From Mesorhizobium sp. SARCC-RB16n (lineage in GTDB: Bacteria; Pseudomonadota; Alphaproteobacteria; Rhizobiales; Rhizobiaceae), in the NCBI RefSeq assembly GCF_008520305.1, contig NZ_ML703279.1, forward strand, positions 62,001 through 126,000: a stretch of DNA of 64,000 nucleotides, read 5' to 3'. Shown in pieces: positions 1 to 64,000 of this stretch. Numbering within the stretch: position 1 is the first letter of the stretch; the number at the start of each line of letters is the position of its first letter. A program made the position numbers and the translations under genes. The notes beneath the pieces are model-generated. The model had not been told where the DNA came from. It ran no database searches and saw only the letters and a program-made list of their open reading frames with translations.

Positions 1-244
1 GTTAGGGTTTCGACAAAGTTGACAATTTGTGTCACGGTCCGACCGTTCCGGTAGGGTGCTGAGGATTCTGCAAATTCGCTGAGCGGGGACGGTCATGAGT
101 CTGGTGAATTCAACGTCACCTGATTCTCGCAAAGGAACGCCACCAGTTTACACTGCATTACCTGTATTTTGCCCCAACGTTGCACTTTGTTTATAGACTG
201 CAACACCTTCGCTTTGGCTGCCACTTGCGTTTAGAGTCCCACAC

Positions 245-375
245 GTGGACTTTCCTGAAGATTTCTACGAGCCACGAATGAGGACCAATCTCGATCTAGC
301 GCGCTTGACACTGCTACACTTGCCGCCTCAGACTTGGGTTGTCGACGAGAGGTCATCGGCATCGGCGCGCGTGAA
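245..375 (+). pseudogene. Fragment of an isopenicillin-N-synthase-like 2OG-Fe(II) oxygenase
   Basis: The translated stretch DFPEDFYEPRM, followed by LPPQT and VVDER, matches the middle of the intact oxygenase at 2706-3740 (DLPSDFFEPRM, YPPQT, VVDER). The similarity stops shortly after VVDER, just before the metal-binding HTD motif, where the sequence joins a LysR-type fragment on the other strand. Neither the N-terminus nor the catalytic half is present, so this is a dead remnant of a paralogue or of an earlier copy. Confidence 0.6.
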
Positions 376-694
376 AGCATCCGAGCAGGCAATCGCAACA
401 ATTTTTACAGCGACCGCCTCGCTCCAGCCTGCTGACGACTTCGGACGCTCTCGACAAGGTGCTAGCGAGTGCCTGGTAAAGGTCTTCGCCAGGTCCAGTG
501 AGCGTGACGCCCGTCGCGAGCCTTGCAACGAGTGGAACTCCGAGTTCCTCCTCAATAGCTTTGATCTGCCGGCCCACGGCGCCAGGCGTGACATTGAGCT
601 CGGACGCCGCAAGTTTGAACGACAGATGCCGCGCCAATGCCTCGAACGCAGCAAGTGCGGTCGGAGATGGGAGATTGTAATATGGGTGGCCCAT
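353..694 (-). pseudogene. N-terminal fragment of a LysR-family regulator
   Basis: The reading frame encodes about 95 residues typical of a LysR helix-turn-helix domain of the GcvA/AmpR kind (PSPTALAAFEALARHLSF, then AASELNVTPGAVGRQIKAIE and EELGVPL). After roughly residue 95 the similarity ends and the frame runs into the oxygenase remnant, so the whole effector-binding domain is missing. A short protein could be made, but without the C-terminal domain it would not be a normal LysR regulator. Confidence 0.6.
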
Positions 695-1537
695 GAAATA
701 CTCTGTCAGACCAGTTGCTACAGGCAGCAGCTTGGTAAGAGACGCCTCCGCCAGCCGTGTTGTAATATTCGAAGCTTGCCAATCACCCGCTGATCTCAGT
801 GAGCACAGCGGAAGCCTGACTGCTAGGATTGCGAAGCAAATTGCATGCCGGATTGACTACTATTTGCATTACACCGTTCGCCACGAACGGCCGGTCCGGC
901 TTGGACAGCGTTTGTCTGGTCCCAACGCATTTGTCCAACTCCGGCCAGACAGCGCAAATGCTGCAGTTTCGAAGCACTTTGACCTGAACTTGCGGAACAG
1001 GAACTACTTTAAACTAGCTAGTTGTCTCGACCCCCGAACACCATCGATCTGAAAGCCATCTTCTGGGACAGGAAGTTCCCCATTGCCATCAGCCCTTGCT
1101 CCGGTGAGTCGATTGCTGCGGCATTCCATTCGGGTGGGCCTTCCCCGAGAATCTGAACGAAAAGTCCAGCAGGTTGAGCTCACCATAGGCGCGGCGTGAC
1201 GTGATCGGCGCCAGGCACATGGAGTAGTGTGTCGAACTATTTGCCCGCCTTGATGGGCCGGTTGGCAAGCTGGTAGGTTGAGGACGAACCGAGATTGCTC
1301 GCCTCGCCCTGCAGGCCTGCGGCAGTTTTCGGCTCCTCGAGCAGGCGGGATTGCTTTGGGCGAGCCTTTTAAGACGAGCTGCCCATCTCCCCTTCTACAG
1401 GGCTGCCTCGGGAAGGTACGGGTGAGTCAAACTGCCAGGATAGGCAGTTTTCCCGAACAGCCCTCACGATTCCGGGAGACGGGCTGCCGTTGTGGCACGC
1501 CGGCGACGTTGCGTATTTGCGTGTCAAACGACGCAGG
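695..1537. other. No gene recognised
   Basis: Open frames here are short, overlap each other on both strands and show no motif I recognise. The stretch lies between truncated genes and the control region of the methyltransferase, and it is most simply read as decayed DNA. Confidence 0.5.
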
Positions 1538-1553
1538 TGTCGGGTCTGCGACA
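1538..1553 (+). promoter_or_regulatory. Possible NifA upstream activator site (TGT-N10-ACA)
   Basis: The sequence TGT-CGGGTCTGCG-ACA fits the NifA enhancer consensus TGT-N10-ACA exactly. It lies about 85 bases before an imperfect sigma-54 promoter and 175 bases before the methyltransferase start, the usual geometry for NifA-dependent genes. The motif is short and can occur by chance. Confidence 0.4.
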
Positions 1554-1637
1554 GGACTGTTTAGCGGCGTTCCTACTTTCTTCAGCCAAATCGTTGAAAG
1601 CAATTGAAAAATGTTTTCTTCGCCTCCTTCGGCCAAT

Positions 1638-1653
1638 TGGCACGAGCTTTGAA
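1638..1653 (+). promoter_or_regulatory. Imperfect sigma-54-type -24/-12 element
   Basis: TGGCACGAGCTTTGA matches the -24 half of the sigma-54 consensus (TGGCAC) and the spacing, but the -12 element reads GA where GC is expected. Its position between the NifA-like site and the methyltransferase gene is the main argument for it. The broken -12 dinucleotide makes activity doubtful. Confidence 0.3.
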
Positions 1654-1728
1654 GCTCTCGTAGTGGAGGCGCAGCAGGCGCCGATGGGCCGCCACATTCC
1701 ATATTTGTCGCTATACGGAGGAAATACC

Positions 1729-2436
1729 ATGCAAACCAAGGACCAACGCACCGCGCTGGAGCAAGCCGCACGAAAGCGCATCAAGGACTCTCATGCCCTC
1801 GACGGAGACGCCGGCCGCTTGGCGGAGTTCTATCGCGGATGGGCCAGTGCCTACGAGCTGGAGGTTGGCCGCGACGAATACTGCGGACCCGTGATCGTGG
1901 CGGAATTGGCGGGTGCCGTGCAGACGGCATATTTGGCCAGGGAGCGACCAGCCATCCCAATCCTGGACGCTGGCAGCGGAACAGGCCTCGTTGGCGTGCA
2001 ATTGGACCGCCTCGGCTTCCGGACGATCGACGGGCTGGATCTCTCCGAGGAGATGGCCGAAAAGGCCCGGCAAACCCAAGTCTACCGCCATATCCGAGCC
2101 GGTGTCGATCTAAACGGGCCGCTCTCTGGCTACCCCAGCGCGAGCTATTATATTACAGTCTGCTGCGGCGTCTTCACGCTCGGGCATGTCCGACCGGATG
2201 CGCTACGGGAGCTGGCTCGCGTCACGCGCCCGAATGGATTTGTTATCGTAAGCACCCGAAAAAGCTATGCGGACGCTACATGCTTTGAAGACGAGGTGCG
2301 GCATCTGCAGGATGAGGGCGTCCTTGTGCCGGCGCAGTGCTTAAACGACGGCAGGTACATCGCGGAAGAGGGCGCGCACTACTGGGTCTTCCGGGTACCC
2401 GAGAAGGCCAGCGCACCAGCGGAACACCGGTTGTGA
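1729..2436 (+). CDS. SAM-dependent class I methyltransferase
   Basis: This 235-residue protein has the Rossmann-fold methyltransferase signature: motif I ILDAGSGTGLVG for SAM binding, followed by an acidic loop (GLDLSEEM) that would contact the ribose, and a later VTRPNGFVIVST strand typical of motif III. I chose the ATG at 1729 because GGAGGAAA sits 6 to 7 bases upstream; the frame is open further upstream but that part looks non-coding. The substrate is unknown. It is the first gene of a group that includes SAM synthetase, an adenosine-kinase-like enzyme and methionine synthase, so its product S-adenosylhomocysteine could be recycled by neighbours, although no SAH hydrolase is present here. 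A NifA-like site and a weak sigma-54 element lie upstream. Confidence 0.85.
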   Translation: MQTKDQRTALEQAARKRIKDSHALDGDAGRLAEFYRGWASAYELEVGRDEYCGPVIVAELAGAVQTAYLARERPAIPILDAGSGTGLVGVQLDRLGFRTIDGLDLSEEMAEKARQTQVYRHIRAGVDLNGPLSGYPSASYYITVCCGVFTLGHVRPDALRELARVTRPNGFVIVSTRKSYADATCFEDEVRHLQDEGVLVPAQCLNDGRYIAEEGAHYWVFRVPEKASAPAEHRL

Positions 2437-2705
2437 TCACGCTTCCGAAAATCGCGCTGCCGAAATGGCAGCCGACGCCACGCGTCTTTGCCCCGGGGGT
2501 GAATTGCACGCCCCATGCTTCAGCACGTTTGATGAAACCCGATCGGGACGAGATGCTGTTTCTGGCTGCCAACCGCAGGGTGGTTTCCGTCGATCTCTTG
2601 AACGGCACCAGCCTCGGGCGCTCATGGTCTGAGCAATAGAATTCAACTCGGCCGCGAGAGCGCATTGGCCGAGCCTAACTGACGCGACTCAACAGGGGTG
2701 ACTTA
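2437..2705 (+). other. Methyltransferase-oxygenase spacer
   Basis: This gap contains a possible short frame ending at 2639 (TLPKIALPKWQP..., FLAANRRVVSVDLLNG) that I do not recognise. It has no convincing start or ribosome binding site. The region may be a small decayed gene between the methyltransferase and the oxygenase. Confidence 0.3.
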
Positions 2706-3740
2706 ATGACGAAACCGAATCTAGCCCAACTTGACGATAGGCTTCGAGCCCAGCGGCAGTCCTTCGAAAAATTCCCAGTTGTCGACATGGCTCCGCTGGT
2801 CGACGGAAGCGACAAGCGAAGCGTGGCGAAAGAGATCCGCTGGGCCCTGACCAATGTCGGGTTCATGTACGTCAAGAACCATGGTGTATGTGAAGAATTG
2901 GTGCATGAGACCTTTGCCCAGGCTCGCGCTTTCTTCGATCTGCCCGTCGACAAAAAAATGAAACTGCACATCAGCAATTCCGGCGTGGCGCTACACGGCT
3001 ATATCGAAGTGTTTGGCGAAAACACTGATCCTTCAAAGACCAAGGATCTCAAAGAGTGCTTCGACGTCGGTCCTGAGCGGTCGATTATCGAGGGCCCATT
3101 CTTCGGGCCCAACCAGTGGCCGGCCGCCCTGCCCGGTTTCCGACAGAGCGTGGTCGCCTATCACGAAGCGATGAAAGAGTTGTCAATGAAGATTCTGAGC
3201 GGAATCGCGCTCAGTCTGGATCTCCCTTCAGATTTCTTTGAACCTCGAATGAAGAACCCAATCACGATCCAGCGGTTACTACATTATCCGCCGCAAACCG
3301 GAGTCGTGGACGAGAGGATCATCGGCATTGGCGCGCACACCGACTACGGCACCCTCACCATTCTCGCGCAGGACAGTGTCGGCGGGCTACAAGTTATGAA
3401 CCGAGACGGCGCTTGGGTCGAGGGCACGCCCATTCCTGGGACCTTTGTCATCAATATCGGCGATCTGGTGCAGAAGCTTACCAACGACCTTTACCTAGCC
3501 AACTTGCATCGGGTGGTGAACACCTCGGGACGGGAACGCTATTCGATTCCATTCTTCATTGATGCCGATTACGACGCTGTTTTCGCGCCCCTGGAGAGCT
3601 GTGTCTCTGAGGCGAGGCCGGCCCGTTACCCACCGATCACCTGCGGCATGTATAAGTTTGAGCGCTTCGTCAAGACTTTCCCCCATTTGGAGCGGCGAAA
3701 ACGCATTCATCCCGCCGTGAGCCCGGAGAGCCACAAATGA
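2706..3740 (+). CDS. Isopenicillin N synthase-like 2-oxoglutarate/Fe(II) oxygenase
   Basis: The 344-residue protein has the two-part layout of this family: an N-terminal DIOX_N domain (FPVVDMAPLVDG near residue 23, GFMYVKNHGV near 52) and a C-terminal jelly-roll domain. The iron ligands are visible as H211-T-D213 and H268 (NLHRVVN), and R278-x-S280 (RYS) would bind the 2-oxoglutarate carboxylate. It therefore should be an active Fe(II) dioxygenase, but the substrate cannot be read from the sequence; the family includes isopenicillin N synthase, ACC oxidase and the bacterial ethylene-forming enzyme. The start has GGGGTGAC upstream. Its neighbours supply or use SAM, which suggests a product that is both methylated and oxidised. 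A fragment of a related gene lies at 245-375. Confidence 0.85.
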   Translation: MTKPNLAQLDDRLRAQRQSFEKFPVVDMAPLVDGSDKRSVAKEIRWALTNVGFMYVKNHGVCEELVHETFAQARAFFDLPVDKKMKLHISNSGVALHGYIEVFGENTDPSKTKDLKECFDVGPERSIIEGPFFGPNQWPAALPGFRQSVVAYHEAMKELSMKILSGIALSLDLPSDFFEPRMKNPITIQRLLHYPPQTGVVDERIIGIGAHTDYGTLTILAQDSVGGLQVMNRDGAWVEGTPIPGTFVINIGDLVQKLTNDLYLANLHRVVNTSGRERYSIPFFIDADYDAVFAPLESCVSEARPARYPPITCGMYKFERFVKTFPHLERRKRIHPAVSPESHK

Positions 3741-4067
3741 TCTGAATAGCTCAAACCAAGTGGAACGCGAAATCACCATGAACAAACTTTGCATCCGGCG
3801 GCATCGCTCAGTCCAAAGCCTGCCACGGTCTTCATCGGCGAGGTTAGATTGCCGTTCACGAACTGCTTTTAGGCGGGGGCGGTAGGAGCGGACGACGCTC
3901 AACTCATCGCATTCATGTACGCGACTGGCTCGATCTTCACCAACTAATAAGCCGAAGGGCACCCCGGTGCGCGTTCCGGTGCATTCGAGGTACTTGGCAT
4001 CGCCGACCAGTAAGGCGGACTAAACGAAATCTATCTTACAACTTATTACCTGCAGCAAGGCTATCCC
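3741..4067. other. Spacer upstream of metK
   Basis: No gene is evident. I looked for a SAM-II type riboswitch, common before alphaproteobacterial met genes, and did not see one. The DNA may carry a separate promoter for metK. Confidence 0.4.
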
Positions 4068-5264
4068 ATGGCTAGACAGTTCGTATTCTCCTCTGAATCC
4101 GTCGGCGCCGGACATCCGGACAAGTTGGCCGACAACATCTCGGATGCTATTCTCGATGCGGTCCTCCTCAAGGATCCTAAGGCGCGCGTCGCCTGTGAAG
4201 CGCTGGTGAAAAACTGTGAAACGTTGGTGAAGACCGGAATGGTCGTGCTGGCTGGCGAGATCACCAGTGATGCCCAAATCGACTATAGCCAAGTTGCCCG
4301 CGATACCATTCTCGACATCGGATATGACGATGATGCAATCGGGTTTGATGGTCGGCGTTGCGCTGTCGTTCTGGCTATCAACGAACAGTCGTCTGATATC
4401 AGCCAAGGCGTCGAGCAAGGACGAGGGATTGATCTCGACCAGGGAGCGGGCGATCAGGGCGTCATGTTCGGGTACGCTTGCAGGGAGACCGATACACTGA
4501 TGCCCTTGCCAATCCAGCTCGCTCACCACCTGACGAAAAGGCAGGCAGAAGTCCGCAAAGCAGGACAGCTAAGCTGGCTGCGCCCCGATGTGAAATCGCA
4601 AGTCTCGGTACGTTATGAAGGTTTGCGCCCTGTGGGGCTGGATACCATCGTCCTGTCGACCCAACATGATGAGGAGGTCTCACAGGAAGCCCTGCGGGAA
4701 GGCGTCATTGAGGAGATCATCAAGCCGGTCTTGCCGACCGACCTGGACACGACAGGGATTAGGCTCCTGGTCAACCCGACAGGACGGTTCGTGGTCGGTG
4801 GGCCGCGCGGTGACTGCGGCCTCACTGGGCGCAAGATCATCGTCGACTCCTACGGCGGGATGGGACGCCACGGCGGCGGTGCCTTTTCGGGCAAGGACCC
4901 CTCAAAGGTTGACCGTTCGGCCGCGTATGCGGCCCGCTACGTCGCCAAGAATGTCGTGGCTGGGGGACTTGCGGAGGTCTGCGAAGTGCAGATTGCTTAC
5001 GCAATCGGCGTAGCCGCACCGGTCTCGGTCTTCGTCAACACCTTCGGGACGGCGACGATCGAAGAAGAAAGGATCGAGCGCCTCATTGTCGAGTTGTTCG
5101 ACCTGAGGCCAAAAGGTATTATTGAGATGCTTGACCTGTTGCGCCCGATATACCGTAAGACCGCGACCTACGGGCACTTCGGCCGTGAAGAGCCTGAGTT
5201 CACCTGGGAGAGGACGGACAGAGCCGATTTCTTGAGGCGGGAGGCAGGTCTGGCTGCTGCGTGA
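4068..5264 (+). CDS. metK: S-adenosylmethionine synthetase
   Basis: This 398-residue protein makes SAM from methionine and ATP in the cytoplasm. The N-terminal motif [18 protein letters not shown] corresponds to the ATP and methionine site, and [19 protein letters not shown] is the hallmark phosphate-binding loop in the last third; full family length is present. The ATG follows AAGG with a 7-base gap. It diverges somewhat from the usual housekeeping motif ([13 protein letters not shown] rather than GHPDKICDQISDA), so it is probably an additional, specialised copy. It stands between the oxygenase and an adenosine-kinase-like gene, and it would feed the nearby methyltransferase and other SAM users such as Nod-factor methylation. 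Confidence 0.95.
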
Positions 5265-5366
5265 GGCTGCTGCCGGATCAATCTGAAGCGCTGGACCATT
5301 GTAGAATTGAAAGGTCCCCGCGCGGGCATGGCAAGAAGCCGGCCTGGGTTTTTGGCGGAGACATTG

Positions 5367-6359
5367 ATGCCGGATTATGACGTGCTTTGCATCGGCAATG
5401 CTATTGTCGACATCATCGCCCAGTGCGAGGAGGACTTCCTCGAGACCAACGGCATCATCAAGGGCGCGATGAACCTCATCGACACCCACCGCGCCGAATT
5501 GCTCTACAGCCGCATGGGCCCGGCGATCGAGGCCTCCGGCGGCAGCGCCGGCAACACGGCGGCCGGTGTCGCCTCCTTCGGCGGACGCGCCGCCTTCTTC
5601 GGCAAGGTCTCCAACGATGCGTTGGGCGAAATCTATGCGCACGATATCCACGCGCAGGGTGTTGCCTTCGACACGAGGCCGCTCGAGGGCGAGCCGCCGA
5701 CGGCGCGCTCGATGATCTTCGTCACCCCCGACGGCGAGCGCTCGATGAACACCTATCTCGGCGCCTGCGTCGAACTCGGGCCGGAAGATGTCGAGGCCCA
5801 CAAGGCGGCGGGCGCCAAGGTGACCTATTTCGAGGGCTATCTGTGGGATCCGCCGCGCGCCAAGGAAGCCATCCGGCAGACGGCCAGGCTGGCGCACGCG
5901 GCCGGGCGAGAAGTCTCGATGACCTTGTCGGACCCGTTCTGCGTCGACCGCTACCGCGACGAGTTCCTCGACCTGATGCGTTCAGGTACGGTCGACATCG
6001 TTTTTGCCAACAGCCACGAGATCAAGTCGCTTTACCAGACTTCGTCGTTCGACGAGGCGGTGGCGCAGATCCGCAAGGATTGCAAGATCGCCGCGGTGAC
6101 CCGTTCCGAAAAGGGCTCGGTCATCGTGCGCGGCGACGAGACCGTGATCATAAAGGCGACCGCCATCAAGGAGCTTGTCGACACGACGGGCGCCGGCGAT
6201 CTCTACGCCGCCGGTTTCCTGCATGGCTATACACAGGGACGCGACCTCCAGACCTGCGGCGATCTTGGCTCACTGGCGGCCGGATTGGTGATCCAGCAGA
6301 TCGGCCCAAGACCGCGGCAGAACCTGCGCAAAGAGGCCGAGCAGGCGGGGCTGTTGTAG
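5367..6359 (+). CDS. Adenosine kinase-like PfkB-family kinase
   Basis: The 330-residue protein belongs to the ribokinase/PfkB family. It has the N-terminal Gly-rich substrate site (ASGGSAGNTAAGVASFGG) and the C-terminal signature DTTGAGD with catalytic D278. Bacterial proteins with this pattern are usually called adenosine kinase; the sequence alone does not exclude another nucleoside or sugar. I chose the ATG at 5367 because GGCGGAG lies 6 bases upstream; an in-frame extension to 5307 has no such signal. Phosphorylating adenosine removes the by-product of SAH breakdown, so the gene fits the methyl cycle formed with metK, the methyltransferase and metE. Its regular high-GC codon use is more chromosomal in style than that of the preceding oxygenase. 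Confidence 0.88.
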   Translation: MPDYDVLCIGNAIVDIIAQCEEDFLETNGIIKGAMNLIDTHRAELLYSRMGPAIEASGGSAGNTAAGVASFGGRAAFFGKVSNDALGEIYAHDIHAQGVAFDTRPLEGEPPTARSMIFVTPDGERSMNTYLGACVELGPEDVEAHKAAGAKVTYFEGYLWDPPRAKEAIRQTARLAHAAGREVSMTLSDPFCVDRYRDEFLDLMRSGTVDIVFANSHEIKSLYQTSSFDEAVAQIRKDCKIAAVTRSEKGSVIVRGDETVIIKATAIKELVDTTGAGDLYAAGFLHGYTQGRDLQTCGDLGSLAAGLVIQQIGPRPRQNLRKEAEQAGLL

Positions 6360-7000
6360 ACACTTCTGGAAGACTTGCCCGCTGACGGCTTCGATCACCG
6401 GCGCGAGGGACGAAAGCACTGAGCGGGCGACAGCAATGCAGCGTTTTGTCGTGTCCGCGACTATGGGTTCGGGCTCATTTTCTGCTGCGTTCCCGTTAAA
6501 CCGCTGAAATAAAAGTCGCAAAATCTTCTCTGCGGCTGCCTTCGTGTTGGCACAAATTTTGATCTTCTGGTTTTGAGACAAGGGACTGCCGAGAGGCATT
6601 TGATGGCGCGGAGCGAACCGGAACGAAGGTAGCAACCGACCTTGTCAGGTCAGCATCAGCTACTGCGCGCATAACGAGGCGCCGAGTGGTAGCGGAGGAG
6701 ATTGCGCCGAAATGATCGCTGCGATTTACGTGGGCTCCCTATCGCACCAGCTCGGATCGTACCGGCTGGGTCTGCTTGGCCGACCTGATCGAGCAGCCGA
6801 TCCGGCGTCGCCGTGGCCGCCAACGACCCACTTGTGGTGTGTTTGGGTAGATCTTCGTTTCCAGGGCACGCCAAATTGCCAATCGGACGCCGGAGATGTC
6901 CGGTGGCACTGACAGAGGCAAGGGCAGGCGTAGCAAAGCGGCGATTGCGAGGGTGCTGCGTGACGACCGGCGTTGAATGCTCCATTGATGTAGGACGCAG
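6360..7000. other. No gene recognised
   Basis: The frames in this 640-base gap are short and overlapping. TGGCACAAATTTTGA near 6548 resembles the imperfect sigma-54 element at 1638, again with GA instead of GC at -12, and I do not count it as a promoter. Confidence 0.4.
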
Positions 7001-7690
7001 ATGAAGCCGTTAATCCTGATCTGTTCGCAGGATGTCGAGTTCTACCTGTTCTTCAGCCACGTCCTGGAGGTGGACGGCTTCGCAACCGTACTGGCCGGTG
7101 GCGTCGAGGATGTGGTCCAGCAGGCGACTGAGTGCGAGCCGCAGGCTGTTGTCCTGGACTGCCAACCGGCTACCGCTACCGGCCCGGCGATCTGCGCCCG
7201 GCTGAAAGGCGAGCTGCAAACCGATGCACTGCCCGTGATCGCTCTGATCGCTTCCGGCGCCGAGCACCAGCAGCTCGATCTGCTCAAGGCGGGCATAGAC
7301 GAAACTTTCTTGCGGCCCTTCGCGCCGGCTAAATTGCTCGCGTACCTGAAGGGGAAACTGCGGACTCGCCTGCTGCCCAACGGCGGGAACGACGAGGCGC
7401 TGACATGCGGTCAGCTTAGTATGGAGCCCAGAAGCCGTCGGGTGCACTGCAGTGACCAGCAGCTCCATCTTGGCCCACTCGAGTTCAACATGCTGCGCCA
7501 CCTGATGGAAAACCCTGGCAAGGTATGCAGCCGCGAGGAACTGGTTAGCGCCGCTTGGCCGGAAAAAATCTTTGTTGGTCCGCGCACAGTTGACGTCCAT
7601 GTCAGCCGACTGAGAAAGGCGCTCTCCCCCCACAACGTAATCCGAACCGTACGCTCGGCCGGTTATGCGCTCGAAGAGCAGGAAATCTGA
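7001..7690 (+). CDS. OmpR/PhoB-family response regulator with atypical receiver
   Basis: The 229-residue protein has an N-terminal receiver-like domain (residues 1-120) and a C-terminal winged helix (about 130-225: LGPLEFNMLRHLMENPGKVCSRE, then RTVDVHVSRLRKAL and RTVRSAGYAL). D53 aligns with the phosphorylated aspartate, but the acidic pair is reduced to a single D11 and the conserved lysine is replaced by arginine (FLRPF). It may therefore be activated without normal phosphorylation. No histidine kinase is adjacent. In rhizobia, orphan regulators of this shape include TtsI, which controls protein secretion genes; I cannot confirm that identity. It may simply regulate the methyl-cycle genes. 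Confidence 0.85.
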   Translation: MKPLILICSQDVEFYLFFSHVLEVDGFATVLAGGVEDVVQQATECEPQAVVLDCQPATATGPAICARLKGELQTDALPVIALIASGAEHQQLDLLKAGIDETFLRPFAPAKLLAYLKGKLRTRLLPNGGNDEALTCGQLSMEPRSRRVHCSDQQLHLGPLEFNMLRHLMENPGKVCSREELVSAAWPEKIFVGPRTVDVHVSRLRKALSPHNVIRTVRSAGYALEEQEI

Positions 7691-8334
7691 AAGGGCGATC
7701 GCGGCCCATGGTGTAGTAGCTCGGCCGAGCAAAAGCTGCTCGCGAGCGCGCCCTCAATAGCGCTGAAGCGAGCGGGCGGCTTTGCAGCGTCGTGGACGCT
7801 TCCGGTAAAGTTTGGGGCGATATAACCCCCCTAATGCATGTTGCCCGGAAGTGTCCTCGGTTCCGGGATAACGACATGCATAAAATCAGAAGCTTACAGC
7901 AGGTCGGGCGAATCCTATTCGCCGCGACATGCTGTAGACTTGTGACTACCGCAATCGACGCAATAACGAGCTCTTGCGTGGAATGATCCGGTGGAAGCAA
8001 TCAGTCGGCCCTTTCGGACGAAATGGAGGCCATCACCCTCCCGCGCATAGGGTTCAAACGGGCATCACATTACGACTCGCAATGTTCAGATGAGCAAATC
8101 CGACCGCACGCTGTTAGAGATGCGCTCCGACCTGACGGCATCGTATTGGCAAGGTGGTCGGTATATTGACCGACGAGTCGGAAGAAGCATCGGACCCGTC
8201 AAATCAATGCCCTCAGCGGACTGTCACATATTTCTAACGAAATGGCGTTGCCCGTTCGCCTCTTGGGTTCACCCAATTTCGATCCGCTTCAGCGCAGTGT
8301 ATCTGGCCCCCACCGGCGAGGGTATACACTTTTG
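7691..8334. other. No gene recognised between convergent regulator and metE
   Basis: This 640-base stretch separates two convergent genes. I see no coding frame with family similarity and no clear hairpin terminator. Confidence 0.4.
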
Positions 8335-10674
8335 CTAGGCGGCCCTCGGTGCGCCTCTCAGAAAACGCGCGGCTTCGACCATGTTGATGAGTGCCGGACG
8401 GACTTCCTCCCACCGACGTGTCTTCAAGCCGCAATCGGGGTTAACCCAAATCTGACTGTCGCAAAGCCGCTGTCGCGCCTGCGAGAGCAGGTTCGTCATC
8501 TCGTCGACTCCCGGCACCCGCGGTGAGTGGATATCATAAATGCCCGGTCCGATCTCGTTCGGATAATTGAACTTTTCGAAGGCGTTGAGCAACTCCATCT
8601 GCGAGCGCGAGGTTTCGATGGAGATCACATCGGCATCCATCGCCGCGATCGCGTCTATGATGTCGTTGAATTCGGAGTAGCACATGTGCGTGTGGATCTG
8701 GGTCACATCATACACGCCCGTCGAAGCGAGCCGAAAGCACTCGATGGCCCATTCGAGATAATGCTTCCACTCGGACTTGCGCAGCGGCAAGCCCTCGCGC
8801 AGTGCAGCTTCGTCGATTTGGATCACCTTGGCGCCGGCGCTTTCGAGATCATCCACTTCGCCACGGAGGGCGAGCCCGATCTGGCGGCAAACGACCGAGC
8901 GTGCGAGATCGTCGCGTACAAAGGACCAGTTCAGAATCGTCACCGGGCCGGTGAGCATGCCCTTAACGGGTTTATCTGTTAGCGATTGAGCGTACCGCCA
9001 CCAGCGCACCGTCATCGGATTGGGACGCGACACGTCGCCAAAGATGATCGGCGGCCGCACATAACGTGACCCGTAGCTCTGCACCCAGGCGTGCTGCGTG
9101 AAGGCGAATCCGGAAAGCTGCTCACCGAAATATTGCACCATGTCGTTTCGTTCAAACTCACCATGCACCAGCACGTCCAACCCGATCTCGTCCTGCCAAC
9201 GGATGGTTGCCTCGATTTCCTTCCGGAGGAACACCTCATAGTCGACGTAGCTCAGTTCTCCCCTCGCATGGGCCGCGCGCGCATTGCGAATCTCGGGTGT
9301 TTGCGGGAAGGAGCCGATGGTCGTAGTCGGGAATGGCGGTAGGCGGAGCGTTTGGTCCTGAAGCCTGGAGCGCTCAGCAAAGCGGCTTTTCCTGCGCATC
9401 ATGTCTTCGTCGATAAAGGCGAGGCGTCCTTCGACCAGCGGATCATGCACCTTGGGGGACGTCAAACGCGCAGCGGCTGCTTGGGTAGAGGACTCCAGCT
9501 CTGCTGAAACCGCCTCCCGGCCTTCGGACAAGGCCCTGGCGATCGTGGTCAGTTCGTCCATCTTCTGCGCCGCGAATGCGAGCCACGACTTTATGTCGCT
9601 ATCGAGCGCTGTTTCCAGTTCCAGGTCGATCGGCACATGCAGAAGGGAACACGAAGGCGCGATCTCCACTCGCTCCAGTGGCCAGCCCGCGACGACCGGC
9701 TTGATGCGGTCAAGGATGAGGCGCAGGTTCGCACGCCAGACGTTGCGACCGTCGATCAGGCCAAGCGAAAGCACCATGTCCTTTGGCGCAAGCCGGCCGA
9801 CCGCCTCCAATTGTTCAGGAGCGCGTGCAAGATCGAGATGCAAGCCCGCCACAGGAAGCGAAAGAGCGGTCTCGATATTGCCATTCAAACCGCCGAAATA
9901 GGTGGCGAGCATGATCTTTAGCTCCGGGGCCGCTTTCGAAAGACGGTCGTAGGCAAAATTGAACGCGTCTTGCTCGTTTGGAATGAGGTCGAGCACGAGC
10001 GCCGGCTCATCGATTTGCACCCAGTCTGCGCCCGCCACTTTCAGGCGGCGCAGGAGTTCCTCATAGACCGGCAGCAACCGCGGGAGCAGCGCAATTGGGT
10101 TGAAGTCCCGATTAGGCGACTTGGCCAGCTTGAGGAAGGTGACGGGCCCAAGAATGACCGGGCGGGTGTGAACGCCGAACGCCCTACCCTCAAGGAAATG
10201 ATCCACCGGCTTTGCCGACGACAAAGCAAAGTCCTGGTCGTCGGCGAGCTCCGGGACCATGTAGTGGTAGTTGGTGTCGAACCACTTGGTCATTTCCAGC
10301 GCGGTAACCGCGTTACCGTGATTGGCATTTTTCAGTCCGGCAGCCTCTCCTTGGCTCCCACGCGCCATGGCAAAATAGGTGTCGAGCGAGACTTCCCCCT
10401 CGCTCCAGCCATAACGTGGCGGCACAGCGCCGACCATTGTTGCCGTGTCGAGCACATGATCGTAAAGCGAGAAGTCGTTGCACGGAATTATGGTCACGCC
10501 ACGGTCGCATTGTTCAGTCCAGTTCGCGACACGCAGCGCCCGCGCCGTTTCGAGAAGGTCGGCAGCGGAAGATTTTCGCGACCAGTAGGCCTCCAGCGCG
10601 CGCTTTAACTCGCGACGACGTCCAATGCGAGGCACGCCAAGTGTGGCAACAGGAACTTTCCGAGAGAGAGACAT
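8335..10674 (-). CDS. metE: Cobalamin-independent methionine synthase
   Basis: MetE transfers a methyl group from 5-methyltetrahydropteroyltri-glutamate to homocysteine, giving methionine without vitamin B12. The protein is 779 residues, normal for the family. The zinc and homocysteine site is intact: H663 and C665 (QIHTHMCYSEF), E687 (SIETSRS) and C748 (NPDCGLKTR) have the same spacing as H641, C643, E665 and C726 of E. coli MetE. I chose the ATG at 10674 (MSLSRKVPVATLG); the frame extends upstream, but only through the leader and riboswitch. A cobalamin riboswitch lies about 100 bases upstream, so expression should fall when B12 is plentiful. The gene closes the methyl cycle with metK and the methyltransferase. 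Confidence 0.96.
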   Translation of the reverse strand: MSLSRKVPVATLGVPRIGRRRELKRALEAYWSRKSSAADLLETARALRVANWTEQCDRGVTIIPCNDFSLYDHVLDTATMVGAVPPRYGWSEGEVSLDTYFAMARGSQGEAAGLKNANHGNAVTALEMTKWFDTNYHYMVPELADDQDFALSSAKPVDHFLEGRAFGVHTRPVILGPVTFLKLAKSPNRDFNPIALLPRLLPVYEELLRRLKVAGADWVQIDEPALVLDLIPNEQDAFNFAYDRLSKAAPELKIMLATYFGGLNGNIETALSLPVAGLHLDLARAPEQLEAVGRLAPKDMVLSLGLIDGRNVWRANLRLILDRIKPVVAGWPLERVEIAPSCSLLHVPIDLELETALDSDIKSWLAFAAQKMDELTTIARALSEGREAVSAELESSTQAAAARLTSPKVHDPLVEGRLAFIDEDMMRRKSRFAERSRLQDQTLRLPPFPTTTIGSFPQTPEIRNARAAHARGELSYVDYEVFLRKEIEATIRWQDEIGLDVLVHGEFERNDMVQYFGEQLSGFAFTQHAWVQSYGSRYVRPPIIFGDVSRPNPMTVRWWRYAQSLTDKPVKGMLTGPVTILNWSFVRDDLARSVVCRQIGLALRGEVDDLESAGAKVIQIDEAALREGLPLRKSEWKHYLEWAIECFRLASTGVYDVTQIHTHMCYSEFNDIIDAIAAMDADVISIETSRSQMELLNAFEKFNYPNEIGPGIYDIHSPRVPGVDEMTNLLSQARQRLCDSQIWVNPDCGLKTRRWEEVRPALINMVEAARFLRGAPRAA

Positions 10675-10773
10675 ACCATACCCCGATGATTGGGGGTGGA
10701 CGCAAGGCAGACGTTGGCAAGCAGACCGGCCGGTTACCACGCCCACCGAGACACCCCGCCTGTGGACCTTGTT

Positions 10774-10965
10774 CGCCGAGGCAGGTCTCCTGGCTCGCGG
10801 GTCGACACCTCTGCCCGTCTTCCCGAGGCGCATGGCCTCAGTGACATGAGTGGGCTTGGCTCGCCGCTTACAGTTGCGGGGGCAGCGCCGGCATCTTCAC
10901 CGGCTTCCCTCTTAGCTCTGATGCGAGTAACCGGATCAGAGAACCACGACAAGCCGACACTGGCC
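10774..10965 (-). promoter_or_regulatory. Cobalamin riboswitch upstream of metE
   Basis: Read on the minus strand, this leader contains the known conserved pieces in order: GGGAAGCCGGTG, then CTGCCCCCGCAACTGTAA, then GTCACTGAGG, GGGAAGACGGG and finally the B12 box AGCCAGGAGACCTGCC (10779-10794). Together they define a cobalamin (adenosylcobalamin-type) riboswitch. It lies directly before metE, the B12-independent enzyme, where repression by B12 makes sense. The outer limits are approximate because the closing stem was judged by eye. Confidence 0.93.
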
Positions 10966-11466
10966 GAAGAGAAGACTCCTGTCAAGCGGACATAAACAAA
11001 TCTTTATGCCGTTATCCGATTTTGGTGTCGCTGGTGAGGCGCAGATAGCCGCGATGTCGATTGAATGCGATCGTACTTAAACAGCGCGCGGGCAAGCCCT
11101 TCCGCTTCCTTCCCACTGTCCTGATGGCGAACCGTCGCAGGGCCATACTGCCTGTTGTTGGGGTTGACTTCGACCATGCTGGAAGCAACATTTCCGATAT
11201 ACTCGAAATGAGCATAGGCAGATGCAATCACACGCCATTGCCCGAGCATCCGGCAATATACGCGAGGGAACGGGTCGGTCGCCCGGCTTCGCGGTTGGCA
11301 TCCCGCTGTCGAGCTTAACCCGAGCAACTCGCTCAACTGGTGCAACAAGACTGGAGGAGAGTTGTCGACCAGCACCAGTCGGCCAGCCATGCGGCAGCTT
11401 GATGCCTGCAATCTCACCCAAGCCCCCAACCACCCACTACCATCACCATCATGGAAGCAATGCGTT

Positions 11467-12216
11467 ATGGAAGCACCTGCGCTTTGGCGTCGGCACCTCG
11501 ATGACACGTTCGAGTTTCTCAACCAGATCCGCAAGAGTTCAAGCCAGCAGGAAATCTGTCAGCACCTGATTTCCTATGCCCAGCGCTTTGGCGCCAGAAA
11601 CGTGCTGGCAGGACCGATCCCGCCGCCGCGTGCGCTGAGGCGCGAGCAGATTTCCCATGTGCTGCTTGACGCCTGGCCGCAGCAATGGTCGGAGCGCTAT
11701 TTCTCCAAAGGCTACCTTCATCGCGATCCTACCATTCAGCTTGTGAAGCGTGGGGTCACCCCCTTCCGGTGGAGCGAGATGGATCAAATTTCCCGGGTTT
11801 GTTCCTTCGGCCGACAGATCATGGCGGAGGCATCAGAGTTTAATCTGCGTGACGGCTTCACGATTCCGTTCGCGACATTGAACGGACAGCCGGTTGGATT
11901 TTCCGTTGCAGGGGAGAAGCTCGAGCCGGGTCCTCACGACCGTCTCGCCTTTCAGTTCGTCGCCGCCTGCGCCTTCGGATGCGCGGCCCTTCTTGCGGAT
12001 GGCAAACAGGCCTCCAAACCAGTGCGTCTGTCACCTCGACAACAGGACGTCCTGCGCTGGGTTGCCGAAGGGCTTACTGTCGTCGAGGTCGCTGATCGCC
12101 TGAACGTCAGCCGCAACACGGCAGATACGCATCTGCGATTGGTGCGCCAGAGGCTTGGCGTGACAAGCAACGTGCAGGCCGTCACGACAGCTTTCCGCCT
12201 GGGGCTGATCAGCTAG
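11467..12216 (+). CDS. traR: TraR-like LuxR-family quorum-sensing regulator, copy without traI
   Basis: The 249-residue protein has an N-terminal autoinducer-binding domain with the conserved aromatic and acidic residues of the ligand pocket (WSERYFSKGYLHRDP, then FRWSEM) and a C-terminal LuxR helix-turn-helix (LSPRQQDVLRWVAEGLTVVEVADRLNVS). It should bind an acyl-homoserine lactone and activate tra-box promoters. The ATG at 11467 gives the usual family length, although its ribosome binding site (GGAAG) is weak; the frame extends upstream. It differs from the copy at 18979 by about ten residues, including V/I and R/H changes inside the helix-turn-helix. No synthase gene follows. Mesorhizobium loti R7A also carries two traR genes, one beside a defective traI. 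Confidence 0.9.
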   Translation: MEAPALWRRHLDDTFEFLNQIRKSSSQQEICQHLISYAQRFGARNVLAGPIPPPRALRREQISHVLLDAWPQQWSERYFSKGYLHRDPTIQLVKRGVTPFRWSEMDQISRVCSFGRQIMAEASEFNLRDGFTIPFATLNGQPVGFSVAGEKLEPGPHDRLAFQFVAACAFGCAALLADGKQASKPVRLSPRQQDVLRWVAEGLTVVEVADRLNVSRNTADTHLRLVRQRLGVTSNVQAVTTAFRLGLIS

Positions 12217-12218
12217 CC

Positions 12219-12234
12219 TCACGCAATCGCGTGA
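12219..12234 (+). promoter_or_regulatory. 16-bp dyad after traR copy 1
   Basis: TCACGC-AATC-GCGTGA is a perfect inverted repeat, shared with 19731-19746. It lies 55 bases before the old traI start codon, a position suited to a TraR-binding tra box. It could also be a weak hairpin at the end of traR. Confidence 0.4.
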
Positions 12235-12288
12235 TCCCGCATCGGTCCGCAATGAACCATTTGGCCTCCAAACTGGAGGACAACCGAG

Positions 12289-12423
12289 ATGCTCGGGCTC
12301 AGCAACAGCATCAAGTCATCCTGGCACGACTGCATAGACAGCCCAGATCTCAATCGCTTTGTTGTTTGCATGCCCGACGATGGGTGTGCGGTCGCCGAAA
12401 AGTCTTCGCGCCTTGGTCTATGA
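12289..12423 (+). CDS. Possible 44-residue ORF using the former traI start
   Basis: The duplicated segment keeps the GGAGG ribosome binding site and ATG of traI, but the sequence switches after the second codon begins. The resulting frame reads MLGLSNSIKSSWHD and stops after 44 codons. It has no family I recognise. If the upstream dyad is a tra box, this short frame would be expressed under quorum control; equally, it may be an accident of the rearrangement. Confidence 0.25.
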   Translation: MLGLSNSIKSSWHDCIDSPDLNRFVVCMPDDGCAVAEKSSRLGL

Positions 12424-13395
12424 TCTTCACATCGGTCGGCATGTGCATCGACCGGCAATCGACGATCAGTTGTTCGGCGCGGACGCGGCATAGAATGCCC
12501 GCCGAAACGCCGCCGTACCGCAACCGAGATTCCGCGCGGTTGGTACGCGAGATCCCATTCCAGGCTGAACCTGCATTGCGCGATCCACAGCTCGGCCTCG
12601 TCAGCGCCATCGACCAGCCCAAGTCTTGCCAGCTTGAGAATGCCGCTGTCAAAAAGGACGACTGTCCGAAGGCCGGCCAGCGCCAGTTCCAAACCTGCGA
12701 AGCACCGAGTCGCACGGCAGCCTATAAGAACAGCCTTTTCCACCCAGGGAGTCCGTCGCAGAGCCACATCGCTCTTGCCTGCACGCTCGCCGCGACAAGC
12801 CGGGTTTGTGGCGACAGAGCTTGCCATTCGCCGCGCTGCCGGGGGACATCAGAAGGCAGACATAACCGCTTTTCTTCGGCCGTATTCGACTGCTGGCACA
12901 AACACGATGGCCGGTAAGTCACAACGGAAAGCCACTGAAGGCGTTTTCGGCCCTTCTTTGAGAGAGTATCCGTCGCACGATTCTAAGCCCGTCAGCTCAT
13001 GGCGCCGGTGCTGTACCCCAATCTTTGTCGAGCGAAGTCCATAGCTGTCCGGCGTTCGCTCGCCAGCTTCTTGAATGGGTCGTCGTCCCGTCGCCGAAAA
13101 AGGCGTGCCGCCTCGCTTCGTGATGTCAGTTGTTCGTCGCATATCCGACATTCCCGGATATCGGTCAGGATCTCGACAGCTTTGGCACGGCAATATGCAG
13201 GCCTAGCGACAACCGGGCTCCGCCTCGGATCAGGCGAAATCAACCAACCCAGCTCGCCAAACCCGCAGTCGTGTCGCGCGACCGCCCCACGCTCGCGCTG
13301 ACCTGTTCCCAATTAGGTGCGTCTTGGGCCACGAGCTTGCGGCGCGCTCCGATTTATCCCCCGGGCGACGCGTCGCCAACGCACTCGAGGACACC
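12424..13395. other. Decayed region, no intact gene
   Basis: Many overlapping short frames occur on both strands, none with a recognisable motif or good start. The position, directly after a rearrangement break, suggests remnants of transposed DNA. Confidence 0.45.
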
Positions 13396-14562
13396 ATGAG
13401 CCTTTTTCGACACAACTCGACCTTGGAGGCTAACGCCCATGTGGCAGGAGGTGCCAATTCGGGTCGTCACTCGCCGGCAAACCGACTTGTCGGCGTCGAC
13501 CTGGCGCGCGGATTGGCTGTGTTCGGCATGTACGCCGCACATGTCGGACCCTCTCCACGCGAAGGGGGGGTCTCCGGCTTTATTCTAGAACTCGCTCATG
13601 GTCGCTCTTCCGCGCTCTTCGCCTTGTTGGCGGGGTTCTCCCTTGTCCTTATCACTGGAAGGGTCCCCAAGACAGGACAAGCAGGTCGCCAAGCTCAGAT
13701 CAAAGTGGTGATACGCGCGCTCATCCTGCTAAGCTTAGGTATGCTGCTACAGGAGATCGGAGCGCCGGTGGCTGTGGTCCTCTCCTACTACGGACTGTGC
13801 TTTCTTCTGGTTCTTCCACTCTACCGGCTCGATTTTTTCGCGCTCGCAGCCATAGCGCTTTCGACGGCACTTGTGTTTCCTCAGCTAAGATTCCTGATCA
13901 ACGGAGTGATGGACAAAGGGATGCACCACCCGCTTGTTACCATGTCGATTAGCGGGTGGTACCCTGCCGTGACATGGATACCATTCATGATCGCAGGCAT
14001 GGCGGTCGCACGTCTGAATCTGACGAAAATGACCACCCGCCAGTGGTTGGCGACCGCTGGAATAGCGCTCGCCGTCCTTGGATATGGAGGGTCCGCCCTC
14101 GCCTTGCACTATTTGCCGGGGGTCGCACAGACGATCACCGCGCACGGCGGGAAGGTGGGCGATCTCTGGTGGTCGGATGCGGGAGGATTCAGGTCGTGGA
14201 TGGACTTTGGGGACGAGGCCGTTTGGTTGTGGGTGGCCTCACCTCACAGTGAGACCACCTTCTCCATCCTTGGGAACACCGGCGTCGCCCTTCTAGTTCT
14301 GGCGATCAGCCTGGCCGTTTCCGACACGCGTCTTCGCGTGCTGACCGCTCCAATCGCGACTGTCGGTTCCATGTCGTTGACAGCTTATGTCCTGCACATT
14401 GGGGGAATCTGGGTGCTCCAGCCAGGATCACCCTCACTCCACCTGCTGGGATTCATGCTCGCAATCAGTGCGTTCGCAATGTTATGGAGGCGCGCGCTCG
14501 GCAGAGGTCCGCTCGAGGCGCTGATGGGCGGAGCCGCAAACTTGTCTCGGTGGGTCCCTTAG
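13396..14562 (+). CDS. Multi-pass membrane protein, acyltransferase/DUF418-like
   Basis: The 388-residue protein has around ten hydrophobic segments. The N-terminal motif RLVGVDLARGLAVFGMYAAH is typical of the heparan-alpha-glucosaminide N-acetyltransferase/DUF418 group of membrane proteins, and a C-terminal segment (GSMSLTAYVLH) fits the same group. It probably moves an acyl group or modifies a cell-surface molecule, but no substrate is evident. I chose the ATG at 13396, with GAGG 5 to 6 bases upstream. It stands alone, flanked on both sides by about a kilobase of decayed DNA. Confidence 0.75.
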   Translation: MSLFRHNSTLEANAHVAGGANSGRHSPANRLVGVDLARGLAVFGMYAAHVGPSPREGGVSGFILELAHGRSSALFALLAGFSLVLITGRVPKTGQAGRQAQIKVVIRALILLSLGMLLQEIGAPVAVVLSYYGLCFLLVLPLYRLDFFALAAIALSTALVFPQLRFLINGVMDKGMHHPLVTMSISGWYPAVTWIPFMIAGMAVARLNLTKMTTRQWLATAGIALAVLGYGGSALALHYLPGVAQTITAHGGKVGDLWWSDAGGFRSWMDFGDEAVWLWVASPHSETTFSILGNTGVALLVLAISLAVSDTRLRVLTAPIATVGSMSLTAYVLHIGGIWVLQPGSPSLHLLGFMLAISAFAMLWRRALGRGPLEALMGGAANLSRWVP

Positions 14563-14943
14563 CACTGCGCCAGACCGAGCGATGAGTATGCACGAGATCC
14601 CCGGCCTTTGAGCTCCTACGATTTCCGCTAGGCCGAAATCTGATCGGCACATCGGGGGATATGGTTTCGTGTAGGTGCGACCATGACACGAATCGCCGCT
14701 TTCATACTCGTTGGGAGCCACACAATCGCTCGACTCGATAGGACGCAACCTCCATCGGTAGCGTCCTCGGAGTGACGAGATTCGCGATGATCCGCGTCGC
14801 AGCCGTGTGGGTCGGGCCGAGATGCCCATGACCGGTGGCGTAGTTGACGCGCCTGGCCTTCGTGGATCCCGAGATAGGGGCGCAAGGTCGACTTCTGTTA
14901 CCTACTTCACACAAACGTCGGCAGCAAAATTGTGAAACCCCGT

Positions 14944-15036
14944 CATCGGAATCGCTCGGGGGCATGGATGTCGTCGCAGCGCGATGAGGATCTGTTAATC
15001 GTGTCGCTACGGAGATCTGCCGCGGTATTTTGGAGA
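14944..15036 (+). pseudogene. Remnant of a vapC-like PIN toxin gene
   Basis: About 90 bases here are close to 18157-18255 inside vapC, including the stretches GGCATGGATGTCGTC, GAGGATCTGTT and GCCGCGGTATTTTGGAGA. Small deletions break the frame, and neither the start nor the catalytic C-terminus is present. It is a dead copy 3 kb from the intact gene. Confidence 0.7.
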
Positions 15037-15406
15037 GTTGAGGAACTCGAACGTATCATCGAGGACGACCGAAATGCCGAGTACCTCACCTTCTGATCGA
15101 AATTGGCGGTCGCCAAATCCGAGATCGTGCTGGAAGCCCTGCATCGTGTCAGGCCCGAGGCCCCGGTACTAAGGCGCTCAGGAGATCGACGCCAAGCCTT
15201 GGGCATACAAGCGGCAGGCCGCGCAACCAGCCACATCGTACCCAGGAATAGATAGGCGGCGTCGGGTCGTGCCCTTCGGTGACCTGGTATCGGTTGCCCA
15301 ACGCGAGCGGGATTTCGACGAACGCGGCAGGGTGATGCATGACCGACAATGTCGGCCATCGGACTGCGCTTCGACAATCTACCCGTCGCATTGAAGGGCT
15401 TTCACC

Positions 15407-15421
15407 TGGCACGGCGTTTGC
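15407..15421 (+). promoter_or_regulatory. Possible sigma-54 promoter before the ABC exporter
   Basis: TGGCACGGCGTTTGC matches the sigma-54 consensus TGGCAC-N5-TTGC fully, with GG and GC ten bases apart. It lies about 190 bases before the ABC transporter start. A NifA-like TGT-N10-ACT with one mismatch is about 45 bases upstream, closer than is usual. Either this is a real promoter or a chance match. Confidence 0.4.
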
Positions 15422-15597
15422 GCGGCAGATTGGCAATCAGCCTGCAACTCGGCGCAGGAGAAATCATCCCCATCTCAGCTTGCCCAACCCGCAGTGGAGT
15501 CGGAAAGCGAGCTCCGCCGACCGAAACGAGCATGACCGACACACAGGCAAGGAGCAGTCCATTGATCCTTCGCATCAGAGGACGCGAGGTTTTTAGT

Positions 15598-17475
15598 ATG
15601 AAGAGCCCCAATGGCAAAAATCCCAAAGCTCCTCAACCAAAGGCTCCTTGTCACAATATGTCCTTGCCACCGACGAAGAAGCGGCTCGGCACGTTTCACG
15701 CCATAGCCCTGTTTATCGCCATGGTGTGGCGGACAAGCCCGTTTCTAACATTGTCCACATTGCTGTTGAGGCTTGTCGATGCGGTGCTTCCCGTCAGCAA
15801 ACTCTATGTCGGCAAGCTCATCGTCGACGAGGTCAGCCACCAAATCCGATCGGGGGCGCCCGCCCTGTCCTTTCATGACGAGCAGTGGCTTTTATTGTTG
15901 ATCGCGGCTGGGTTGGGGCTGGCCGTGTTCACCGATTTGTTTAGCCGCGTCAGCTCTCTCGTTGAAGATGTACTTGCCGAGCGCGTTACAATCGCCTCAA
16001 GCGTCGGTCTTATGGAACATGCCGCGACGCTGGATCTAAAGGATTTCGAGGACGCGGAATTTCAGGACCAGCTTGAACGTGCGCGCGTCCAGACAAGCAA
16101 TTCCATGACGCTGCTCTCCCTTTCTTATCAGGCGGCGGGCCTGATAAAGGCAATCAGCTTCGCAATGGGCCTTTTGATCATTGCTCCCTGGCTGGTCGTT
16201 GTAATGTTGATCGCGGTGGTGCCGGCATTTCTCGGCGAATTCTATTTCAATGCGAGGAGCTATTCGCTCCATTTCAGCCGTATGCCCGCGCAGCGTGAGC
16301 ATAGCTATGTACGCCTGACGGCAACCAGCGTAGAGGCGGCCAAAGAGGTTAAGATTTTCGGCTTGAGCCGCTTTCTCATCGATCGTTATGTGCAGCTTGC
16401 AGACCAATTCTATACCGCAAACCGCAAGCTAGCAGTACGGCGCACGATGTGGAGCGGTTTATTCACCGCCGTCAGCACGATGGCCTACTACGGGGCTTAC
16501 ACTTACATCGTATGGGGTGCGCTACAGGGGAAGTTCACCGTTGGCGACCTTACCTTCCTCGCCGGTTCATTCCTGCAACTGAGCGAGGCGGTGGCATCGC
16601 TGCTGTTGGGTTTCGCCAGAACCGCTGGTCAGGCGGAGTTCCTCAAGGACCTGTTCTCGTTCTTTGACTTGGAGCCTGAAATCCTGTCGCCCGAAAACGC
16701 ACTGTCCGTGCCTTGTCCAATCCGAGAAGGCTTCGTCTTCGAGAATGTGGGCTTCAAATATCCGGGAGCGGGGCGGTGGGCGGTGCGCGGTCTCAGCTTC
16801 ACGCTACGGGCCGGAGAGGTGTTGGCGCTCGTTGGAGAGAACGGCGCCGGCAAGACCACGCTGGTGAAGCTGCTGGCGCGCCTCTACGATCCCAATGAGG
16901 GCCGGATTCTTCTCGATGGCAAGGATTTGCGCGAATACGATGTGGCTGAACTGCGCAATTCGATCGGCGTGATCTTCCAGGATTTCGTTCGCTACAACAT
17001 GACTGCTAACGACAACATCGCGGTTGGCCGTATCAAGGCGCGCGAGGATAGAGATCGCGTAGAACGTGCCGCTGAACGCAGCCAAGCCGGCCAGGTCATC
17101 GGCAGGCTGCCGGGCGGATATGACCAGATGATCGGTAAGCAGTTTGATAATGGTGTGGAGCTGTCAGGCGGCGAATGGCAGAAGATCGCAATTGCTCGTG
17201 CCTACATGCGCGATGCCGAGCTATTGATCCTGGACGAACCGACGGCCGCACTGGATGCCCGTTCGGAATCCGAGGTGTTCCGACGTTTTAAGGAACTGAG
17301 CAAGGGCAAGACATCGGTTCTGATTTCCCATCGCTTTTCCAGTGTGCGGATGGCCGATCGAATCCTGGTGCTGGCCGACGGGAAAGTTGAGGCGCAGGGT
17401 ACACATGAGGAGCTTTTGGCCGAGCGCGGTCGCTACGCCGAGCTCTTCGAACTTCAGGCCTCCGGATATCGCTAG
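15598..17475 (+). CDS. ABC exporter, fused membrane and ATPase domains
   Basis: The 625-residue protein has an N-terminal exporter-type membrane domain of about six helices (roughly residues 30-340) and a C-terminal ATPase. The ATPase has Walker A VGENGAGKTT, the signature LSGGEWQKIAIARA, Walker B LLILDEPTAALD and the switch ISHRFS. It would work as a homodimer in the inner membrane, exporting a lipid, peptide or drug-like compound; the substrate cannot be inferred. I chose the ATG at 15598, preceded by GAGG; alternative starts lie upstream at 15532 and 15349. A consensus sigma-54 sequence lies upstream. It is followed by a toxin-antitoxin pair, with no accessory transport gene. Confidence 0.88.
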   Translation: MKSPNGKNPKAPQPKAPCHNMSLPPTKKRLGTFHAIALFIAMVWRTSPFLTLSTLLLRLVDAVLPVSKLYVGKLIVDEVSHQIRSGAPALSFHDEQWLLLLIAAGLGLAVFTDLFSRVSSLVEDVLAERVTIASSVGLMEHAATLDLKDFEDAEFQDQLERARVQTSNSMTLLSLSYQAAGLIKAISFAMGLLIIAPWLVVVMLIAVVPAFLGEFYFNARSYSLHFSRMPAQREHSYVRLTATSVEAAKEVKIFGLSRFLIDRYVQLADQFYTANRKLAVRRTMWSGLFTAVSTMAYYGAYTYIVWGALQGKFTVGDLTFLAGSFLQLSEAVASLLLGFARTAGQAEFLKDLFSFFDLEPEILSPENALSVPCPIREGFVFENVGFKYPGAGRWAVRGLSFTLRAGEVLALVGENGAGKTTLVKLLARLYDPNEGRILLDGKDLREYDVAELRNSIGVIFQDFVRYNMTANDNIAVGRIKAREDRDRVERAAERSQAGQVIGRLPGGYDQMIGKQFDNGVELSGGEWQKIAIARAYMRDAELLILDEPTAALDARSESEVFRRFKELSKGKTSVLISHRFSSVRMADRILVLADGKVEAQGTHEELLAERGRYAELFELQASGYR

Positions 17476-17804
17476 GCGTTTATTGGCTCGTCCTCAGTGG
17501 GTGAACGGCAACTTTCAAAACCCAGCGTGCCTGCCTCTCCAAGTCTATTGGGGGGCCTGCCAGATGCCGGGGGATAGCGCCCTGCTGTTTGACAGATGAG
17601 GTTGTTCACCCACCGCTCGGAAATAACTACCCACAAACGAAAGAACCACGCCATCCGAACAGATCGTGGTGCAATTTTTTCGCTACGCACACCAACCTGA
17701 CCGAGCACGTCCGTCTCGTCGCCGCCCGCGCATTGCGCCCGACCGCCCACTCCTTGTCGAAACTTCTGTTTCTGGCTATATTACTGGAAATCAAAGGGTT
17801 CACT

Positions 17805-18104
17805 ATGGGAAGTTCACAGAAGCGTGCCATCCAACAATACCGCTCCCGACTTGCCCTGCGCGGCCTGACGCGTTTCGAAGTGCTTGGTCGGGACGCCGAT
17901 CGCGATCTTATCCGATCGCTTGCCCGGCGACTGTCGGAGGATACCCCCGAAGCTTCTGAACTTCGCGCGACCGTGAGCAAGTCGATCGCCGGCGAGCCAC
18001 CCAAGCCTGGCCGAATCCTCGCCGCGTTGCTGCGGTCGCCGCTGGTGGGGGCCGATCTCGATTTTTCGCGGCTCCGCGAAGAAGGGCGCAAGGTCGATCT
18101 GTGA
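17805..18104 (+). CDS. Antitoxin of a VapBC-type pair
   Basis: This 99-residue, charged protein overlaps the next gene by four bases (GTGA), the usual arrangement of an antitoxin with its PIN-domain toxin. Its sequence (RSRLALRGLTRFEVLGRDADRDLIRSLARRL) suggests an N-terminal DNA-binding region and a C-terminal tail that would wrap the toxin. The ATG at 17805 has AAGG upstream. It is assigned mainly from context; it is longer than classic VapB proteins. Confidence 0.75.
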   Translation: MGSSQKRAIQQYRSRLALRGLTRFEVLGRDADRDLIRSLARRLSEDTPEASELRATVSKSIAGEPPKPGRILAALLRSPLVGADLDFSRLREEGRKVDL

Positions 18105-18532
18105 CGCGCTACCTGCTTGATACCAACATAATCAGCAATGTAGTCAAACCACAGCCATCGGAATCGCTCATGGCATGGATGTCGTCTCAGCGCGACGAGG
18201 ATCTGTTCATCGCGTCGCTGACGCTTGCTGAGATCCGCCGCGGTATTTTGGAGAAGCCGCAAGGCAAAAAGCGCGGCGCGCTCGACAAGTGGTTCTCGGG
18301 GTCTGATGGGCCGCAAGCGCTGTTTGCGAACCGTATCCTCTCATTCGACGACAAGGCGGCACTGATCTGGGCCGGACTGATGGCCGAAGGCAGAGCGACC
18401 GGCCAGCCGCGCAGCGGGCTCGATATGATCATAGCCGGTGTCGCCGGCGCGAACGAGTGCGTGGTGGTGACGGATAACGAAAAGGACTTTGCCGGACTCG
18501 AATTCATCAATCCGTTACGCGGATCGGTGTGA
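18101..18532 (+). CDS. vapC: VapC-type PIN-domain toxin ribonuclease
   Basis: The 143-residue protein begins with the PIN motif MTRYLLDTNIISN (D7) and carries the other acidic metal ligands at E44 (LAEIRRG), D108 (GLDMIIA) and D125 (VVTDNEKDF). These residues hold magnesium for RNA cleavage, so the toxin looks intact. It starts with GTG overlapping the antitoxin stop, which couples their translation. Such pairs commonly stabilise mobile elements. A decayed relative of its 5' half lies at 14944-15036. Confidence 0.9.
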   Translation: MTRYLLDTNIISNVVKPQPSESLMAWMSSQRDEDLFIASLTLAEIRRGILEKPQGKKRGALDKWFSGSDGPQALFANRILSFDDKAALIWAGLMAEGRATGQPRSGLDMIIAGVAGANECVVVTDNEKDFAGLEFINPLRGSV

Positions 18533-18978
18533 CCCGTTGGCGGGTTAAAGATTGCTCGGGAGGGCAAGACGGCTGGACTTAGGATCGGCGGGCTGATTCC
18601 CAATCGGCTGCGGACTGCTCAGTTTCTTCCGCTTGAGCCAGCCGGACTGTCGCAGGGCCATACTGCCTGTTGTTGGGGGTTGACTCCGACGATGCTGGAA
18701 GCAACATTCTTGATATACTCGAAATGAGCATAGGCAGATGCAATCACACGCCATTGCCCGAGCATCCAGCAATATACGAGGGAACGGATCGGTCGGTCGG
18801 CTTCGCGATTGGCATCCTGCTGTACCTTACCCCGAGCAACTTGCTCAACTGGTGCAACAAGAATCGAGGAGAGTTGTCGACCGGCACCGGTCGACCAGCC
18901 ATGCGGCAGCTTGATGCCTGCAATCCACCCCAAGCCCCCAACCACCCACTACCATCACCATCATGGAAGCAATGCGTT

Positions 18979-19728
18979 ATGGAAGCACCTGCGCTTTGGC
19001 GTCGGCACCTCGATGACACGTTCGAGTTTCTCAATCAGATCCGCAAGAGTTCAAGCCAGCAGGAAATCTGTCAGCACCTGATTTCCTATGCCCAGCGCTT
19101 TGGCGCCAGAAACGTGCTGGCAGGACCGATCCCGCCGCCGCGTGCGCTGAGGCGCGAGCAGATTTCCGATGTGCTGCTTGACGCCTGGCCGCAGCAATGG
19201 TCGGAGCGCTATTTCTCCAAAGGCTATCTCCATCGCGATCCTACCATTCAGCTTGTGAAGCGTGGGGTCACGCCCTTCCGGTGGAGCGAGATGGATCAAA
19301 TTTTCCGGGTTTGTTCTTTTGGCCGACAGATCATGGCGGAGGCATCAGAGTTTAATCTGCGTGACGGCTTCACGGTTCCGTTCGCGACACTGAACGGACA
19401 GCCTGTTGGATTTTCTGTTGCAGGGGAGAAGCTCGAGCCGGGTCCTCACGACCGTCTCGCCTTTCAGTTGGTCGCCGCCTGCGCCTTCGGATGCGCGGCC
19501 CTTCTTGCGGATGGCAAACAGGCCTCGACACCGGTGCGTCTGTCGCCTCGACAACAGGACGTCCTGCGCTGGGTTGCCGAAGGCCTCACCGTCGTCGAGA
19601 TCGCCGATCACCTGAACATCAGCCGCAACACGGCAGATACGCATCTGCGATTGGTGCGCCAGAGGCTCGGCGTGACAAGCAACGTGCAGGCCGTCACGAC
19701 AGCTTTCCGCCTGGGGCTGATCAGCTAG
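18979..19728 (+). CDS. traR: TraR-like LuxR-family quorum-sensing regulator, copy paired with traI
   Basis: The 249-residue regulator has the autoinducer-binding domain (WSERYFSKGYLHRDP and FRWSEM, residues about 75-110) and a C-terminal helix-turn-helix (VVEIADHLNISRNTADTHLRL). It is followed 75 bases later by the lactone synthase gene, the standard luxR-luxI arrangement. In ICEMlSym(R7A), TraR with its lactone activates traI1 and the genes for FseA, and the anti-activator QseM binds TraR; a qseM-like gene is present here at 58403. The copy at 11467 is about 96 percent identical, so both may respond to the same signal. Confidence 0.93.
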   Translation: MEAPALWRRHLDDTFEFLNQIRKSSSQQEICQHLISYAQRFGARNVLAGPIPPPRALRREQISDVLLDAWPQQWSERYFSKGYLHRDPTIQLVKRGVTPFRWSEMDQIFRVCSFGRQIMAEASEFNLRDGFTVPFATLNGQPVGFSVAGEKLEPGPHDRLAFQLVAACAFGCAALLADGKQASTPVRLSPRQQDVLRWVAEGLTVVEIADHLNISRNTADTHLRLVRQRLGVTSNVQAVTTAFRLGLIS

Positions 19729-19730
19729 CC

Positions 19731-19746
19731 TCACGCAATCGCGTGA
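19731..19746 (+). promoter_or_regulatory. 16-bp dyad between traR and traI, candidate tra box
   Basis: TCACGC-AATC-GCGTGA is perfectly symmetric and ends 57 bases before the traI ATG. LuxR-type proteins bind 16 to 20 bp palindromes at about this distance from luxI genes. No protein-binding evidence is available; a hairpin is the alternative. Confidence 0.45.
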
Positions 19747-19803
19747 TGCCGCATCGGTCCGCGATGAACCATTGGTTGGCCTCCAAACTGGAGGACAACC
19801 GAG

Positions 19804-20406
19804 ATGCTTCATGTCGTCACGTCGCACAATGCCGACGAATATCAGGCGGAATTGGATCAGGCGTTCCGTCTTCGCCACAAGGTGTTTGTCGAGGAAAAGG
19901 GCTGGACGGACCTGTGGCGTGAAGACGGTCGTGAAGTCGACCGCTTTGACGACAGGCGTGCCGTCCATATGCTCTTCACCGAGCAGGACCGTGTGGTCGG
20001 CTACCAACGCTTGCTGCCGTCGACGCGACCTCATCTTCTGTCGGACATTCTACCGGAGTTGTGCGAAGGCGCCCGTCCAGTGGGAGAAAACATCTGGGAA
20101 TGGTCGCGTTACTGCGTCGAGCCGCAATATCGCGAACGGGGACGGATGCTGAGCCCGGTTGCCAATGCGCTGTTGTCCGGCATCGTCGAGTGGGGCCTGG
20201 GTAGCGAGGTGGACACAATCATTATCGAAATGAACCCGCTTTGGCTGCTGCGCCTGGTTCAGTTGCATTTCAAGGTGACGCCTCTGGGTCTGCCGAAAAT
20301 GATCGCCGGGGAAGAGACGGTCGCGGTGACAGCCCGTTTTGATGAACGCACGTTGCAAAGGCTTCGTGAGACACGCAGCCCAAGCAACAATAAATCCGCA
20401 TCGTAG
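19804..20406 (+). CDS. traI: Acyl-homoserine lactone synthase
   Basis: The 200-residue protein is a LuxI-family enzyme that joins SAM and an acyl-carrier-protein fatty acid to make the quorum signal. The conserved N-terminal residues are present: FRLRHKVFVEEKGW, followed by the acidic REVDRFDD segment, and EWSRYCVEP with the later arginine. Full family length is present, and the start has GGAGG upstream. It lies directly after traR, and a candidate tra box sits in the spacer, so it is probably autoinduced. It also draws on the SAM pool. In R7A the genes for FseA follow traI1; here a LysR fragment follows instead. Confidence 0.95.
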   Translation: MLHVVTSHNADEYQAELDQAFRLRHKVFVEEKGWTDLWREDGREVDRFDDRRAVHMLFTEQDRVVGYQRLLPSTRPHLLSDILPELCEGARPVGENIWEWSRYCVEPQYRERGRMLSPVANALLSGIVEWGLGSEVDTIIIEMNPLWLLRLVQLHFKVTPLGLPKMIAGEETVAVTARFDERTLQRLRETRSPSNNKSAS

Positions 20407-20439
20407 TCGCGAGTCAGGTCCGAGCACGGAAGAGGTGCC

Positions 20440-20856
20440 ATGCGCCGCTCCATCCAGCTTCTCACGCTTCATTTTGCCACCGTTGTCGCTGAGGAGGGAA
20501 GCTTCCTCGGCGCCTCCCGGCGACTGGGGATTCATCATTCCGCGCTTAGCAGGCGCATAAAAGATCTCGAATTGAGGCTGGGCGTGACTTTGTTCGACCG
20601 CCACCCGGGAGGGGTCAGGGCGACGGCCGTCAGCGCCTGTTTCCTGGCCAAAATACGACACATTCTGAAAGATCTGGACGACACGCTTCAGGGGGTTGAA
20701 TCAGCAGGCCACAGCGATGGTCAGCCGCTGCCGATCGGATCGGACGGTCCACCCTGCCATTGCGGGTTTCTCAGTGCTGTTGTTGCCTGCTTGGACAAGA
20801 ATCCCAACTTACCTGCTTTCGTCGCATTTCTGCGTAAACATCATCCCGAGCTCTGA
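20440..20856 (+). pseudogene. Truncated LysR-family regulator, DNA-binding half only
   Basis: The first 75 residues form a normal LysR helix-turn-helix (LTLHFATVVAEEGSFLGASRRLGIHHSALSRRIKDLE, written here as one continuous region from residue 7). After about residue 80 the sequence loses family character and stops at 138 residues, less than half the usual 300. The start codon and HTH are intact, so a short DNA-binding protein may still be made, but the sensing domain is gone. Confidence 0.6.
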
Positions 20857-21397
20857 TCCCCATAGATCGCCCGCGCGCGAAATTCGCGGCCTTTGATGTC
20901 GCGGCGGCCCCAAGCGAACGCTCGATCCGTGGCATGAACTGCCACAACACGGGCGCAGCCAAATCTGGTTGGATCTGCTTGCAGCCGGCTTGACGACCGA
21001 ACAGCTTGTGGCGTCCAGACTTCACGCTGAATCCAGCGGCGGCTGCAGAGCTGGTTCTTGGGATGCAGGTGAAGTCCTGCATCTTGGCTACGCAGCCAGC
21101 GGGACAGCGCGAGGAGTACCGCTCCCGACATGGTTCGCGCCGAAGACGCTCCGTTGTTGGAGAACCGATGTCTCGACGTTAGCTCACCGATTTTTGGGCG
21201 CGGCGCCAACCTGCCATCATTGACGACGTCCCGCCTGAGCTCGCGAGGCAGGCCTTTGCTACTGTGCAAAGAGAAAGGATCAGGGACCGCATCCATCCAA
21301 CCCAGGATGGCGACGGCGCATAGGCCCAGACGTCAATCGCCTTCTACTGTCTGCTTGCGGCGCGCGTGCACCCGCCCCACAATTCGCCCAGTCAGGC
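20857..21397. other. No intact gene; possible mobile-element debris
   Basis: Frames are short and broken. A perfect 8-bp stem (GATGCAGG/CCTGCATC, 21062-21083) resembles hairpins in the 5' part of bacterial group II introns, but no reverse transcriptase is present. Confidence 0.35.
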
Positions 21398-22576
21398 TCA
21401 AGCATTTTCCGACGTGTCATCCCCTTCCGTCTTCCGGGTGCGGTTTGGTTTCAGGAAATCCTGTTGTGGAGCCACACAAAGATCTTGCGAGCAAACCTGC
21501 TCACCCTTGTAGTTGGCCAGGGCCTGCAGCAATCGCTGTCCAATCCGGCGTTTCATTTTTTCCTGGCCATCCTTCCAGTCGGCGAGCGATTTCAGGGCCA
21601 CTTCTATCAACTCGATCGCGCGATCCTTGTCGCCGTTCTCGTAAAAATACTGACCGAGCGCCGGATAATTTAGGAACTTGAAGGCGCCGTCGCCTGCCGG
21701 GGGATCCAGAGTCAGGATGTGTTCGGATAGCTCTTTGCCCATCGCGAAGCGCTCGGCAGACGGAAGGTACGAATAGTCCTCCTCCGGATGGAAGAGTTGT
21801 TCCAGGACGTGTGACAGCCAATCCACGGAATTTTTGTTGATCGCGTCGCGAACGACGAGCTGCAGGACCGGCAAGCCCGCCCGCATGTCGCGCATTTTGT
21901 GAAGCAGCAGAGTTGCATGGCACGTGCGGATATTGGGATCGTCCGGGAACAAGGCGACGCCCTCTTCGATGGCCGTTAGCGCTGTGTGCCATTCCTGTGC
22001 CTTGAACGCGGCATGATACTTCTCCATGATCGGCATCTTCACCGCTCGTTCGCGCATTGCGGCTTCATTTTCGGCAACCCGCTTCGCATCACCGGCTTTC
22101 GCTTGCTTGCTGGCGCGCCAGCGGCCGTTCATCACTTTGGGCAAGACCTCATCGAGTTCCATCGGATGACCGATAAAGGCGATGGCGCCATCACGATCCA
22201 CCACGAAGGAGGTCGGAATCCCGAGGGAGAGGCTGGGTTTCATCCAAAGCTTCTTCATTTCGCCTGTGAAGTCGAACGCTATCCGATAATTCAGATAGGA
22301 GCAGTTTTCGGTCAACCACGCGTCCAACTTGGTTCGCGCCTCGTCCGCGGTTGGAGCATCTTCAGAAGCTGCGACTGCGACGACCTCGAGGCCGCTGTCT
22401 TTGTATTTGTCCTGCAGCTGCGCCAGATGGGGCATCGCCGCCAGGCAGGGGCCACACCACGTCGCCCAAAATTCGACGATGTACAATTTCCCAGGCTGGA
22501 ACGCTGTCAGCGGCTCGCCACGCAGCCAGCTCTGCACCTTGACCGCAGGGGCCGGGGAATCCATTCGAAGCACCAT
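21398..22576 (-). CDS. Thioredoxin-like (TlpA/AhpC-TSA) protein with long C-terminal helical domain
   Basis: The 392-residue protein opens with a TlpA-type thioredoxin fold: FWATWCGPC gives the redox pair C41 and C44, and IPTSFVVDRDG is the cis-proline region. Residues from about 180 onwards are helical with TPR-like character (YHAAFKAQEWHTALTAIEEGVALFPDDPN, YFYENGDKDRAIELIEVAL, each a separate region). No signal peptide is visible, so it should act in the cytoplasm, unlike most TlpA proteins. I chose the ATG at 22576 because GGAG lies 6 bases upstream. It could reduce disulfides in a partner held by the helical part, but the target is unknown. No related genes are adjacent. Confidence 0.82.
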   Translation of the reverse strand: MVLRMDSPAPAVKVQSWLRGEPLTAFQPGKLYIVEFWATWCGPCLAAMPHLAQLQDKYKDSGLEVVAVAASEDAPTADEARTKLDAWLTENCSYLNYRIAFDFTGEMKKLWMKPSLSLGIPTSFVVDRDGAIAFIGHPMELDEVLPKVMNGRWRASKQAKAGDAKRVAENEAAMRERAVKMPIMEKYHAAFKAQEWHTALTAIEEGVALFPDDPNIRTCHATLLLHKMRDMRAGLPVLQLVVRDAINKNSVDWLSHVLEQLFHPEEDYSYLPSAERFAMGKELSEHILTLDPPAGDGAFKFLNYPALGQYFYENGDKDRAIELIEVALKSLADWKDGQEKMKRRIGQRLLQALANYKGEQVCSQDLCVAPQQDFLKPNRTRKTEGDDTSENA

Positions 22577-23163
22577 GTCGCTCTCCAAAGCTATTGCCAA
22601 ATGCGCAACTTTTTGCGCGATCTTGTTTTTCCCGGGAAACGGAACACGCGACCGAAGCGTGTGGCAGCCCTCGCTCAGTATTGCCGCTCTTCAGCTTAAG
22701 CAAAGGCCGTGCCACCACGCTCAGGGCCAGTAAGCCTACGGCTTTGCTCAGGACGCTCTCATCGGCCAAGATCGCCCTTTGTAGCAAAACCGACATGGCG
22801 TCTGTCGCTGTCCGATTTTGGACACTGGCAGGAAAGGGTAGCCGCTCGCCGGCGGCCAACATCGATGGTCGGCTCGTCTAGCAGCAGCACTTCGGCGCTG
22901 GCGCGGGCTGCCGCTCTGTCGCGAGCAGGACACGTAGAGGACCACCGCAGTTGCCCAGAACAGTCCTACCTGTTGCTCGCTGTGCCTCAGATGAGCCGCG
23001 TGAAGCGCATGGTGCAGACCTCAAGTCTGTCGGAGATCACTGCGGCACCGAGGCCCGGATCTCCGCATTGGTCTCGGCCGATATTTGGCGCGCCAGGCGG
23101 ATGATCCCTTCCGCGTCAGATAGGTGCACGCCCGCACCCGTCTCGAGACGGCCGACCCCCATG
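22577..23163. other. Spacer with ABC ATPase debris
   Basis: Between the thioredoxin-like gene and the end of the trb operon there is no intact gene. A short ABC-transporter ATPase remnant is listed separately. Confidence 0.4.
22858..22920 (-). pseudogene. Remnant of an ABC transporter ATPase (Walker B region)
   Basis: On the minus strand about 20 codons read RAAARASAEVLLLDEPT followed by IDVG, the region between the signature motif and Walker B of an ABC ATPase. Nothing recognisable continues on either side. Confidence 0.5.
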
Positions 23164-23394
23164 TCACCGGACTTGTCCCCTCGCCGCTTGTGCCTTGCGG
23201 CTGCGATAACCGCGATCGGATCGCATAAAGGTCTCGAGCATATGGGGGACCAGAGCCGCCGCCTCGACAGGCTCATACATGCGGCTGTATTCCGCCGCAT
23301 AGCGCTCTAGCTCATCCTTGAGCGGCTCGGGAAGGACAATTGTCATGCGGACCGTCCCGAATTTCGGCAATGGGCCAAGTTTCAGGTTGCCCAT
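23164..23394 (-). CDS. DUF2274 family protein at the end of the trb operon
   Basis: This 76-residue protein (MGNLKLGPLPKFGTVRMTIV, then ELERYAAEY and MLETFMRSDRGY) matches the DUF2274 pattern, small proteins usually encoded right after trbI in ICEs of this kind. The function is unknown. The ATG at 23394 has TAGGAGGCGG upstream, which overlaps the stop codon region of the preceding short gene, so the two are translated together. It is the last gene of the operon. Confidence 0.8.
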   Translation of the reverse strand: MGNLKLGPLPKFGTVRMTIVLPEPLKDELERYAAEYSRMYEPVEAAALVPHMLETFMRSDRGYRSRKAQAARGQVR

Positions 23395-23404
23395 GCGCCG
23401 CCTC

Positions 23405-23539
23405 CTATATACAAAGTGCGACAGAGTTATGTTGACCGTTCAGAGGATCGGCATAGGCGGTCAGATCGAGACGAACGGTCCGCGGCGTGATCTTGACCGG
23501 CCGATCGTCGGGAATTGCAGAAAATTTCAGCTTGGTCAT
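23405..23539 (-). CDS. Truncated DUF2274-like protein
   Basis: This 44-residue frame starts with ATG overlapping the trbI stop (ATGA) and reads MTKLKFSAIPDDRPVKITPR, the start of a DUF2274 protein. It ends at a TAG after about half the normal length of 75 to 80 residues. The next gene encodes another, complete DUF2274-like protein. I read this as a shortened first copy of a tandem pair; it may survive because it couples translation from trbI to the downstream gene. Confidence 0.6.
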   Translation of the reverse strand: MTKLKFSAIPDDRPVKITPRTVRLDLTAYADPLNGQHNSVALCI

Positions 23540-24747
23540 GACGGATCCTTCGCTTCACTGTAGGGCTCCAGAACGAGATCGCGATTGACGATCACTCGAA
23601 CCGGGAACCCTGGCCGGATGGTCAGTGTCGGCTGGACGCTAAGCTGGTTGCGCACCACCTGCTGGCCAATGTTGGAAGCTGAATCCTGTGCGCTTTCGCG
23701 AATGGCCTTGGCGATATTACTTTCGTCGTTGCTGGAACCAAGAGACGTCCCTATCCCGAGCAGGGTCGAGACCGCGGCAGCCCGGAACAGTTGGCCCCAG
23801 TGATGGTCAACCTCGTCTTCGAGCCCGGAGAACCCTTCAGTATCCGCACCCTGCTGGCGCTCCAGCACAATCGAGGTGCCATTGGGCATGATGAGCCGGT
23901 TCCACACCAGCAGCACGCGCGACTGACCGAAGGCGACCTGGCTGTCATATTGCCCGATCAGTCGCGCGCCTTGCGGAATCAGAAGATGCGATCCTGTCGG
24001 GCTGTCAAAGACATTCTCCGTGACCTGAGCGGTGATCTGGCCGGGAAGATCGGACCGAATGCCGGTGATGAGAGCGGCCGGGAGGATCGTTCCGGCCTGC
24101 ACGATGTAGGGCGAGGCTTTTTCGGCGAGACGATCGGGGCTGACGGTGCGGCGATCAGGCTTGGCATTGACGAAAGCAAGCTGGCCATCCCGCATATTTT
24201 GAGCCGGGCCTAGGTCGAGCGCCGGTGACTCGGACAGCGGCGCGGAGCCTGACAAGACATCGCCGCCAGTGTTCGCGGCAGAACTCTGTCGCGCAGGATT
24301 GGCCCGCGCGTTGCTGTCGGTGAATAGCTTCGCCACGCGGGCGGCCTCGATCTCGGCTAGGCGGCGTTGTTCGTCCGGATCGGCACGCGGTGTGCGGATG
24401 TCCGGCACCTGGACCAGTTGTCCGCGCTCTTGCGCGCGCAGGATCGGTCGTCCGAGATCGCCAGGCAAAGCAGGACCGAGTTTCGGGACGCCCGAATAGT
24501 CCATCGGCAGCCTCTGCAGTCCGTCGGCGGTGGTACGGTTTTCCGTCGTGAAAAGTTCGGACGGCTGCTCGTTGCCCCGTCGTCTGCTATCGAGTGCCCA
24601 GATCAGCGTTCCGAGGATCGCGACGCTTGCGACGCCACCAAGCCCGACGAGCACTTTGCGCGACAGCCGCGTCACCCTGGCGGGTTCGGGGCGCAGCCGC
24701 AATTCCGTCCTGATATCCGGGTGCGATGAATTGGCAGTGTCGTTCAT
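23536..24747 (-). CDS. trbI: TrbI, conjugal transfer pore protein (VirB10-like)
   Basis: The 403-residue protein has a short cytoplasmic N-terminus, one membrane helix at about residues 30-50 (VLVGLGGVASVAILGTLIWA), a proline- and charge-rich linker and a C-terminal TrbI/VirB10 domain (QAGTILPAALITGI, LIPQGARLIGQYDS). This protein spans the inner membrane and periplasm and links the ATPases to the outer-membrane ring of the mating channel. It overlaps trbG and the following small gene by four bases each, so it belongs to one operon. Confidence 0.95.
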   Translation of the reverse strand: MNDTANSSHPDIRTELRLRPEPARVTRLSRKVLVGLGGVASVAILGTLIWALDSRRRGNEQPSELFTTENRTTADGLQRLPMDYSGVPKLGPALPGDLGRPILRAQERGQLVQVPDIRTPRADPDEQRRLAEIEAARVAKLFTDSNARANPARQSSAANTGGDVLSGSAPLSESPALDLGPAQNMRDGQLAFVNAKPDRRTVSPDRLAEKASPYIVQAGTILPAALITGIRSDLPGQITAQVTENVFDSPTGSHLLIPQGARLIGQYDSQVAFGQSRVLLVWNRLIMPNGTSIVLERQQGADTEGFSGLEDEVDHHWGQLFRAAAVSTLLGIGTSLGSSNDESNIAKAIRESAQDSASNIGQQVVRNQLSVQPTLTIRPGFPVRVIVNRDLVLEPYSEAKDPS

Positions 24748-25784
24748 CGGAACAGCCCCGCGCGGCGCTGTAACTTGCCGTCCGTTCGCACGATGCGGAC
24801 GCGCTTCTCGCTCGTCTTGTCCCCCAGCCTCAATTCGGCCGCGGCAAACAGCCTGTCGACGACGTAATAGTTTTGCCGCGCGCGGTAGTTGACCAATTCG
24901 GAGTTGCCGGATGGACCGATGACAAATAACGGCGGCATCTCGCCCTGGCCGATGCCCGAAGGGAATTCGATATAGACTTTTGCGCCGTCGTCGAAAGCGC
25001 GCAGCGGCTTCCAGGGCGCTGGGTCACCTTCGATGCGATAGCGGAAGTTGAGTTTTTGGATGTCGACGCCAGACGCCACAGGCTGCGCGGCGGAAGCCTC
25101 CGCGTTCTGGCGCCGGAGCGCAATGATCTGATCCTGCGGGTATTGCCATGAAACCGATGCCATGTACGTCTTCTCGATCGAGCGCAGCTCGAGATGATAG
25201 GTGCGCCGGTCGCTGTTGATGACCAGGTTGGTCTGGAGGTCAGGACGCGTCGGCTTGACGAGAATATGGACCTGCAAGCGCTCCCCTGCCCCACTTTGCG
25301 TATCGCCTATGATCCAGCGCACCGTGTCGCCGGCGGCGACAGGACCGGAGCCGACAAGCTGCTCGCCGGGCTGCAGCGCAATGTCGGTGACCTGACCGGG
25401 AGCGGCATAGACCTGGTACAGCGCGCCCTCGCTCCAGGGATAGAGTTGAATCGCATTGATGAAGCCGTCGCGGACGGGCTGCATTCGCGCGGCTTCATTC
25501 GCCTGGCTTATACGCAGCTTCGGGTCGGCAGCCTCGGCCTTGGCCTTGCCGCTGCCGACGGGCTTCAACTGGCCGGGTAGCGGGAGTGGTTTTGGAAGCT
25601 CCACCACCTTCACTGGACCGGACGGATCGGCTTTCCTCAGTGCGGGCGCGGCATCATCATAACCGACCTCCGGCGGAATGTATTTTTTCGAGGCGCAGCC
25701 GACGAGCGCCGTCGCCGATACCAGGCCTGCGGTAAGCGCACGCGCCGCCCATTTCCCTGTCGGTGTTCGTGCGGGATCGATCAT
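24744..25784 (-). CDS. trbG: TrbG, conjugal transfer protein (VirB9-like)
   Basis: The 346-residue protein has an N-terminal signal with a lipobox-like LVGC near residue 29, suggesting a lipoprotein, and a VirB9/CagX-type beta domain (IQLYPWSEGALYQVYAAPGQ near residue 110). TrbG and its relatives form the outer-membrane part of the secretion core with TrbI. The terminal ATGA overlaps link it to trbF before it and trbI after it. Confidence 0.93.
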   Translation of the reverse strand: MIDPARTPTGKWAARALTAGLVSATALVGCASKKYIPPEVGYDDAAPALRKADPSGPVKVVELPKPLPLPGQLKPVGSGKAKAEAADPKLRISQANEAARMQPVRDGFINAIQLYPWSEGALYQVYAAPGQVTDIALQPGEQLVGSGPVAAGDTVRWIIGDTQSGAGERLQVHILVKPTRPDLQTNLVINSDRRTYHLELRSIEKTYMASVSWQYPQDQIIALRRQNAEASAAQPVASGVDIQKLNFRYRIEGDPAPWKPLRAFDDGAKVYIEFPSGIGQGEMPPLFVIGPSGNSELVNYRARQNYYVVDRLFAAAELRLGDKTSEKRVRIVRTDGKLQRRAGLFR

Positions 25785-26467
25785 GAAAGCTCCTTCGACC
25801 AGTTTATGGCATTGACATAGACGCCGAGCGGATTGGCTTTCAGCCGCTCGGCATCACGGGGTTGCTGAATGACAATGGTGAGAATGGCGGTCCACCGCTC
25901 GGTCCTGGCCAGGCTGCCATTCTCATAGCGGCGCTCGGTCCAGGCGACGCGGAACGAATCCGGTGAGGCACGGATAACGCTTGAGACGTCGATCGCGACC
26001 TGAACCTTGCCAACCTTGGCAAAAGGATCGTTCAGGCGGGCGTAGTCGTTGAGAGAGATGGCGCCACGATCGGTCGTGTAGTCGTAGGCGCGCAACCAGT
26101 TCTGACGCACGATGACGGGATCGTCCGCAATGCTTCTCACCTGTTCGATGAAGCGGGCGAGATGCCATGCGATTTGCGGATCGGTCGGCTTGAAGTCAGC
26201 CATGGCCGAGGCGACCACTTGCGCCTCACCAAACTTGTCTACTTGAACGACCCAGGGGACGACGGAGCCGCGCGTCGACTGCCAGACCAAAGCCGCGGCG
26301 AAGCCGCCGGCGAGCACGAGGGAACCGAAGGCCATTAGCCGCCAGTTCTTCGCCTGAACGCGCGCCGAACCAATGCGCTCATCCCAAGCCTGCGCGGCAC
26401 GCTGGTACGGCGTCTCGGGCTGCGGCCTCGTGCCATAACGAACGGAAGGTCGTTTGAAAGGGTTCAT
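25781..26467 (-). CDS. trbF: TrbF, conjugal transfer protein (VirB8-like)
   Basis: The 228-residue protein has one N-terminal membrane helix (MAFGSLVLAGGFAAALVW, about residues 45-62) followed by a periplasmic VirB8-type domain (WVVQVDKFGE, RAYDYTTDRGAISLNDYAR). VirB8-like proteins nucleate assembly of the mating pore at the inner membrane. The gene overlaps trbL and trbG by four bases. Confidence 0.94.
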   Translation of the reverse strand: MNPFKRPSVRYGTRPQPETPYQRAAQAWDERIGSARVQAKNWRLMAFGSLVLAGGFAAALVWQSTRGSVVPWVVQVDKFGEAQVVASAMADFKPTDPQIAWHLARFIEQVRSIADDPVIVRQNWLRAYDYTTDRGAISLNDYARLNDPFAKVGKVQVAIDVSSVIRASPDSFRVAWTERRYENGSLARTERWTAILTIVIQQPRDAERLKANPLGVYVNAINWSKELS

Positions 26468-27861
26468 CGGTGGTCATCCTGATGGAGAGAAACATTCATC
26501 GAGCCACCGCCGTGATCGCCTGAGCGGATGGAGTGAGCGGCCGTACTGGCGCCATGGCTCATGGCCTGGCTGCGCTTCATGCGAGTGGCCCATTCCGGCG
26601 GAGAGCCGGCTGTGGAGTTCGAAGGGGATGCGGTGGGCGATCCGGCAAATGAGGAAGCGTTTGCGGCTTCGCCCATGCTGCCGACAGGCGATTGCCCGCC
26701 AGTCGCAGTCCACCCGGCTGAGCGACCCGCTTGATTGCTGCTGCTCAGCCCCGACGCGGCACGCGACATGGCTTGCCTGACCGGTTGGACGGCGGCCCCG
26801 ATCCCGGCCCGGGCAATACCGCCGAGACCGGCGCCAACTGCGGCGCCGCCGCTCTGTCCTGAGGCAGCAGTGGCGAGTCCATAGGCGGTCGACGTGCTTC
26901 CCGCCAGATGCGCACCGCCGCGCGCCGCAGCAGCCGACATGCGGGCTCCCGCGGCAACAGTACTTGCTGCACCACTCAGCCCTGCACGCGTGCCCATGTA
27001 AGTCGCAGCGCCGAGACCGGCGCCGGCGATGCTGGTGCCGACGGCTGCACCTGCACCGAGTTGCGGAGCGCCGGACACAAGGCCCGTCGCAATGCCAGGG
27101 CCGAAGATCGAGAGCCCCATTAGTGAGAGCGCGCCGAGCACAAGCGACAATGCATCGGTAATCGTGGGTTGTTCGGCGAAGCCTTGCGTGAACTCGCCAA
27201 AGAGGCCCGAGCCGATGCCGACGATGACGGCGAGCACGAGGATCTTCACGCCCGAAGCAACGATATTGCCGAGCACCTTTTCGGCGAGAAAAGCGGTCCT
27301 GTTGAACAGCGCAAACGGGGTCAGCACGAAGCCAGCCAGTGTCGTCAGCTTGAACTCGATCAGCGTGACGAAGATCTGCACGGCCAGAATGAAGAAGGCG
27401 ATGAGCACGATCGCCCAAGCGATCATCAGTACCGCGATCTGGACAAAATTCTCGAAGAAGGAGACGTAGCCCATCAATTGGCTGGCCGCTTCGAGGATCG
27501 GATTGCCGGCATCGATACCAACCTGCGCGACCCGGCCTGGTTGTAGCAGCGCAGAACCGGAAAGTGTCGACCCGCCCGCCTTCAGGCCGAGCCCCGAAAA
27601 GCTTTCGAAGATGATGCCGGCGAGGCGATTGAAATTACCGATGATGAAGGCGAAGAAGCCGATATAGAGCGTTTTCTTGACCAGCCGGTGCAGAACGTCC
27701 TCGTCAGCGCCCCAGGCCCAGAACAGGCCGGCGAGCGTGATGTCGATGACGATCAGAGTCGAAGTGAGAAAGGCCACCTCGCCGCCGAGCAGGCCGAAGC
27801 CGGAATCGATGTACCGAGTAAAGGTTTCGAGAAAGCGATCGATGACGCCGGTATCGTTCAT
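26464..27861 (-). CDS. trbL: TrbL, conjugal transfer membrane protein (VirB6-like)
   Basis: The 465-residue protein starts with a block of six or so membrane helices (residues 25-260: VAFLTSTLIVIDITLAGLFW, VLIAFFILAVQIFVTLIEFK and others) and ends in a long low-complexity tail rich in Ala, Gly and Ser. That layout is typical of TrbL/VirB6, which forms part of the inner-membrane channel through which the DNA passes. It lies between trbK and trbF with four-base overlaps. Confidence 0.94.
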   Translation of the reverse strand: MNDTGVIDRFLETFTRYIDSGFGLLGGEVAFLTSTLIVIDITLAGLFWAWGADEDVLHRLVKKTLYIGFFAFIIGNFNRLAGIIFESFSGLGLKAGGSTLSGSALLQPGRVAQVGIDAGNPILEAASQLMGYVSFFENFVQIAVLMIAWAIVLIAFFILAVQIFVTLIEFKLTTLAGFVLTPFALFNRTAFLAEKVLGNIVASGVKILVLAVIVGIGSGLFGEFTQGFAEQPTITDALSLVLGALSLMGLSIFGPGIATGLVSGAPQLGAGAAVGTSIAGAGLGAATYMGTRAGLSGAASTVAAGARMSAAAARGGAHLAGSTSTAYGLATAASGQSGGAAVGAGLGGIARAGIGAAVQPVRQAMSRAASGLSSSNQAGRSAGWTATGGQSPVGSMGEAANASSFAGSPTASPSNSTAGSPPEWATRMKRSQAMSHGASTAAHSIRSGDHGGGSMNVSLHQDDHR

Positions 27862-28184
27862 GGCGTCTTGTCCTCGCCGAGCGAGCGGTCGATCCGGCCA
27901 AAGCGATCATCGGCCGGCCACGCCGGTTTGTCGCGGTCGGCAGGCATGAAGAAGCGGCGTCGGCTTTCTTCCCAAGCCGCCTTGCACGCAATGTCGCGGG
28001 TCGCCTGTTCGCCAAGCGCGCGGCAACGCATGAGCTCACCGATCAGCGGACTGCCATCGGGGTCTGCCGGGCGCAGGGTCGGCCGAACGGGGTATTTGTC
28101 GTCATTGCGCGAGATGATGGTGATGGCGACCGCTAGTGCGAGCGCCGTCACCCCGATCAAGCGGGCGGCTGTCTTCACGTCCAT
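27858..28184 (-). CDS. trbK: TrbK-like putative entry exclusion protein
   Basis: This 108-residue protein has one N-terminal membrane helix (AARLIGVTALALAVAITII) followed by a soluble part with two cysteines (MRCRALGE, IACKAAWEESRRRFF). Proteins of this form in the TrbJ-TrbL interval are called TrbK-like entry exclusion proteins, which stop a donor from receiving a second copy of the element. Assignment is by position and form; the sequence is not close to TrbK of RP4. Confidence 0.75.
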   Translation of the reverse strand: MDVKTAARLIGVTALALAVAITIISRNDDKYPVRPTLRPADPDGSPLIGELMRCRALGEQATRDIACKAAWEESRRRFFMPADRDKPAWPADDRFGRIDRSLGEDKTP

Positions 28185-28195
28185 CGGAGAAAACC

Positions 28196-28945
28196 TCAGT
28201 CGTGGAACATGCGAACAGAGGACGGGCTATAGGTTTTGCCGACTATGAAGCGGCTGAACTGTTCTCGGGCCTGTTCCTGCGCCGCGGCCTGCCTGGCGCT
28301 TTCCAGCGCAGCGGCCCGTCCTTGCGCGGCCATCATCGCAGTCAGATCGGCGATCTGCCTTGCCTGGACGGCGAGAAGTTGGTTGCCAGCTTGCGTCGCC
28401 TGCAGGATGCCGACGGCCGACTGGCTAGCGTCGACGGCCGTGCTCGTCTGCTCTCGCGTCCCCTCGATGTTGTCAACCGCGACGGCCCCGGCTTTCAACG
28501 AATGCTCGAATGATGAAACCGAAGTCTGCCAGCGATCTCGCGCACCATCGACAAGCTGCCGGCTGGACAGATCCGAGCCGAAATTCTCATAGGTCGACTT
28601 GAACTGGCTCTCGATGTCCTGGACGCTATAGGCAAGCTTGTCCGCCTCCCCGAGCAGGCTCTTCATCTGCGAGAAATTGCCTTCGATCCGCCCAAGCAGC
28701 GACGTCGGCAGTGAGGTCAGGTTCTTCGCCTGGTTGATCAGCATCTGCGCCTCGTTCTGAAGCGAGGTGACCTGGTTCTGGATCTGCTCCAGCGCTCGTG
28801 CGGCGGAAAGGACGTTCTCCGCATAGTTTCTGGGATCGAAGACGATCAGTGCCGATGCGGGCGCGCACGACAGGACGATGCCTACAACGACAACACTGGC
28901 CGCGGCCAAATGCGGAACACGGAGCCAATTGCGGACGGACTTCAT
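28196..28945 (-). CDS. trbJ: TrbJ, conjugal transfer protein (VirB5-like)
   Basis: The 249-residue protein has an N-terminal export signal (LAAASVVVVGIVLSCAPASA, cut after about residue 32) and a long helical body (YAENVLSAARALEQIQNQV, NEAQMLINQAKNL). TrbJ/VirB5-like proteins sit in the periplasm or at the pilus tip and help contact recipients. It overlaps the trbE stop by four bases and is followed by trbK after a short gap. Confidence 0.92.
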   Translation of the reverse strand: MKSVRNWLRVPHLAAASVVVVGIVLSCAPASALIVFDPRNYAENVLSAARALEQIQNQVTSLQNEAQMLINQAKNLTSLPTSLLGRIEGNFSQMKSLLGEADKLAYSVQDIESQFKSTYENFGSDLSSRQLVDGARDRWQTSVSSFEHSLKAGAVAVDNIEGTREQTSTAVDASQSAVGILQATQAGNQLLAVQARQIADLTAMMAAQGRAAALESARQAAAQEQAREQFSRFIVGKTYSPSSVRMFHD

Positions 28946-31491
28946 GACGGAATCTCCTTTGCGGATTGATCGATGATGTTGGTGAGGTGGGCAACGAGGT
29001 CAGCGGCCCAGGAGAGACCGCGATCGGAAAGCCAGGTTTCCAAGAAATGTTCGCGACCGCTTTCAGCTATGATCCGCTCGATCGCCGCCTGATCTGTTTT
29101 CGATGAGGCGGCGCAAAGAGCGAGCGCGATCGGACCGAGGCCGAGTTCAAACAGCCGGTTGCCGCGCCGCGACTGGCAGTAATAATCGCGCTTGGGCGTC
29201 GCGCGGGCGACGATCTCGATCTGGCGGTCGTTCAATCCAAAGCGTCGATAGATATCCGTGATCTGCGGCTCAATGGCACGCTCGTTCGGCAGGAAGAGCC
29301 GCGTTGGACAGCTTTCGACAATTGCCGGCGCAATTTTGCTGGCATCGATGTCGGAGAGCGATTGCGTGGCGAAGATGACGGAAGCATTCTTCTTGCGAAG
29401 CGTTTTCAGCCATTCGCGGAGCTGGTCGGCGAAACCACCTTCATCGAGCGCCAGCCAGCCCTCGTCTATGATCAGTAGCGTCGGCCGTCCGTCCATCCGC
29501 TGTTCGATGCGATGGAAGAGATAGGCGAGCACGGCTGGAGCAGCACCCGTGCCGATCAAACCCTCGGTGTCGAAGGCCTGAACGGAGGCTTCGCCGAGAC
29601 GCTCGTGCTCGGCGTCGAGCAACCGGCCGTAGGGACCGCCAATACAATAGGGTCGCAGCGCCTGCTTTAACGACGATGATTGCAGCAATACCGACAGGCC
29701 GGTCAGCGTCCGCTCTTGTACCGGTGCGGAGGACAACGACGTCAGCGCCGACCACAGATATTCCCTCACCTGCGGCGTGACGGGAACACCTTCGCGCTGG
29801 AGAATGTCGACGAGCCAGTCGGCCGCCCAGGCCCGTTCGGGCGTGTGATGGATGCCGGCCAGAGGTTGCAGCGAGACGTCCTCGGCGCCGTCAGGCAGAT
29901 CAGTCAATGAGAGTACCGCAAGCGGATCGCCCGGGCCCTGACCGCTCGACGCACTGCTGCCGAGATTCTGCCAATCTCCGCCCATGGCAAGCACGGCCGC
30001 ACGGATCGAGCCGCCGAAATCAAAGGCGAAGATCTGATTGTCTGGATAACGGCGAAATTGCAACGCCATCAGTGCGAGCAGAACCGACTTGCCGGCGCCG
30101 GTAGGACCGACGACAAGCGTATGGCCGACGTCACCAACATGCAGGCTGAACCGGAACGGCGTCGTGCCTTCGGTCCGGGCGAAGAACAGCGGTGCTGCAC
30201 GAAAATGCTCGTCGCTTGCCGGCCCTGCCCAGATTGCCGAGAGAGGCATCATGTGGGCGAGATTCAGCGTCGAAAGAGGTGGCTGGCGGACATTGGCATA
30301 GACCTGGCCTGGGATGCTGCCGAGCCAGGCTTCGACGGCATTGACGCGCTCGACGATGGCAGTGAAATCGCGGGACTGGATGATCTTTTCCACCAGCCGC
30401 AGCTTCTCGTCAGCTATTCCTGCATCGAGATCCCACACCGTCACCGTCGCGGTGACGTATGCTTCGCCGATCTGGTCGGAGCCGAGTTCCTGCAATGCCG
30501 CATCGACGTCGGCGGCCTTGTTGGCCGCGTCCGTATCGACCAGGACCGAGGCCTCGTTGGTCATCACCTCCTTGAGGATCGCCGCAACGGACTTCCGTTT
30601 GGCGAACCACTGCCGGCGGATTTTTGTGAGCAGGCGGGTCGCGTCGGTCTTGTCGAGCATGATTGCCCGCGTCGACCAGCGGTATGGGAACGCAAGTCGG
30701 TTGAGTTCGTCGAGGATTCCAGGAAAGGTCGTGGTCGGGAATCCGATGACCGTTAACGTGCGAAGATGAAACTCGCCCAATCGCGGCTCCAGTCCGCCGG
30801 CGAACGGCTGATCGACCAGCAGCGCGTCGAGATGCATCGGCGTCTCGGGAACACGCACGCGATGGCGCTTGGTTGAGACTGTCGAGTGCAGGTAGGTCAG
30901 CGTCTCGCCATCGTCGAGCCAGTCGACCTCGGGAACGAAACCTTCGATAAGATTCAGAACGCGGTCGGTGCGGTCGACAAAGCCTTTCAACAGTTCCCAC
31001 GCATCAACGCCGCTTGTTTCCCGGCCCTCATAGAGCCAGCTCTCCATCCGAGATCCTTCTTCGGTCGGCGGCAGCCAGACAAAGGTGAGAAAATAGCTGC
31101 TCTCGAAGAGCTCACCATGCGCCTCGCCACTGCCCCACCCGGGCGATCCCCGGTCGGCTTCACCCTCGAACTGTTCACGGCGCTCAACATCCACCAACGC
31201 CGAGGCGCTGTCGGGGAAAAGACCTGCCGGATAGTGTTGCGCTGCAAGCCGAGCAGCTTCGACGAAGATTGCCCAGCCGGAGCCGAGACGGCGCAGCGCA
31301 TTGTTGAGGCGTGCCGTCGTGCCGACCAGTTCGGCCGGTGTTGCACTGTCGAGGTCGGGACCACGAAAACGCGCCGTGCGCTGGAAAGAGCCATCCTTGT
31401 TGAGCACGATGCCCGGGGCCACCAATGCGGCCCAGGGCAGATAGTCGGCGAGGCAGGATGGCCGTTTTCGATATTCGATCAGGTTCATCAT
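28942..31491 (-). CDS. trbE: TrbE, conjugation ATPase (VirB4-like)
   Basis: The 849-residue protein starts MMNLIEYRKRPSCLADYLPW, the usual beginning of TrbE, and contains Walker A VVGPTGAGKSVLLALM and Walker B LLIIDEGW in its C-terminal half. VirB4-like ATPases drive pilus assembly and channel activity at the inner membrane. I start it at 31491, 13 bases after the trbD stop; the frame extends upstream through trbD and that part is not TrbE-like. It is the largest gene of the operon. Confidence 0.95.
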   Translation of the reverse strand: MMNLIEYRKRPSCLADYLPWAALVAPGIVLNKDGSFQRTARFRGPDLDSATPAELVGTTARLNNALRRLGSGWAIFVEAARLAAQHYPAGLFPDSASALVDVERREQFEGEADRGSPGWGSGEAHGELFESSYFLTFVWLPPTEEGSRMESWLYEGRETSGVDAWELLKGFVDRTDRVLNLIEGFVPEVDWLDDGETLTYLHSTVSTKRHRVRVPETPMHLDALLVDQPFAGGLEPRLGEFHLRTLTVIGFPTTTFPGILDELNRLAFPYRWSTRAIMLDKTDATRLLTKIRRQWFAKRKSVAAILKEVMTNEASVLVDTDAANKAADVDAALQELGSDQIGEAYVTATVTVWDLDAGIADEKLRLVEKIIQSRDFTAIVERVNAVEAWLGSIPGQVYANVRQPPLSTLNLAHMMPLSAIWAGPASDEHFRAAPLFFARTEGTTPFRFSLHVGDVGHTLVVGPTGAGKSVLLALMALQFRRYPDNQIFAFDFGGSIRAAVLAMGGDWQNLGSSASSGQGPGDPLAVLSLTDLPDGAEDVSLQPLAGIHHTPERAWAADWLVDILQREGVPVTPQVREYLWSALTSLSSAPVQERTLTGLSVLLQSSSLKQALRPYCIGGPYGRLLDAEHERLGEASVQAFDTEGLIGTGAAPAVLAYLFHRIEQRMDGRPTLLIIDEGWLALDEGGFADQLREWLKTLRKKNASVIFATQSLSDIDASKIAPAIVESCPTRLFLPNERAIEPQITDIYRRFGLNDRQIEIVARATPKRDYYCQSRRGNRLFELGLGPIALALCAASSKTDQAAIERIIAESGREHFLETWLSDRGLSWAADLVAHLTNIIDQSAKEIPS

Positions 31492-31504
31492 TTGGGAAAA
31501 CCAC

Positions 31505-31768
31505 TCAGCAGCCGAACTGCGCGGGGTAGCGCAGGTGTCGGCGCACCACATCGACGAACTGGGGGTCGCGCTTGGCTGCCAGCACTGCCGCGAAATGACC
31601 GATGGCCCAGATCACGATGCCGGCGAACCAGAGGCGCAGCCCCAGGCCAACCGCGCCGGCCAGCGTTCCGTTCGCAATAGCCACCGCACGTGGTGCGCCG
31701 CCAAGAAGGATCGGTTCGGTCAGCGCCCGGTGGACCGGTACGAAGAAGCCGCGAACATCCTGTTCCAT
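31505..31768 (-). CDS. trbD: TrbD, conjugal transfer membrane protein (VirB3-like)
   Basis: The 87-residue protein has one or two hydrophobic segments (AVAIANGTLAGAVGLGLRLW, AGIVIWAIGHFAAVLAAK) and the N-terminal FVPVHRALTEPILLGGAPRA pattern of TrbD. It is a small inner-membrane part of the channel, usually working with TrbE. Its ATG overlaps the trbC stop (TGATG). Confidence 0.93.
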   Translation of the reverse strand: MEQDVRGFFVPVHRALTEPILLGGAPRAVAIANGTLAGAVGLGLRLWFAGIVIWAIGHFAAVLAAKRDPQFVDVVRRHLRYPAQFGC

Positions 31769-32118
31769 CAGATCAGCGCTCCGCCGCCGAACGAGAAGAA
31801 CGACAGGAAGAACGAGCTCGCTGCGAAGGCGATCGACAATCCGAACACGATCTGGATCAGCCGCCGGAATCCGCCTGAGGTGTCGCCGAAAGCGAGCGAC
31901 AGGCCGGTGACGATGATGATGATCACCGCGACGATCTTGGCAACCGGTCCCTCGATCGATTCGAGGATTTGTTGAAGCGGTTGCTCCCAGGGCATGGATG
32001 AACCCGCCGCGTGGGCAGGCACGATCATGGTGGCAACGACCGCAGCAGTAGCGGCGACCGGCAGAAAGACCGTACCAGTTCTACGGATAGATGATGAAAT
32101 GAAGGGGATCGGGTTCAT
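31768..32118 (-). CDS. trbC: TrbC, prepilin subunit (VirB2-like)
   Basis: The 116-residue protein has a long N-terminal signal ending near AHAA, then two hydrophobic stretches (VAKIVAVIIIIVTGLSLAFG, LIQIVFGLSIAFAASSFF), the layout of TrbC/VirB2 pilins. It would be processed and joined into the conjugative pilus; the TraF-type peptidase encoded at 54461 could do part of that processing. The ATG at 32118 lies 38 bases inside the end of trbB. Confidence 0.93.
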   Translation of the reverse strand: MNPIPFISSSIRRTGTVFLPVAATAAVVATMIVPAHAAGSSMPWEQPLQQILESIEGPVAKIVAVIIIIVTGLSLAFGDTSGGFRRLIQIVFGLSIAFAASSFFLSFFSFGGGALI

Positions 32119-33142
32119 TCTTTGGCTCCAATGAGGACTGCGAATTCGCTTCTGGCCTGGCCTCGATTTTGGCTTCGAGGATGCGGTAATCGCCGGTGAC
32201 GGGATCGAGCCCGTCGACGAGCGCGATCTCGACAAGACGGCGTGCCGAACCGCGGCCGGCAAGCACGGCGACAAGATCAATCGTTTCGGCAATGAGCGCA
32301 CGCGGGACAGTGACGACGGCTTCTTGCACGAGCTGCTCAAGTCGACGCAGAGCCCCAAGGCCAGTGCTGGCGTGGATAGTGCCAATGCCACCGGGATGTC
32401 CGGTCCCCCATGCTTTCAGGAGATCGAGTGCTTCCGCGCCGCGTACCTCACCGATCGGGATGCGGTCGGGGCGAAGCCGCAGCGACGACTTCACCAGGTC
32501 GGAGAGAGAGGCGACCCCCTCCTTGGTCCGCAGGGCCACAAGATTGGGTGCAGCACATTGCAGCTCGCGCGTATCCTCGATCAGGACAATACGGTCGGAG
32601 GTTTTTGCCACCTCCGCCAGCAGCGCGTTGACGAGCGTGGTCTTGCCCGTCGAAGTGCCGCCAGCTACGAGCAGGTTTTTTCGCCGTTCGACAGCGAGCC
32701 GCAGCACATTGGCCTGGGCTTCCGTCATGATACCGGCGGCAACGTAGTTCTGGAGCGTGAAGACCGCGACGGCCGGCTTGCGGATCGCGAAGGTGGGCGC
32801 TGAAACGACGGGCGGCAGCAGCCCCTCGAACCGCTCCCCAGTTTCCGGCAGTTCGGCCGAGACGCGCGGCGAGCCGGAATGCACTTCGGCGCCGACGTGA
32901 TGGGCAACGAGCCGGATGATCCGCTCGCCATCGGCCGGGATCAGCATCTCGTCGGCGGGAGATAGGCCTTCCTTCAGCCGGTCGACCCAAAGACGGCCGT
33001 CTGGGTTCAGCATCACTTCGACGATTGAGGGATCTTCAAGAAACTCGGCTATAGCCGGGCCCAGCGCCGTGCGCAGCATGCGCGCCCCGCGCGATATCGC
33101 TTCCCTGCCGGCATTTTGATTGTCTGCCACGATGATCCCCAT
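32081..33142 (-). CDS. trbB: TrbB, conjugation ATPase (VirB11-like)
   Basis: The 353-residue protein is a VirB11-type secretion ATPase with Walker [18 protein letters not shown], the Asp box [12 protein letters not shown] and the His box [15 protein letters not shown]. It forms hexamers at the inner membrane and powers pilus and substrate handling. I start it at the ATG at 33142 ([20 protein letters not shown]); the frame continues upstream without family similarity. A gap of about 150 bases separates it from the CopG-like gene. Confidence 0.95.
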
Positions 33143-33294
33143 TTTCCCGGGCGATTTTGTTTCGCGCCGCTGACGGGGATGATTAGAAGAAGCAGGAACG
33201 GCTACCTTGCAACAAGGAAAACGACCGGAGGCAAGGCGACGTGCAGAGACTTGCAAAATGCGGTGCAATCGATCTGGCCGACCGCCTCTGCTCG

Positions 33295-33738
33295 CTATTT
33301 CGCGTGCGGCTCAGCCGTGTCCGCCGATGATGGAGGCGCAATGTCCTCGGCAATTTCTTGCCTGAGGTTTGGTCCCTTGCTCAATCTGCGCCCGAGCGCA
33401 TCGATGAAAGCGTCATAGCGCTGCCGACCTTTTGCGCGCGCTTCAGGTTGAGCGGTGTCAGGTAAGGCCGGGGTTGAGGTGAGCCAGAAGCGCACGAATA
33501 AGGCCAGCGTCTCGATCGAGATGCCGAGATCGCGTTCGACGCGCTGAACGCGCCGATCGATCTGGTCGAGGCGCCTTGTGATTGCCGCCTCTTTTCGCTC
33601 CTCAGAATCCGGGGAGAGAAAAGAAGCGATGGCCGCCTCGGCGATCAGCGACAGGGACACATCCCTCTTTGCGGCGTAGTCGGCAAGCGCATTCATGACC
33701 GCCGGTTCCAGATAGGCTGAGAGACGGCGCTTCTTCAT
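33295..33738 (-). CDS. CopG-like (ribbon-helix-helix) protein in the tra/trb operon
   Basis: The 147-residue protein starts MKKRRLSAYLEPAVMNALAD, a ribbon-helix-helix pattern, and then has a coiled, charged middle (RRLDQIDRRVQRVERDLG) and a short hydrophobic region (ETLALFVRFWL). Proteins annotated as CopG family stand between traG and trbB in related ICEs. It may regulate the operon or assist TraG. The start lies 6 bases past the traG stop; the TTG at 33747 is an alternative. Confidence 0.82.
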   Translation of the reverse strand: MKKRRLSAYLEPAVMNALADYAAKRDVSLSLIAEAAIASFLSPDSEERKEAAITRRLDQIDRRVQRVERDLGISIETLALFVRFWLTSTPALPDTAQPEARAKGRQRYDAFIDALGRRLSKGPNLRQEIAEDIAPPSSADTAEPHAK

Positions 33739-33743
33739 GGAGG

Positions 33744-35738
33744 TCAAAGTTCGATTCCGTCTTTGGGATCGAGTGCGGCCTGTCGCGCGGTGCGCCGCAT
33801 CGTTTGGTCGACCGAACGTCGTCGGGCAACCTCATCGTCGGATTCGTCGCGATCAAGATCGAATTCATCATTACGCACAAGCGTGGGCTCCGGCGCGATA
33901 TCCTCATGTTCGGGCAATTCGGGCTGGCGGCGGATACCGCCATTGTCAGGATCACTGTCCTGTTGGTGAGACGATGCAAGTCCCGCCTGCGCCTCTGGCA
34001 CCTTGGCAAGCGCCAGTCCAGTCCAGTCGTCGGGGCGCGAAGGGGCGCCCGTGGTTACGGGCTTGGGCGCAGAAAGAACGCGCTCGGCAAAGCGCGGATC
34101 TGCGAAATAGCGCGCCTTTTTCGCGCGGATCGGCGATAGTCCAGAGACCATCACAACGGCATCGGTCGGCGGCAACTGCATGACCTCGCCGGGCGTCATC
34201 AGCGCGCGGGCCGTCTCCTGTCGCGAGACCATGAGGTGCCCAAGCCAAGGTGAAAGACGATGCCCGGCATAGTTCTTCATCGCCCGCATTTCGGTTGCCG
34301 TTCCCAGCGAGTCGGAGACGCGCTTGGCGGTCCGCTCGTCATTGGTCGCGAAACTCACACGCACATGACAGTTGTCGAGAATGGAATTGTTCGGCCCGTA
34401 GGCTTTTTCGATCTGATTGAGTGACTGGGCAATAAGGAACGACTTAATGCCATAACCGGCCATGAACGCGAGGGCCGACTCGAAGAAATCAAGCCGGCCA
34501 AGTGCCGGGAATTCATCGAGCATCAGAAGCAAGCGATGCCGGCGATCCTTCGCCTGAAGATCCTCCGTTAGCCTGCGGCCGATCTGATTCAGGATAAGCC
34601 GTACAAGCGGCTTGGTGCGGCTGATATCCGATGGCGGCACGACCAGATAGAGTGTCGCGGGTTGCGCGTTCTCAACCAGATCAGCAATGCGCCAATCGCA
34701 CCGGGACGTCACCTGGGCCACAACCGGATCGCGGTAAAGGCCAAGGAAGCTCATAGCGGTCGACAGCACGCCAGAGCGCTCATTCTCCGATTTGTTGAGC
34801 AGTTCACGTGCTGCCGATGCTACAACGGGATGCGGACCGGCATCGCCGAGGTGCTTGGTTAGCATCATGGTTCGCAACGTCGTCTCAATCGGCCGCTGCG
34901 GATCGGAGAGGAACTTGGCAACACCGGCCAGTGTCTTGTCATTCTCGGCGTAGAGGACATGCAGGATCGCGCCGACCAGCAGCGCGTGGCTGGTCTTTTC
35001 CCAATGATTCCGGCGTTCCAGCGACCCCTCTGGATCGACCAGCACGTCAGCGACGTTCTGGACATCCCGGACTTCCCAAACGCCACGCCTGACTTCCACC
35101 AGCGGGTTGTATGCGGTTGACGCAGCATTGGTTGGATCGAACAGCAGCACACGGCCGAAACGTGCTCGCCAGCCAGCGGTGAGCTCCCAATTTTCACCCT
35201 TGATGTCGTGAACGATTGCGCTGCCCGGCCAGGTCAGCAGGGTTGGCACGACCAGGCCGACGCCCTTGCCGCTTCGGGTCGGCGCGAAGCACAGGACATG
35301 CTCCGGACCATCGTGGCGAAGGTAGTCCAAATCAAGCTTCCCGAGAACCACGCCATCGACGCCGAGCAGTCCTCCAGCTTCGATCTCCTTTCGCACAGCC
35401 CAGCGCGCCGAGCCGTAGGTTGCCACGTATTTGGCCTCGCGCGCTCGCCATAGTGACATGCCGATAGCAATAGCAATCGCGATGAAACTGCCGCTCGCCG
35501 CGATCATCGCGCCTTCAACAAAGACGGTTGGTGCATAGGCGTCGTAGAAAAACCACCACCAGAAAAATGCCGGTGGCGGATAGATCGGTTGGCCAACGAG
35601 TTCGAACCAGGGCGAACCAAGTTGCTCTTGGTAACCTAGCTGCCAGGCGGTCCATTGCGTTGCTCCCCACGTGGTCGTGAGCACGATGGTGAAAACAGCG
35701 ACGATCTGACCCCACAATATTCTGGTTGCCGGCATCAT
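33744..35738 (-). CDS. traG: TraG, type IV coupling protein (VirD4-like)
   Basis: The 664-residue protein couples the relaxase-DNA complex to the mating channel. It has two N-terminal membrane segments (VAVFTIVLTTTWGATQW and the segment near residue 80), Walker A APTRSGKGVG and Walker B LLLMLDEFPALG. It is the first gene of the conjugation operon; about 20 bases upstream of its start begins a decayed region, so the promoter must lie there. The C-terminal tail is acidic, as usual for contact with relaxase partners. Confidence 0.95.
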   Translation of the reverse strand: MMPATRILWGQIVAVFTIVLTTTWGATQWTAWQLGYQEQLGSPWFELVGQPIYPPPAFFWWWFFYDAYAPTVFVEGAMIAASGSFIAIAIAIGMSLWRAREAKYVATYGSARWAVRKEIEAGGLLGVDGVVLGKLDLDYLRHDGPEHVLCFAPTRSGKGVGLVVPTLLTWPGSAIVHDIKGENWELTAGWRARFGRVLLFDPTNAASTAYNPLVEVRRGVWEVRDVQNVADVLVDPEGSLERRNHWEKTSHALLVGAILHVLYAENDKTLAGVAKFLSDPQRPIETTLRTMMLTKHLGDAGPHPVVASAARELLNKSENERSGVLSTAMSFLGLYRDPVVAQVTSRCDWRIADLVENAQPATLYLVVPPSDISRTKPLVRLILNQIGRRLTEDLQAKDRRHRLLLMLDEFPALGRLDFFESALAFMAGYGIKSFLIAQSLNQIEKAYGPNNSILDNCHVRVSFATNDERTAKRVSDSLGTATEMRAMKNYAGHRLSPWLGHLMVSRQETARALMTPGEVMQLPPTDAVVMVSGLSPIRAKKARYFADPRFAERVLSAPKPVTTGAPSRPDDWTGLALAKVPEAQAGLASSHQQDSDPDNGGIRRQPELPEHEDIAPEPTLVRNDEFDLDRDESDDEVARRRSVDQTMRRTARQAALDPKDGIEL

Positions 35739-35895
35739 GACTCCCGATTCAACATCTAGGGAGCGAATAAGCAGAGTACGAACACAAGCAGTGCAAGAGG
35801 TAAGGCTTCATCGCGGCAGCTCGTTGTAACCAGACCTAAAAAGACTTGCGATCTGCGCTGGGCATGGGATCGCAATCCGCCCGCGAGCAGTTCCT

Positions 35896-36134
35896 GTGGC
35901 CGATGATCGATCATGGCATCACCTGATCAATGAGCCTCGGATCTGGGACGATGCTGCGATGGAAAGCTTCTTCTCCTCGCTGAAAACCGAGCGGACAGCC
36001 CGCAAGGTCTCCAGGACGAGGGATAACGCCAGGGACCGATGTTCGATTACATCGAGCGCTTCCACGGCCCTCGGCGAAGGCACCCGACCCTCGGCTATCT
36101 GAGCCGGTCGAGTTCAAGGAACAAGCTACGCTAG
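35896..36134 (+). pseudogene. Remnant of an IS3-family transposase C-terminus
   Basis: The translation DAAMESFFSSLKTERTAR is the end of the catalytic DDE domain of IS3-family transposases, with E of the triad. After a shift of frame, FDYIERFHGPRRRHPTLGYL follows, the usual C-terminal motif. The rest of the element is missing. It lies just upstream of traG. Confidence 0.8.
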
Positions 36135-37184
36135 CTCAGCCCCGTTTCCCAAGCAGGCCAGACGCCGCAAAACGCGGCAAGCGGTTAAGAATGGGTCTAT
36201 GGCGCAGGGTTCATCTGCTACGCGCTTCATCCTGCGGACAGCAAACAGCGAAGCCTCCACCGGCGCGAACAGTTCGCGATGGCGGGTTGATTGCGCGACC
36301 GGTCCGCCATTTCTTGCAGAGAAACCGTGCAATCGGCTCGTGTATGTCGCCCCACCCATCTCCTGAGCGCATCATTTCCGTCGTCCTCTTTCAGCCGGCT
36401 GTTCCTCCCAACCGCCAGTTGGATAATGATGGTCCCCTGTCGAGAATAGTTATTGCTGTCGAGCACGACGGTCTGAGCCGTCTTGTGGGTCCTTCACCTT
36501 TGCCATCCCTTGCAAATGAGGATTTGCGTTCCTGGTTCGGCCTGCCCCTGACAAGCTTGGCCTTCAGCTCAATTCCAGCTTCTCTGAACTTTCCGGCCGC
36601 ACTAGCCAAGCGTCACGCTACCGCGCGACGAACGCAAAAAATGTGACAGGGCAGACCACAAAAGTGGGTTGTACCGAAGACTTTTTAGCGGACTCGCAAA
36701 AAAGGAAACGACAGACCTTCCCGATTGCAAGACGAGGCCTGGACTCGCTTTACCGGGAGGGTTGTCGAGCAACGTTTCCGTCAGTTCTCGGCACGGAACT
36801 GTGATCTTGGCTGCCCTTCGATGCCGAACGCGAACGCACTGATGGCGCACGTCTGATCGAGTTCGCGGTTCGAACTAAAAGCTCCCGCCCCCGCTCGAAA
36901 GGATGGGTCCGCAGCAGCGTCGCCGACCAGGTCCTGTGGCAGACAGTTCGACGTGCTCTCTCGAGCCGCCCGGTCCTAATTCCCCAAGAAGCTACTCGGC
37001 CAGCGGTCCAAGCAGTATATAATCCACTGGGCCGCGATACCGACGGTCTTTGTTGGGACCCGCACCGGTTCTTGAAGTAGTAGACGATATCAACACGGCT
37101 ATCACCGAACATCATTGCGCTCGGGTCGGGTCGTCTCTAAAAAGGAAGCTTCGCCGCTTGTTGATCATGCCAAAGGAGCGTTGC
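36135..37184. other. No gene recognised; region upstream of mucR
   Basis: Over one kilobase after the IS remnant I find only short overlapping frames. The last part should carry the promoter of the MucR-type gene. Confidence 0.4.
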
Positions 37185-37646
37185 GTGGCAGAGGAAGCCC
37201 AGGACAATACTGATGTCCTTGTTGAGCTCACTGCCCATGTCGTTTCGGCGTATGTCTCGAAGAACCCGGTTCCGGCCGGCGAACTTCCGGCCCTGATCGG
37301 CCAGGTGCATGCAGCACTGAAGAGCACGGCCGGCGTGGCGCACGAGAAGCCGGAAGCTCTGAAGCCTGCCGTTCCGATTAAGAAATCGGTGACGCCGGAC
37401 TACATCGTCTGCCTGGAGGACGGGAAGAAGTTCAAGTCGCTGAAGCGGCATCTGTCTGTCCACTACGGGCTGACGCCGGACCAGTATCGTGCCAAATGGG
37501 GTCTGCCGAGGGACTATCCTATGGTGACGCCAAATTATGCCGTCGCACGGTCGGCATTGGCCAAGGCCATGGGTCTTGGACGCAAACCCACGCAAATGGA
37601 AAACCCAGAGCCTGCGAAGCGGATACGCAATGAGCCTACAGGCTGA
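37185..37646 (+). CDS. MucR/Ros-family transcriptional regulator
   Basis: The 153-residue protein has the MucR layout: an N-terminal oligomerisation region (LVELTAHVVSAYVSKNPVP) and a C-terminal DNA-binding zinc-finger-like domain (SVTPDYIVCLEDGKKFKSLK). The ligand positions read C76, D79, H89 and H93, so the second cysteine of the classic Ros finger is replaced by aspartate. Rhizobial MucR proteins control exopolysaccharide, motility and other genes by binding AT-rich DNA. I chose the GTG at 37185 because AAGGAG lies 7 bases upstream; an ATG at 37167 is possible. A second member lies at 60914. Confidence 0.93.
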   Translation: MAEEAQDNTDVLVELTAHVVSAYVSKNPVPAGELPALIGQVHAALKSTAGVAHEKPEALKPAVPIKKSVTPDYIVCLEDGKKFKSLKRHLSVHYGLTPDQYRAKWGLPRDYPMVTPNYAVARSALAKAMGLGRKPTQMENPEPAKRIRNEPTG

Positions 37647-37870
37647 TTGATCGGCCGGCCGATCGTCTTGGCGCATTACAGCCGCCCGGACCGTATGCCG
37701 ATACCAAAGGCGGGGACCCCCCGCCTCACTTGACATTTCTGGTCCTGCCAGAATTGCCGAAAGGCTCAGAAAACCAACTGCGGCTCCCGAATGAGCCCTG
37801 TTGCCGCGCGCGCTGAACGACAGCCAGTTACACGCGCGACTTCCGCGTCATTCCGGCTTACGCCGGGCGG

Positions 37871-38083
37871 TCAACCTGCTTTGCTAAGATTTCCGGCCGA
37901 GGACTTGCCGCTGCGGCGGTCCTGCTCGATCTCGTAATTGATCTTCTGGCCGTCGGCGAGGGTCGAAAGACCTGCTCTCTCGACTGCGGAAATGTGAACA
38001 AACACGTCTTGGCCGCCGCCATCGGGCGTGATGAAGCCGAAGCCCTTGGTGCTGTTGAACCACTTCACGGTTCCAGTTGCCAT
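37871..38083 (-). CDS. cspA: Cold-shock protein (CspA family)
   Basis: The 70-residue protein carries the RNA-binding motifs [11 protein letters not shown] and [13 protein letters not shown] of the cold-shock domain. It would bind single-stranded RNA and DNA and keep RNA unfolded. AGGAAGGAAT precedes the start by a few bases. The C-terminal end ([15 protein letters not shown]) is close to other rhizobial copies. It stands alone between mucR and small ORFs. Confidence 0.96.
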
Positions 38084-38603
38084 ACTCTATTCCTTCCTAA
38101 CGATTGATCGCGATTTGGGCTTAAAAGCCAAACCGGTTCCATAAACGCAGCAATATCGTGAAATGCAAGGCAGGATCGATTGGACCGACAATCGCGGCCG
38201 TCATATGGAGTTCCGCGCTGCCCTGCAGCCAACAGACTCCCGTCCACCGGTGTCAGAGCAGGTTCTGAACTTTGCCGTCGGAGGTAGCCACCTCTCTTGT
38301 GTCATCAGCAATGCACGGGAGGCAGCGCTTGCGCGTTTGCGGCCCAGCCACCGCAACCTGAATTTTACGGGTTAAGCTTGTTTAAAACAACATAATGTGA
38401 GAGTTCTGCGCCATCGAAATCCACTCTCAAGCTTTACTTATCGGTAAAAAACAGATGAAGGCGCCGTAAGTATTTCTAGAGCAGCGTTTTGTGGTCTCAC
38501 TGCTCGGTTGTTCGGTTCCGTAACGCCCTGCTAAAGCGGGTTTTTCGTCGTTATTGAATCGTTTGAAACGTCATTTAACTTGTCTTTGTTGGAGGGGGAT
38601 TCC
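38084..38603. other. Intergenic region with a weak terminator-like hairpin
   Basis: No gene is evident. At 38526-38545 CCTGC-TAAA-GCGGG is followed by TTTTT, which could act as a weak terminator on the plus strand. The remainder would hold the cspA leader and the promoter of the next small gene. Confidence 0.35.
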
Positions 38604-38792
38604 ATGAAGCCATCAAAAAACTTGGATAACTTGAAGTTTGTCCAAGCGATGTTGAGAGAGATTCGTCAGACGGTGCAGGCTGACGGGGAAAGCCTGCTGA
38701 CCTATTTGGTCGACATGGCTTACCTGGAGGCCAGCGATCGAATTAGGTCGAGTTGGGCCTTGCAAGGTGAAAACGGCAAGTCTGACGCCTAA
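38604..38792 (+). CDS. Small conserved-looking hypothetical protein
   Basis: This 62-residue frame (MKPSKNLDNLKFVQAMLREI, then LVDMAYLEASDRIRS) has a strong ribosome binding site, GGAGGGGGA, 5 bases before the ATG, and a compact helical composition. I do not know its function. Small proteins of this form occur in rhizobial genomes near regulators. It has no membrane segment. Confidence 0.65.
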   Translation: MKPSKNLDNLKFVQAMLREIRQTVQADGESLLTYLVDMAYLEASDRIRSSWALQGENGKSDA

Positions 38793-38835
38793 ACGTGGCG
38801 TCACGACCATCGCTCAGGTGCGATGAAGCGGACTT

Positions 38836-38976
38836 ATGCAAACGTTCAAGGTTGAGGAGATTGATAGCGCCAAAGCAGTCCGTAGCGTTTCAGTCGAAGC
38901 ACAAAGCGATGCGCACGCGATCATGAAAGCGATACCGCGCCCCTCTAGCGAGGACCTGGTAAGGCTGTGGATATGA
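38836..38976 (+). CDS. Possible 46-residue ORF
   Basis: The frame MQTFKVEEIDSAKAVRSVSV continues to 46 residues and looks like a genuine small soluble protein in composition. The ribosome binding site is weak, and there is no family assignment. It follows the previous small gene on the same strand after 43 bases. Confidence 0.35.
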   Translation: MQTFKVEEIDSAKAVRSVSVEAQSDAHAIMKAIPRPSSEDLVRLWI

Positions 38977-39431
38977 GTAACTTACGCCCATCGTAGCTCT
39001 CGAGAGTTCTCTCTGGAGTCTAATTGACCTACCTCACTCTCGCTCAAGACGCTTGAAATTGTTGCTGCCGTGGGCGGCCTTGTTTCGTTAGAGGTAGCGG
39101 CGGGGTTACGAGTTGTTCGCACGCTGGAGATCTGCCGGACCGGAGATCAGACGTGTTTGTGGATTGTCGGAACCGCCGAACGGTGACGGTCTTGCGTTCG
39201 ATTGTCATCGAGCTTGACAGCGGAGTGTCTTGCATCCCCTTTTTGCGGAGCCATGCTGCAGTGAGTGTTGCTGTGCTCGTCGCTGGCGGCGGACCGGGCA
39301 GGTGGCCTTCCTTCGCAGAAGAGCAGGCCGAGCGCGAAGCGGACGTTTCGTTCACTCCCATGCTGGCGGTCGCGTCGGTCATGCCGTGCAAGTGCCTGGC
39401 ACGGACGGTGATGGGCCGATGTAGGCGAGAG
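38977..39431. other. No gene recognised downstream of kup
   Basis: This 455-base gap between a small ORF and the end of kup has only shadow frames. No clear terminator is visible. Confidence 0.4.
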
Positions 39432-41348
39432 CTAGACAACCACCTGTGTGCCGATTTCTACCACGCGGCTCGTCGGGATCTGGAAATATTCGGTCGCATC
39501 AGCCGCCGTGCGCGCCAGGCCGATGAATAGCCGGTCCTGCCATACCGGCATGCCGGAATTGGGCGAAGCCTTGAGCGAGCGCCGCGACAGGAAGAAGGAT
39601 GTCGTCATGATGTCGAACTTCAAGCCCTGCTTGCGGCAGATCGCCAGCGCGCGCGGGATGTTGGGCTGTTCCATGTAGCCGAAGGTCAGAGTCACCCGCA
39701 TGAACAGCTCGTTGACCGTCTCCATCTTGACCCGCTCGCTGTCGGGCACGACGGGCTGCGGCGCCGTCACCACCGAAAGGATGACGTTCTGCTCGTGCAG
39801 CACCTTGTAGTGCTTGAGGCTGTGCATCAGCGCGGTCGGCGCGCTGAGCGGATCGCTGGTCAGGAACACGGCCGTGCCCGACACCAGCTGCGGCTTTTTC
39901 TTCAACAGATTGCCGGCGAGGAAATCGAGCGGGATTTCGTTGCGGCGGGTCTTGTCGAAAAGATAGCGACTGCCACGCACCCAGGTCCACATGCCCAGCA
40001 CGATGGTGAAAGCCACCACCAGCGAAGCCCAGCCACCTTCGAACACCTTGACGATGTTGGAGGCGAAGAAGACGATATCGATGAAGGCAAACAGCACGGT
40101 CAGCGGGATCGCCACCGACAGCTTCCACTTCCAGATCCGGGTCATGACCACGTAGAGCAGCACCGTCGTCACCAGCATGTTGCCGGTGACTGAGATACCA
40201 TAGGCGGAAGCCAGCTTGCTGGACTCGCCGAAGCCGACGACCAGAATCACCACCGCCAACGCCAGCAGCAGGTTGACGCGCGGCATGTAGATCTGGCCGG
40301 GTTGTTTCTCCGATGTGTGCAGGATTTCGAGCCGCGGCAGCATGTTGAGCTGCACCGCCTGGCGGGTCAGAGAAAAAGCCCCCGAGATGACCGCCTGGCT
40401 GGCGATCACGGTAGCCGCTGTCGCCAGCACCACCATCGGGATCAGCGTCCACCCCTCGTTCATCTCGAAGAACGGATGGCCGACCACGCCGCCATTCGCC
40501 AGGATGAAGGCGCCCTGCCCGGCATAATTCAAGAGCAGACAGGGGAACACGATCGAGAGCCAGGCAAGCACCATGGGCTTGCGGCCGAAATGGCCGAGAT
40601 CGGCATACAGTGCTTCGCCGCCGGTGACGGCAAGAAAGACGGCGCCGATGGTGACGGAGGCGACCTCGGGCGAATTGATCAGGAAAGCGACGATATAATG
40701 GGGGCTGACGGCCCACAGGATTTCCGGATCGGCGATGATGTGGTTGAGGCCGGAGAAGCCGATAGCCAGGAACCACAGGGCGGTTACCGGCCCGAACACC
40801 AGCCCGACACCGCCGGTGCCGAAGCGTTGTATCGCGAACAGTATGGCGAGAACGACCAGGGTCAGCGGCACGACATAGGGTTGGAAGGCGGGCGTAACGA
40901 CATTCATGCCCTCCACCGCCGAAAGCACCGAAATGGCCGGCGTAATGACCGCGTCACCGAAAAACAGCGAGGCGCCGACGATGCCGATGCCGAGAATCAC
41001 CGCCGAGCGCTTCGGAAAACTGCCGCGGGCCAGCGCCATCAGCGACAGCACGCCGCCCTCGCCGCGGTTATCAGCACGCAGCACGAACATGATGTACTTT
41101 ACCGTGACGGTAATGGTCAGCGACCAGATGATCAGCGACAGCACGCCGAGAATATCTGTGCGGTCAGCGACGTTGCCGCCCGACGAGGCATGGAGCGCTT
41201 CGCGCAATGCATAGATTGGGCTCGTCCCGATATCACCGTAGACCACACCGAGTGCGCCAAGCATCAACAACTCAGTACTTTGAGCTGAGCCGGGATGTAC
41301 CGCTAGTTCCTCAACGTCACAATTGGTGGCAGAATCCACGACCGCCAT
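39432..41348 (-). CDS. kup: Kup-type potassium uptake transporter
   Basis: The 638-residue protein has about twelve membrane segments and the Kup N-terminal motif LGALGVVYGDIGTSPIYALR near residue 30; a soluble C-terminal region of about 170 residues follows. It imports potassium, probably with protons. I chose the ATG at 41348 because GGAG lies 7 bases upstream; the frame runs further upstream without similarity. It is transcribed alone, with a gene-free AT-rich stretch before it. Confidence 0.95.
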   Translation of the reverse strand: MAVVDSATNCDVEELAVHPGSAQSTELLMLGALGVVYGDIGTSPIYALREALHASSGGNVADRTDILGVLSLIIWSLTITVTVKYIMFVLRADNRGEGGVLSLMALARGSFPKRSAVILGIGIVGASLFFGDAVITPAISVLSAVEGMNVVTPAFQPYVVPLTLVVLAILFAIQRFGTGGVGLVFGPVTALWFLAIGFSGLNHIIADPEILWAVSPHYIVAFLINSPEVASVTIGAVFLAVTGGEALYADLGHFGRKPMVLAWLSIVFPCLLLNYAGQGAFILANGGVVGHPFFEMNEGWTLIPMVVLATAATVIASQAVISGAFSLTRQAVQLNMLPRLEILHTSEKQPGQIYMPRVNLLLALAVVILVVGFGESSKLASAYGISVTGNMLVTTVLLYVVMTRIWKWKLSVAIPLTVLFAFIDIVFFASNIVKVFEGGWASLVVAFTIVLGMWTWVRGSRYLFDKTRRNEIPLDFLAGNLLKKKPQLVSGTAVFLTSDPLSAPTALMHSLKHYKVLHEQNVILSVVTAPQPVVPDSERVKMETVNELFMRVTLTFGYMEQPNIPRALAICRKQGLKFDIMTTSFFLSRRSLKASPNSGMPVWQDRLFIGLARTAADATEYFQIPTSRVVEIGTQVVV

Positions 41349-41958
41349 TCGTATGCTCCACGGGTGCTGTGCTCTACGGCCAACGCAATTCTGCATTTCC
41401 GAGGCGCGTCCTTGCGACAGGCAGCCTCGGCCGATTGGGTGGTGCAACAAGGGAGGGAGGAACCCGCTGCACTGCCGCTATCGGCCGAGGCGTCCGGAGA
41501 TTGCTAATCGGGACGGCCATGCTGAACTCAACCGGCACATCACCGGTGGATTGTCCCGTCATCCAGCAAAATTAGCGATCTCAACCTATGAACTAAATAT
41601 AACAAGCTTCACCGTTAGACTAAATAATTTTGTGGTCATTGAGCTGCCGAACGAAAGTAACATTTGCATAATATCACGAATTATTGAGTGTTATTTAGCG
41701 GCAATATCGACAATCGACTTCTGAAAGTCAATATTTTCATGGTTTCATATGTAGCATTTCGGAGATTTGCCCGCGCGGACCGAACCGGTTTGCGTCCTGC
41801 ATATTACTGACCGTCATTCCTCGATGTCCTATGTCCCTTCGAACCCTGATCTCCACAGTTGCCGAGGTTGACGGCCAACTGTTCCGCGCCCGGCTTTCGA
41901 TCAGTGCGAATACCTGACAGGCCCGGCCGGCTGCAAAATCCGCCCGGGCTGAATGGTC
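41349..41958. other. AT-rich intergenic region upstream of kup
   Basis: The segment from about 41570 to 41760 is distinctly AT-rich compared with its surroundings. AT-rich DNA before genes is a common target of MucR-type proteins, but I see no defined operator. No gene is recognised. Confidence 0.4.
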
Positions 41959-43353
41959 TCAATGAGGTTTGCCCTCATACATCTCGTTGCCCCAGAACCG
42001 TGGTCGATCATTGGCCGAGTCGGAGATATCCTGAACTTGCGGCAGCGACAGGTCTGTCTCGGCCGGCAATTCACCGGCCATGGCGGCGGCGAGCTTCGTC
42101 TGATCGAGTTCCTTTTCCCAACGCGCCACTACGATCGTCGCGACCGCATTGCCGACGAGGTTGGTGAGCGCCCGGCACTCCGACATGAAGCGGTCGACGC
42201 CGAGAATCAGCGCCATGCCGGCAACCGGCACGGAGGGCACGACCGACAGCGTCGCCGCCAACGTGACGAAACCAGCACCGGTGATACCGGCGGCACCCTT
42301 CGAACTCAGCATCGCGACGAGAAGCAAAAGGATTTGGTCGCCGAAGGTAAGCGGTGTGTCGGTCGCCTGCGCGATAAACAGTGCCGCCAGCGTCATATAG
42401 ATGTTGGTGCCGTCGAGATTGAACGAGTAGCCGGTCGGGATAACCAGGCCGACCACCGAGCGCTTGCAGCCGGCACGCTCCATCTTGACCATGAGGCCAG
42501 GCAGCGCCGCTTCTGACGACGAGGTGCCGAGAACCAGCAGCAACTCTTCCTTGATGTAGCGGATCAGCGCCAGGATCGAGAAACCGTTGTAGCGGGCGAC
42601 CGCGCCCAGCACCACTAGTACGAAGAGCAGCGAGGTCGCGTAGAACGTGCCGATCAGCATGGCGAGATTAGCGATCGAGCCAATGCCGTATTTGCCGATG
42701 GTAAAGGACATGGCACCGAAGGCGCCGATGGGTGCGGCCTTCATGAGGATGGTGACAAGGCGGAAGATTGGTGCGGTCAGCGCCTGCAGGAAATCGAGGA
42801 CCGGACGGCCGCGGTCACCGACGAGCCCCATCGCGCTGCCGAACAGCACCGAAAAGAACAGCACCTGCAATATGTCGCCCTGCACGAAGGCGCCGGTGAT
42901 CGTGTCGGGGATGATGTTCATCAGGAAGGCGACGATGCTCGTCTCATGCGCCTTATCGGTAAAGGCCATTACCTTCGACGCGTCGAGCGTTGCCGGGTTG
43001 ATATGCATGCCGGCGCCGGGCCGGACAACATTGGATACGATGAGGCCGACAACCAGCGCTAGCGTCGAGAACACCAGGAAATAGCTCATCGCTTTGCCAG
43101 CGACGCGGCCGACTTTCTGCAGGTCGGAGACGCCGGCAATGCCGGTCGCTACTGTCAGGAAGATCACCGGGGCGATGATCATCTTCACCAGCTTGATGAA
43201 CGCGTCGCCGAACGGCTTCATCGCGGCACCGGTCTCGGGGTAGAAGTGACCGAGAACAATGCCCGCGGCGATCGCCACCAGGACCTGTACATAGAGATGA
43301 CGATAGAAGGGAACCTTGCCGCCCGGCTCGGCGGGAGCGTTTTCTGTCTGCAT
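41959..43353 (-). CDS. dctA: DctA, C4-dicarboxylate transporter
   Basis: The 464-residue protein is a DAACS-family symporter for succinate, malate and fumarate. It has eight or so membrane helices, starting [18 protein letters not shown], and the substrate-site motifs [11 protein letters not shown] and [12 protein letters not shown]. In rhizobia this carrier feeds bacteroids during nitrogen fixation. The ATG at 43353 has GGAGG upstream. It is divergent from dctBD, and a consensus sigma-54 promoter lies about 85 bases before the start, as expected for DctD control. Confidence 0.97.
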
Positions 43354-43438
43354 GATATCCTCCGTTGCGCCCCAATCGGCAAGCCCGACCTCCCGGGACC
43401 TTGAACTCAACAGCCTCGCGGCTGCTTAATCGGACTTC

Positions 43439-43453
43439 GCAACTGCCATGCCA
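43439..43453 (-). promoter_or_regulatory. Sigma-54 promoter of dctA
   Basis: On the minus strand the sequence TGGCATGGCAGTTGC has the -24 GG and -12 GC at the correct ten-base spacing and fits the sigma-54 consensus. It faces dctA, which is known to need RpoN and DctD in rhizobia. Confidence 0.85.
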
Positions 43454-43511
43454 GACGCAGTCTTCTACCATTAAGTCTATGATCTCACGTCATAATTTTT
43501 AATTGCCGATG

Positions 43512-43544
43512 TTTGCCGCCGGGCAAAGAGTGCGGCTGACCGCA
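43512..43544. promoter_or_regulatory. Two inverted repeats between dctA and dctB
   Basis: TTTGCC-GCCG-GGCAAA (43512-43527) and TGCGG-CTGA-CCGCA (43531-43544) are perfect dyads between the dctA promoter and the DctD-like site. They may be further binding sites for DctD or another regulator. Confidence 0.4.
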
Positions 43545-43560
43545 TAAACTGGATTGTCCG

Positions 43561-43580
43561 TTGTGCGAAATTATGCACAA
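43561..43580. promoter_or_regulatory. Palindromic DctD-type upstream activator site
   Basis: TTGTGC-N8-GCACAA is a perfect dyad about 110 bases upstream of the dctA -24/-12 element. Rhizobial DctD binds TGTGC-containing palindromes at this distance. It overlaps possible dctB start codons at 43561 and 43573. Confidence 0.65.
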
Positions 43581-43587
43581 ATGGGCG

Positions 43588-45444
43588 ATGCTGAAGCGCC
43601 CCGCCGATATCTCTTCGACGCCCGAGCAAGTCGGCAGGCGTGCGGGCCGAGCCTGGTTCGGGTTCGCAGCTGTCGGGTTCGTAATCGTAGCGGCGGCGCT
43701 CTATAGCGCTGGCCTCTATGCTCGCGGCATCGAGCTCAAGGCGCTGGCGGCGCAAGGGCGCACAGATGCCAACCTGAAAGTAGCGCTGCTGAGCGCTGTT
43801 CTTGAAAACCCACGCGCGCTGCCGCTGCTGCTCTCGGAGGACCAGCAGGTGCACGACGCGCTTTCCCAGCGAGGCGCCGCCGCGATCGACGCGCTGAACC
43901 GCAAGCTTGAGGGGTTGGTCACCGGCACCAAGGCGTCAGTGCTCTACGTCACGGGCGCCAATGGTGTGGCGGTCGCGTCCAGCAACTGGCGCCAGCCGAA
44001 CAGCTTCGTCGGCAGCGACTACGGCTTTCGCGCCTACTTCTCTAGGGCGATGCAGACCGGAACAGCCGAATACTTCGCGCTCGGCAATGTCAGCAAGCGT
44101 GCGGGCCTTTACATTTCGCGACGCGTCGGCAGCGCCATAGCGCCGCTCGGCGTCGTCGTCGTCAAGATGGAATTCGACCAGCTCGAGGCGAATTGGCGCG
44201 ATGCGAATCGGCCGACCTATGTCAGCGACGAACATGGTATCGTGCTGGTCACCAGCATTCCATCGTGGCGCTTCATGACGACAGGAGCTCTTGCCGGGCC
44301 CGAACTTGTCGCGATCCGCGACAGCCAGCAGGTCGGCCATGCGCCGCTTGTACCCTTGCCGATCAAACGCTCCGAGGCGTTGAGCAAGGATGCATGGATG
44401 GTCCATGCCGTCACGCCAGGTGGCAACGAGGCGGAATATCTGCGCCTCTCGACGCCGGTCCCCACCACACCCTGGCGGCTCGACTACCTCGTACCTGCGG
44501 AAGCGCCGCTCACTGCTGCTGTCCGTGGCATGCGGCTTCTGGCACTTAGCCTCGTGCTTCCGCTTTTGAGCTTGGCTGCCTATTTGCTTTGGCGCCGGCA
44601 GTCGGCGCAGATGCGGATCGCTATCGAGCAGGCGGCGCGCTCAGAGCTCGAACGCCGCGTCGCGGAGCGGACCGAGGATCTAAGCCGCGCCCGCGATCGG
44701 CTGCAGTCCGAGATCATCGGTCACCGCAGCACTGAGGCCAAACTCCAGGTGGTTCATCAGGAACTGGTCCAGGCAAATCGACTGGCCATCCTTGGCCAGG
44801 TCGCGGCCGGCGTTGCGCATGAGATTAACCAGCCGGTCGCCACCATCCGGGCCTATGCTGACAATGCCCGTACCTTCCTGAAGCGCAAGCAGACCGCTCC
44901 GGCAGAGGAGAACCTGGGCGCCATAGCGGCGCTGACGGAGCGCATCGGCTCGATCACCGAGGAATTGAAGGCTTTCGCCCGCAAAGGCCGCACCGCCGCT
45001 GCGCCGGTCGAATTGCGCGGCATCATTGAGAGTGCAGTAGTCCTGCTACGAAGCCGTTTTGCCGGTCGGCTCGACGCGCTTGTCATCGAGCCCTCGCCCG
45101 CGCCCTTCAAGGTCATGGGAAACCGGGTCCGGCTCGAACAGGTACTAATCAATCTCGTCCAGAATGCGCTGGAAGCGCTTGACGGCTGCGACCACCCCAA
45201 GGTGGAGGTTTCGATCGAAGAAACGCCTGATGGCGTGGCGCTCAGCGTATTGGACAATGGGCCCGGCATTCCGCCGGCCATCCTAAATTCGCTATTCACG
45301 CCGTTCAACACTTCGAAGGAAACCGGCCTGGGCCTCGGCTTGGTGATCTCGAAGGACATCGTCGCCGACTATGGGGGTCGCATTGAGGTGGCGAGCGGCG
45401 ACAGCGGCACATGTTTCACCATCCATCTCTTGAAGGCAGCGTAG
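43588..45444 (+). CDS. dctB: DctB, C4-dicarboxylate sensor histidine kinase
   Basis: The 618-residue protein has a membrane helix near its N-terminus (FGFAAVGFVIVAAALYSAGL), a periplasmic sensing domain of about 250 residues, a second membrane helix (LLALSLVLPLLSLAAYLLWR), a coiled linker, and a kinase core with H-box GVAHEINQPVATIRAYADNA and the ATP-binding boxes DNGPGIP and GLGLGLVIS. It senses dicarboxylates, with DctA, and phosphorylates DctD. I chose the ATG at 43588; starts at 43573 and 43561 fall inside the palindromic DctD site. The next gene starts 6 bases after its stop. Confidence 0.94.
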   Translation: MLKRPADISSTPEQVGRRAGRAWFGFAAVGFVIVAAALYSAGLYARGIELKALAAQGRTDANLKVALLSAVLENPRALPLLLSEDQQVHDALSQRGAAAIDALNRKLEGLVTGTKASVLYVTGANGVAVASSNWRQPNSFVGSDYGFRAYFSRAMQTGTAEYFALGNVSKRAGLYISRRVGSAIAPLGVVVVKMEFDQLEANWRDANRPTYVSDEHGIVLVTSIPSWRFMTTGALAGPELVAIRDSQQVGHAPLVPLPIKRSEALSKDAWMVHAVTPGGNEAEYLRLSTPVPTTPWRLDYLVPAEAPLTAAVRGMRLLALSLVLPLLSLAAYLLWRRQSAQMRIAIEQAARSELERRVAERTEDLSRARDRLQSEIIGHRSTEAKLQVVHQELVQANRLAILGQVAAGVAHEINQPVATIRAYADNARTFLKRKQTAPAEENLGAIAALTERIGSITEELKAFARKGRTAAAPVELRGIIESAVVLLRSRFAGRLDALVIEPSPAPFKVMGNRVRLEQVLINLVQNALEALDGCDHPKVEVSIEETPDGVALSVLDNGPGIPPAILNSLFTPFNTSKETGLGLGLVISKDIVADYGGRIEVASGDSGTCFTIHLLKAA

Positions 45445-45450
45445 TCCAGC

Positions 45451-46806
45451 ATGACGCACCAGAGTGCAGCACCGGTCATCCTGATCGATGACGACCGTGA
45501 CCTACTGCAAGCCACCGCCCAGACGCTTGAGCTTGCCGGATTTTCGGTATCGGCTTTTTCGATGGCGTCGAAGGCCCTGGCCGCCATCGATTCCGATTTT
45601 GCCGGTGTGGTGGTATCCGATATCCGCATGCCCGGTATCGATGGACTGCAGCTTTTCGACCGCATCCTACTGCTCGATCCGGACATCCCGGTCATCCTCA
45701 TCACCGGCCATGGGGACGTCGCAATGGCGGTCAAGGCCATCAAGGACGGCGCCTACGACTTCATCACAAAGCCGTTCGCCGCTGATGGACTGGCACAGAG
45801 TGTCCAGCGGGCAGCGGAGAAACGCCGCCTGACCATGGAGAACCGGGCCTTGCGCGACGCGGGCGAACTGGCGCAGGACAGCCTGCCGCTCATCGGCCAG
45901 ACGCCGGCGATGGAAAGGCTGCGCCGCACCTTGCGACAAATTGCAGACACCGACGTCGACGTGCTGGTGACCGGCGAGACCGGCTCCGGCAAGGAGGTGG
46001 TGGCCGGCCTGCTGCACCGCTGGAGCCGCCGCGCCAAGGGCAATTTCGTCGCGCTCAATTGCGGCACGCTTCCGGAGTCGGTGATCGAAAGCGAGTTGTT
46101 CGGCCATGAGGCTGGCGCTTTCACCGGCGCGCAAAAGAGGCGGATCGGCCGCGTCGAGCATTCGAGCGGCGGCACGCTATTCCTCGACGAGATCGAAAGC
46201 ATGCCGACCTCGACACAGGTGCGTATGTTGCGGGTGTTGGAAATGCGCGAGGTCATGCCGCTCGGCACCAATGACCTGAGGCCAGTGGATCTGCGCGTCG
46301 TCGCCGCCGCCAAGATCGATCTCGGCGACCCACGCCAGCGCGGCGATTTCCGGGAGGATCTCTATTACCGGCTCAACGTGGTCACAGTTTCCATTCCGCC
46401 GCTGCGCGAGCGCCGCGATGATATTGCTCTTCTGTTCGGCTACTTCGCAGAGCGTGCCGCAACCCGCTTTCATCGCCCGGTACCCGCCGTGCCAGTCGCC
46501 GTCCAGCGCCATCTCCGGGAACACGATTGGCCCGGCAACGTTCGCGAACTCGCGCATTTTGCCGAGCGCTTCGTGCTCGGGTTGGAGGAGATCGGTGGCA
46601 GCTCTTGTCTCCGGCCGGCCGATCGGGACACCGCCATGCCCTTGCCCGAGCGCCTGGAACGCTATGAGGCCGACATCATTCGCGAGACGCTCGGCCGCAA
46701 TGGCGGCGATGTCAGGCGCACGGTCGAGGCACTGGGTATTCCGCGCAAGACCTTTTATGACAAGCTGCAGCGGCACGGCATCGTACGCGGCGATTTTTCC
46801 AAATAG
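45451..46806 (+). CDS. dctD: DctD, sigma-54-dependent response regulator
   Basis: The 451-residue protein has a receiver domain (D13, D14, phosphorylated D57, K107), an AAA+ domain with Walker A GETGSGKE (176-183) and the sigma-54 contact loop GAFTGA (223-228), and a C-terminal Fis-type helix-turn-helix ([20 protein letters not shown]). Phosphorylated by DctB, it activates the dctA promoter. The gene follows dctB directly in one operon. Confidence 0.97.
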
Positions 46807-47845
46807 TCAGGGATCTCCGAACTCGATGCAAAGGCGCTGGATGCACGCGAGAAAGGCAGGCGGCAGTTCGGTCGAGGCTGAAAAAATCGTCGGAGGGTCG
46901 CTGAATCGCTCCACGTGCCGTGCTCCGTCGCGCGTCGATTCATGCAGTCACGATGCGAGTTGATAATTCTCCTGTCGGGCTCCATCTTTCAGCGTCTGGG
47001 TCGCTGGTCAGGCGCGGCCATCCCATCCCATTCTGTTCCGGTTCGAATAGCCTCCGACCCCCCCGGTACGTTAATGTTATGTTTACCGTAATTCGGCAGG
47101 GTTCAATCCTGCGGTGATGTTTCGAGTACCGCGGCGCCACAAGCGCCCAGGCAACATGCCCGCTCCTCCCTTAGAGGTGCGGGTTTTTCGCCCTGCACCT
47201 CTGGAGAGCGGAATCGACGCGGCGCGGCGTAAATCTCGGGCATCTGTTCAGCTGTGAAGTCCGGCTGCGCGAGCGCAAGCCGAGGGCAAAGACCGTCGTT
47301 TGGTCAGATGAACCCGCAGCATACGCGTGCCTTTAACAGGCCTGCCGGTGGGGTCCAAGACCGATCGGGGCGACGCCACCGAGCCCGGGCACTTGGGGCT
47401 ATTGGGGAGGCCGCAAACTCCTTCCGCTGGGCACTATCAGGATTTACGTGCGTGAGGTCATGATGGTGGAAAGGAGATCATCGCGTGGCTATCGAGAAGG
47501 AATTACTGGGACCGGTTGCTTGCTGGGCGCGATCCGCAGGAGCTGTTTGCCAAAGCAGGCTGGGCGGTTAGACGCCCAGCCTTGCCGGCCCCTTCTTCAA
47601 AGCATCCTTAGAGGTCTGGAAGCTACAGTCTTCGCCGTTGCCGCCGAGATGCCCGATTGGCAACCATTTGCCAACAGGCGGGCAGCTTCCCGCGCCGGCC
47701 GAGGATCGAGCGGGCACAGGCGCGGATGTCCTTGCCGATCATGCCCGAAGCCATGCCCGGCGCAGAATCGACGAGCTGGCGATCGCCACCGGCCTGATGC
47801 CCAACCCTCGCGCGCTGCCGCCGAAAGCGATGCCGAACGTCGGGC
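46807..47845. other. Gene-free kilobase after dctD
   Basis: I find no coding region with a recognisable family. A strong hairpin at 47173-47202 is listed separately. The remaining frames are shadows or debris. Confidence 0.45.
47173..47202. repeat. Strong hairpin in the dctD-M16 spacer
   Basis: AGAGGTGC-GGG and CCC-T-GCACCTCT are complementary around a short TTTTTCG loop, giving an 11-pair stem with one bulge. No T-tract follows, so it is not a standard terminator. It may be an attenuator, a small RNA end or part of a decayed element. Confidence 0.55.
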
Positions 47846-49222
47846 TCATCCCTTGCGGGCTCCCGCCAGCGGCGGCCCGACCACCATGATGGTCGGTTCG
47901 GTCGACAACAGCTTCTTTGCAGCCGCCTTGACCTGATCGAGCGTCACCGCGTTGATGAGGCCGGCGCGGCGCTGCATGTGGTCGATGCCGAGATCGTCGA
48001 GCTGCAGCTCGACCAAGGTCGCAGCGATGGAACCCGATGAAACCAGATTTCTGATGGCATATGAGCCGATCAGATGTTTCTTGGTCGCCACCAGTTCGGC
48101 CTCGGTTGGACCATCCTCGGCCAGCCGCTTGACCACGCCCCGCACAATACCAAGCGTCTCTTTGGTGCGGTCCGAGCGTGTGGCGGTGGTTACGATCAGG
48201 GCGTCGGCATGGTCCTGGTTGATCAGCGAGGAATTAACGCTGTAGGCCAGCCCGCGCATTTCGCGCACTTCCTGCCATAGGCGCGAGGTCATGGGCCCGC
48301 CGAGAATCTCGTTCAGCAGCACCGCTGGGAAGAAATCGGCGGCCTTGCGCTTCACGCCGGGCCAGGCGAGTTTCAGCGCGGTCTGCGGCAGGTCGTAGTC
48401 GACCTCAACATGCTGTGCCAGCTTGGGTTCGATATCGGCGACAGGGGCAACCGCCTGGTTTTGCGGCAGGCCACCGAACACCAAATCCAGCTTTTTCTTA
48501 AGGGTTTCCGGGTCGATGGCTCCGACGACCGCGATATGGAGGCCACCGCGTGCGAAAACTGCCTTGTGCAGGGCCTTCAGATCATCCTGGGTGATGGCGG
48601 CGATGCTCTGCGTCGTACCCTGGTCGGAGCGCGAATAAGGATGATCGCCATAGAGGGTGCGAGCCCATTGGTTCTGCGCCACCGAGCGGGGATCATTTTC
48701 GTTGGCGATGATGCCCGACAGGACCTGGGCGCGGACGCGGTCGATCGGCGCCTGATCGAAGCGCGGCTCGTTGACCGCCAGCCGCAACAGGTCGAATGCC
48801 TCGTCGCGCTGTTCGGCCAGCATGCGCACCGAGCCGTGGATGCTGTCGAGGGTCTGCCGGTAGCTCATCTCGACGCCGGCGTCGTCGAGCTTGATCTGGA
48901 AGGCTTCCGAGTCGAGCGGGCCAGCGCCCTCAGTCAACAGGCCGGTCATCAGATTGGCCAGGCCTTCCTTGCCCCGCGGATCCTGCGTCGAACCGCCGCC
49001 GAAAGCGAAACTGACGGCGACGACCGGCACGGAATAGTCCTCCACCAGCCAGGCCGTGACGCCCTTCGGCGAGGTGACGGACTGGATTTCCGTGGCGCGG
49101 GCGGCAAGCGCCGGCAGGACCAGGAAGAGGATGGAGAGGAATAGGGTCGCGAAAGTGCGCAAGCCCTTCCCCTCTGCTTTTGCGGGAGACGAGAAACCGC
49201 AGAGATATTCACTGGTCATCAT
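47846..49222 (-). CDS. M16-family peptidase-like protein, non-catalytic partner
   Basis: The 458-residue protein has an export signal (TFATLFLSILFLVLPALAARA, within residues 22-42) and two M16 domains, but where the zinc motif should be it reads GKEGLANLMTGLL, so HxxEH is missing. The GGPMTSRLWQEVREMRGLAY region is the usual R/Y motif of the C-terminal domain of non-catalytic partners. It should pair in the periplasm with the catalytic subunit encoded just upstream. The start at 49222 has GGCGGAG upstream and lies one base after the previous stop. Confidence 0.9.
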   Translation of the reverse strand: MMTSEYLCGFSSPAKAEGKGLRTFATLFLSILFLVLPALAARATEIQSVTSPKGVTAWLVEDYSVPVVAVSFAFGGGSTQDPRGKEGLANLMTGLLTEGAGPLDSEAFQIKLDDAGVEMSYRQTLDSIHGSVRMLAEQRDEAFDLLRLAVNEPRFDQAPIDRVRAQVLSGIIANENDPRSVAQNQWARTLYGDHPYSRSDQGTTQSIAAITQDDLKALHKAVFARGGLHIAVVGAIDPETLKKKLDLVFGGLPQNQAVAPVADIEPKLAQHVEVDYDLPQTALKLAWPGVKRKAADFFPAVLLNEILGGPMTSRLWQEVREMRGLAYSVNSSLINQDHADALIVTTATRSDRTKETLGIVRGVVKRLAEDGPTEAELVATKKHLIGSYAIRNLVSSGSIAATLVELQLDDLGIDHMQRRAGLINAVTLDQVKAAAKKLLSTEPTIMVVGPPLAGARKG

Positions 49223-49223
49223 A

Positions 49224-50717
49224 TCAATTCTCCGCCTTGACTTGTGGTAAGAGATAGCCGGTGGTCGAGCGGTCCAGCACCAGATAGCGCGCGGCGACGG
49301 CCTTGACCTCGTCGGTCGTGACCTTGCGGATGCGGTCCGGCCATTGCTGCACGTCCTGCACATTGCCGCCGGTGGCGAGCGTCGAACCATAGATGTCGGC
49401 CATCGAATTCTGGTTGTCGCGGCCAAGGATCCTCGACCTGACATAGCGGTCCTTGGCTTTCTCGAGCTCGTCGGGGGTCACGCCGTCGCTCACGATGCGC
49501 GCCACCTCGGCATCGACCGCAGCCTCGACATCGGCCAGCTTGGCGTCGCCGCGCGGCGCGCCATAGACGGTGAAATTGGTGTCGTCGAGCATGGTGCCCT
49601 CGAAATTCGCGCCGGCGCTGGAAGCGATGCCTTGCCTGACCACCAGCTCCTGATAGAGCCGGCTGCGGTTGCCGCCGCCGAGAATCTCGGCCAGCAGGTC
49701 GAGCGCTTCGGCTTCGCCGGGCTTGGCGGTGCCGTAGGACGGCACCACCCATTGGGTGGAGAAATTGGGCACGCTGACGCGGGCGTCGGAGAGCGTGACG
49801 GTGCGTTTGGTGTTCTGCTCCGGCTCGACCGGGCGGACACGCGGCGGCCGATCCGGCCCGCGCGGCACCTTGCCATAGGTCTTTTCGGCCAGCGCCTTGA
49901 CTGCATCCGGCTCGACATCGCCGGCCACGATCAGCACGGCGTTGCTGGGCTGGTAGTATTTGTAGTAGAAGGCGACGGCGTCGGTCCGGTTCAGCTGCTG
50001 CATCTCCTGCATCCAGCCGATGACCGGAATGCGATAGGGCTGGTTCTGCCACAGTGTGGCATCGACCTCCTCGTCAAGCACGGCTTGCGGATTGTTGTCG
50101 ATGCGCGAGCGGCGCTCCTCCAGGATCACATCGCGCTCAGTCTTGACGACGTCGTCGGTGAGGATGAGGTTGCGCATGCGGTCGGCCTCGAAGCTCATCA
50201 TCAGCTCGAGATCCGGAGGCGCCACTGTCTCGTAGAAAGCGGTAAAGTCATAGGAGGTGAAGGCGTTGTTGGAGCCGCCAATGTCGGAGACGGCGCGATC
50301 GAACTCGCCGGCTTCATGATGGGCGGTCGCCTTGAACATCAGATGCTCGAAGAAATGAGCGATGCCGGATTTGCCCGGAGGCTCGTCGGCGCTGCCGACC
50401 TTGTACCAGACCATATGGGTGACGATCGGCGCGCGATGGTCGGGAATGACGACCACTTCCATACCATTCTCGAGCAGAAAAGCCGTTTCCTTGAACTCGG
50501 CCGGCGGCTTGTCGGCAGCAAGTGCGGGGCCGACCACCGCAAGGGCGGCTGTGAAGAGCAAGGCGCGGAGGGTGTAAAGCGCCGATGTCGAAGCTGGCTT
50601 CGTGAGCTGTTTGAACCAGATCGGCGTCTTTGGGCAATATCGAGATCGCAGGCGGCTGACCCCAAAGCCACCGCTGGCTTCGCGCGCGCATGATCTCTCC
50701 GATGCAGATTTCGACAT
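49224..50717 (-). CDS. M16-family zinc peptidase, catalytic subunit
   Basis: The 497-residue protein carries the inverted zinc motif H121-F-F-E124-H125 followed by LMF and a downstream [10 protein letters not shown] that supplies the third ligand. A hydrophobic segment ending near ALAADK (residues 46-68) should be a signal for export, preceded by an unusually long basic N-terminus. It would degrade small peptides in the periplasm with its non-catalytic partner. I chose the ATG at 50717 because AGGTGA lies 5 bases upstream; the frame is open for another 113 codons without family similarity. Confidence 0.92.
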
Positions 50718-51019
50718 GTTGGTCACCTTTATTCCTGACATTAATCGCGATGGAAAAAACAAACAAAACCGATACGGCCGCGCGCGGGGTCGAGGCGTTA
50801 CACTCAATCGTCGTGCCAACAGCGCAAGACCGGGTTTTTCTGATGTAAAAGGGGATCGACCGAACACCACCGTGTCGCGGACGCGACCAACCGGACAGGA
50901 AGTATTGTTCGGTGTCCTTGTGTCAGAGCGGCGACCCGCCTCTTCGGAGAACGCGTCGATGGCTGCCGCTATACCGCTCGTGCAGCAGGGCGCGTTGGCG
51001 AGCGGCTTACTTGCCCCCC
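50718..51019. other. Spacer between the peptidase pair and the ICE transfer genes
   Basis: No gene is evident in these 300 bases. It marks the change from core-like metabolic genes to the relaxase block. Confidence 0.4.
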
Positions 51020-52756
51020 TCACAGCCCTAGCCCTCGTTTTCTGCCGAAAGCCCAATCCACACCACCCCCGGCCCGCATGACGCCAGCGAGGTGACTGCC
51101 GAGGTGTTTGTCGAGTGCAGGTGACCAGGGCACGAGCTTGAAGCCGAGCCCGTCATCGATCATCGCGAAGCGGCCTGAGGCAAGAGAGAAGCGCCGCCGG
51201 TAGGTACCAGCAATTTGGTCGCCCTCAGTAGCCTTCGTGAAGGGCAGACCTGTCCCGGCGGCCAATTGCTCACCGAGTGCCTCGACCTCGCGAGCGCGAA
51301 GCGCTGCAATCAGGTTGCGCGCAAGTATGACACGGTCAGCCTCACGCCGCGCGAAGCCTTTCTCAACAAGGTGCTGGGTGCGGTCCTCCAGTGCCTGTTT
51401 GACCTGCTGTGCAAATCCGCCCTCGCCTAAATTGGTTGGCCCATGCGCGAGTTGTCGGTCGAGCCAAGTCGCGCCGTCAGCGCTGACCTGTTCTTCGATC
51501 GAAAGATCCGAACGGACGGCAAGGGCGACGCGGCTCCGGCCGTTCCCGTCTTCGTAGCGCCGAAGCTCGACGATCGAACCTGGTGCGGAGTCTCCGGTGG
51601 CATCGATATTTTGAAAGCGGATGTAATGAGTGCGGCCATCGGTTCCGTCGACGATTGCGTAAGCAGATGCGCGCAACTCGTCATCGAGGCCTCGTTCCAT
51701 GAGCTTTCCGATGATCGGGGCGTCGCTCGCCTCGCCCGCAAGAACTTGCTCGGCAGCGCCTCTGTCGAGCCCATGCTCGGCCAGCGTGCGATGCATCCGC
51801 TTGATGATGTCGTTGCGCTCGCCAAGCGCTCGCAGGGTGGCTTCGGCTTCGCCGCCCAAGGTCCACTGGCCTGCACCGATCGGGTGCGCGAGGCCGAGGC
51901 TTTCCAACTTCCGCAAGCGGCCGACTTTCATCGCGAGATACTCATCAGGCTTTCGGCCCCCGATAGGCGCGGAGTCGACGATGCCGTACTTGTCGACTTC
52001 ACGAACAAGCTGGCGGTCGAGTTCCGTCCAGCGTTCTGCCTCAATCTGTTGATGGTATGTGCGAAGAATTTCACGATCGGTCCTTAGGCCAAGCTCCTGA
52101 GTGATCAGGTCCTGTGCACGATTACGCATCCCATTTTTGATGTAGTCGCGGGAGATGACGAGATCCTGACCGTCCTCAGCTCTGCCGCGCAGGATGATGT
52201 GAATGTGGGGATTGTCGGTGTTCCAATGATCTACGGCCAGCCAATCCAGCTTGGTGCCAAGGTCCTTTTCAGCCTGCCCCATCAGGTCGCGAGTGAAGGC
52301 CTTGAGGTCGGCCATGTCGATCGCGTCTTGGGGCGAGACGATGAAGCGAAAATGGTGTCGGTCATTCGCGCAGCGGTCTGCGAAATCCTTGACGTCGGCA
52401 TCGTCGGTTTCGAGACCAAACATGCGCGCCTTCTCGCCGTCGCGAGTGACCCCTTCACGACGCAGATAATTGAGGTGTCGGGCAAGTGGGCCATTCTGTC
52501 GCTTGTGACGGACCACGAGCGCCTTGACCGTGCAGGAACGAGAGCGGCTGGTGATGAAGCGATTGGCACGGATGCTCGCCACCCGGCCGCGTCCAAAAGA
52601 TGAGCCGCGCCCGTTGGTGATTCTGCCATCGTGACAAATCCTCCCCCCAGCTTTCTGCGCAGCGGCGAGCGCTTGGGCGATGAAGGGCCGTACCCTTTGG
52701 CTGTGGCGTGAGCGGATACGTCCGGGCCGCACGCGGAAATCATCGTCACCGCTCAC
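51020..52756 (-). CDS. rlxS: RlxS-type relaxase with DUF3363 domain
   Basis: The 578-residue protein starts [20 protein letters not shown], the typical beginning of ICE relaxases with DUF3363. The nickase domain contains [16 protein letters not shown], the His triad that binds the metal, with further motifs at [10 protein letters not shown]. It would cut one strand at oriT, stay bound to the 5' end and be carried through the TraG/Trb channel. I accept the GTG start at 52756 because the N-terminal motif begins exactly there. The gene follows the lytic transglycosylase after about 250 bases. Confidence 0.93.
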
Positions 52757-53002
52757 AACACTTCACCCGCGATGTGCGAACCACGCTGAAACCGTTTCAG
52801 AAAGTCAATTTGCGCGATGTGCGGGGATTTCTGGCGATGTGCGCAAAGCGCGAGAAAAGCCAATCAAACCAACCGACCGACCGAGCCGCACATCGCGGCC
52901 TTTTATCTTGCCATCCCTCCCCGACTTCCCCTGTCGCCAGCACTTCCGCCGCCCATTCCGCGACAAAGCAGGCCAGGACCCGATTTCGGCGAAATCCAGC
53001 GC

Positions 53003-53914
53003 TCATCGCGATGAAGAGGCAGATCGTGGGATGAAGAGGCTGTTGTCCGCTGACTTCGGTGCAGGACGAGCACCTTCAAAACCAACATCCGGCATCGGCT
53101 CAAGCGCTGTGAGATCGCTCACGGTCGGATCGATCTGTGGAGGCAGTGCGACTGAACGGTTCTTCGCGAACATCGTTTGGTCGACGGAATCGAAACCTCT
53201 TTGGCCCCGCCATCCGACATCATTTATCCGAGCAACGCCGTGCTCTAAAAACTGCGAACGATCTGCGCTCGACCTGCTTGCCAACCCCTGTGAGCGAGGC
53301 GAAATCTTAACGTCTCCTTTGATCAGCGGGACAAGCTTTGCGACGTAGTCGATCGTCTCGCGTGGCAGGGGGCGCCGCTCGGAAAGATGTTCCCAATAGC
53401 GTTGTGGTCCAGCATTGTAGGCGGCGAGAAATCCCTTCGGACCGAAACGATCGAGCATCTCACGAAGATACGCGGCGCCAGCCAGAATGTTGTCTCGCGG
53501 ATCGAATGGATTGGTCCCTAGACCATGTTTGATGCGCAGTTCTTCCCAGGTGGTGGGCATGATCTGCATCAAGCCCATGGCACCCTTGGGCGAAAGAGCA
53601 CGCACATCGGCATCGCTCTCGACATGCATCACTGCGCGTATCAAGCGCTCGGGGAGATCATATCGTTTCGCGGCTTCACAGATGTAAGCGGACCACTTGC
53701 CGCTGGTTCCGACCGCTCTCCCCGCGCAGGATTGTAGCAGGGATGATGACGGTGCTTCTGCGGCGCCGGACGCAGAGACAAACATGAACAGCGCGCATGC
53801 CGAGAGCGTCGTCATGCACAGGCGAAGAGTGACGCGTGGACCACAGTCCCGACCCGCCGAGAGACTGCCGCCGTGCTCGCTTCCGTCAAGGGCGAGGCTT
53901 CGCCGACCGACCAT
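53003..53914 (-). CDS. Lytic transglycosylase (SLT domain)
   Basis: The protein has a hydrophobic export segment (LSACALFMFVSASGAAEA) and an SLT domain with catalytic Glu in AVMHVESDADVRALSPKGAM and the motifs GLMQIMPTTW and LAAYNAGP. It opens peptidoglycan so that the mating channel can cross the wall. The start is uncertain: 53914 is used (303 residues); 53815 would put the signal peptide at the very N-terminus, and the frame is open up to 54205. It lies between DUF736 and rlxS in the ICE block. Confidence 0.88.
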   Translation of the reverse strand: MVGRRSLALDGSEHGGSLSAGRDCGPRVTLRLCMTTLSACALFMFVSASGAAEAPSSSLLQSCAGRAVGTSGKWSAYICEAAKRYDLPERLIRAVMHVESDADVRALSPKGAMGLMQIMPTTWEELRIKHGLGTNPFDPRDNILAGAAYLREMLDRFGPKGFLAAYNAGPQRYWEHLSERRPLPRETIDYVAKLVPLIKGDVKISPRSQGLASRSSADRSQFLEHGVARINDVGWRGQRGFDSVDQTMFAKNRSVALPPQIDPTVSDLTALEPMPDVGFEGARPAPKSADNSLFIPRSASSSR

Positions 53915-54099
53915 GCTTCTCATGCAAGACTGCGGCGCAAGCAGCGCCTCAGTCGATGGAGGACCGTTCGGCCGCCCTTGACCTTCGCTGCGCGCGACGG
54001 CCGCCTGACAGGCGATCGGGTCGAAGGGTTTGACCGGCATTCGATCGATCAAAGGGTTTGCCACGGTAAGATCGATAGTGCGCGATCGAAACATCGAAC

Positions 54100-54426
54100 T
54101 CAGGCTCTCTCTTCGCGCTTCGACGGCCGGCTCCAATGCAGATTCCAGACGTCCTTTTCCGTGGGGACCTGGAACAGGTTGGCGCGTATTGGCTGCGCGA
54201 AGCACGGATCATCGATGAGCACCGAGAGATAGGCGCCTGCCTTCTCCCCGGTACGGTCCCATGCCGCGCCGATCTCGACGCCGTCGCAATAGATGCGGTG
54301 TTCCGGTGCATTCTCGGCATCCGATTTCTCGACAGGCAGGATGGCGAGCTTGGCATCAATCGTCAGCGTGCAGATGTTGCCGAAGAAGCCGTCATCGTTG
54401 CGGGTGAAGGTACCGATCTGACTCAT
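54100..54426 (-). CDS. DUF736 family protein
   Basis: The 108-residue protein starts MSQIGTFTRNDDGFFGNICT and contains PEHRIYCDGVEIGAAWDR and YLSVLIDDPCF, the DUF736 pattern. Function is unknown; DUF736 genes are regular members of conjugative-element operons in Rhizobiales and may bind single-stranded DNA, which is only a suggestion. It lies between traF and the transglycosylase. A second full copy is at 61545. Confidence 0.9.
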   Translation of the reverse strand: MSQIGTFTRNDDGFFGNICTLTIDAKLAILPVEKSDAENAPEHRIYCDGVEIGAAWDRTGEKAGAYLSVLIDDPCFAQPIRANLFQVPTEKDVWNLHWSRPSKREERA

Positions 54427-54460
54427 TTGATTGTCCTTTCGTTGGGAGAGAAACGAGCCG

Positions 54461-55021
54461 TCATGGCTCGCCGCGAGCCGGTTCGCCGAACGCATCCGGC
54501 GCCGGAAAAGTGCGGTCGGCGGTCCAGATGGGGACCGCGCGACCAACGATGCTGGTGGTCGGGAGTGGACCGAAATAGCGGCCGTCAAAACTGTCGGCGG
54601 CAGCCCAGTTCATGAGAAACACTTCGCCCTCGGCAAGCACATGGCAGCCTTGCCAGGCAGGCAGCGGCCGACCGCGACTGTCGCGCTCAAGAGCGTTGCC
54701 GTAGATCTTCCCGTGCGCGATGATGACTGCCCCACGGCGGCAAACCATTTGTCCGCCGAGCGCCAGGACGTGCTTCAAGAGCGGCACGCTTCGCGGCAGA
54801 TAGCCGCGCTCCGCCAGAAAGCCTGCCAGCGCTTCGGGCGCCATGACGACGGCCAGATCGCCGACATCAACCCGGTGATCTGGCTCGACGCCATAGAGCC
54901 CGATCGGAACACTCGCCGATGCGTTCCAGATCAACCACGGAGCATGTCCGCTCAAGATCGGTGCCATGGCAAGCGTCAGGCCAGCGAGCATTGCCGCGAC
55001 GACAATGCGGCGCGCGCTCAT
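54461..55021 (-). CDS. traF: TraF, signal peptidase-like conjugation protein (S26)
   Basis: The 186-residue protein has an N-terminal membrane helix (IVVAAMLAGLTLAMAPILSG) and the S26 motifs NASASVPIGLYGVEP (catalytic serine), VPLLKHVLALGGQ (lysine) and GNALERDSRGRPLP. TraF of RP4 cuts and circularises the pilin. The ATG at 55021 overlaps the DUF2840 stop (ATGA), and this gene is part of the ICE transfer operon. Confidence 0.93.
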   Translation of the reverse strand: MSARRIVVAAMLAGLTLAMAPILSGHAPWLIWNASASVPIGLYGVEPDHRVDVGDLAVVMAPEALAGFLAERGYLPRSVPLLKHVLALGGQMVCRRGAVIIAHGKIYGNALERDSRGRPLPAWQGCHVLAEGEVFLMNWAAADSFDGRYFGPLPTTSIVGRAVPIWTADRTFPAPDAFGEPARGEP

Positions 55022-55482
55022 GGCTCGATCCGGCGGCGCAGCAGCCACGCTTCGTGACGCTGCCGTGTGTAGGGCCTGGGGCGTTCGCGCGCGACCAGGC
55101 GACTGTGGACGTGACGCCAATATTCGGGCGAAACCTCGACGGCATCGATGCTGAGCGCCTCAACGGCGTCGATGATCTGCAGCACCTTCTCGACATTTGG
55201 CCAACCAATGGCCGTCAGCAGGATGTCGGCGCCGGGCCGCACATAGGCGACGGTGGTGCAGCGCTTGCCCGGGCCGACCGCGCGCAGAATGTCGATGCGC
55301 GAGGCGATGGTGCCGAACTCGTTGGCGGTCCATCGAACGAAGGCGAAGATGCTGCCAGGCGCGAAAGCGACGACGCGCCGGCTTTTGTCGATAATCCTGT
55401 TCTCGACCGTTTTGCCGAAGCGGATGTAGTTCTCGATCCGCTTCTTCAGCCAGAGCAACTCAACATATGTGAATTCGCTCAT
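55018..55482 (-). CDS. DUF2840 family protein
   Basis: The 154-residue protein has the features of DUF2840 (LLWLKKRIENYIRFGKTVEN, then SIFAFVRWTANEFGTIASRI and YWRHVHSRLVARERP). It is always found next to traF in elements of this kind, and its role is unknown. I start it at the ATG at 55482, preceded by GGGGAGGACC. It is the first gene after the repeat array. Confidence 0.88.
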   Translation of the reverse strand: MSEFTYVELLWLKKRIENYIRFGKTVENRIIDKSRRVVAFAPGSIFAFVRWTANEFGTIASRIDILRAVGPGKRCTTVAYVRPGADILLTAIGWPNVEKVLQIIDAVEALSIDAVEVSPEYWRHVHSRLVARERPRPYTRQRHEAWLLRRRIEP

Positions 55483-55696
55483 GCGGTCCTCCCCTGCAGG
55501 AGGTGCGCAGTCGCGACGCCATGCGACGCGGTTGAAGGAGCGGCTCGGTCGCCGGCGTCCGACTGGATTTTGATCTGTCTGAGGGCGAACCGCCGCCGGC
55601 ACGAAGGTCGTCCACAGTCTTCCGGAACCGGGCATTCCGTTAGAAAGAATCCGAAGGATTCGAAGTTAGATAAGTTAGGGGCGCGAATACGTCTTT

Positions 55697-55787
55697 CGGT
55701 TCTATGGGTTGATTGTGGTTTGGGTTCCCGAAATGACGAGGATTGGGTTCCTGAAATCCCGTGCGGTCGGGTTCCTGAAATGACGAG
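55697..55787. repeat. Iteron-like direct repeats beside repA
   Basis: GGGTTCCYGAAAT-type repeats begin at 55722, 55745 and 55769, the first and last sharing GGGTTC-C-GAAATGACGAG; the spacing is 23 and 24 bases, about two helix turns. A degenerate fourth copy (CGGTTCTATGGGTTG) starts near 55697, again 23-25 bases earlier. The array lies immediately after the repA stop. Iterons are the binding sites of replication initiators, so this may be a replication origin of the excised element. Confidence 0.7.
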
Positions 55788-55792
55788 CTGAT

Positions 55793-56659
55793 TCACAGGC
55801 TGTCCTCCGTCGTCCTTGCCTTGCCGAAGCGGTTGAACGAATCCAGGTGACAGGCCTTGAATGTGAGCAGCGGTTCGCCGGCCCGCGTCACGCCGAGAGC
55901 CAGGCGATAGCCCGGCAAGGATTGCCTGCGAACGATGCCGCGAACCTCAAACGCAAAGCGCTTGTAGGCAGACAGACTGCCGGATTTTGCGTGGAGATGA
56001 CGCAGGTCGAACGACCAGCCATGCGTCTGTCGGCCGCCATGTTTTCGCACAAGACGATAGAGCCAGCGCTCGATGCCGCCCGACAGGTCGAAATAGGCAC
56101 GGTCGATGGTGAGCACGAAGGCGTCGACCATGATCCCGGCGTAGAACCAGTCGGGCAGGACAAGCTCAATGCCAAGCGGTCGAGCACGATAATCAGCCCG
56201 CTCCTTCCACTCGTTGATCCAGGAGAAGCGGTGCATGCGCCGCTCGGTCGGCTGACGGATCGACGTGGCCACGGTGGTCGACTGGAGACGGTCGAGCGCT
56301 GCCTTGAGCAGCAGATACTCACGGGCTGACGTGCCGCGACCGATGAATGTCAGGATTTCGTGCGGCGTCGCCGCCATCATGCGCGAGGTTCGCAGTCCCC
56401 TGTCACGGGCATCGACAATCTGCGAGGCGGCCCAGATCAGGATGTCGGCATCCCAGATCGTCGCCATGCCGTGCTCAATGGTTGCCTCGACACGGATGGC
56501 AATTTCCCCCATGCGGAAATCGATCGGTCTGATGCGGCGCGACTTGGCGAGCGAGAAGAATGGCCAGGCCATCAGGTCCTGCGCATCGCGCAGCGCCATC
56601 TTGCCAGGGCGCGCATGAAACAGGGCAATCGGCTCCTGATCTGCTGGCGATACGCGCAT
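55793..56659 (-). CDS. repA: Replication initiator protein, RepA type
   Basis: The 288-residue protein belongs to the replication initiator A family seen in ICEs and plasmids of Alphaproteobacteria (MAWPFFSLAKSRRIRPIDFR, then ATIWDADILIWAASQIVDAR and HEILTFIGRGTSAREYLLLK). It would bind iterons to start replication of the excised circle. Three iteron-like repeats follow directly after its stop. A ParA gene often stands next to it in related elements but is missing here. Confidence 0.9.
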   Translation of the reverse strand: MRVSPADQEPIALFHARPGKMALRDAQDLMAWPFFSLAKSRRIRPIDFRMGEIAIRVEATIEHGMATIWDADILIWAASQIVDARDRGLRTSRMMAATPHEILTFIGRGTSAREYLLLKAALDRLQSTTVATSIRQPTERRMHRFSWINEWKERADYRARPLGIELVLPDWFYAGIMVDAFVLTIDRAYFDLSGGIERWLYRLVRKHGGRQTHGWSFDLRHLHAKSGSLSAYKRFAFEVRGIVRRQSLPGYRLALGVTRAGEPLLTFKACHLDSFNRFGKARTTEDSL

Positions 56660-56680
56660 GTCCGATCCTCGACCGGCGTC

Positions 56681-56962
56681 TCAGCGCGACTTGCCGGCAT
56701 AGGCCGGCGCGCGGGCCGCATGCGGCTTGGCCGGCGGAATGTCGGTGGCGTTTGCGTCGCTGGTGGACGTGCGCGCGCCGAGATCGGTCCAGGCACGCAG
56801 GTCATCGATGTCATAGAGGACGCGGCCGCCGATCTTTCGGTATTTTGGACCGGTGCCATAGGTCCGGTGTTTTTCCAGTGTCCTGGCGCAGAGGCCAACG
56901 ATAGGGGCGGCCTCCTTGGTCCTAAGATATTTTTGGGGCGCGTCCGCGGGACCCTTCGACAT
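56681..56962 (-). CDS. rdfS: RdfS-like excisionase (AlpA/MerR-type helix-turn-helix)
   Basis: The 93-residue protein has a winged helix-turn-helix (YLRTKEAAPIVGLCARTLEK, GPKYRKIGGRVLYDIDDLRAW), the form of recombination directionality factors. In ICEMlSym(R7A), RdfS binds the attachment sites, turns the integrase towards excision and precedes the transfer genes, and FseA activates it. Here it is upstream of repA and downstream of the fseA-like genes, the same relationship. The ATG at 56962 is preferred over the extension to 57055 because the family begins there. Confidence 0.85.
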   Translation of the reverse strand: MSKGPADAPQKYLRTKEAAPIVGLCARTLEKHRTYGTGPKYRKIGGRVLYDIDDLRAWTDLGARTSTSDANATDIPPAKPHAARAPAYAGKSR

Positions 56963-57469
56963 CGCTCGATCTCCATTCGGTTCTGCTGTCGTCCTGGCCT
57001 GCCGGGACGCGCGAAACGGACGATGGCCGAAATGAGAAAAAGCGAGGGAGGGCAAAGATGAAGGTGGGTGTTTTTACGCCCCTTCCGGCTGCACCGGCGT
57101 GCGCGCTCACGTTGCCGCAGAGCTCGTCTGGGCGAGCCCGGCCGATACGTCTTTGAGACCGCAGGCGAGTCGTGATCAATACCAAGATCTGATGATCGGC
57201 CTCGGATCCTTGCTGTGGCCTCTTACCGCCAAAGGGGGACGTCATGCCGCTCGTCAGCTTCTGTCTGGCCGAAGATAAAGCCGGAAATGGCAACTCGCTT
57301 TTGATCGCGAAGCGCTCCACCTGTCTGTGGAGTTCATCCGCTTCGGTTCTACCCCCGTGTCCAAAGGGTGGATGTCAGTTGAGGATTTCTGGCGTGGACA
57401 CCGCGCAATCCTCTCTATCGCCAGGCGTTGGATTGCTTCACTGCGTTCCTGGCGGCTGAGAGCCCAGCT
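56963..57469. other. rdfS upstream region
   Basis: This 500-base gap should contain the FseA-dependent promoter of rdfS. I see no reliable operator or gene within it. Confidence 0.4.
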
Positions 57470-58057
57470 TCACAACTCGGTTTTGCGGCGGCGGCCTTGA
57501 GGATAGGCGATAAGGCCGCGATAGCCCCCGGCGATCAGGCGGTCGGCCCGTCGCAGGATCGCCCGTATCTTGTGGCGAAGGTGATGATCGCGCCAGTCAC
57601 GCGGTGCGATGGGCTCGCGCGCCAGCAGCTCCTCCGCGAGCCGTCGGTAGGGAGCCCCCGCGCGCCTTCCATCGACAGCGCGCAAATTGAGGATGTGCCT
57701 CAACTTGCTTTGCTGAGGTAGGGAACCGTGGCGGACGCCGGCCGGTCGACCATTCAACGCGCGCCAGAAGCCGCGCGCGGCGTCGAGCCGTATTTCAAAA
57801 TTCGCATCGAGCGGCAGGATGATGGCGTTGATGCCGCGCAGGCCGTCAGGTTCGCTAGAGACGATGTGATGTGTCACGGATGCTGACGGCCAGAGAGTAT
57901 GAACTTGCCCGGCTTCCGTCCACTGAGCCGTCCTGAGTTGGCTAAGTCGAACGGCCGGCAGCGACGATGAAGCGCCAGCCCTCAACCTCGTTGCGCGCAG
58001 AACCCGTGGCGAGGCCTGTTCTGTCCAGACAATGTGTTCCGATAAGGGGGGCCCGTC
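57470..58057 (-). CDS. fseA: FseA, C-terminal part (DUF2285), read by +1 frameshift
   Basis: The frame is open from 58057 to 57470 and reads DGPPLSEHIVWTEQASPRVL and on into a DUF2285 domain (LPLDANFEIRLDAARGFWRA, QQSKLRHILNLRAVDG, YRRLAEELL). It has no ATG or GTG near its beginning; the first start-like codon is a TTG at 57985, already inside the conserved region. It therefore depends on ribosomes that leave the upstream frame at its TGA stop. Joined, the two parts give about 264 residues. In R7A the two parts are called Msi172 and Msi171, and their fusion FseA activates rdfS. Confidence 0.85.
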   Translation of the reverse strand, partial: DGPPLSEHIVWTEQASPRVLRATRLRAGASSSLPAVRLSQLRTAQWTEAGQVHTLWPSASVTHHIVSSEPDGLRGINAIILPLDANFEIRLDAARGFWRALNGRPAGVRHGSLPQQSKLRHILNLRAVDGRRAGAPYRRLAEELLAREPIAPRDWRDHHLRHKIRAILRRADRLIAGGYRGLIAYPQGRRRKTEL

Positions 58058-58265
58058 ACCAGGAATCGCGAAATCGCGCGCCCCAACGAGCGGCGAAGTC
58101 GGTCGAGCCAGCGATTTCTCTTGTCGCCAGCGGACCTGACGCCAGCCGCTCTAATTCGGCGAGAAAATCAGCGTTCCGGATCAGATACTCCGCGGCAAAC
58201 GCGTCGGCTTCGTAGCCGCGCATGTGCTCGTATCCGGCCGGATCGGTCCAATCGCTGAGCGACAT
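58056..58265 (-). CDS. fseA: FseA, N-terminal part (DUF6499)
   Basis: The 69-residue frame MSLSDWTDPAGYEHMRGYEA continues with AAEYLIRNADFLAELERL and WGARFRDSW, the DUF6499 pattern, and ends at TGA (58056-58058). Reading one base on, the same DNA continues in the DUF2285 frame. By itself it would be an isolated N-terminal domain of a transcription activator. It lies 137 bases after qseM and in the same direction as rdfS. A 17-base palindrome lies between the two genes. Confidence 0.85.
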   Translation of the reverse strand: MSLSDWTDPAGYEHMRGYEADAFAAEYLIRNADFLAELERLASGPLATREIAGSTDFAARWGARFRDSW

Positions 58266-58365
58266 GGCAACGGGTCTCACTCCGACGCCCGCAGTCCGCC
58301 GCGAGCTTCGCAATCAGCTTCCGAGGCAACAGTTCCTTTGAGTAGTCAGAGAGGGAGCAAACCGC

Positions 58366-58382
58366 TTTGCTGAATCAGCAAA
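58366..58382. promoter_or_regulatory. 17-bp palindrome upstream of fseA
   Basis: TTTGCTGA-A-TCAGCAAA is perfectly symmetric and lies about 100 bases before the fseA start. It overlaps another dyad (AGCAAA-CCGC-TTTGCT, 58356-58371). The position suits an operator for a LuxR- or XRE-type regulator, or the end of qseM transcription. Confidence 0.5.
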
Positions 58383-58402
58383 CCCCATCGAGCCGACCGG
58401 TT

Positions 58403-58744
58403 TCAGTGTGGTGCGCCGCCGGCCAGGAGGTATCGATAGCCATTGGTCGTCATCCACCGGGCGCGAGCAAGATGCGTTTCCCATGCCCGGAATGCCCGTT
58501 CCGGCTCCTTTGCGGGATCGATATGCAGAACGATTCTGGCGACCTCGCGCCAATCTGCGTCTTCGGCCGCAGCATCGAGAAGGCGGATGTAGGTGAGCAG
58601 CCGCTCCTCATCATAGCCGGTCAGGATGGGGGCGTCTGGGGCTACGTCGGCGACATCAGGATCGAGGAGAGGTTTAAGCATGGCAATCTCGCGCGCCAAC
58701 ACCTTCGTCGATGTGAGGCCAAATCCTGATTTGGATGCCTGCAT
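58403..58744 (-). CDS. qseM: QseM-like DUF2285 antiactivator
   Basis: The 113-residue protein has one DUF2285-like domain (LTGYDEERLLTYIRLLDAAA, DWREVARIVLHIDPA, RAWETHLARARWMTTNGYRY). In ICEMlSym(R7A), QseM binds both TraR and FseA and keeps excision off in most cells, and its gene is divergent from qseC. The layout is the same here. The start is uncertain: 58744 is used; an ATG at 58681 would remove 21 residues that carry less family character. Confidence 0.85.
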   Translation of the reverse strand: MQASKSGFGLTSTKVLAREIAMLKPLLDPDVADVAPDAPILTGYDEERLLTYIRLLDAAAEDADWREVARIVLHIDPAKEPERAFRAWETHLARARWMTTNGYRYLLAGGAPH

Positions 58745-58793
58745 GCAACACAGCTTTCACCTCGATGAGTTCATTGCCGATCGATGAAGTGAC

Positions 58794-58820
58794 CGGATAA
58801 TCAGATTTTCTGGTTATCCG
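58794..58820. promoter_or_regulatory. Inverted-repeat operator between qseM and qseC
   Basis: CGGATAA-N13-TTATCCG, with inner CAG and CTG also paired, forms a long dyad in the 121-base gap between the divergent genes. XRE-type QseC would be expected to bind here and control both promoters. A further part-repeat (GATTTTCC) follows immediately. Confidence 0.75.
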
Positions 58821-58865
58821 ATTTTCCATTTAATTGATCTGCCGGCTTCGTCAAGGACCGGCAAA

Positions 58866-59126
58866 ATGCAAAAGACGCTTCGATCGCCAAGACATTTGCG
58901 TCTTGTCCAACTGATCGTTGAAAAGCGTAGGAAAGCCGGCCTGAGTCAGGCTGGTCTGGCAAAGGCGCTGGACAGATACCAATCGGTGGTCGCGGCCATC
59001 GAATCAGGAGGCCGACGAATCGACGTTGTCGAATTTATCGATCTGGCCGAAACGATCGGCTTCGATCCGCATGAGGTACTGAGTGAGGTCATCGCGGTTC
59101 GAAGCGCGAAGTCAAAGCATCGCTGA
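58866..59126 (+). CDS. qseC: QseC-like XRE-family repressor
   Basis: The 86-residue protein has an XRE helix-turn-helix (LIVEKRRKAGLSQAGLAKAL, RYQSVVAAIESGGRRID) covering nearly all of it. In R7A, QseC represses qseM and itself by binding operators between them. It stands divergent from the qseM-like gene here, with a long dyad between. No other domain is present. Confidence 0.88.
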   Translation: MQKTLRSPRHLRLVQLIVEKRRKAGLSQAGLAKALDRYQSVVAAIESGGRRIDVVEFIDLAETIGFDPHEVLSEVIAVRSAKSKHR

Positions 59127-59317
59127 CGATTTCTGGTGTTTGATGACCAGCCAAGCGTCGCAATCTGACTGCAGTCGCATCGCGAGCCGGGCAGAGCCCG
59201 GCGAGCGGCGGCCGCCTGCCAGGCGCGACCGCAACGGTCGATCCACGTTCGCGGATCGTTGGCAAATTGTGTCAATGTCCGCGCGGCCGGATGTCCGGCC
59301 GCGCAGTGTCGCAACGA

Positions 59318-60532
59318 TCAAGCTGCCTTTTCCAGCAATGCCTTCGCCTTTCCTTCAAGCTCGAGGCGGCTGTCCTGATGGGATTTGCTACGGGCGTGCA
59401 CTGTCATGCCCTGCACGAAATCGAAGATGCTTTCAGGTGGCCTGCCCTCCTCCTGCAAGACAGCCTCAATGACCTTCCCGGTTTCGGCCTTGGAGAACCC
59501 GCGTTTGCGTAGGAACATTTCGCGATCTTCATCACTGCGGGCGACGATCTTCTCGCGGGCAGACTTGATGCCGGCGATGAACGGCGCTGGCGAGGAGTTG
59601 GCGAAACTTGTCAAGGCAGGGGCCGCCTCGTGGGCGAAGCGCTGCGCGGCAAACTTGGAATGGCGGATGCTGATTTCCTCAAAACCTTCCACGCCCCAAA
59701 GGTTGCGGTTCATGCAGACAGCGCGAAGATAGAACGACGCAATGCCAAGCGTCTTGCTACCGACTTCCGAATTCCAGCAATAGAACCCCCGGAAATACAA
59801 ATCCGGCTCTCCGTTCGGCAGGCGTCCGGCCTCGATTGGGTGGGTGTCGTCCACCAGAAACAAAAACACGTCGCGATCGCTGGCATAAAGCGTGGTGGTG
59901 TCCTTGGTGATGTCCACGAATGGATTGTGCATCATGGTTGCCCAGTCCAGCATGCCCGGGACCTTCCACATGGTGTCACCAGTGCCGTTGCCCGCGATCT
60001 TCATGACGGCGGCAACCAGTTCATGATCCCAGATGCGGCCATAGTCAGGGCCGGTGACCGCACGAAGCTCGATGCGTCCATCTTCCGCCTCCAAGGTTTT
60101 CACAAGCTCGGCGCGATGGTTAAGCAGGCCGTGCTGCAGGTTGATGCCTGCCAGCGGTGCGGGAAGCTGGCGCATGTAGGTTGCGGGCGCGCCGACAAGG
60201 CTGCACAGCTGGCCAAAACTCCAATGTGTGGGCGCGATCATCTGCTTCTGTCCGGGAACGATCAGCGAAAGCCGCTCGGCATCGTCCCGGCTTGCCTCGA
60301 CACGAACCGCGCGGCTCTCGATGGTGCGGGCGGTGGCACGATCCGCCCGCGTGCGCACCGCCTGGTATAGCTCGGTCAGCGAGAGATAGCGCTGATCGGC
60401 TGGCCGCGAGAACCATTCCGACGAAACGCGCCCGATGCGCTCGCCGCGCGAGATGTCGATGCCAAAGGCGCCGGAAACCGGCTGCTGGCGGTGGTTGCTG
60501 TCGGCGTTGCCGATGTTGGTGGTCATGTTCAT
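59318..60532 (-). CDS. DUF932 domain protein
   Basis: The 404-residue protein has the DUF932 pattern (WSFGQLCSLVGAPATYMRQL, RAVTGPDYGRIWDHELVAAV, FYCWNSEVGSKTLGIASFYL). These proteins are common on plasmids and ICEs of Proteobacteria and resemble phage/plasmid LGT_TIGR03299 proteins; their function is not known. The ATG at 60532 has GGAG 8 bases upstream. It lies beyond qseC in the ICE block, in the same direction as the transfer genes. Confidence 0.88.
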   Translation of the reverse strand: MNMTTNIGNADSNHRQQPVSGAFGIDISRGERIGRVSSEWFSRPADQRYLSLTELYQAVRTRADRATARTIESRAVRVEASRDDAERLSLIVPGQKQMIAPTHWSFGQLCSLVGAPATYMRQLPAPLAGINLQHGLLNHRAELVKTLEAEDGRIELRAVTGPDYGRIWDHELVAAVMKIAGNGTGDTMWKVPGMLDWATMMHNPFVDITKDTTTLYASDRDVFLFLVDDTHPIEAGRLPNGEPDLYFRGFYCWNSEVGSKTLGIASFYLRAVCMNRNLWGVEGFEEISIRHSKFAAQRFAHEAAPALTSFANSSPAPFIAGIKSAREKIVARSDEDREMFLRKRGFSKAETGKVIEAVLQEEGRPPESIFDFVQGMTVHARSKSHQDSRLELEGKAKALLEKAA

Positions 60533-60913
60533 TGCGGTCACTCCTTTTTTGAATGCCGAAGGCATGTCCTGCGGCATGCCTTCCGGGGGCGCGTGAGCGC
60601 GCGGGAGTGATGGGGGCCATTGCCGTCGCGCGGAGCCGGGCTGCACGGTCGAGCGAAGCGGATGAAACCGACTTTAAGGATTGCCGGGCGTTTGACCGCT
60701 TTGCGAGCCGGCGGTCCTGCTCTGCACAGGCGGCAATGGCGGGGAAGCGAGGGGAAAGTCTCCTTGCTTCCCTTAAGGCAGTTGGCAGATTGTTCCGCCC
60801 TGATCAGAATAAATCGGACGGATTATGGAGCCGACAAATCATTATTCACTTGATCTTTGTACAAACTGCACAAATACGATGCTGACGTGATTGAAGACGA
60901 AGAAGGAAACTCC
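60533..60913. other. Divergent promoter region between DUF932 and mucR
   Basis: No gene is evident. The segment just before 60914 is AT-richer and should contain the mucR promoter. Confidence 0.45.
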
Positions 60914-61447
60914 ATGACCGCATCCAATGAGCAACAGGGCAAAACCGATCTCGTGTCGATTGCTGCCGATATCGTCTCCGCTTATGTGTCGAACAATCCA
61001 GTGCCTGCCGCGGAATTGCCGAAGCTGATCGGCGAGATCCATTTTGCTTTGCAAAACGTCGGCACACCCGTTGCCGACCCTGCGGTGAAACTGGAGCCAG
61101 CGGTATCGATCAGGAAGTCGGTGACGCCGGACTACATTATCTGCCTGGAAGACGGAAAGAAGTTCAAATCGCTGAGGCGTCATCTCAGCACGCATTACAA
61201 TCTGAGCCCCGAGGATTACCGGCACAAGTGGAGCCTGCCTGCCGATTATCCGATGGTGGCGCCGAACTACGCCGCCGCTCGCTCGGCGATGGCGAAGGCA
61301 GCGGGGCTCGGGCGCAAGCCGGCGGCACCAGAAGCAGCCAAGGTGGAAAAACCGAACCGGACGCGTCGCACCGCTGCAGCGGCTGTGAGCGCGCCGGCTG
61401 CAAAGGCGCCGGTCAAGAAGGCGCGCAAAGTTGCCGCCAAGGCCTAG
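60914..61447 (+). CDS. MucR/Ros-family transcriptional regulator, second copy
   Basis: The 177-residue protein shares the central domain of the copy at 37185 (SVTPDYIICLEDGKKFKSLR), with C77, D80, H90 and H94 as the finger positions, and has the same N-terminal region (IAADIVSAYVSNNPVPAAEL). A lysine- and alanine-rich tail of about 40 residues (AAKAPVKKARKVAAKA) sets it apart and resembles histone-like tails. The ATG has AAGGAA upstream. A strong terminator follows 50 bases after the stop. Confidence 0.95.
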   Translation: MTASNEQQGKTDLVSIAADIVSAYVSNNPVPAAELPKLIGEIHFALQNVGTPVADPAVKLEPAVSIRKSVTPDYIICLEDGKKFKSLRRHLSTHYNLSPEDYRHKWSLPADYPMVAPNYAAARSAMAKAAGLGRKPAAPEAAKVEKPNRTRRTAAAAVSAPAAKAPVKKARKVAAKA

Positions 61448-61497
61448 CCTTGAGCAGCCAATTGCCTATTGTCCGGCGGTGGCGGCCTGAGCATGGT

Positions 61498-61531
61498 GAA
61501 GCCCCGGCGCTGCGCGCCGGGGCTTCTTTTT
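61498..61531 (+). terminator. Rho-independent terminator after mucR
   Basis: GAAGCCCCGGCGC-TGC-GCGCCGGGGCTTC forms a 13-pair perfect stem followed by TTTTT. It ends the plus-strand mucR transcript. Confidence 0.95.
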
Positions 61532-61544
61532 GGTTAGGCCGACT

Positions 61545-61856
61545 TCACTCGGCGGTGCGGCGGGACCAGATGAGCGAGAACTCGCCCTGCGTTTCGGTCT
61601 CGACCAGGCTGGCATAAATCGGAGCGGGGAAGCTCGGATCGTCGAGTTTGACCGAGTGATAATCACGTCCCTCGCGCGAGGTCTTCTTCCATGCCGCCCC
61701 GAATTCGGTGCCCCCGGCGAAGATGCGGAAGTCCGGACCCTTTTCGTTTTCGCCATCGGCGGGGATGAAATCCACCGTCTTGACGTTGAGGTTTAGTGTC
61801 TTGACGGAGCCCTTGAAGCCTTTGCCGGTGCTGGTGAAGATGCCAATCGTAGCCAT
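61545..61856 (-). CDS. DUF736 family protein, second copy
   Basis: The 103-residue protein starts [20 protein letters not shown] and contains [20 protein letters not shown] and [20 protein letters not shown], a complete DUF736 protein. The N-terminal region differs clearly from the copy at 54100, so it is an older paralogue. It converges with mucR, the terminator lying between. The frame extends upstream to 62174, but the ATG at 61856 begins the family sequence. Confidence 0.92.
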
Positions 61857-62275
61857 TGCGGTGGTTCCTTCTGTTGATCGGGCCGCGCCCACCGCGGCCT
61901 CGATGGGGTCGTGAGACCGAGGACGATCGGATCCGCACCCACCGGGGTCCCCATTGCCCGCAATGGGGTGGTCCTCAGGGCTGAAACGAAGTGGAAGGCG
62001 ACCGACACGGGCTTTTTTGTTTCGCGATGCAAAGCCGGCCGCTTGCGCCGGCGGCGGAAAAAAACCAGCGGCGGGCGTTGCGGGAAGACGATCGAGGCGA
62101 AGTCGGTCTTCGGTCAGACCAATCCATTCGAGGACGCCGTGGGCGTGGCTTGCCAGCAGACGAAAAGGAACCACCGCAATAGCGGTCGATCGGGTTCACA
62201 CCGCGAGAGGCTCTTGGATCCGTGTGGAAGCCTATTCACGGCAAGGCTGGGATTACATCAGCGGGTCAAAATCGA

Positions 62276-62480
62276 TGGCGACGATCAAAGGCCAGGCTTT
62301 TGCTGCTCTTTGCCCTGAAGCCCCACGTATTCGATGGCAACATGGAAAATGATACCTACGCAAGGAAAAAACCAATCCCCGTTCAAGCGTGCTGCGATTC
62401 GAGCTTGCCCGCTCCGATTTATGCCAGGCTGGTCGAGACCCCAGGCGCCGACGATCCATTTACACCTGATCTTCCGTCGC
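62276..62480 (+). pseudogene. Decayed DUF736-like fragment on the opposite strand
   Basis: The DNA reads MATIKGQAFAAL near 62276 and, in another frame from about 62398, SLPAPIYARLVETPG, which equals the C-terminal motif [13 protein letters not shown] of the neighbour at 61545. The middle is unreadable. It is a broken relative in inverted orientation. Confidence 0.5.
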
Positions 62481-62603
62481 TTTGCTTCGTAATTCGCCAA
62501 CCTTGAAGCCTGCGTGCCTCGCCGGCGCTTTGCCCGCGCATGTCCGCCGCCGTCCTTCGCGTCGCGAAAAGATTTGCCCTCCATTGATAGAACGCGAGCG
62601 ACA

Positions 62604-63694
62604 ATGGAAAATCCCCGTGAAACCTCGCCCAAGGTCGAGGACGAGGCCGCAGGCGACTTGCCCGACATCCTCGATCTGGTCATGGAAATGGGCCAGGCTT
62701 CAACCACGCCGGCGTCTCGAAGCCCTCGTCGAGACCGCGACGGACTACGCCAAGGCCGCCAGCTCGCAGAACACGCGCTACGCCTACGCCAAGGACTGGC
62801 GACGCTTTACCTCCTGGTGCCGTCGGGAAGGATTCGAGCCCATGCCGCCTTCAAGCCAGGTCATGGGTCTCTGTATTGGCGCTTGCGCGGCCGGCGAGCC
62901 TAAACGCGGCATCGCCTCATTCTCCGTCGCGACAATCGAGCGGCGCCTCTCCGGCCTGGCCTGGAACTTCACCCAGCGCGGCGTGCCGGTGGATCGCTCC
63001 GATCGGCACATTGCGATGGTGCTCGCCGGCATTCGCAGAAAACACGCCAAGCCGCCCCGACAAAAGGAAGCGGTGCTCGGCGACGACCTTTTGGCGATGA
63101 TCGCCACGCTTGGCCATGATCTGAGAGGTCTGCGCGACCGGGCGATCCTGCTGCTCGGCTTCGCCGGCGGATTACGACGCTCGGAGATCGTTGGTCTCGA
63201 TGTCGTGCGCGACGACCGCAGTGACGGTGCCGGCTGGATCGAGATTTTTGCCGACAAGGGCGTCCTCGTCACATTGCGCGGAAAAACCGGCTGGCGCGAG
63301 GTCGAGGTCGGCCGCGGCTCCAGCGACCTCTCCTGCCCCGTCGTCGCGCTCGAGGCCTGGGATCCGCCTCGGCCGCATCGCGGGAGGCCCCCTCTTCCGG
63401 CGCATTTTTCGGGACAATAAAACCGTCCACGACGGTCGGCTTTCCGACAAGCACGTCGCCCGCCTCGTCAAGCAGACCGCGCTCGCCGCCGGCGTCCGCT
63501 CCGATCTTGCGGAGGGAGACCGTCAGTTGCTGTTTTCCGGGCATTCGCTGCGCGCCGGCCTTGCTTCGTCGGCCGACATCGAGGAGCGTTACGTCCAGAA
63601 GCAGCTCGGCCATGCCTCAGCCGAGATGACCCGCAAATATCAGCGGCGACGGGATCGGTTTCGCACCAACCTCACCAAGGCGTCTGGGCTCTGA
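62604..63694 (+). pseudogene. Tyrosine-family site-specific integrase with two frameshifts
   Basis: The three reading-frame pieces add up to one integrase of about 365 residues. Piece one starts MENPRETSPKVEDEAAGDLP; near 62705 the frame changes to LEALVETATDYAKAASSQNT, a core-binding domain, and the catalytic arginine lies in GLRDRAILLLGFAGGLRRSE. Near 63360, one extra base (TGG-GATCC) shifts the frame again to IRLGRIAGGPLFRRIF, HSLRAGLASSADI and QLGHASAEMTRKYQRRRDRF, with the H-x-x-R and tyrosine residues. The catalytic residues remain in the DNA, so the decay is recent or the shifts are sequencing errors. It would have worked on an element end. Confidence 0.75.
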
Positions 63695-63767
63695 CATCCC
63701 CCAAAGGCGGTAACGGGACGCAGCAAGGGCAGCTCTATTTTCGTAACGCGTTTTGCTAATTGGAGGC

Positions 63768-64000
63768 ATGGATACGCCGAAACGCCCACGTGGCGGGCCG
63801 CGTCAACCCGACGCACCAACGCCGGCGGAACGACAGCGCGCCTGTCGTGCGCGATTGGCTGCGGCCGGCAGGGCACCTCGTGTGCAGCGTATCATCGACG
63901 ATAGGTTCGATTCAAAGACACAGGTTATCGTCGAACGCGCCTTCTTCGAGGAGCAGCGCCGTAATTTACATAACGCGTTACTCAAAATCGAGCTTCTAGA
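63768..64000 (+). CDS. Partial gene running off the window (hypothetical)
   Basis: The frame starts with ATG at 63768, begins MDTPKRPRGGPRQPDAP and continues without a stop to the window edge (77 residues). GGAGG lies just before the ATG but only one base away, which is close. The visible part is arginine- and alanine-rich and of no recognised family. TAACGCGTT occurs before it (63744) and inside it (63971). Confidence 0.5.
   Translation, partial: MDTPKRPRGGPRQPDAPTPAERQRACRARLAAAGRAPRVQRIIDDRFDSKTQVIVERAFFEEQRRNLHNALLKIELL

Follow-up and report, generated by a model that had tools for sequence, protein, structure and literature searches.

A split fseA-like gene of Mesorhizobium sp. SARCC-RB16n is probably joined by +1 frameshifting at a conserved TTT codon

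A gene whose two halves lie in different reading frames raises the question of whether ribosomes join them into one protein, and at which bases they would do so. Such a locus lies in a 64,000-nucleotide stretch of Mesorhizobium sp. SARCC-RB16n (contig NZ_ML703279.1, positions 62,001 to 126,000), hereafter the window (Table 1). The initial annotation described it, at 57470-58265, as an FseA-like activator that needs +1 frameshifting, with a DUF6499 frame ending at TGA 58056, a DUF2285 frame one base on that has no start of its own before a conserved segment, and family sequence kept in both halves. We found the bases arranged exactly in this way: the DUF6499 frame stops in the context TCC TGG TGA C, through which the +1 frame runs open to 57470, and profile matches were above the cut-off for both the 0-frame product (PF20109, E 4.3e-12) and the +1-frame product (PF10074, E 2.1e-26). 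The first ATG, GTG or TTG of the +1 frame is reached only 28 codons past a conserved TTT-C, and the start-less stretch in between includes HIVWTEQASPRVLRAT, which is conserved in relatives.

Table 1. Features of the split fseA locus and its surroundings, with positions in the window.
Feature	Position	Strand	Details
traR-like quorum-sensing gene (LuxR type)	18670-19728	+	
traI-like quorum-sensing gene (LuxI type)	19804-20406	+	
rdfS-like excisionase (HTH_17)	56681..56962	-	79-94% identical in 17/17 relatives
Candidate FseA box, CGTAAA-N16-TTTGCC	57051..57078	-	Upstream of rdfS
fseA part 2, DUF2285 (PF10074)	57470..58069	-	+1 frame; first in-frame start TTG 57985
fseA part 1, DUF6499 (PF20109)	58056..58265	-	ATG 58265; 0-frame stop TGA 58058-58056
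+1 frameshift site, TGG GGC GCG CGA TTT C	58070..58085	-	Slippery TTT 58073-58071; skipped base C 58070
Perfect 17-bp palindrome TTTGCTGAATCAGCAAA, arms of 8	58366..58382		Between qseM and fseA; candidate operator
qseM-like lone DUF2285 antiactivator	58403..58681	-	PF10074, E 4e-6
qseC-like HTH regulator, divergent from qseM	58866..59126	+	

Sixteen related loci were gathered by one protein search of genome contigs (two of them, L010 and L014, are at least 97% alike); the records are of Mesorhizobium in 14 cases, and of Aminobacter and Chelativorans in one each. The same +1 offset between DUF6499 and DUF2285 is kept in 16/16, and also in plasmid pMc1192 of M. ciceri. Across 17 sequences (the window and L001-L017 without L014), dN/dS (Nei-Gojobori, Jukes-Cantor) of the 28 codons between the junction and the first start was 0.29 in the +1 frame, as against 1.43 and 1.21 when the identical bases were read in the other two frames; it was 0.28 for the first part of the gene and 0.26 for the rest beyond the first start. 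The +1 frame is thus selected as protein before any start codon, which matches the prediction of frameshifting.

Family searches placed DUF6499 in 17/289 genomes of the class, 43/398 of the phylum and 61/297 of the order. The wider panel began as 171 rows (the window and L001-L170) and ended as 158 distinct sequences, after omission of second copies (L019, L020, L021 and L023, of L012, L006, L001 and L015, respectively), of three rows that were unclear, had two stops or met a contig end (L099, L104 and L150), and of six near-identical rows, L014 among them; five weak family-search rows (one each from genomes G742, G902 and G846, two from G813) were also left out. The panel holds 115 genes with the +1 split, 35 fused genes and 8 others, of which six have no detected DUF2285, one (L047) has a +2 offset and one (L095) continues in the same frame after a stop.

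The panel also points to the place of the shift. In all 16 relatives the 0 frame carries TGG GGN NNN CGA TTT C, with its stop 15, 18, 33 or 195 bases beyond this motif, and TGG GGN NNN NNN TTT is present in 108/115 of the +1 split genes, the seven without this canonical site being L035, L055, L097, L160, L164, L165 and L166. The base after TTT is C in 102 of the 108 and T in the other 6; the +1 frame runs through the site uninterrupted in 107/108, and that of L044 is broken further on. Among fused genes that have a WG, TTT stands at the corresponding place in 2/27. The motif of window and panel is the same as the published shift site of R7A, namely UUU with a conserved Trp as the fourth codon 5' and then a Gly codon (PMC5009743). 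The 0 frame of four split genes (L033, L042, L060 and L061) continues for 636-711 bases past TTT before it meets a stop, and an unshifted ribosome on these would make a long alternative protein.

At the site, the Phe is TTT in 108/108, compared with 25% elsewhere in those genes, and an Arg preceding it is CGA in 65/77 (10.7% elsewhere in those genes); binomial tests on these counts overstate independence, since the panel is made up of related sequences. When the set is reduced to 64 representatives at 70% identity, CGA accounts for 31/37 of the preceding Arg codons. The Gly codon is GGG in 75/108 (12% elsewhere), and a Leu two codons before TTT is TTG in 48/84 (11% elsewhere). This codon usage, over 108 genes, is evidence that CGA before UUU is part of the signal. 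For release factor 2, it has been suggested that +1 shifting is promoted by weaker pairing in the E site (PMC5009743), and the wording "CGA codon" does not appear in the portion of that review examined. Should CGA exert its effect by pairing weakly in the E site, FseA would offer a natural test of how the E site controls +1 shifting where no stop codon is present at the shift site.

A Shine-Dalgarno (SD)-like element appears to add to the signal in most of the family. With an alphaproteobacterial consensus as the 16S tail, pairing was stronger than the gene's own synonymous mean in 84/108 sites, and outside the WGAR group (92 sites) it averaged -8.8 against -6.1 expected. The 16 WGAR sites averaged -6.3 against -6.8, and the best duplex of the window, at -4.7, falls short of the -6.9 expected from synonymous sequences. 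Because this element is weaker in the window, frameshift efficiency there may be lower. RNA structure gave no sign of a general stimulator across the 108 genes (mean z of 0.08 on the downstream side of the site and -0.07 on the upstream side), with z below -2 in 1/108 downstream and 7/108 upstream.

Two separate proteins, with the DUF2285 part made by its own or by coupled initiation, would also account for a split of this kind, and rihF1b and rihF1a of Azorhizobium caulinodans are stated to be two separate proteins (PMC9601964). In the window, TTG 57985 could open a DUF2285 protein of 171 amino acids; over the 108 canonical-site genes, 20 reach a +1 start codon within fewer than 15 codons, and a +1-frame start lies upstream of TTT in 68, with none there in the window. 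Yet only in the +1 frame is the stretch of 28 codons ahead of TTG 57985 conserved as protein, the 35 fused genes of the panel hold both domains in one frame, and separate initiation leaves the strict use of TTT unexplained, so that we consider this reading very improbable.

The initial annotation had put the shift at the stop itself, in TCC-TGG-TGA-C. The mechanism there would be slow termination at UGA with slippage on TGG. The two frames do overlap at TGG-TGA-C, and termination is slow in a TGA-C context, as in prfB. Such a shift would need tRNA-Trp on UGG to re-pair with GGU, however, and TGG directly precedes the 0-frame stop in the window alone (1/108), the stop lying anywhere from 9 to 711 bases past TTT (median 54; more than 60 in 48/108). 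Given this variable distance and the single TGG-stop, TGG-TGA-C was rejected as the conserved shift site, a role that falls to the TTT-C at 58073-58070, just upstream; we regard a shift at the stop, even one peculiar to the window, as highly improbable. A sequencing error at 58055-58060, which the initial annotation had raised, or a decayed gene, would likewise leave frames one base apart, but the offset recurs in 16/16 relatives, in the Mesorhizobium plasmid and in 115/158 panel sequences and therefore is no sequencing error, and dN/dS of 0.26-0.29 in all three segments speaks against decay, so that the chance of either is close to nil.

With the offset kept, the +1 frame under selection and the site conserved, the proposal of an FseA-like activator that needs +1 frameshifting is well supported, and we conclude with high confidence that the locus is the fseA of a Mesorhizobium-type conjugative element, expressed through programmed +1 frameshifting that is presumably of low frequency, as in R7A. 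Translation of DUF6499 would proceed in the 0 frame up to TGG GGC GCG CGA TTT. Once UUU occupies the P site, tRNA-Phe, whose anticodon GAA prefers UUC, would slip by one base onto UUC, probably aided by the weak E-site pairing of CGA and, for the majority of family members, also by the SD-like element. Reading would then continue in the +1 frame as ...WGARF|AIPGDGPP..., and ribosomes that do not slip would terminate four codons on, at TGA. The joined protein would be expected to bind a box before rdfS and to switch on excision and transfer, and QseM would be expected to restrain it. With the shift placed for the clade of the window, reporter constructs can be designed around the correct bases.

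The initial annotation had contrasted the position next to qseM and rdfS with one after traI, but the place is not special: a match to rdfS follows fseA in 17/17 relatives, and a match to qseM is found at the fseA loci of 14/17. In R7A, msi172-msi171 are described as sharing an operon with traI2 and qseM-qseC (PMC5882170). The gap between fseA and rdfS (56963-57469) is about 370 bases longer than in most relatives, and is common to L001 at 71% identity.

Upstream of rdfS, the relatives carry AGCAAA-N16-TTTGCC in 11/17, with N15 in two more, and TTTGCC is exact in 16/17; the candidate box of the window has the right hexamer exact and CGTAAA for AGCAAA on the left. These hexamer letters are those of our alignment and not of PMC10359603, in which the FseA box is given as inverted hexamers 16 bp apart, the right one 62-67 bases before rdfS. 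The candidate has the published geometry, at about 90 bases before rdfS as against the published 62-67 (PMC10359603). Allowing two mismatches, the pattern occurs 4 times in the window, compared with 4.8 expected by chance; the weight of the candidate lies in its position and conservation. On the other side of fseA, about 110 bp before the gene, much of the core of the palindrome recurs in aligned relatives, and 0.22 matches are expected at up to 3 mismatches; it is a candidate operator for fseA, for quorum sensing or otherwise.

Elsewhere, the window contains a trb-type conjugation cluster and a DUF3363 gene that we take to be a relaxase. Two LuxR-type regulators with an autoinducer domain were observed (11362-12216 and 18670-20406), one of them followed by a LuxI-type synthase. 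Possible cargo lies at 1492-10833, comprising genes for a methyltransferase, a 2OG-Fe(II) oxygenase, S-adenosylmethionine synthetase, a PfkB kinase and cobalamin-independent methionine synthase, which possibly belong to one sulfur or methyl-group pathway.

The clade of the window also departs from the family in its protein sequence. The helix-2 motif of DUF6499 (within 58265-58071) reads AAEYLIRN as against AWEFLRRN, with A, E, L, R37 and N kept and W32 and R36 missing; neither of these two residues is present in any of the panel's 16 WGARF sequences, that of the window among them, or in L012. In R7A FseA, activation was lost with almost every alanine substitution made in the helix-2 region (PMC10359603). 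The same paper used AWEFLRRN as a curation filter, not stated as a definition, and excluded sequences without a distinct motif from its FseA database; because such sequences were removed, the clade of the window may have been left out of it.

The activator diverges fast between its conserved neighbours, QseM and RdfS. Against the window, the two parts of FseA have median amino-acid identities of 62% and 60% (17/17 loci), compared with 92% for QseM (14/17 loci) and 90% for RdfS (17/17). Median pN is 0.229 and 0.251 for the FseA parts, 0.036 for QseM and 0.053 for RdfS. FseA thus exceeds QseM six- to sevenfold and RdfS four- to fivefold, their synonymous divergence being similar (median pS 0.51 and 0.64, 0.60 and 0.47, respectively). 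One possible account, which we hold only tentatively and think rather unlikely to be right in full, is that the family's shift signal is a decoding cassette that depends chiefly on CGA in the E site beside UUU-C and can do without its booster, the SD-like UGGGGG, and that the clade of the window weakened the booster, kept GCG CGA TTT C and lost W32 and R36, FseA alone being retuned for each element.

Among known systems, pMc1192 of Mesorhizobium ciceri CC1192 (436545-437340) has the same gene order and the same site, TGG GGC GCG CGA TTT C, and in it DUF6499 and DUF2285 are annotated as two genes, as in the split of the window; its FseA parts differ from those of the window (61% and 65% identical), and its fseA-rdfS gap is about 370 bases shorter. 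More distantly, the joined protein is of similar length to RovC of Yersinia (PDB 6xz5, 252 residues) and aligns with it at residues 190-250 of both in a weak match (E 0.0073), a relationship of FseA stated in PMC10359603; unlike the fseA of the window, RovC is a single chain with no split reported, and it activates a type VI secretion system (PMC10359603). The reference system is FseA (msi172-msi171) of ICEMlSymR7A in Mesorhizobium japonicum R7A, compared here through its published descriptions (PMC5009743, PMC10359603, PMC5882170). The window shares with it DUF6499 and DUF2285 joined by a +1 shift at UUU and rdfS as the target (both predicted in the window), and QseM and QseC alongside. It differs in having WGARF with UGGGGC, as against the WGL encoded by UGGGGG in PMC10359603, in the helix-2 motif, and in its arrangement, with no traI2 directly upstream and fseA between qseM and rdfS. 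With 4709 FseA homologues published, about 61% of them split with a conserved +1 site (PMC10359603), the gene of the window is a new member of that family, set apart by its WGAR site, its helix 2 and its pace of change; judged from its sequence, this is a known device in a new relative, with the shift placed elsewhere than first proposed.
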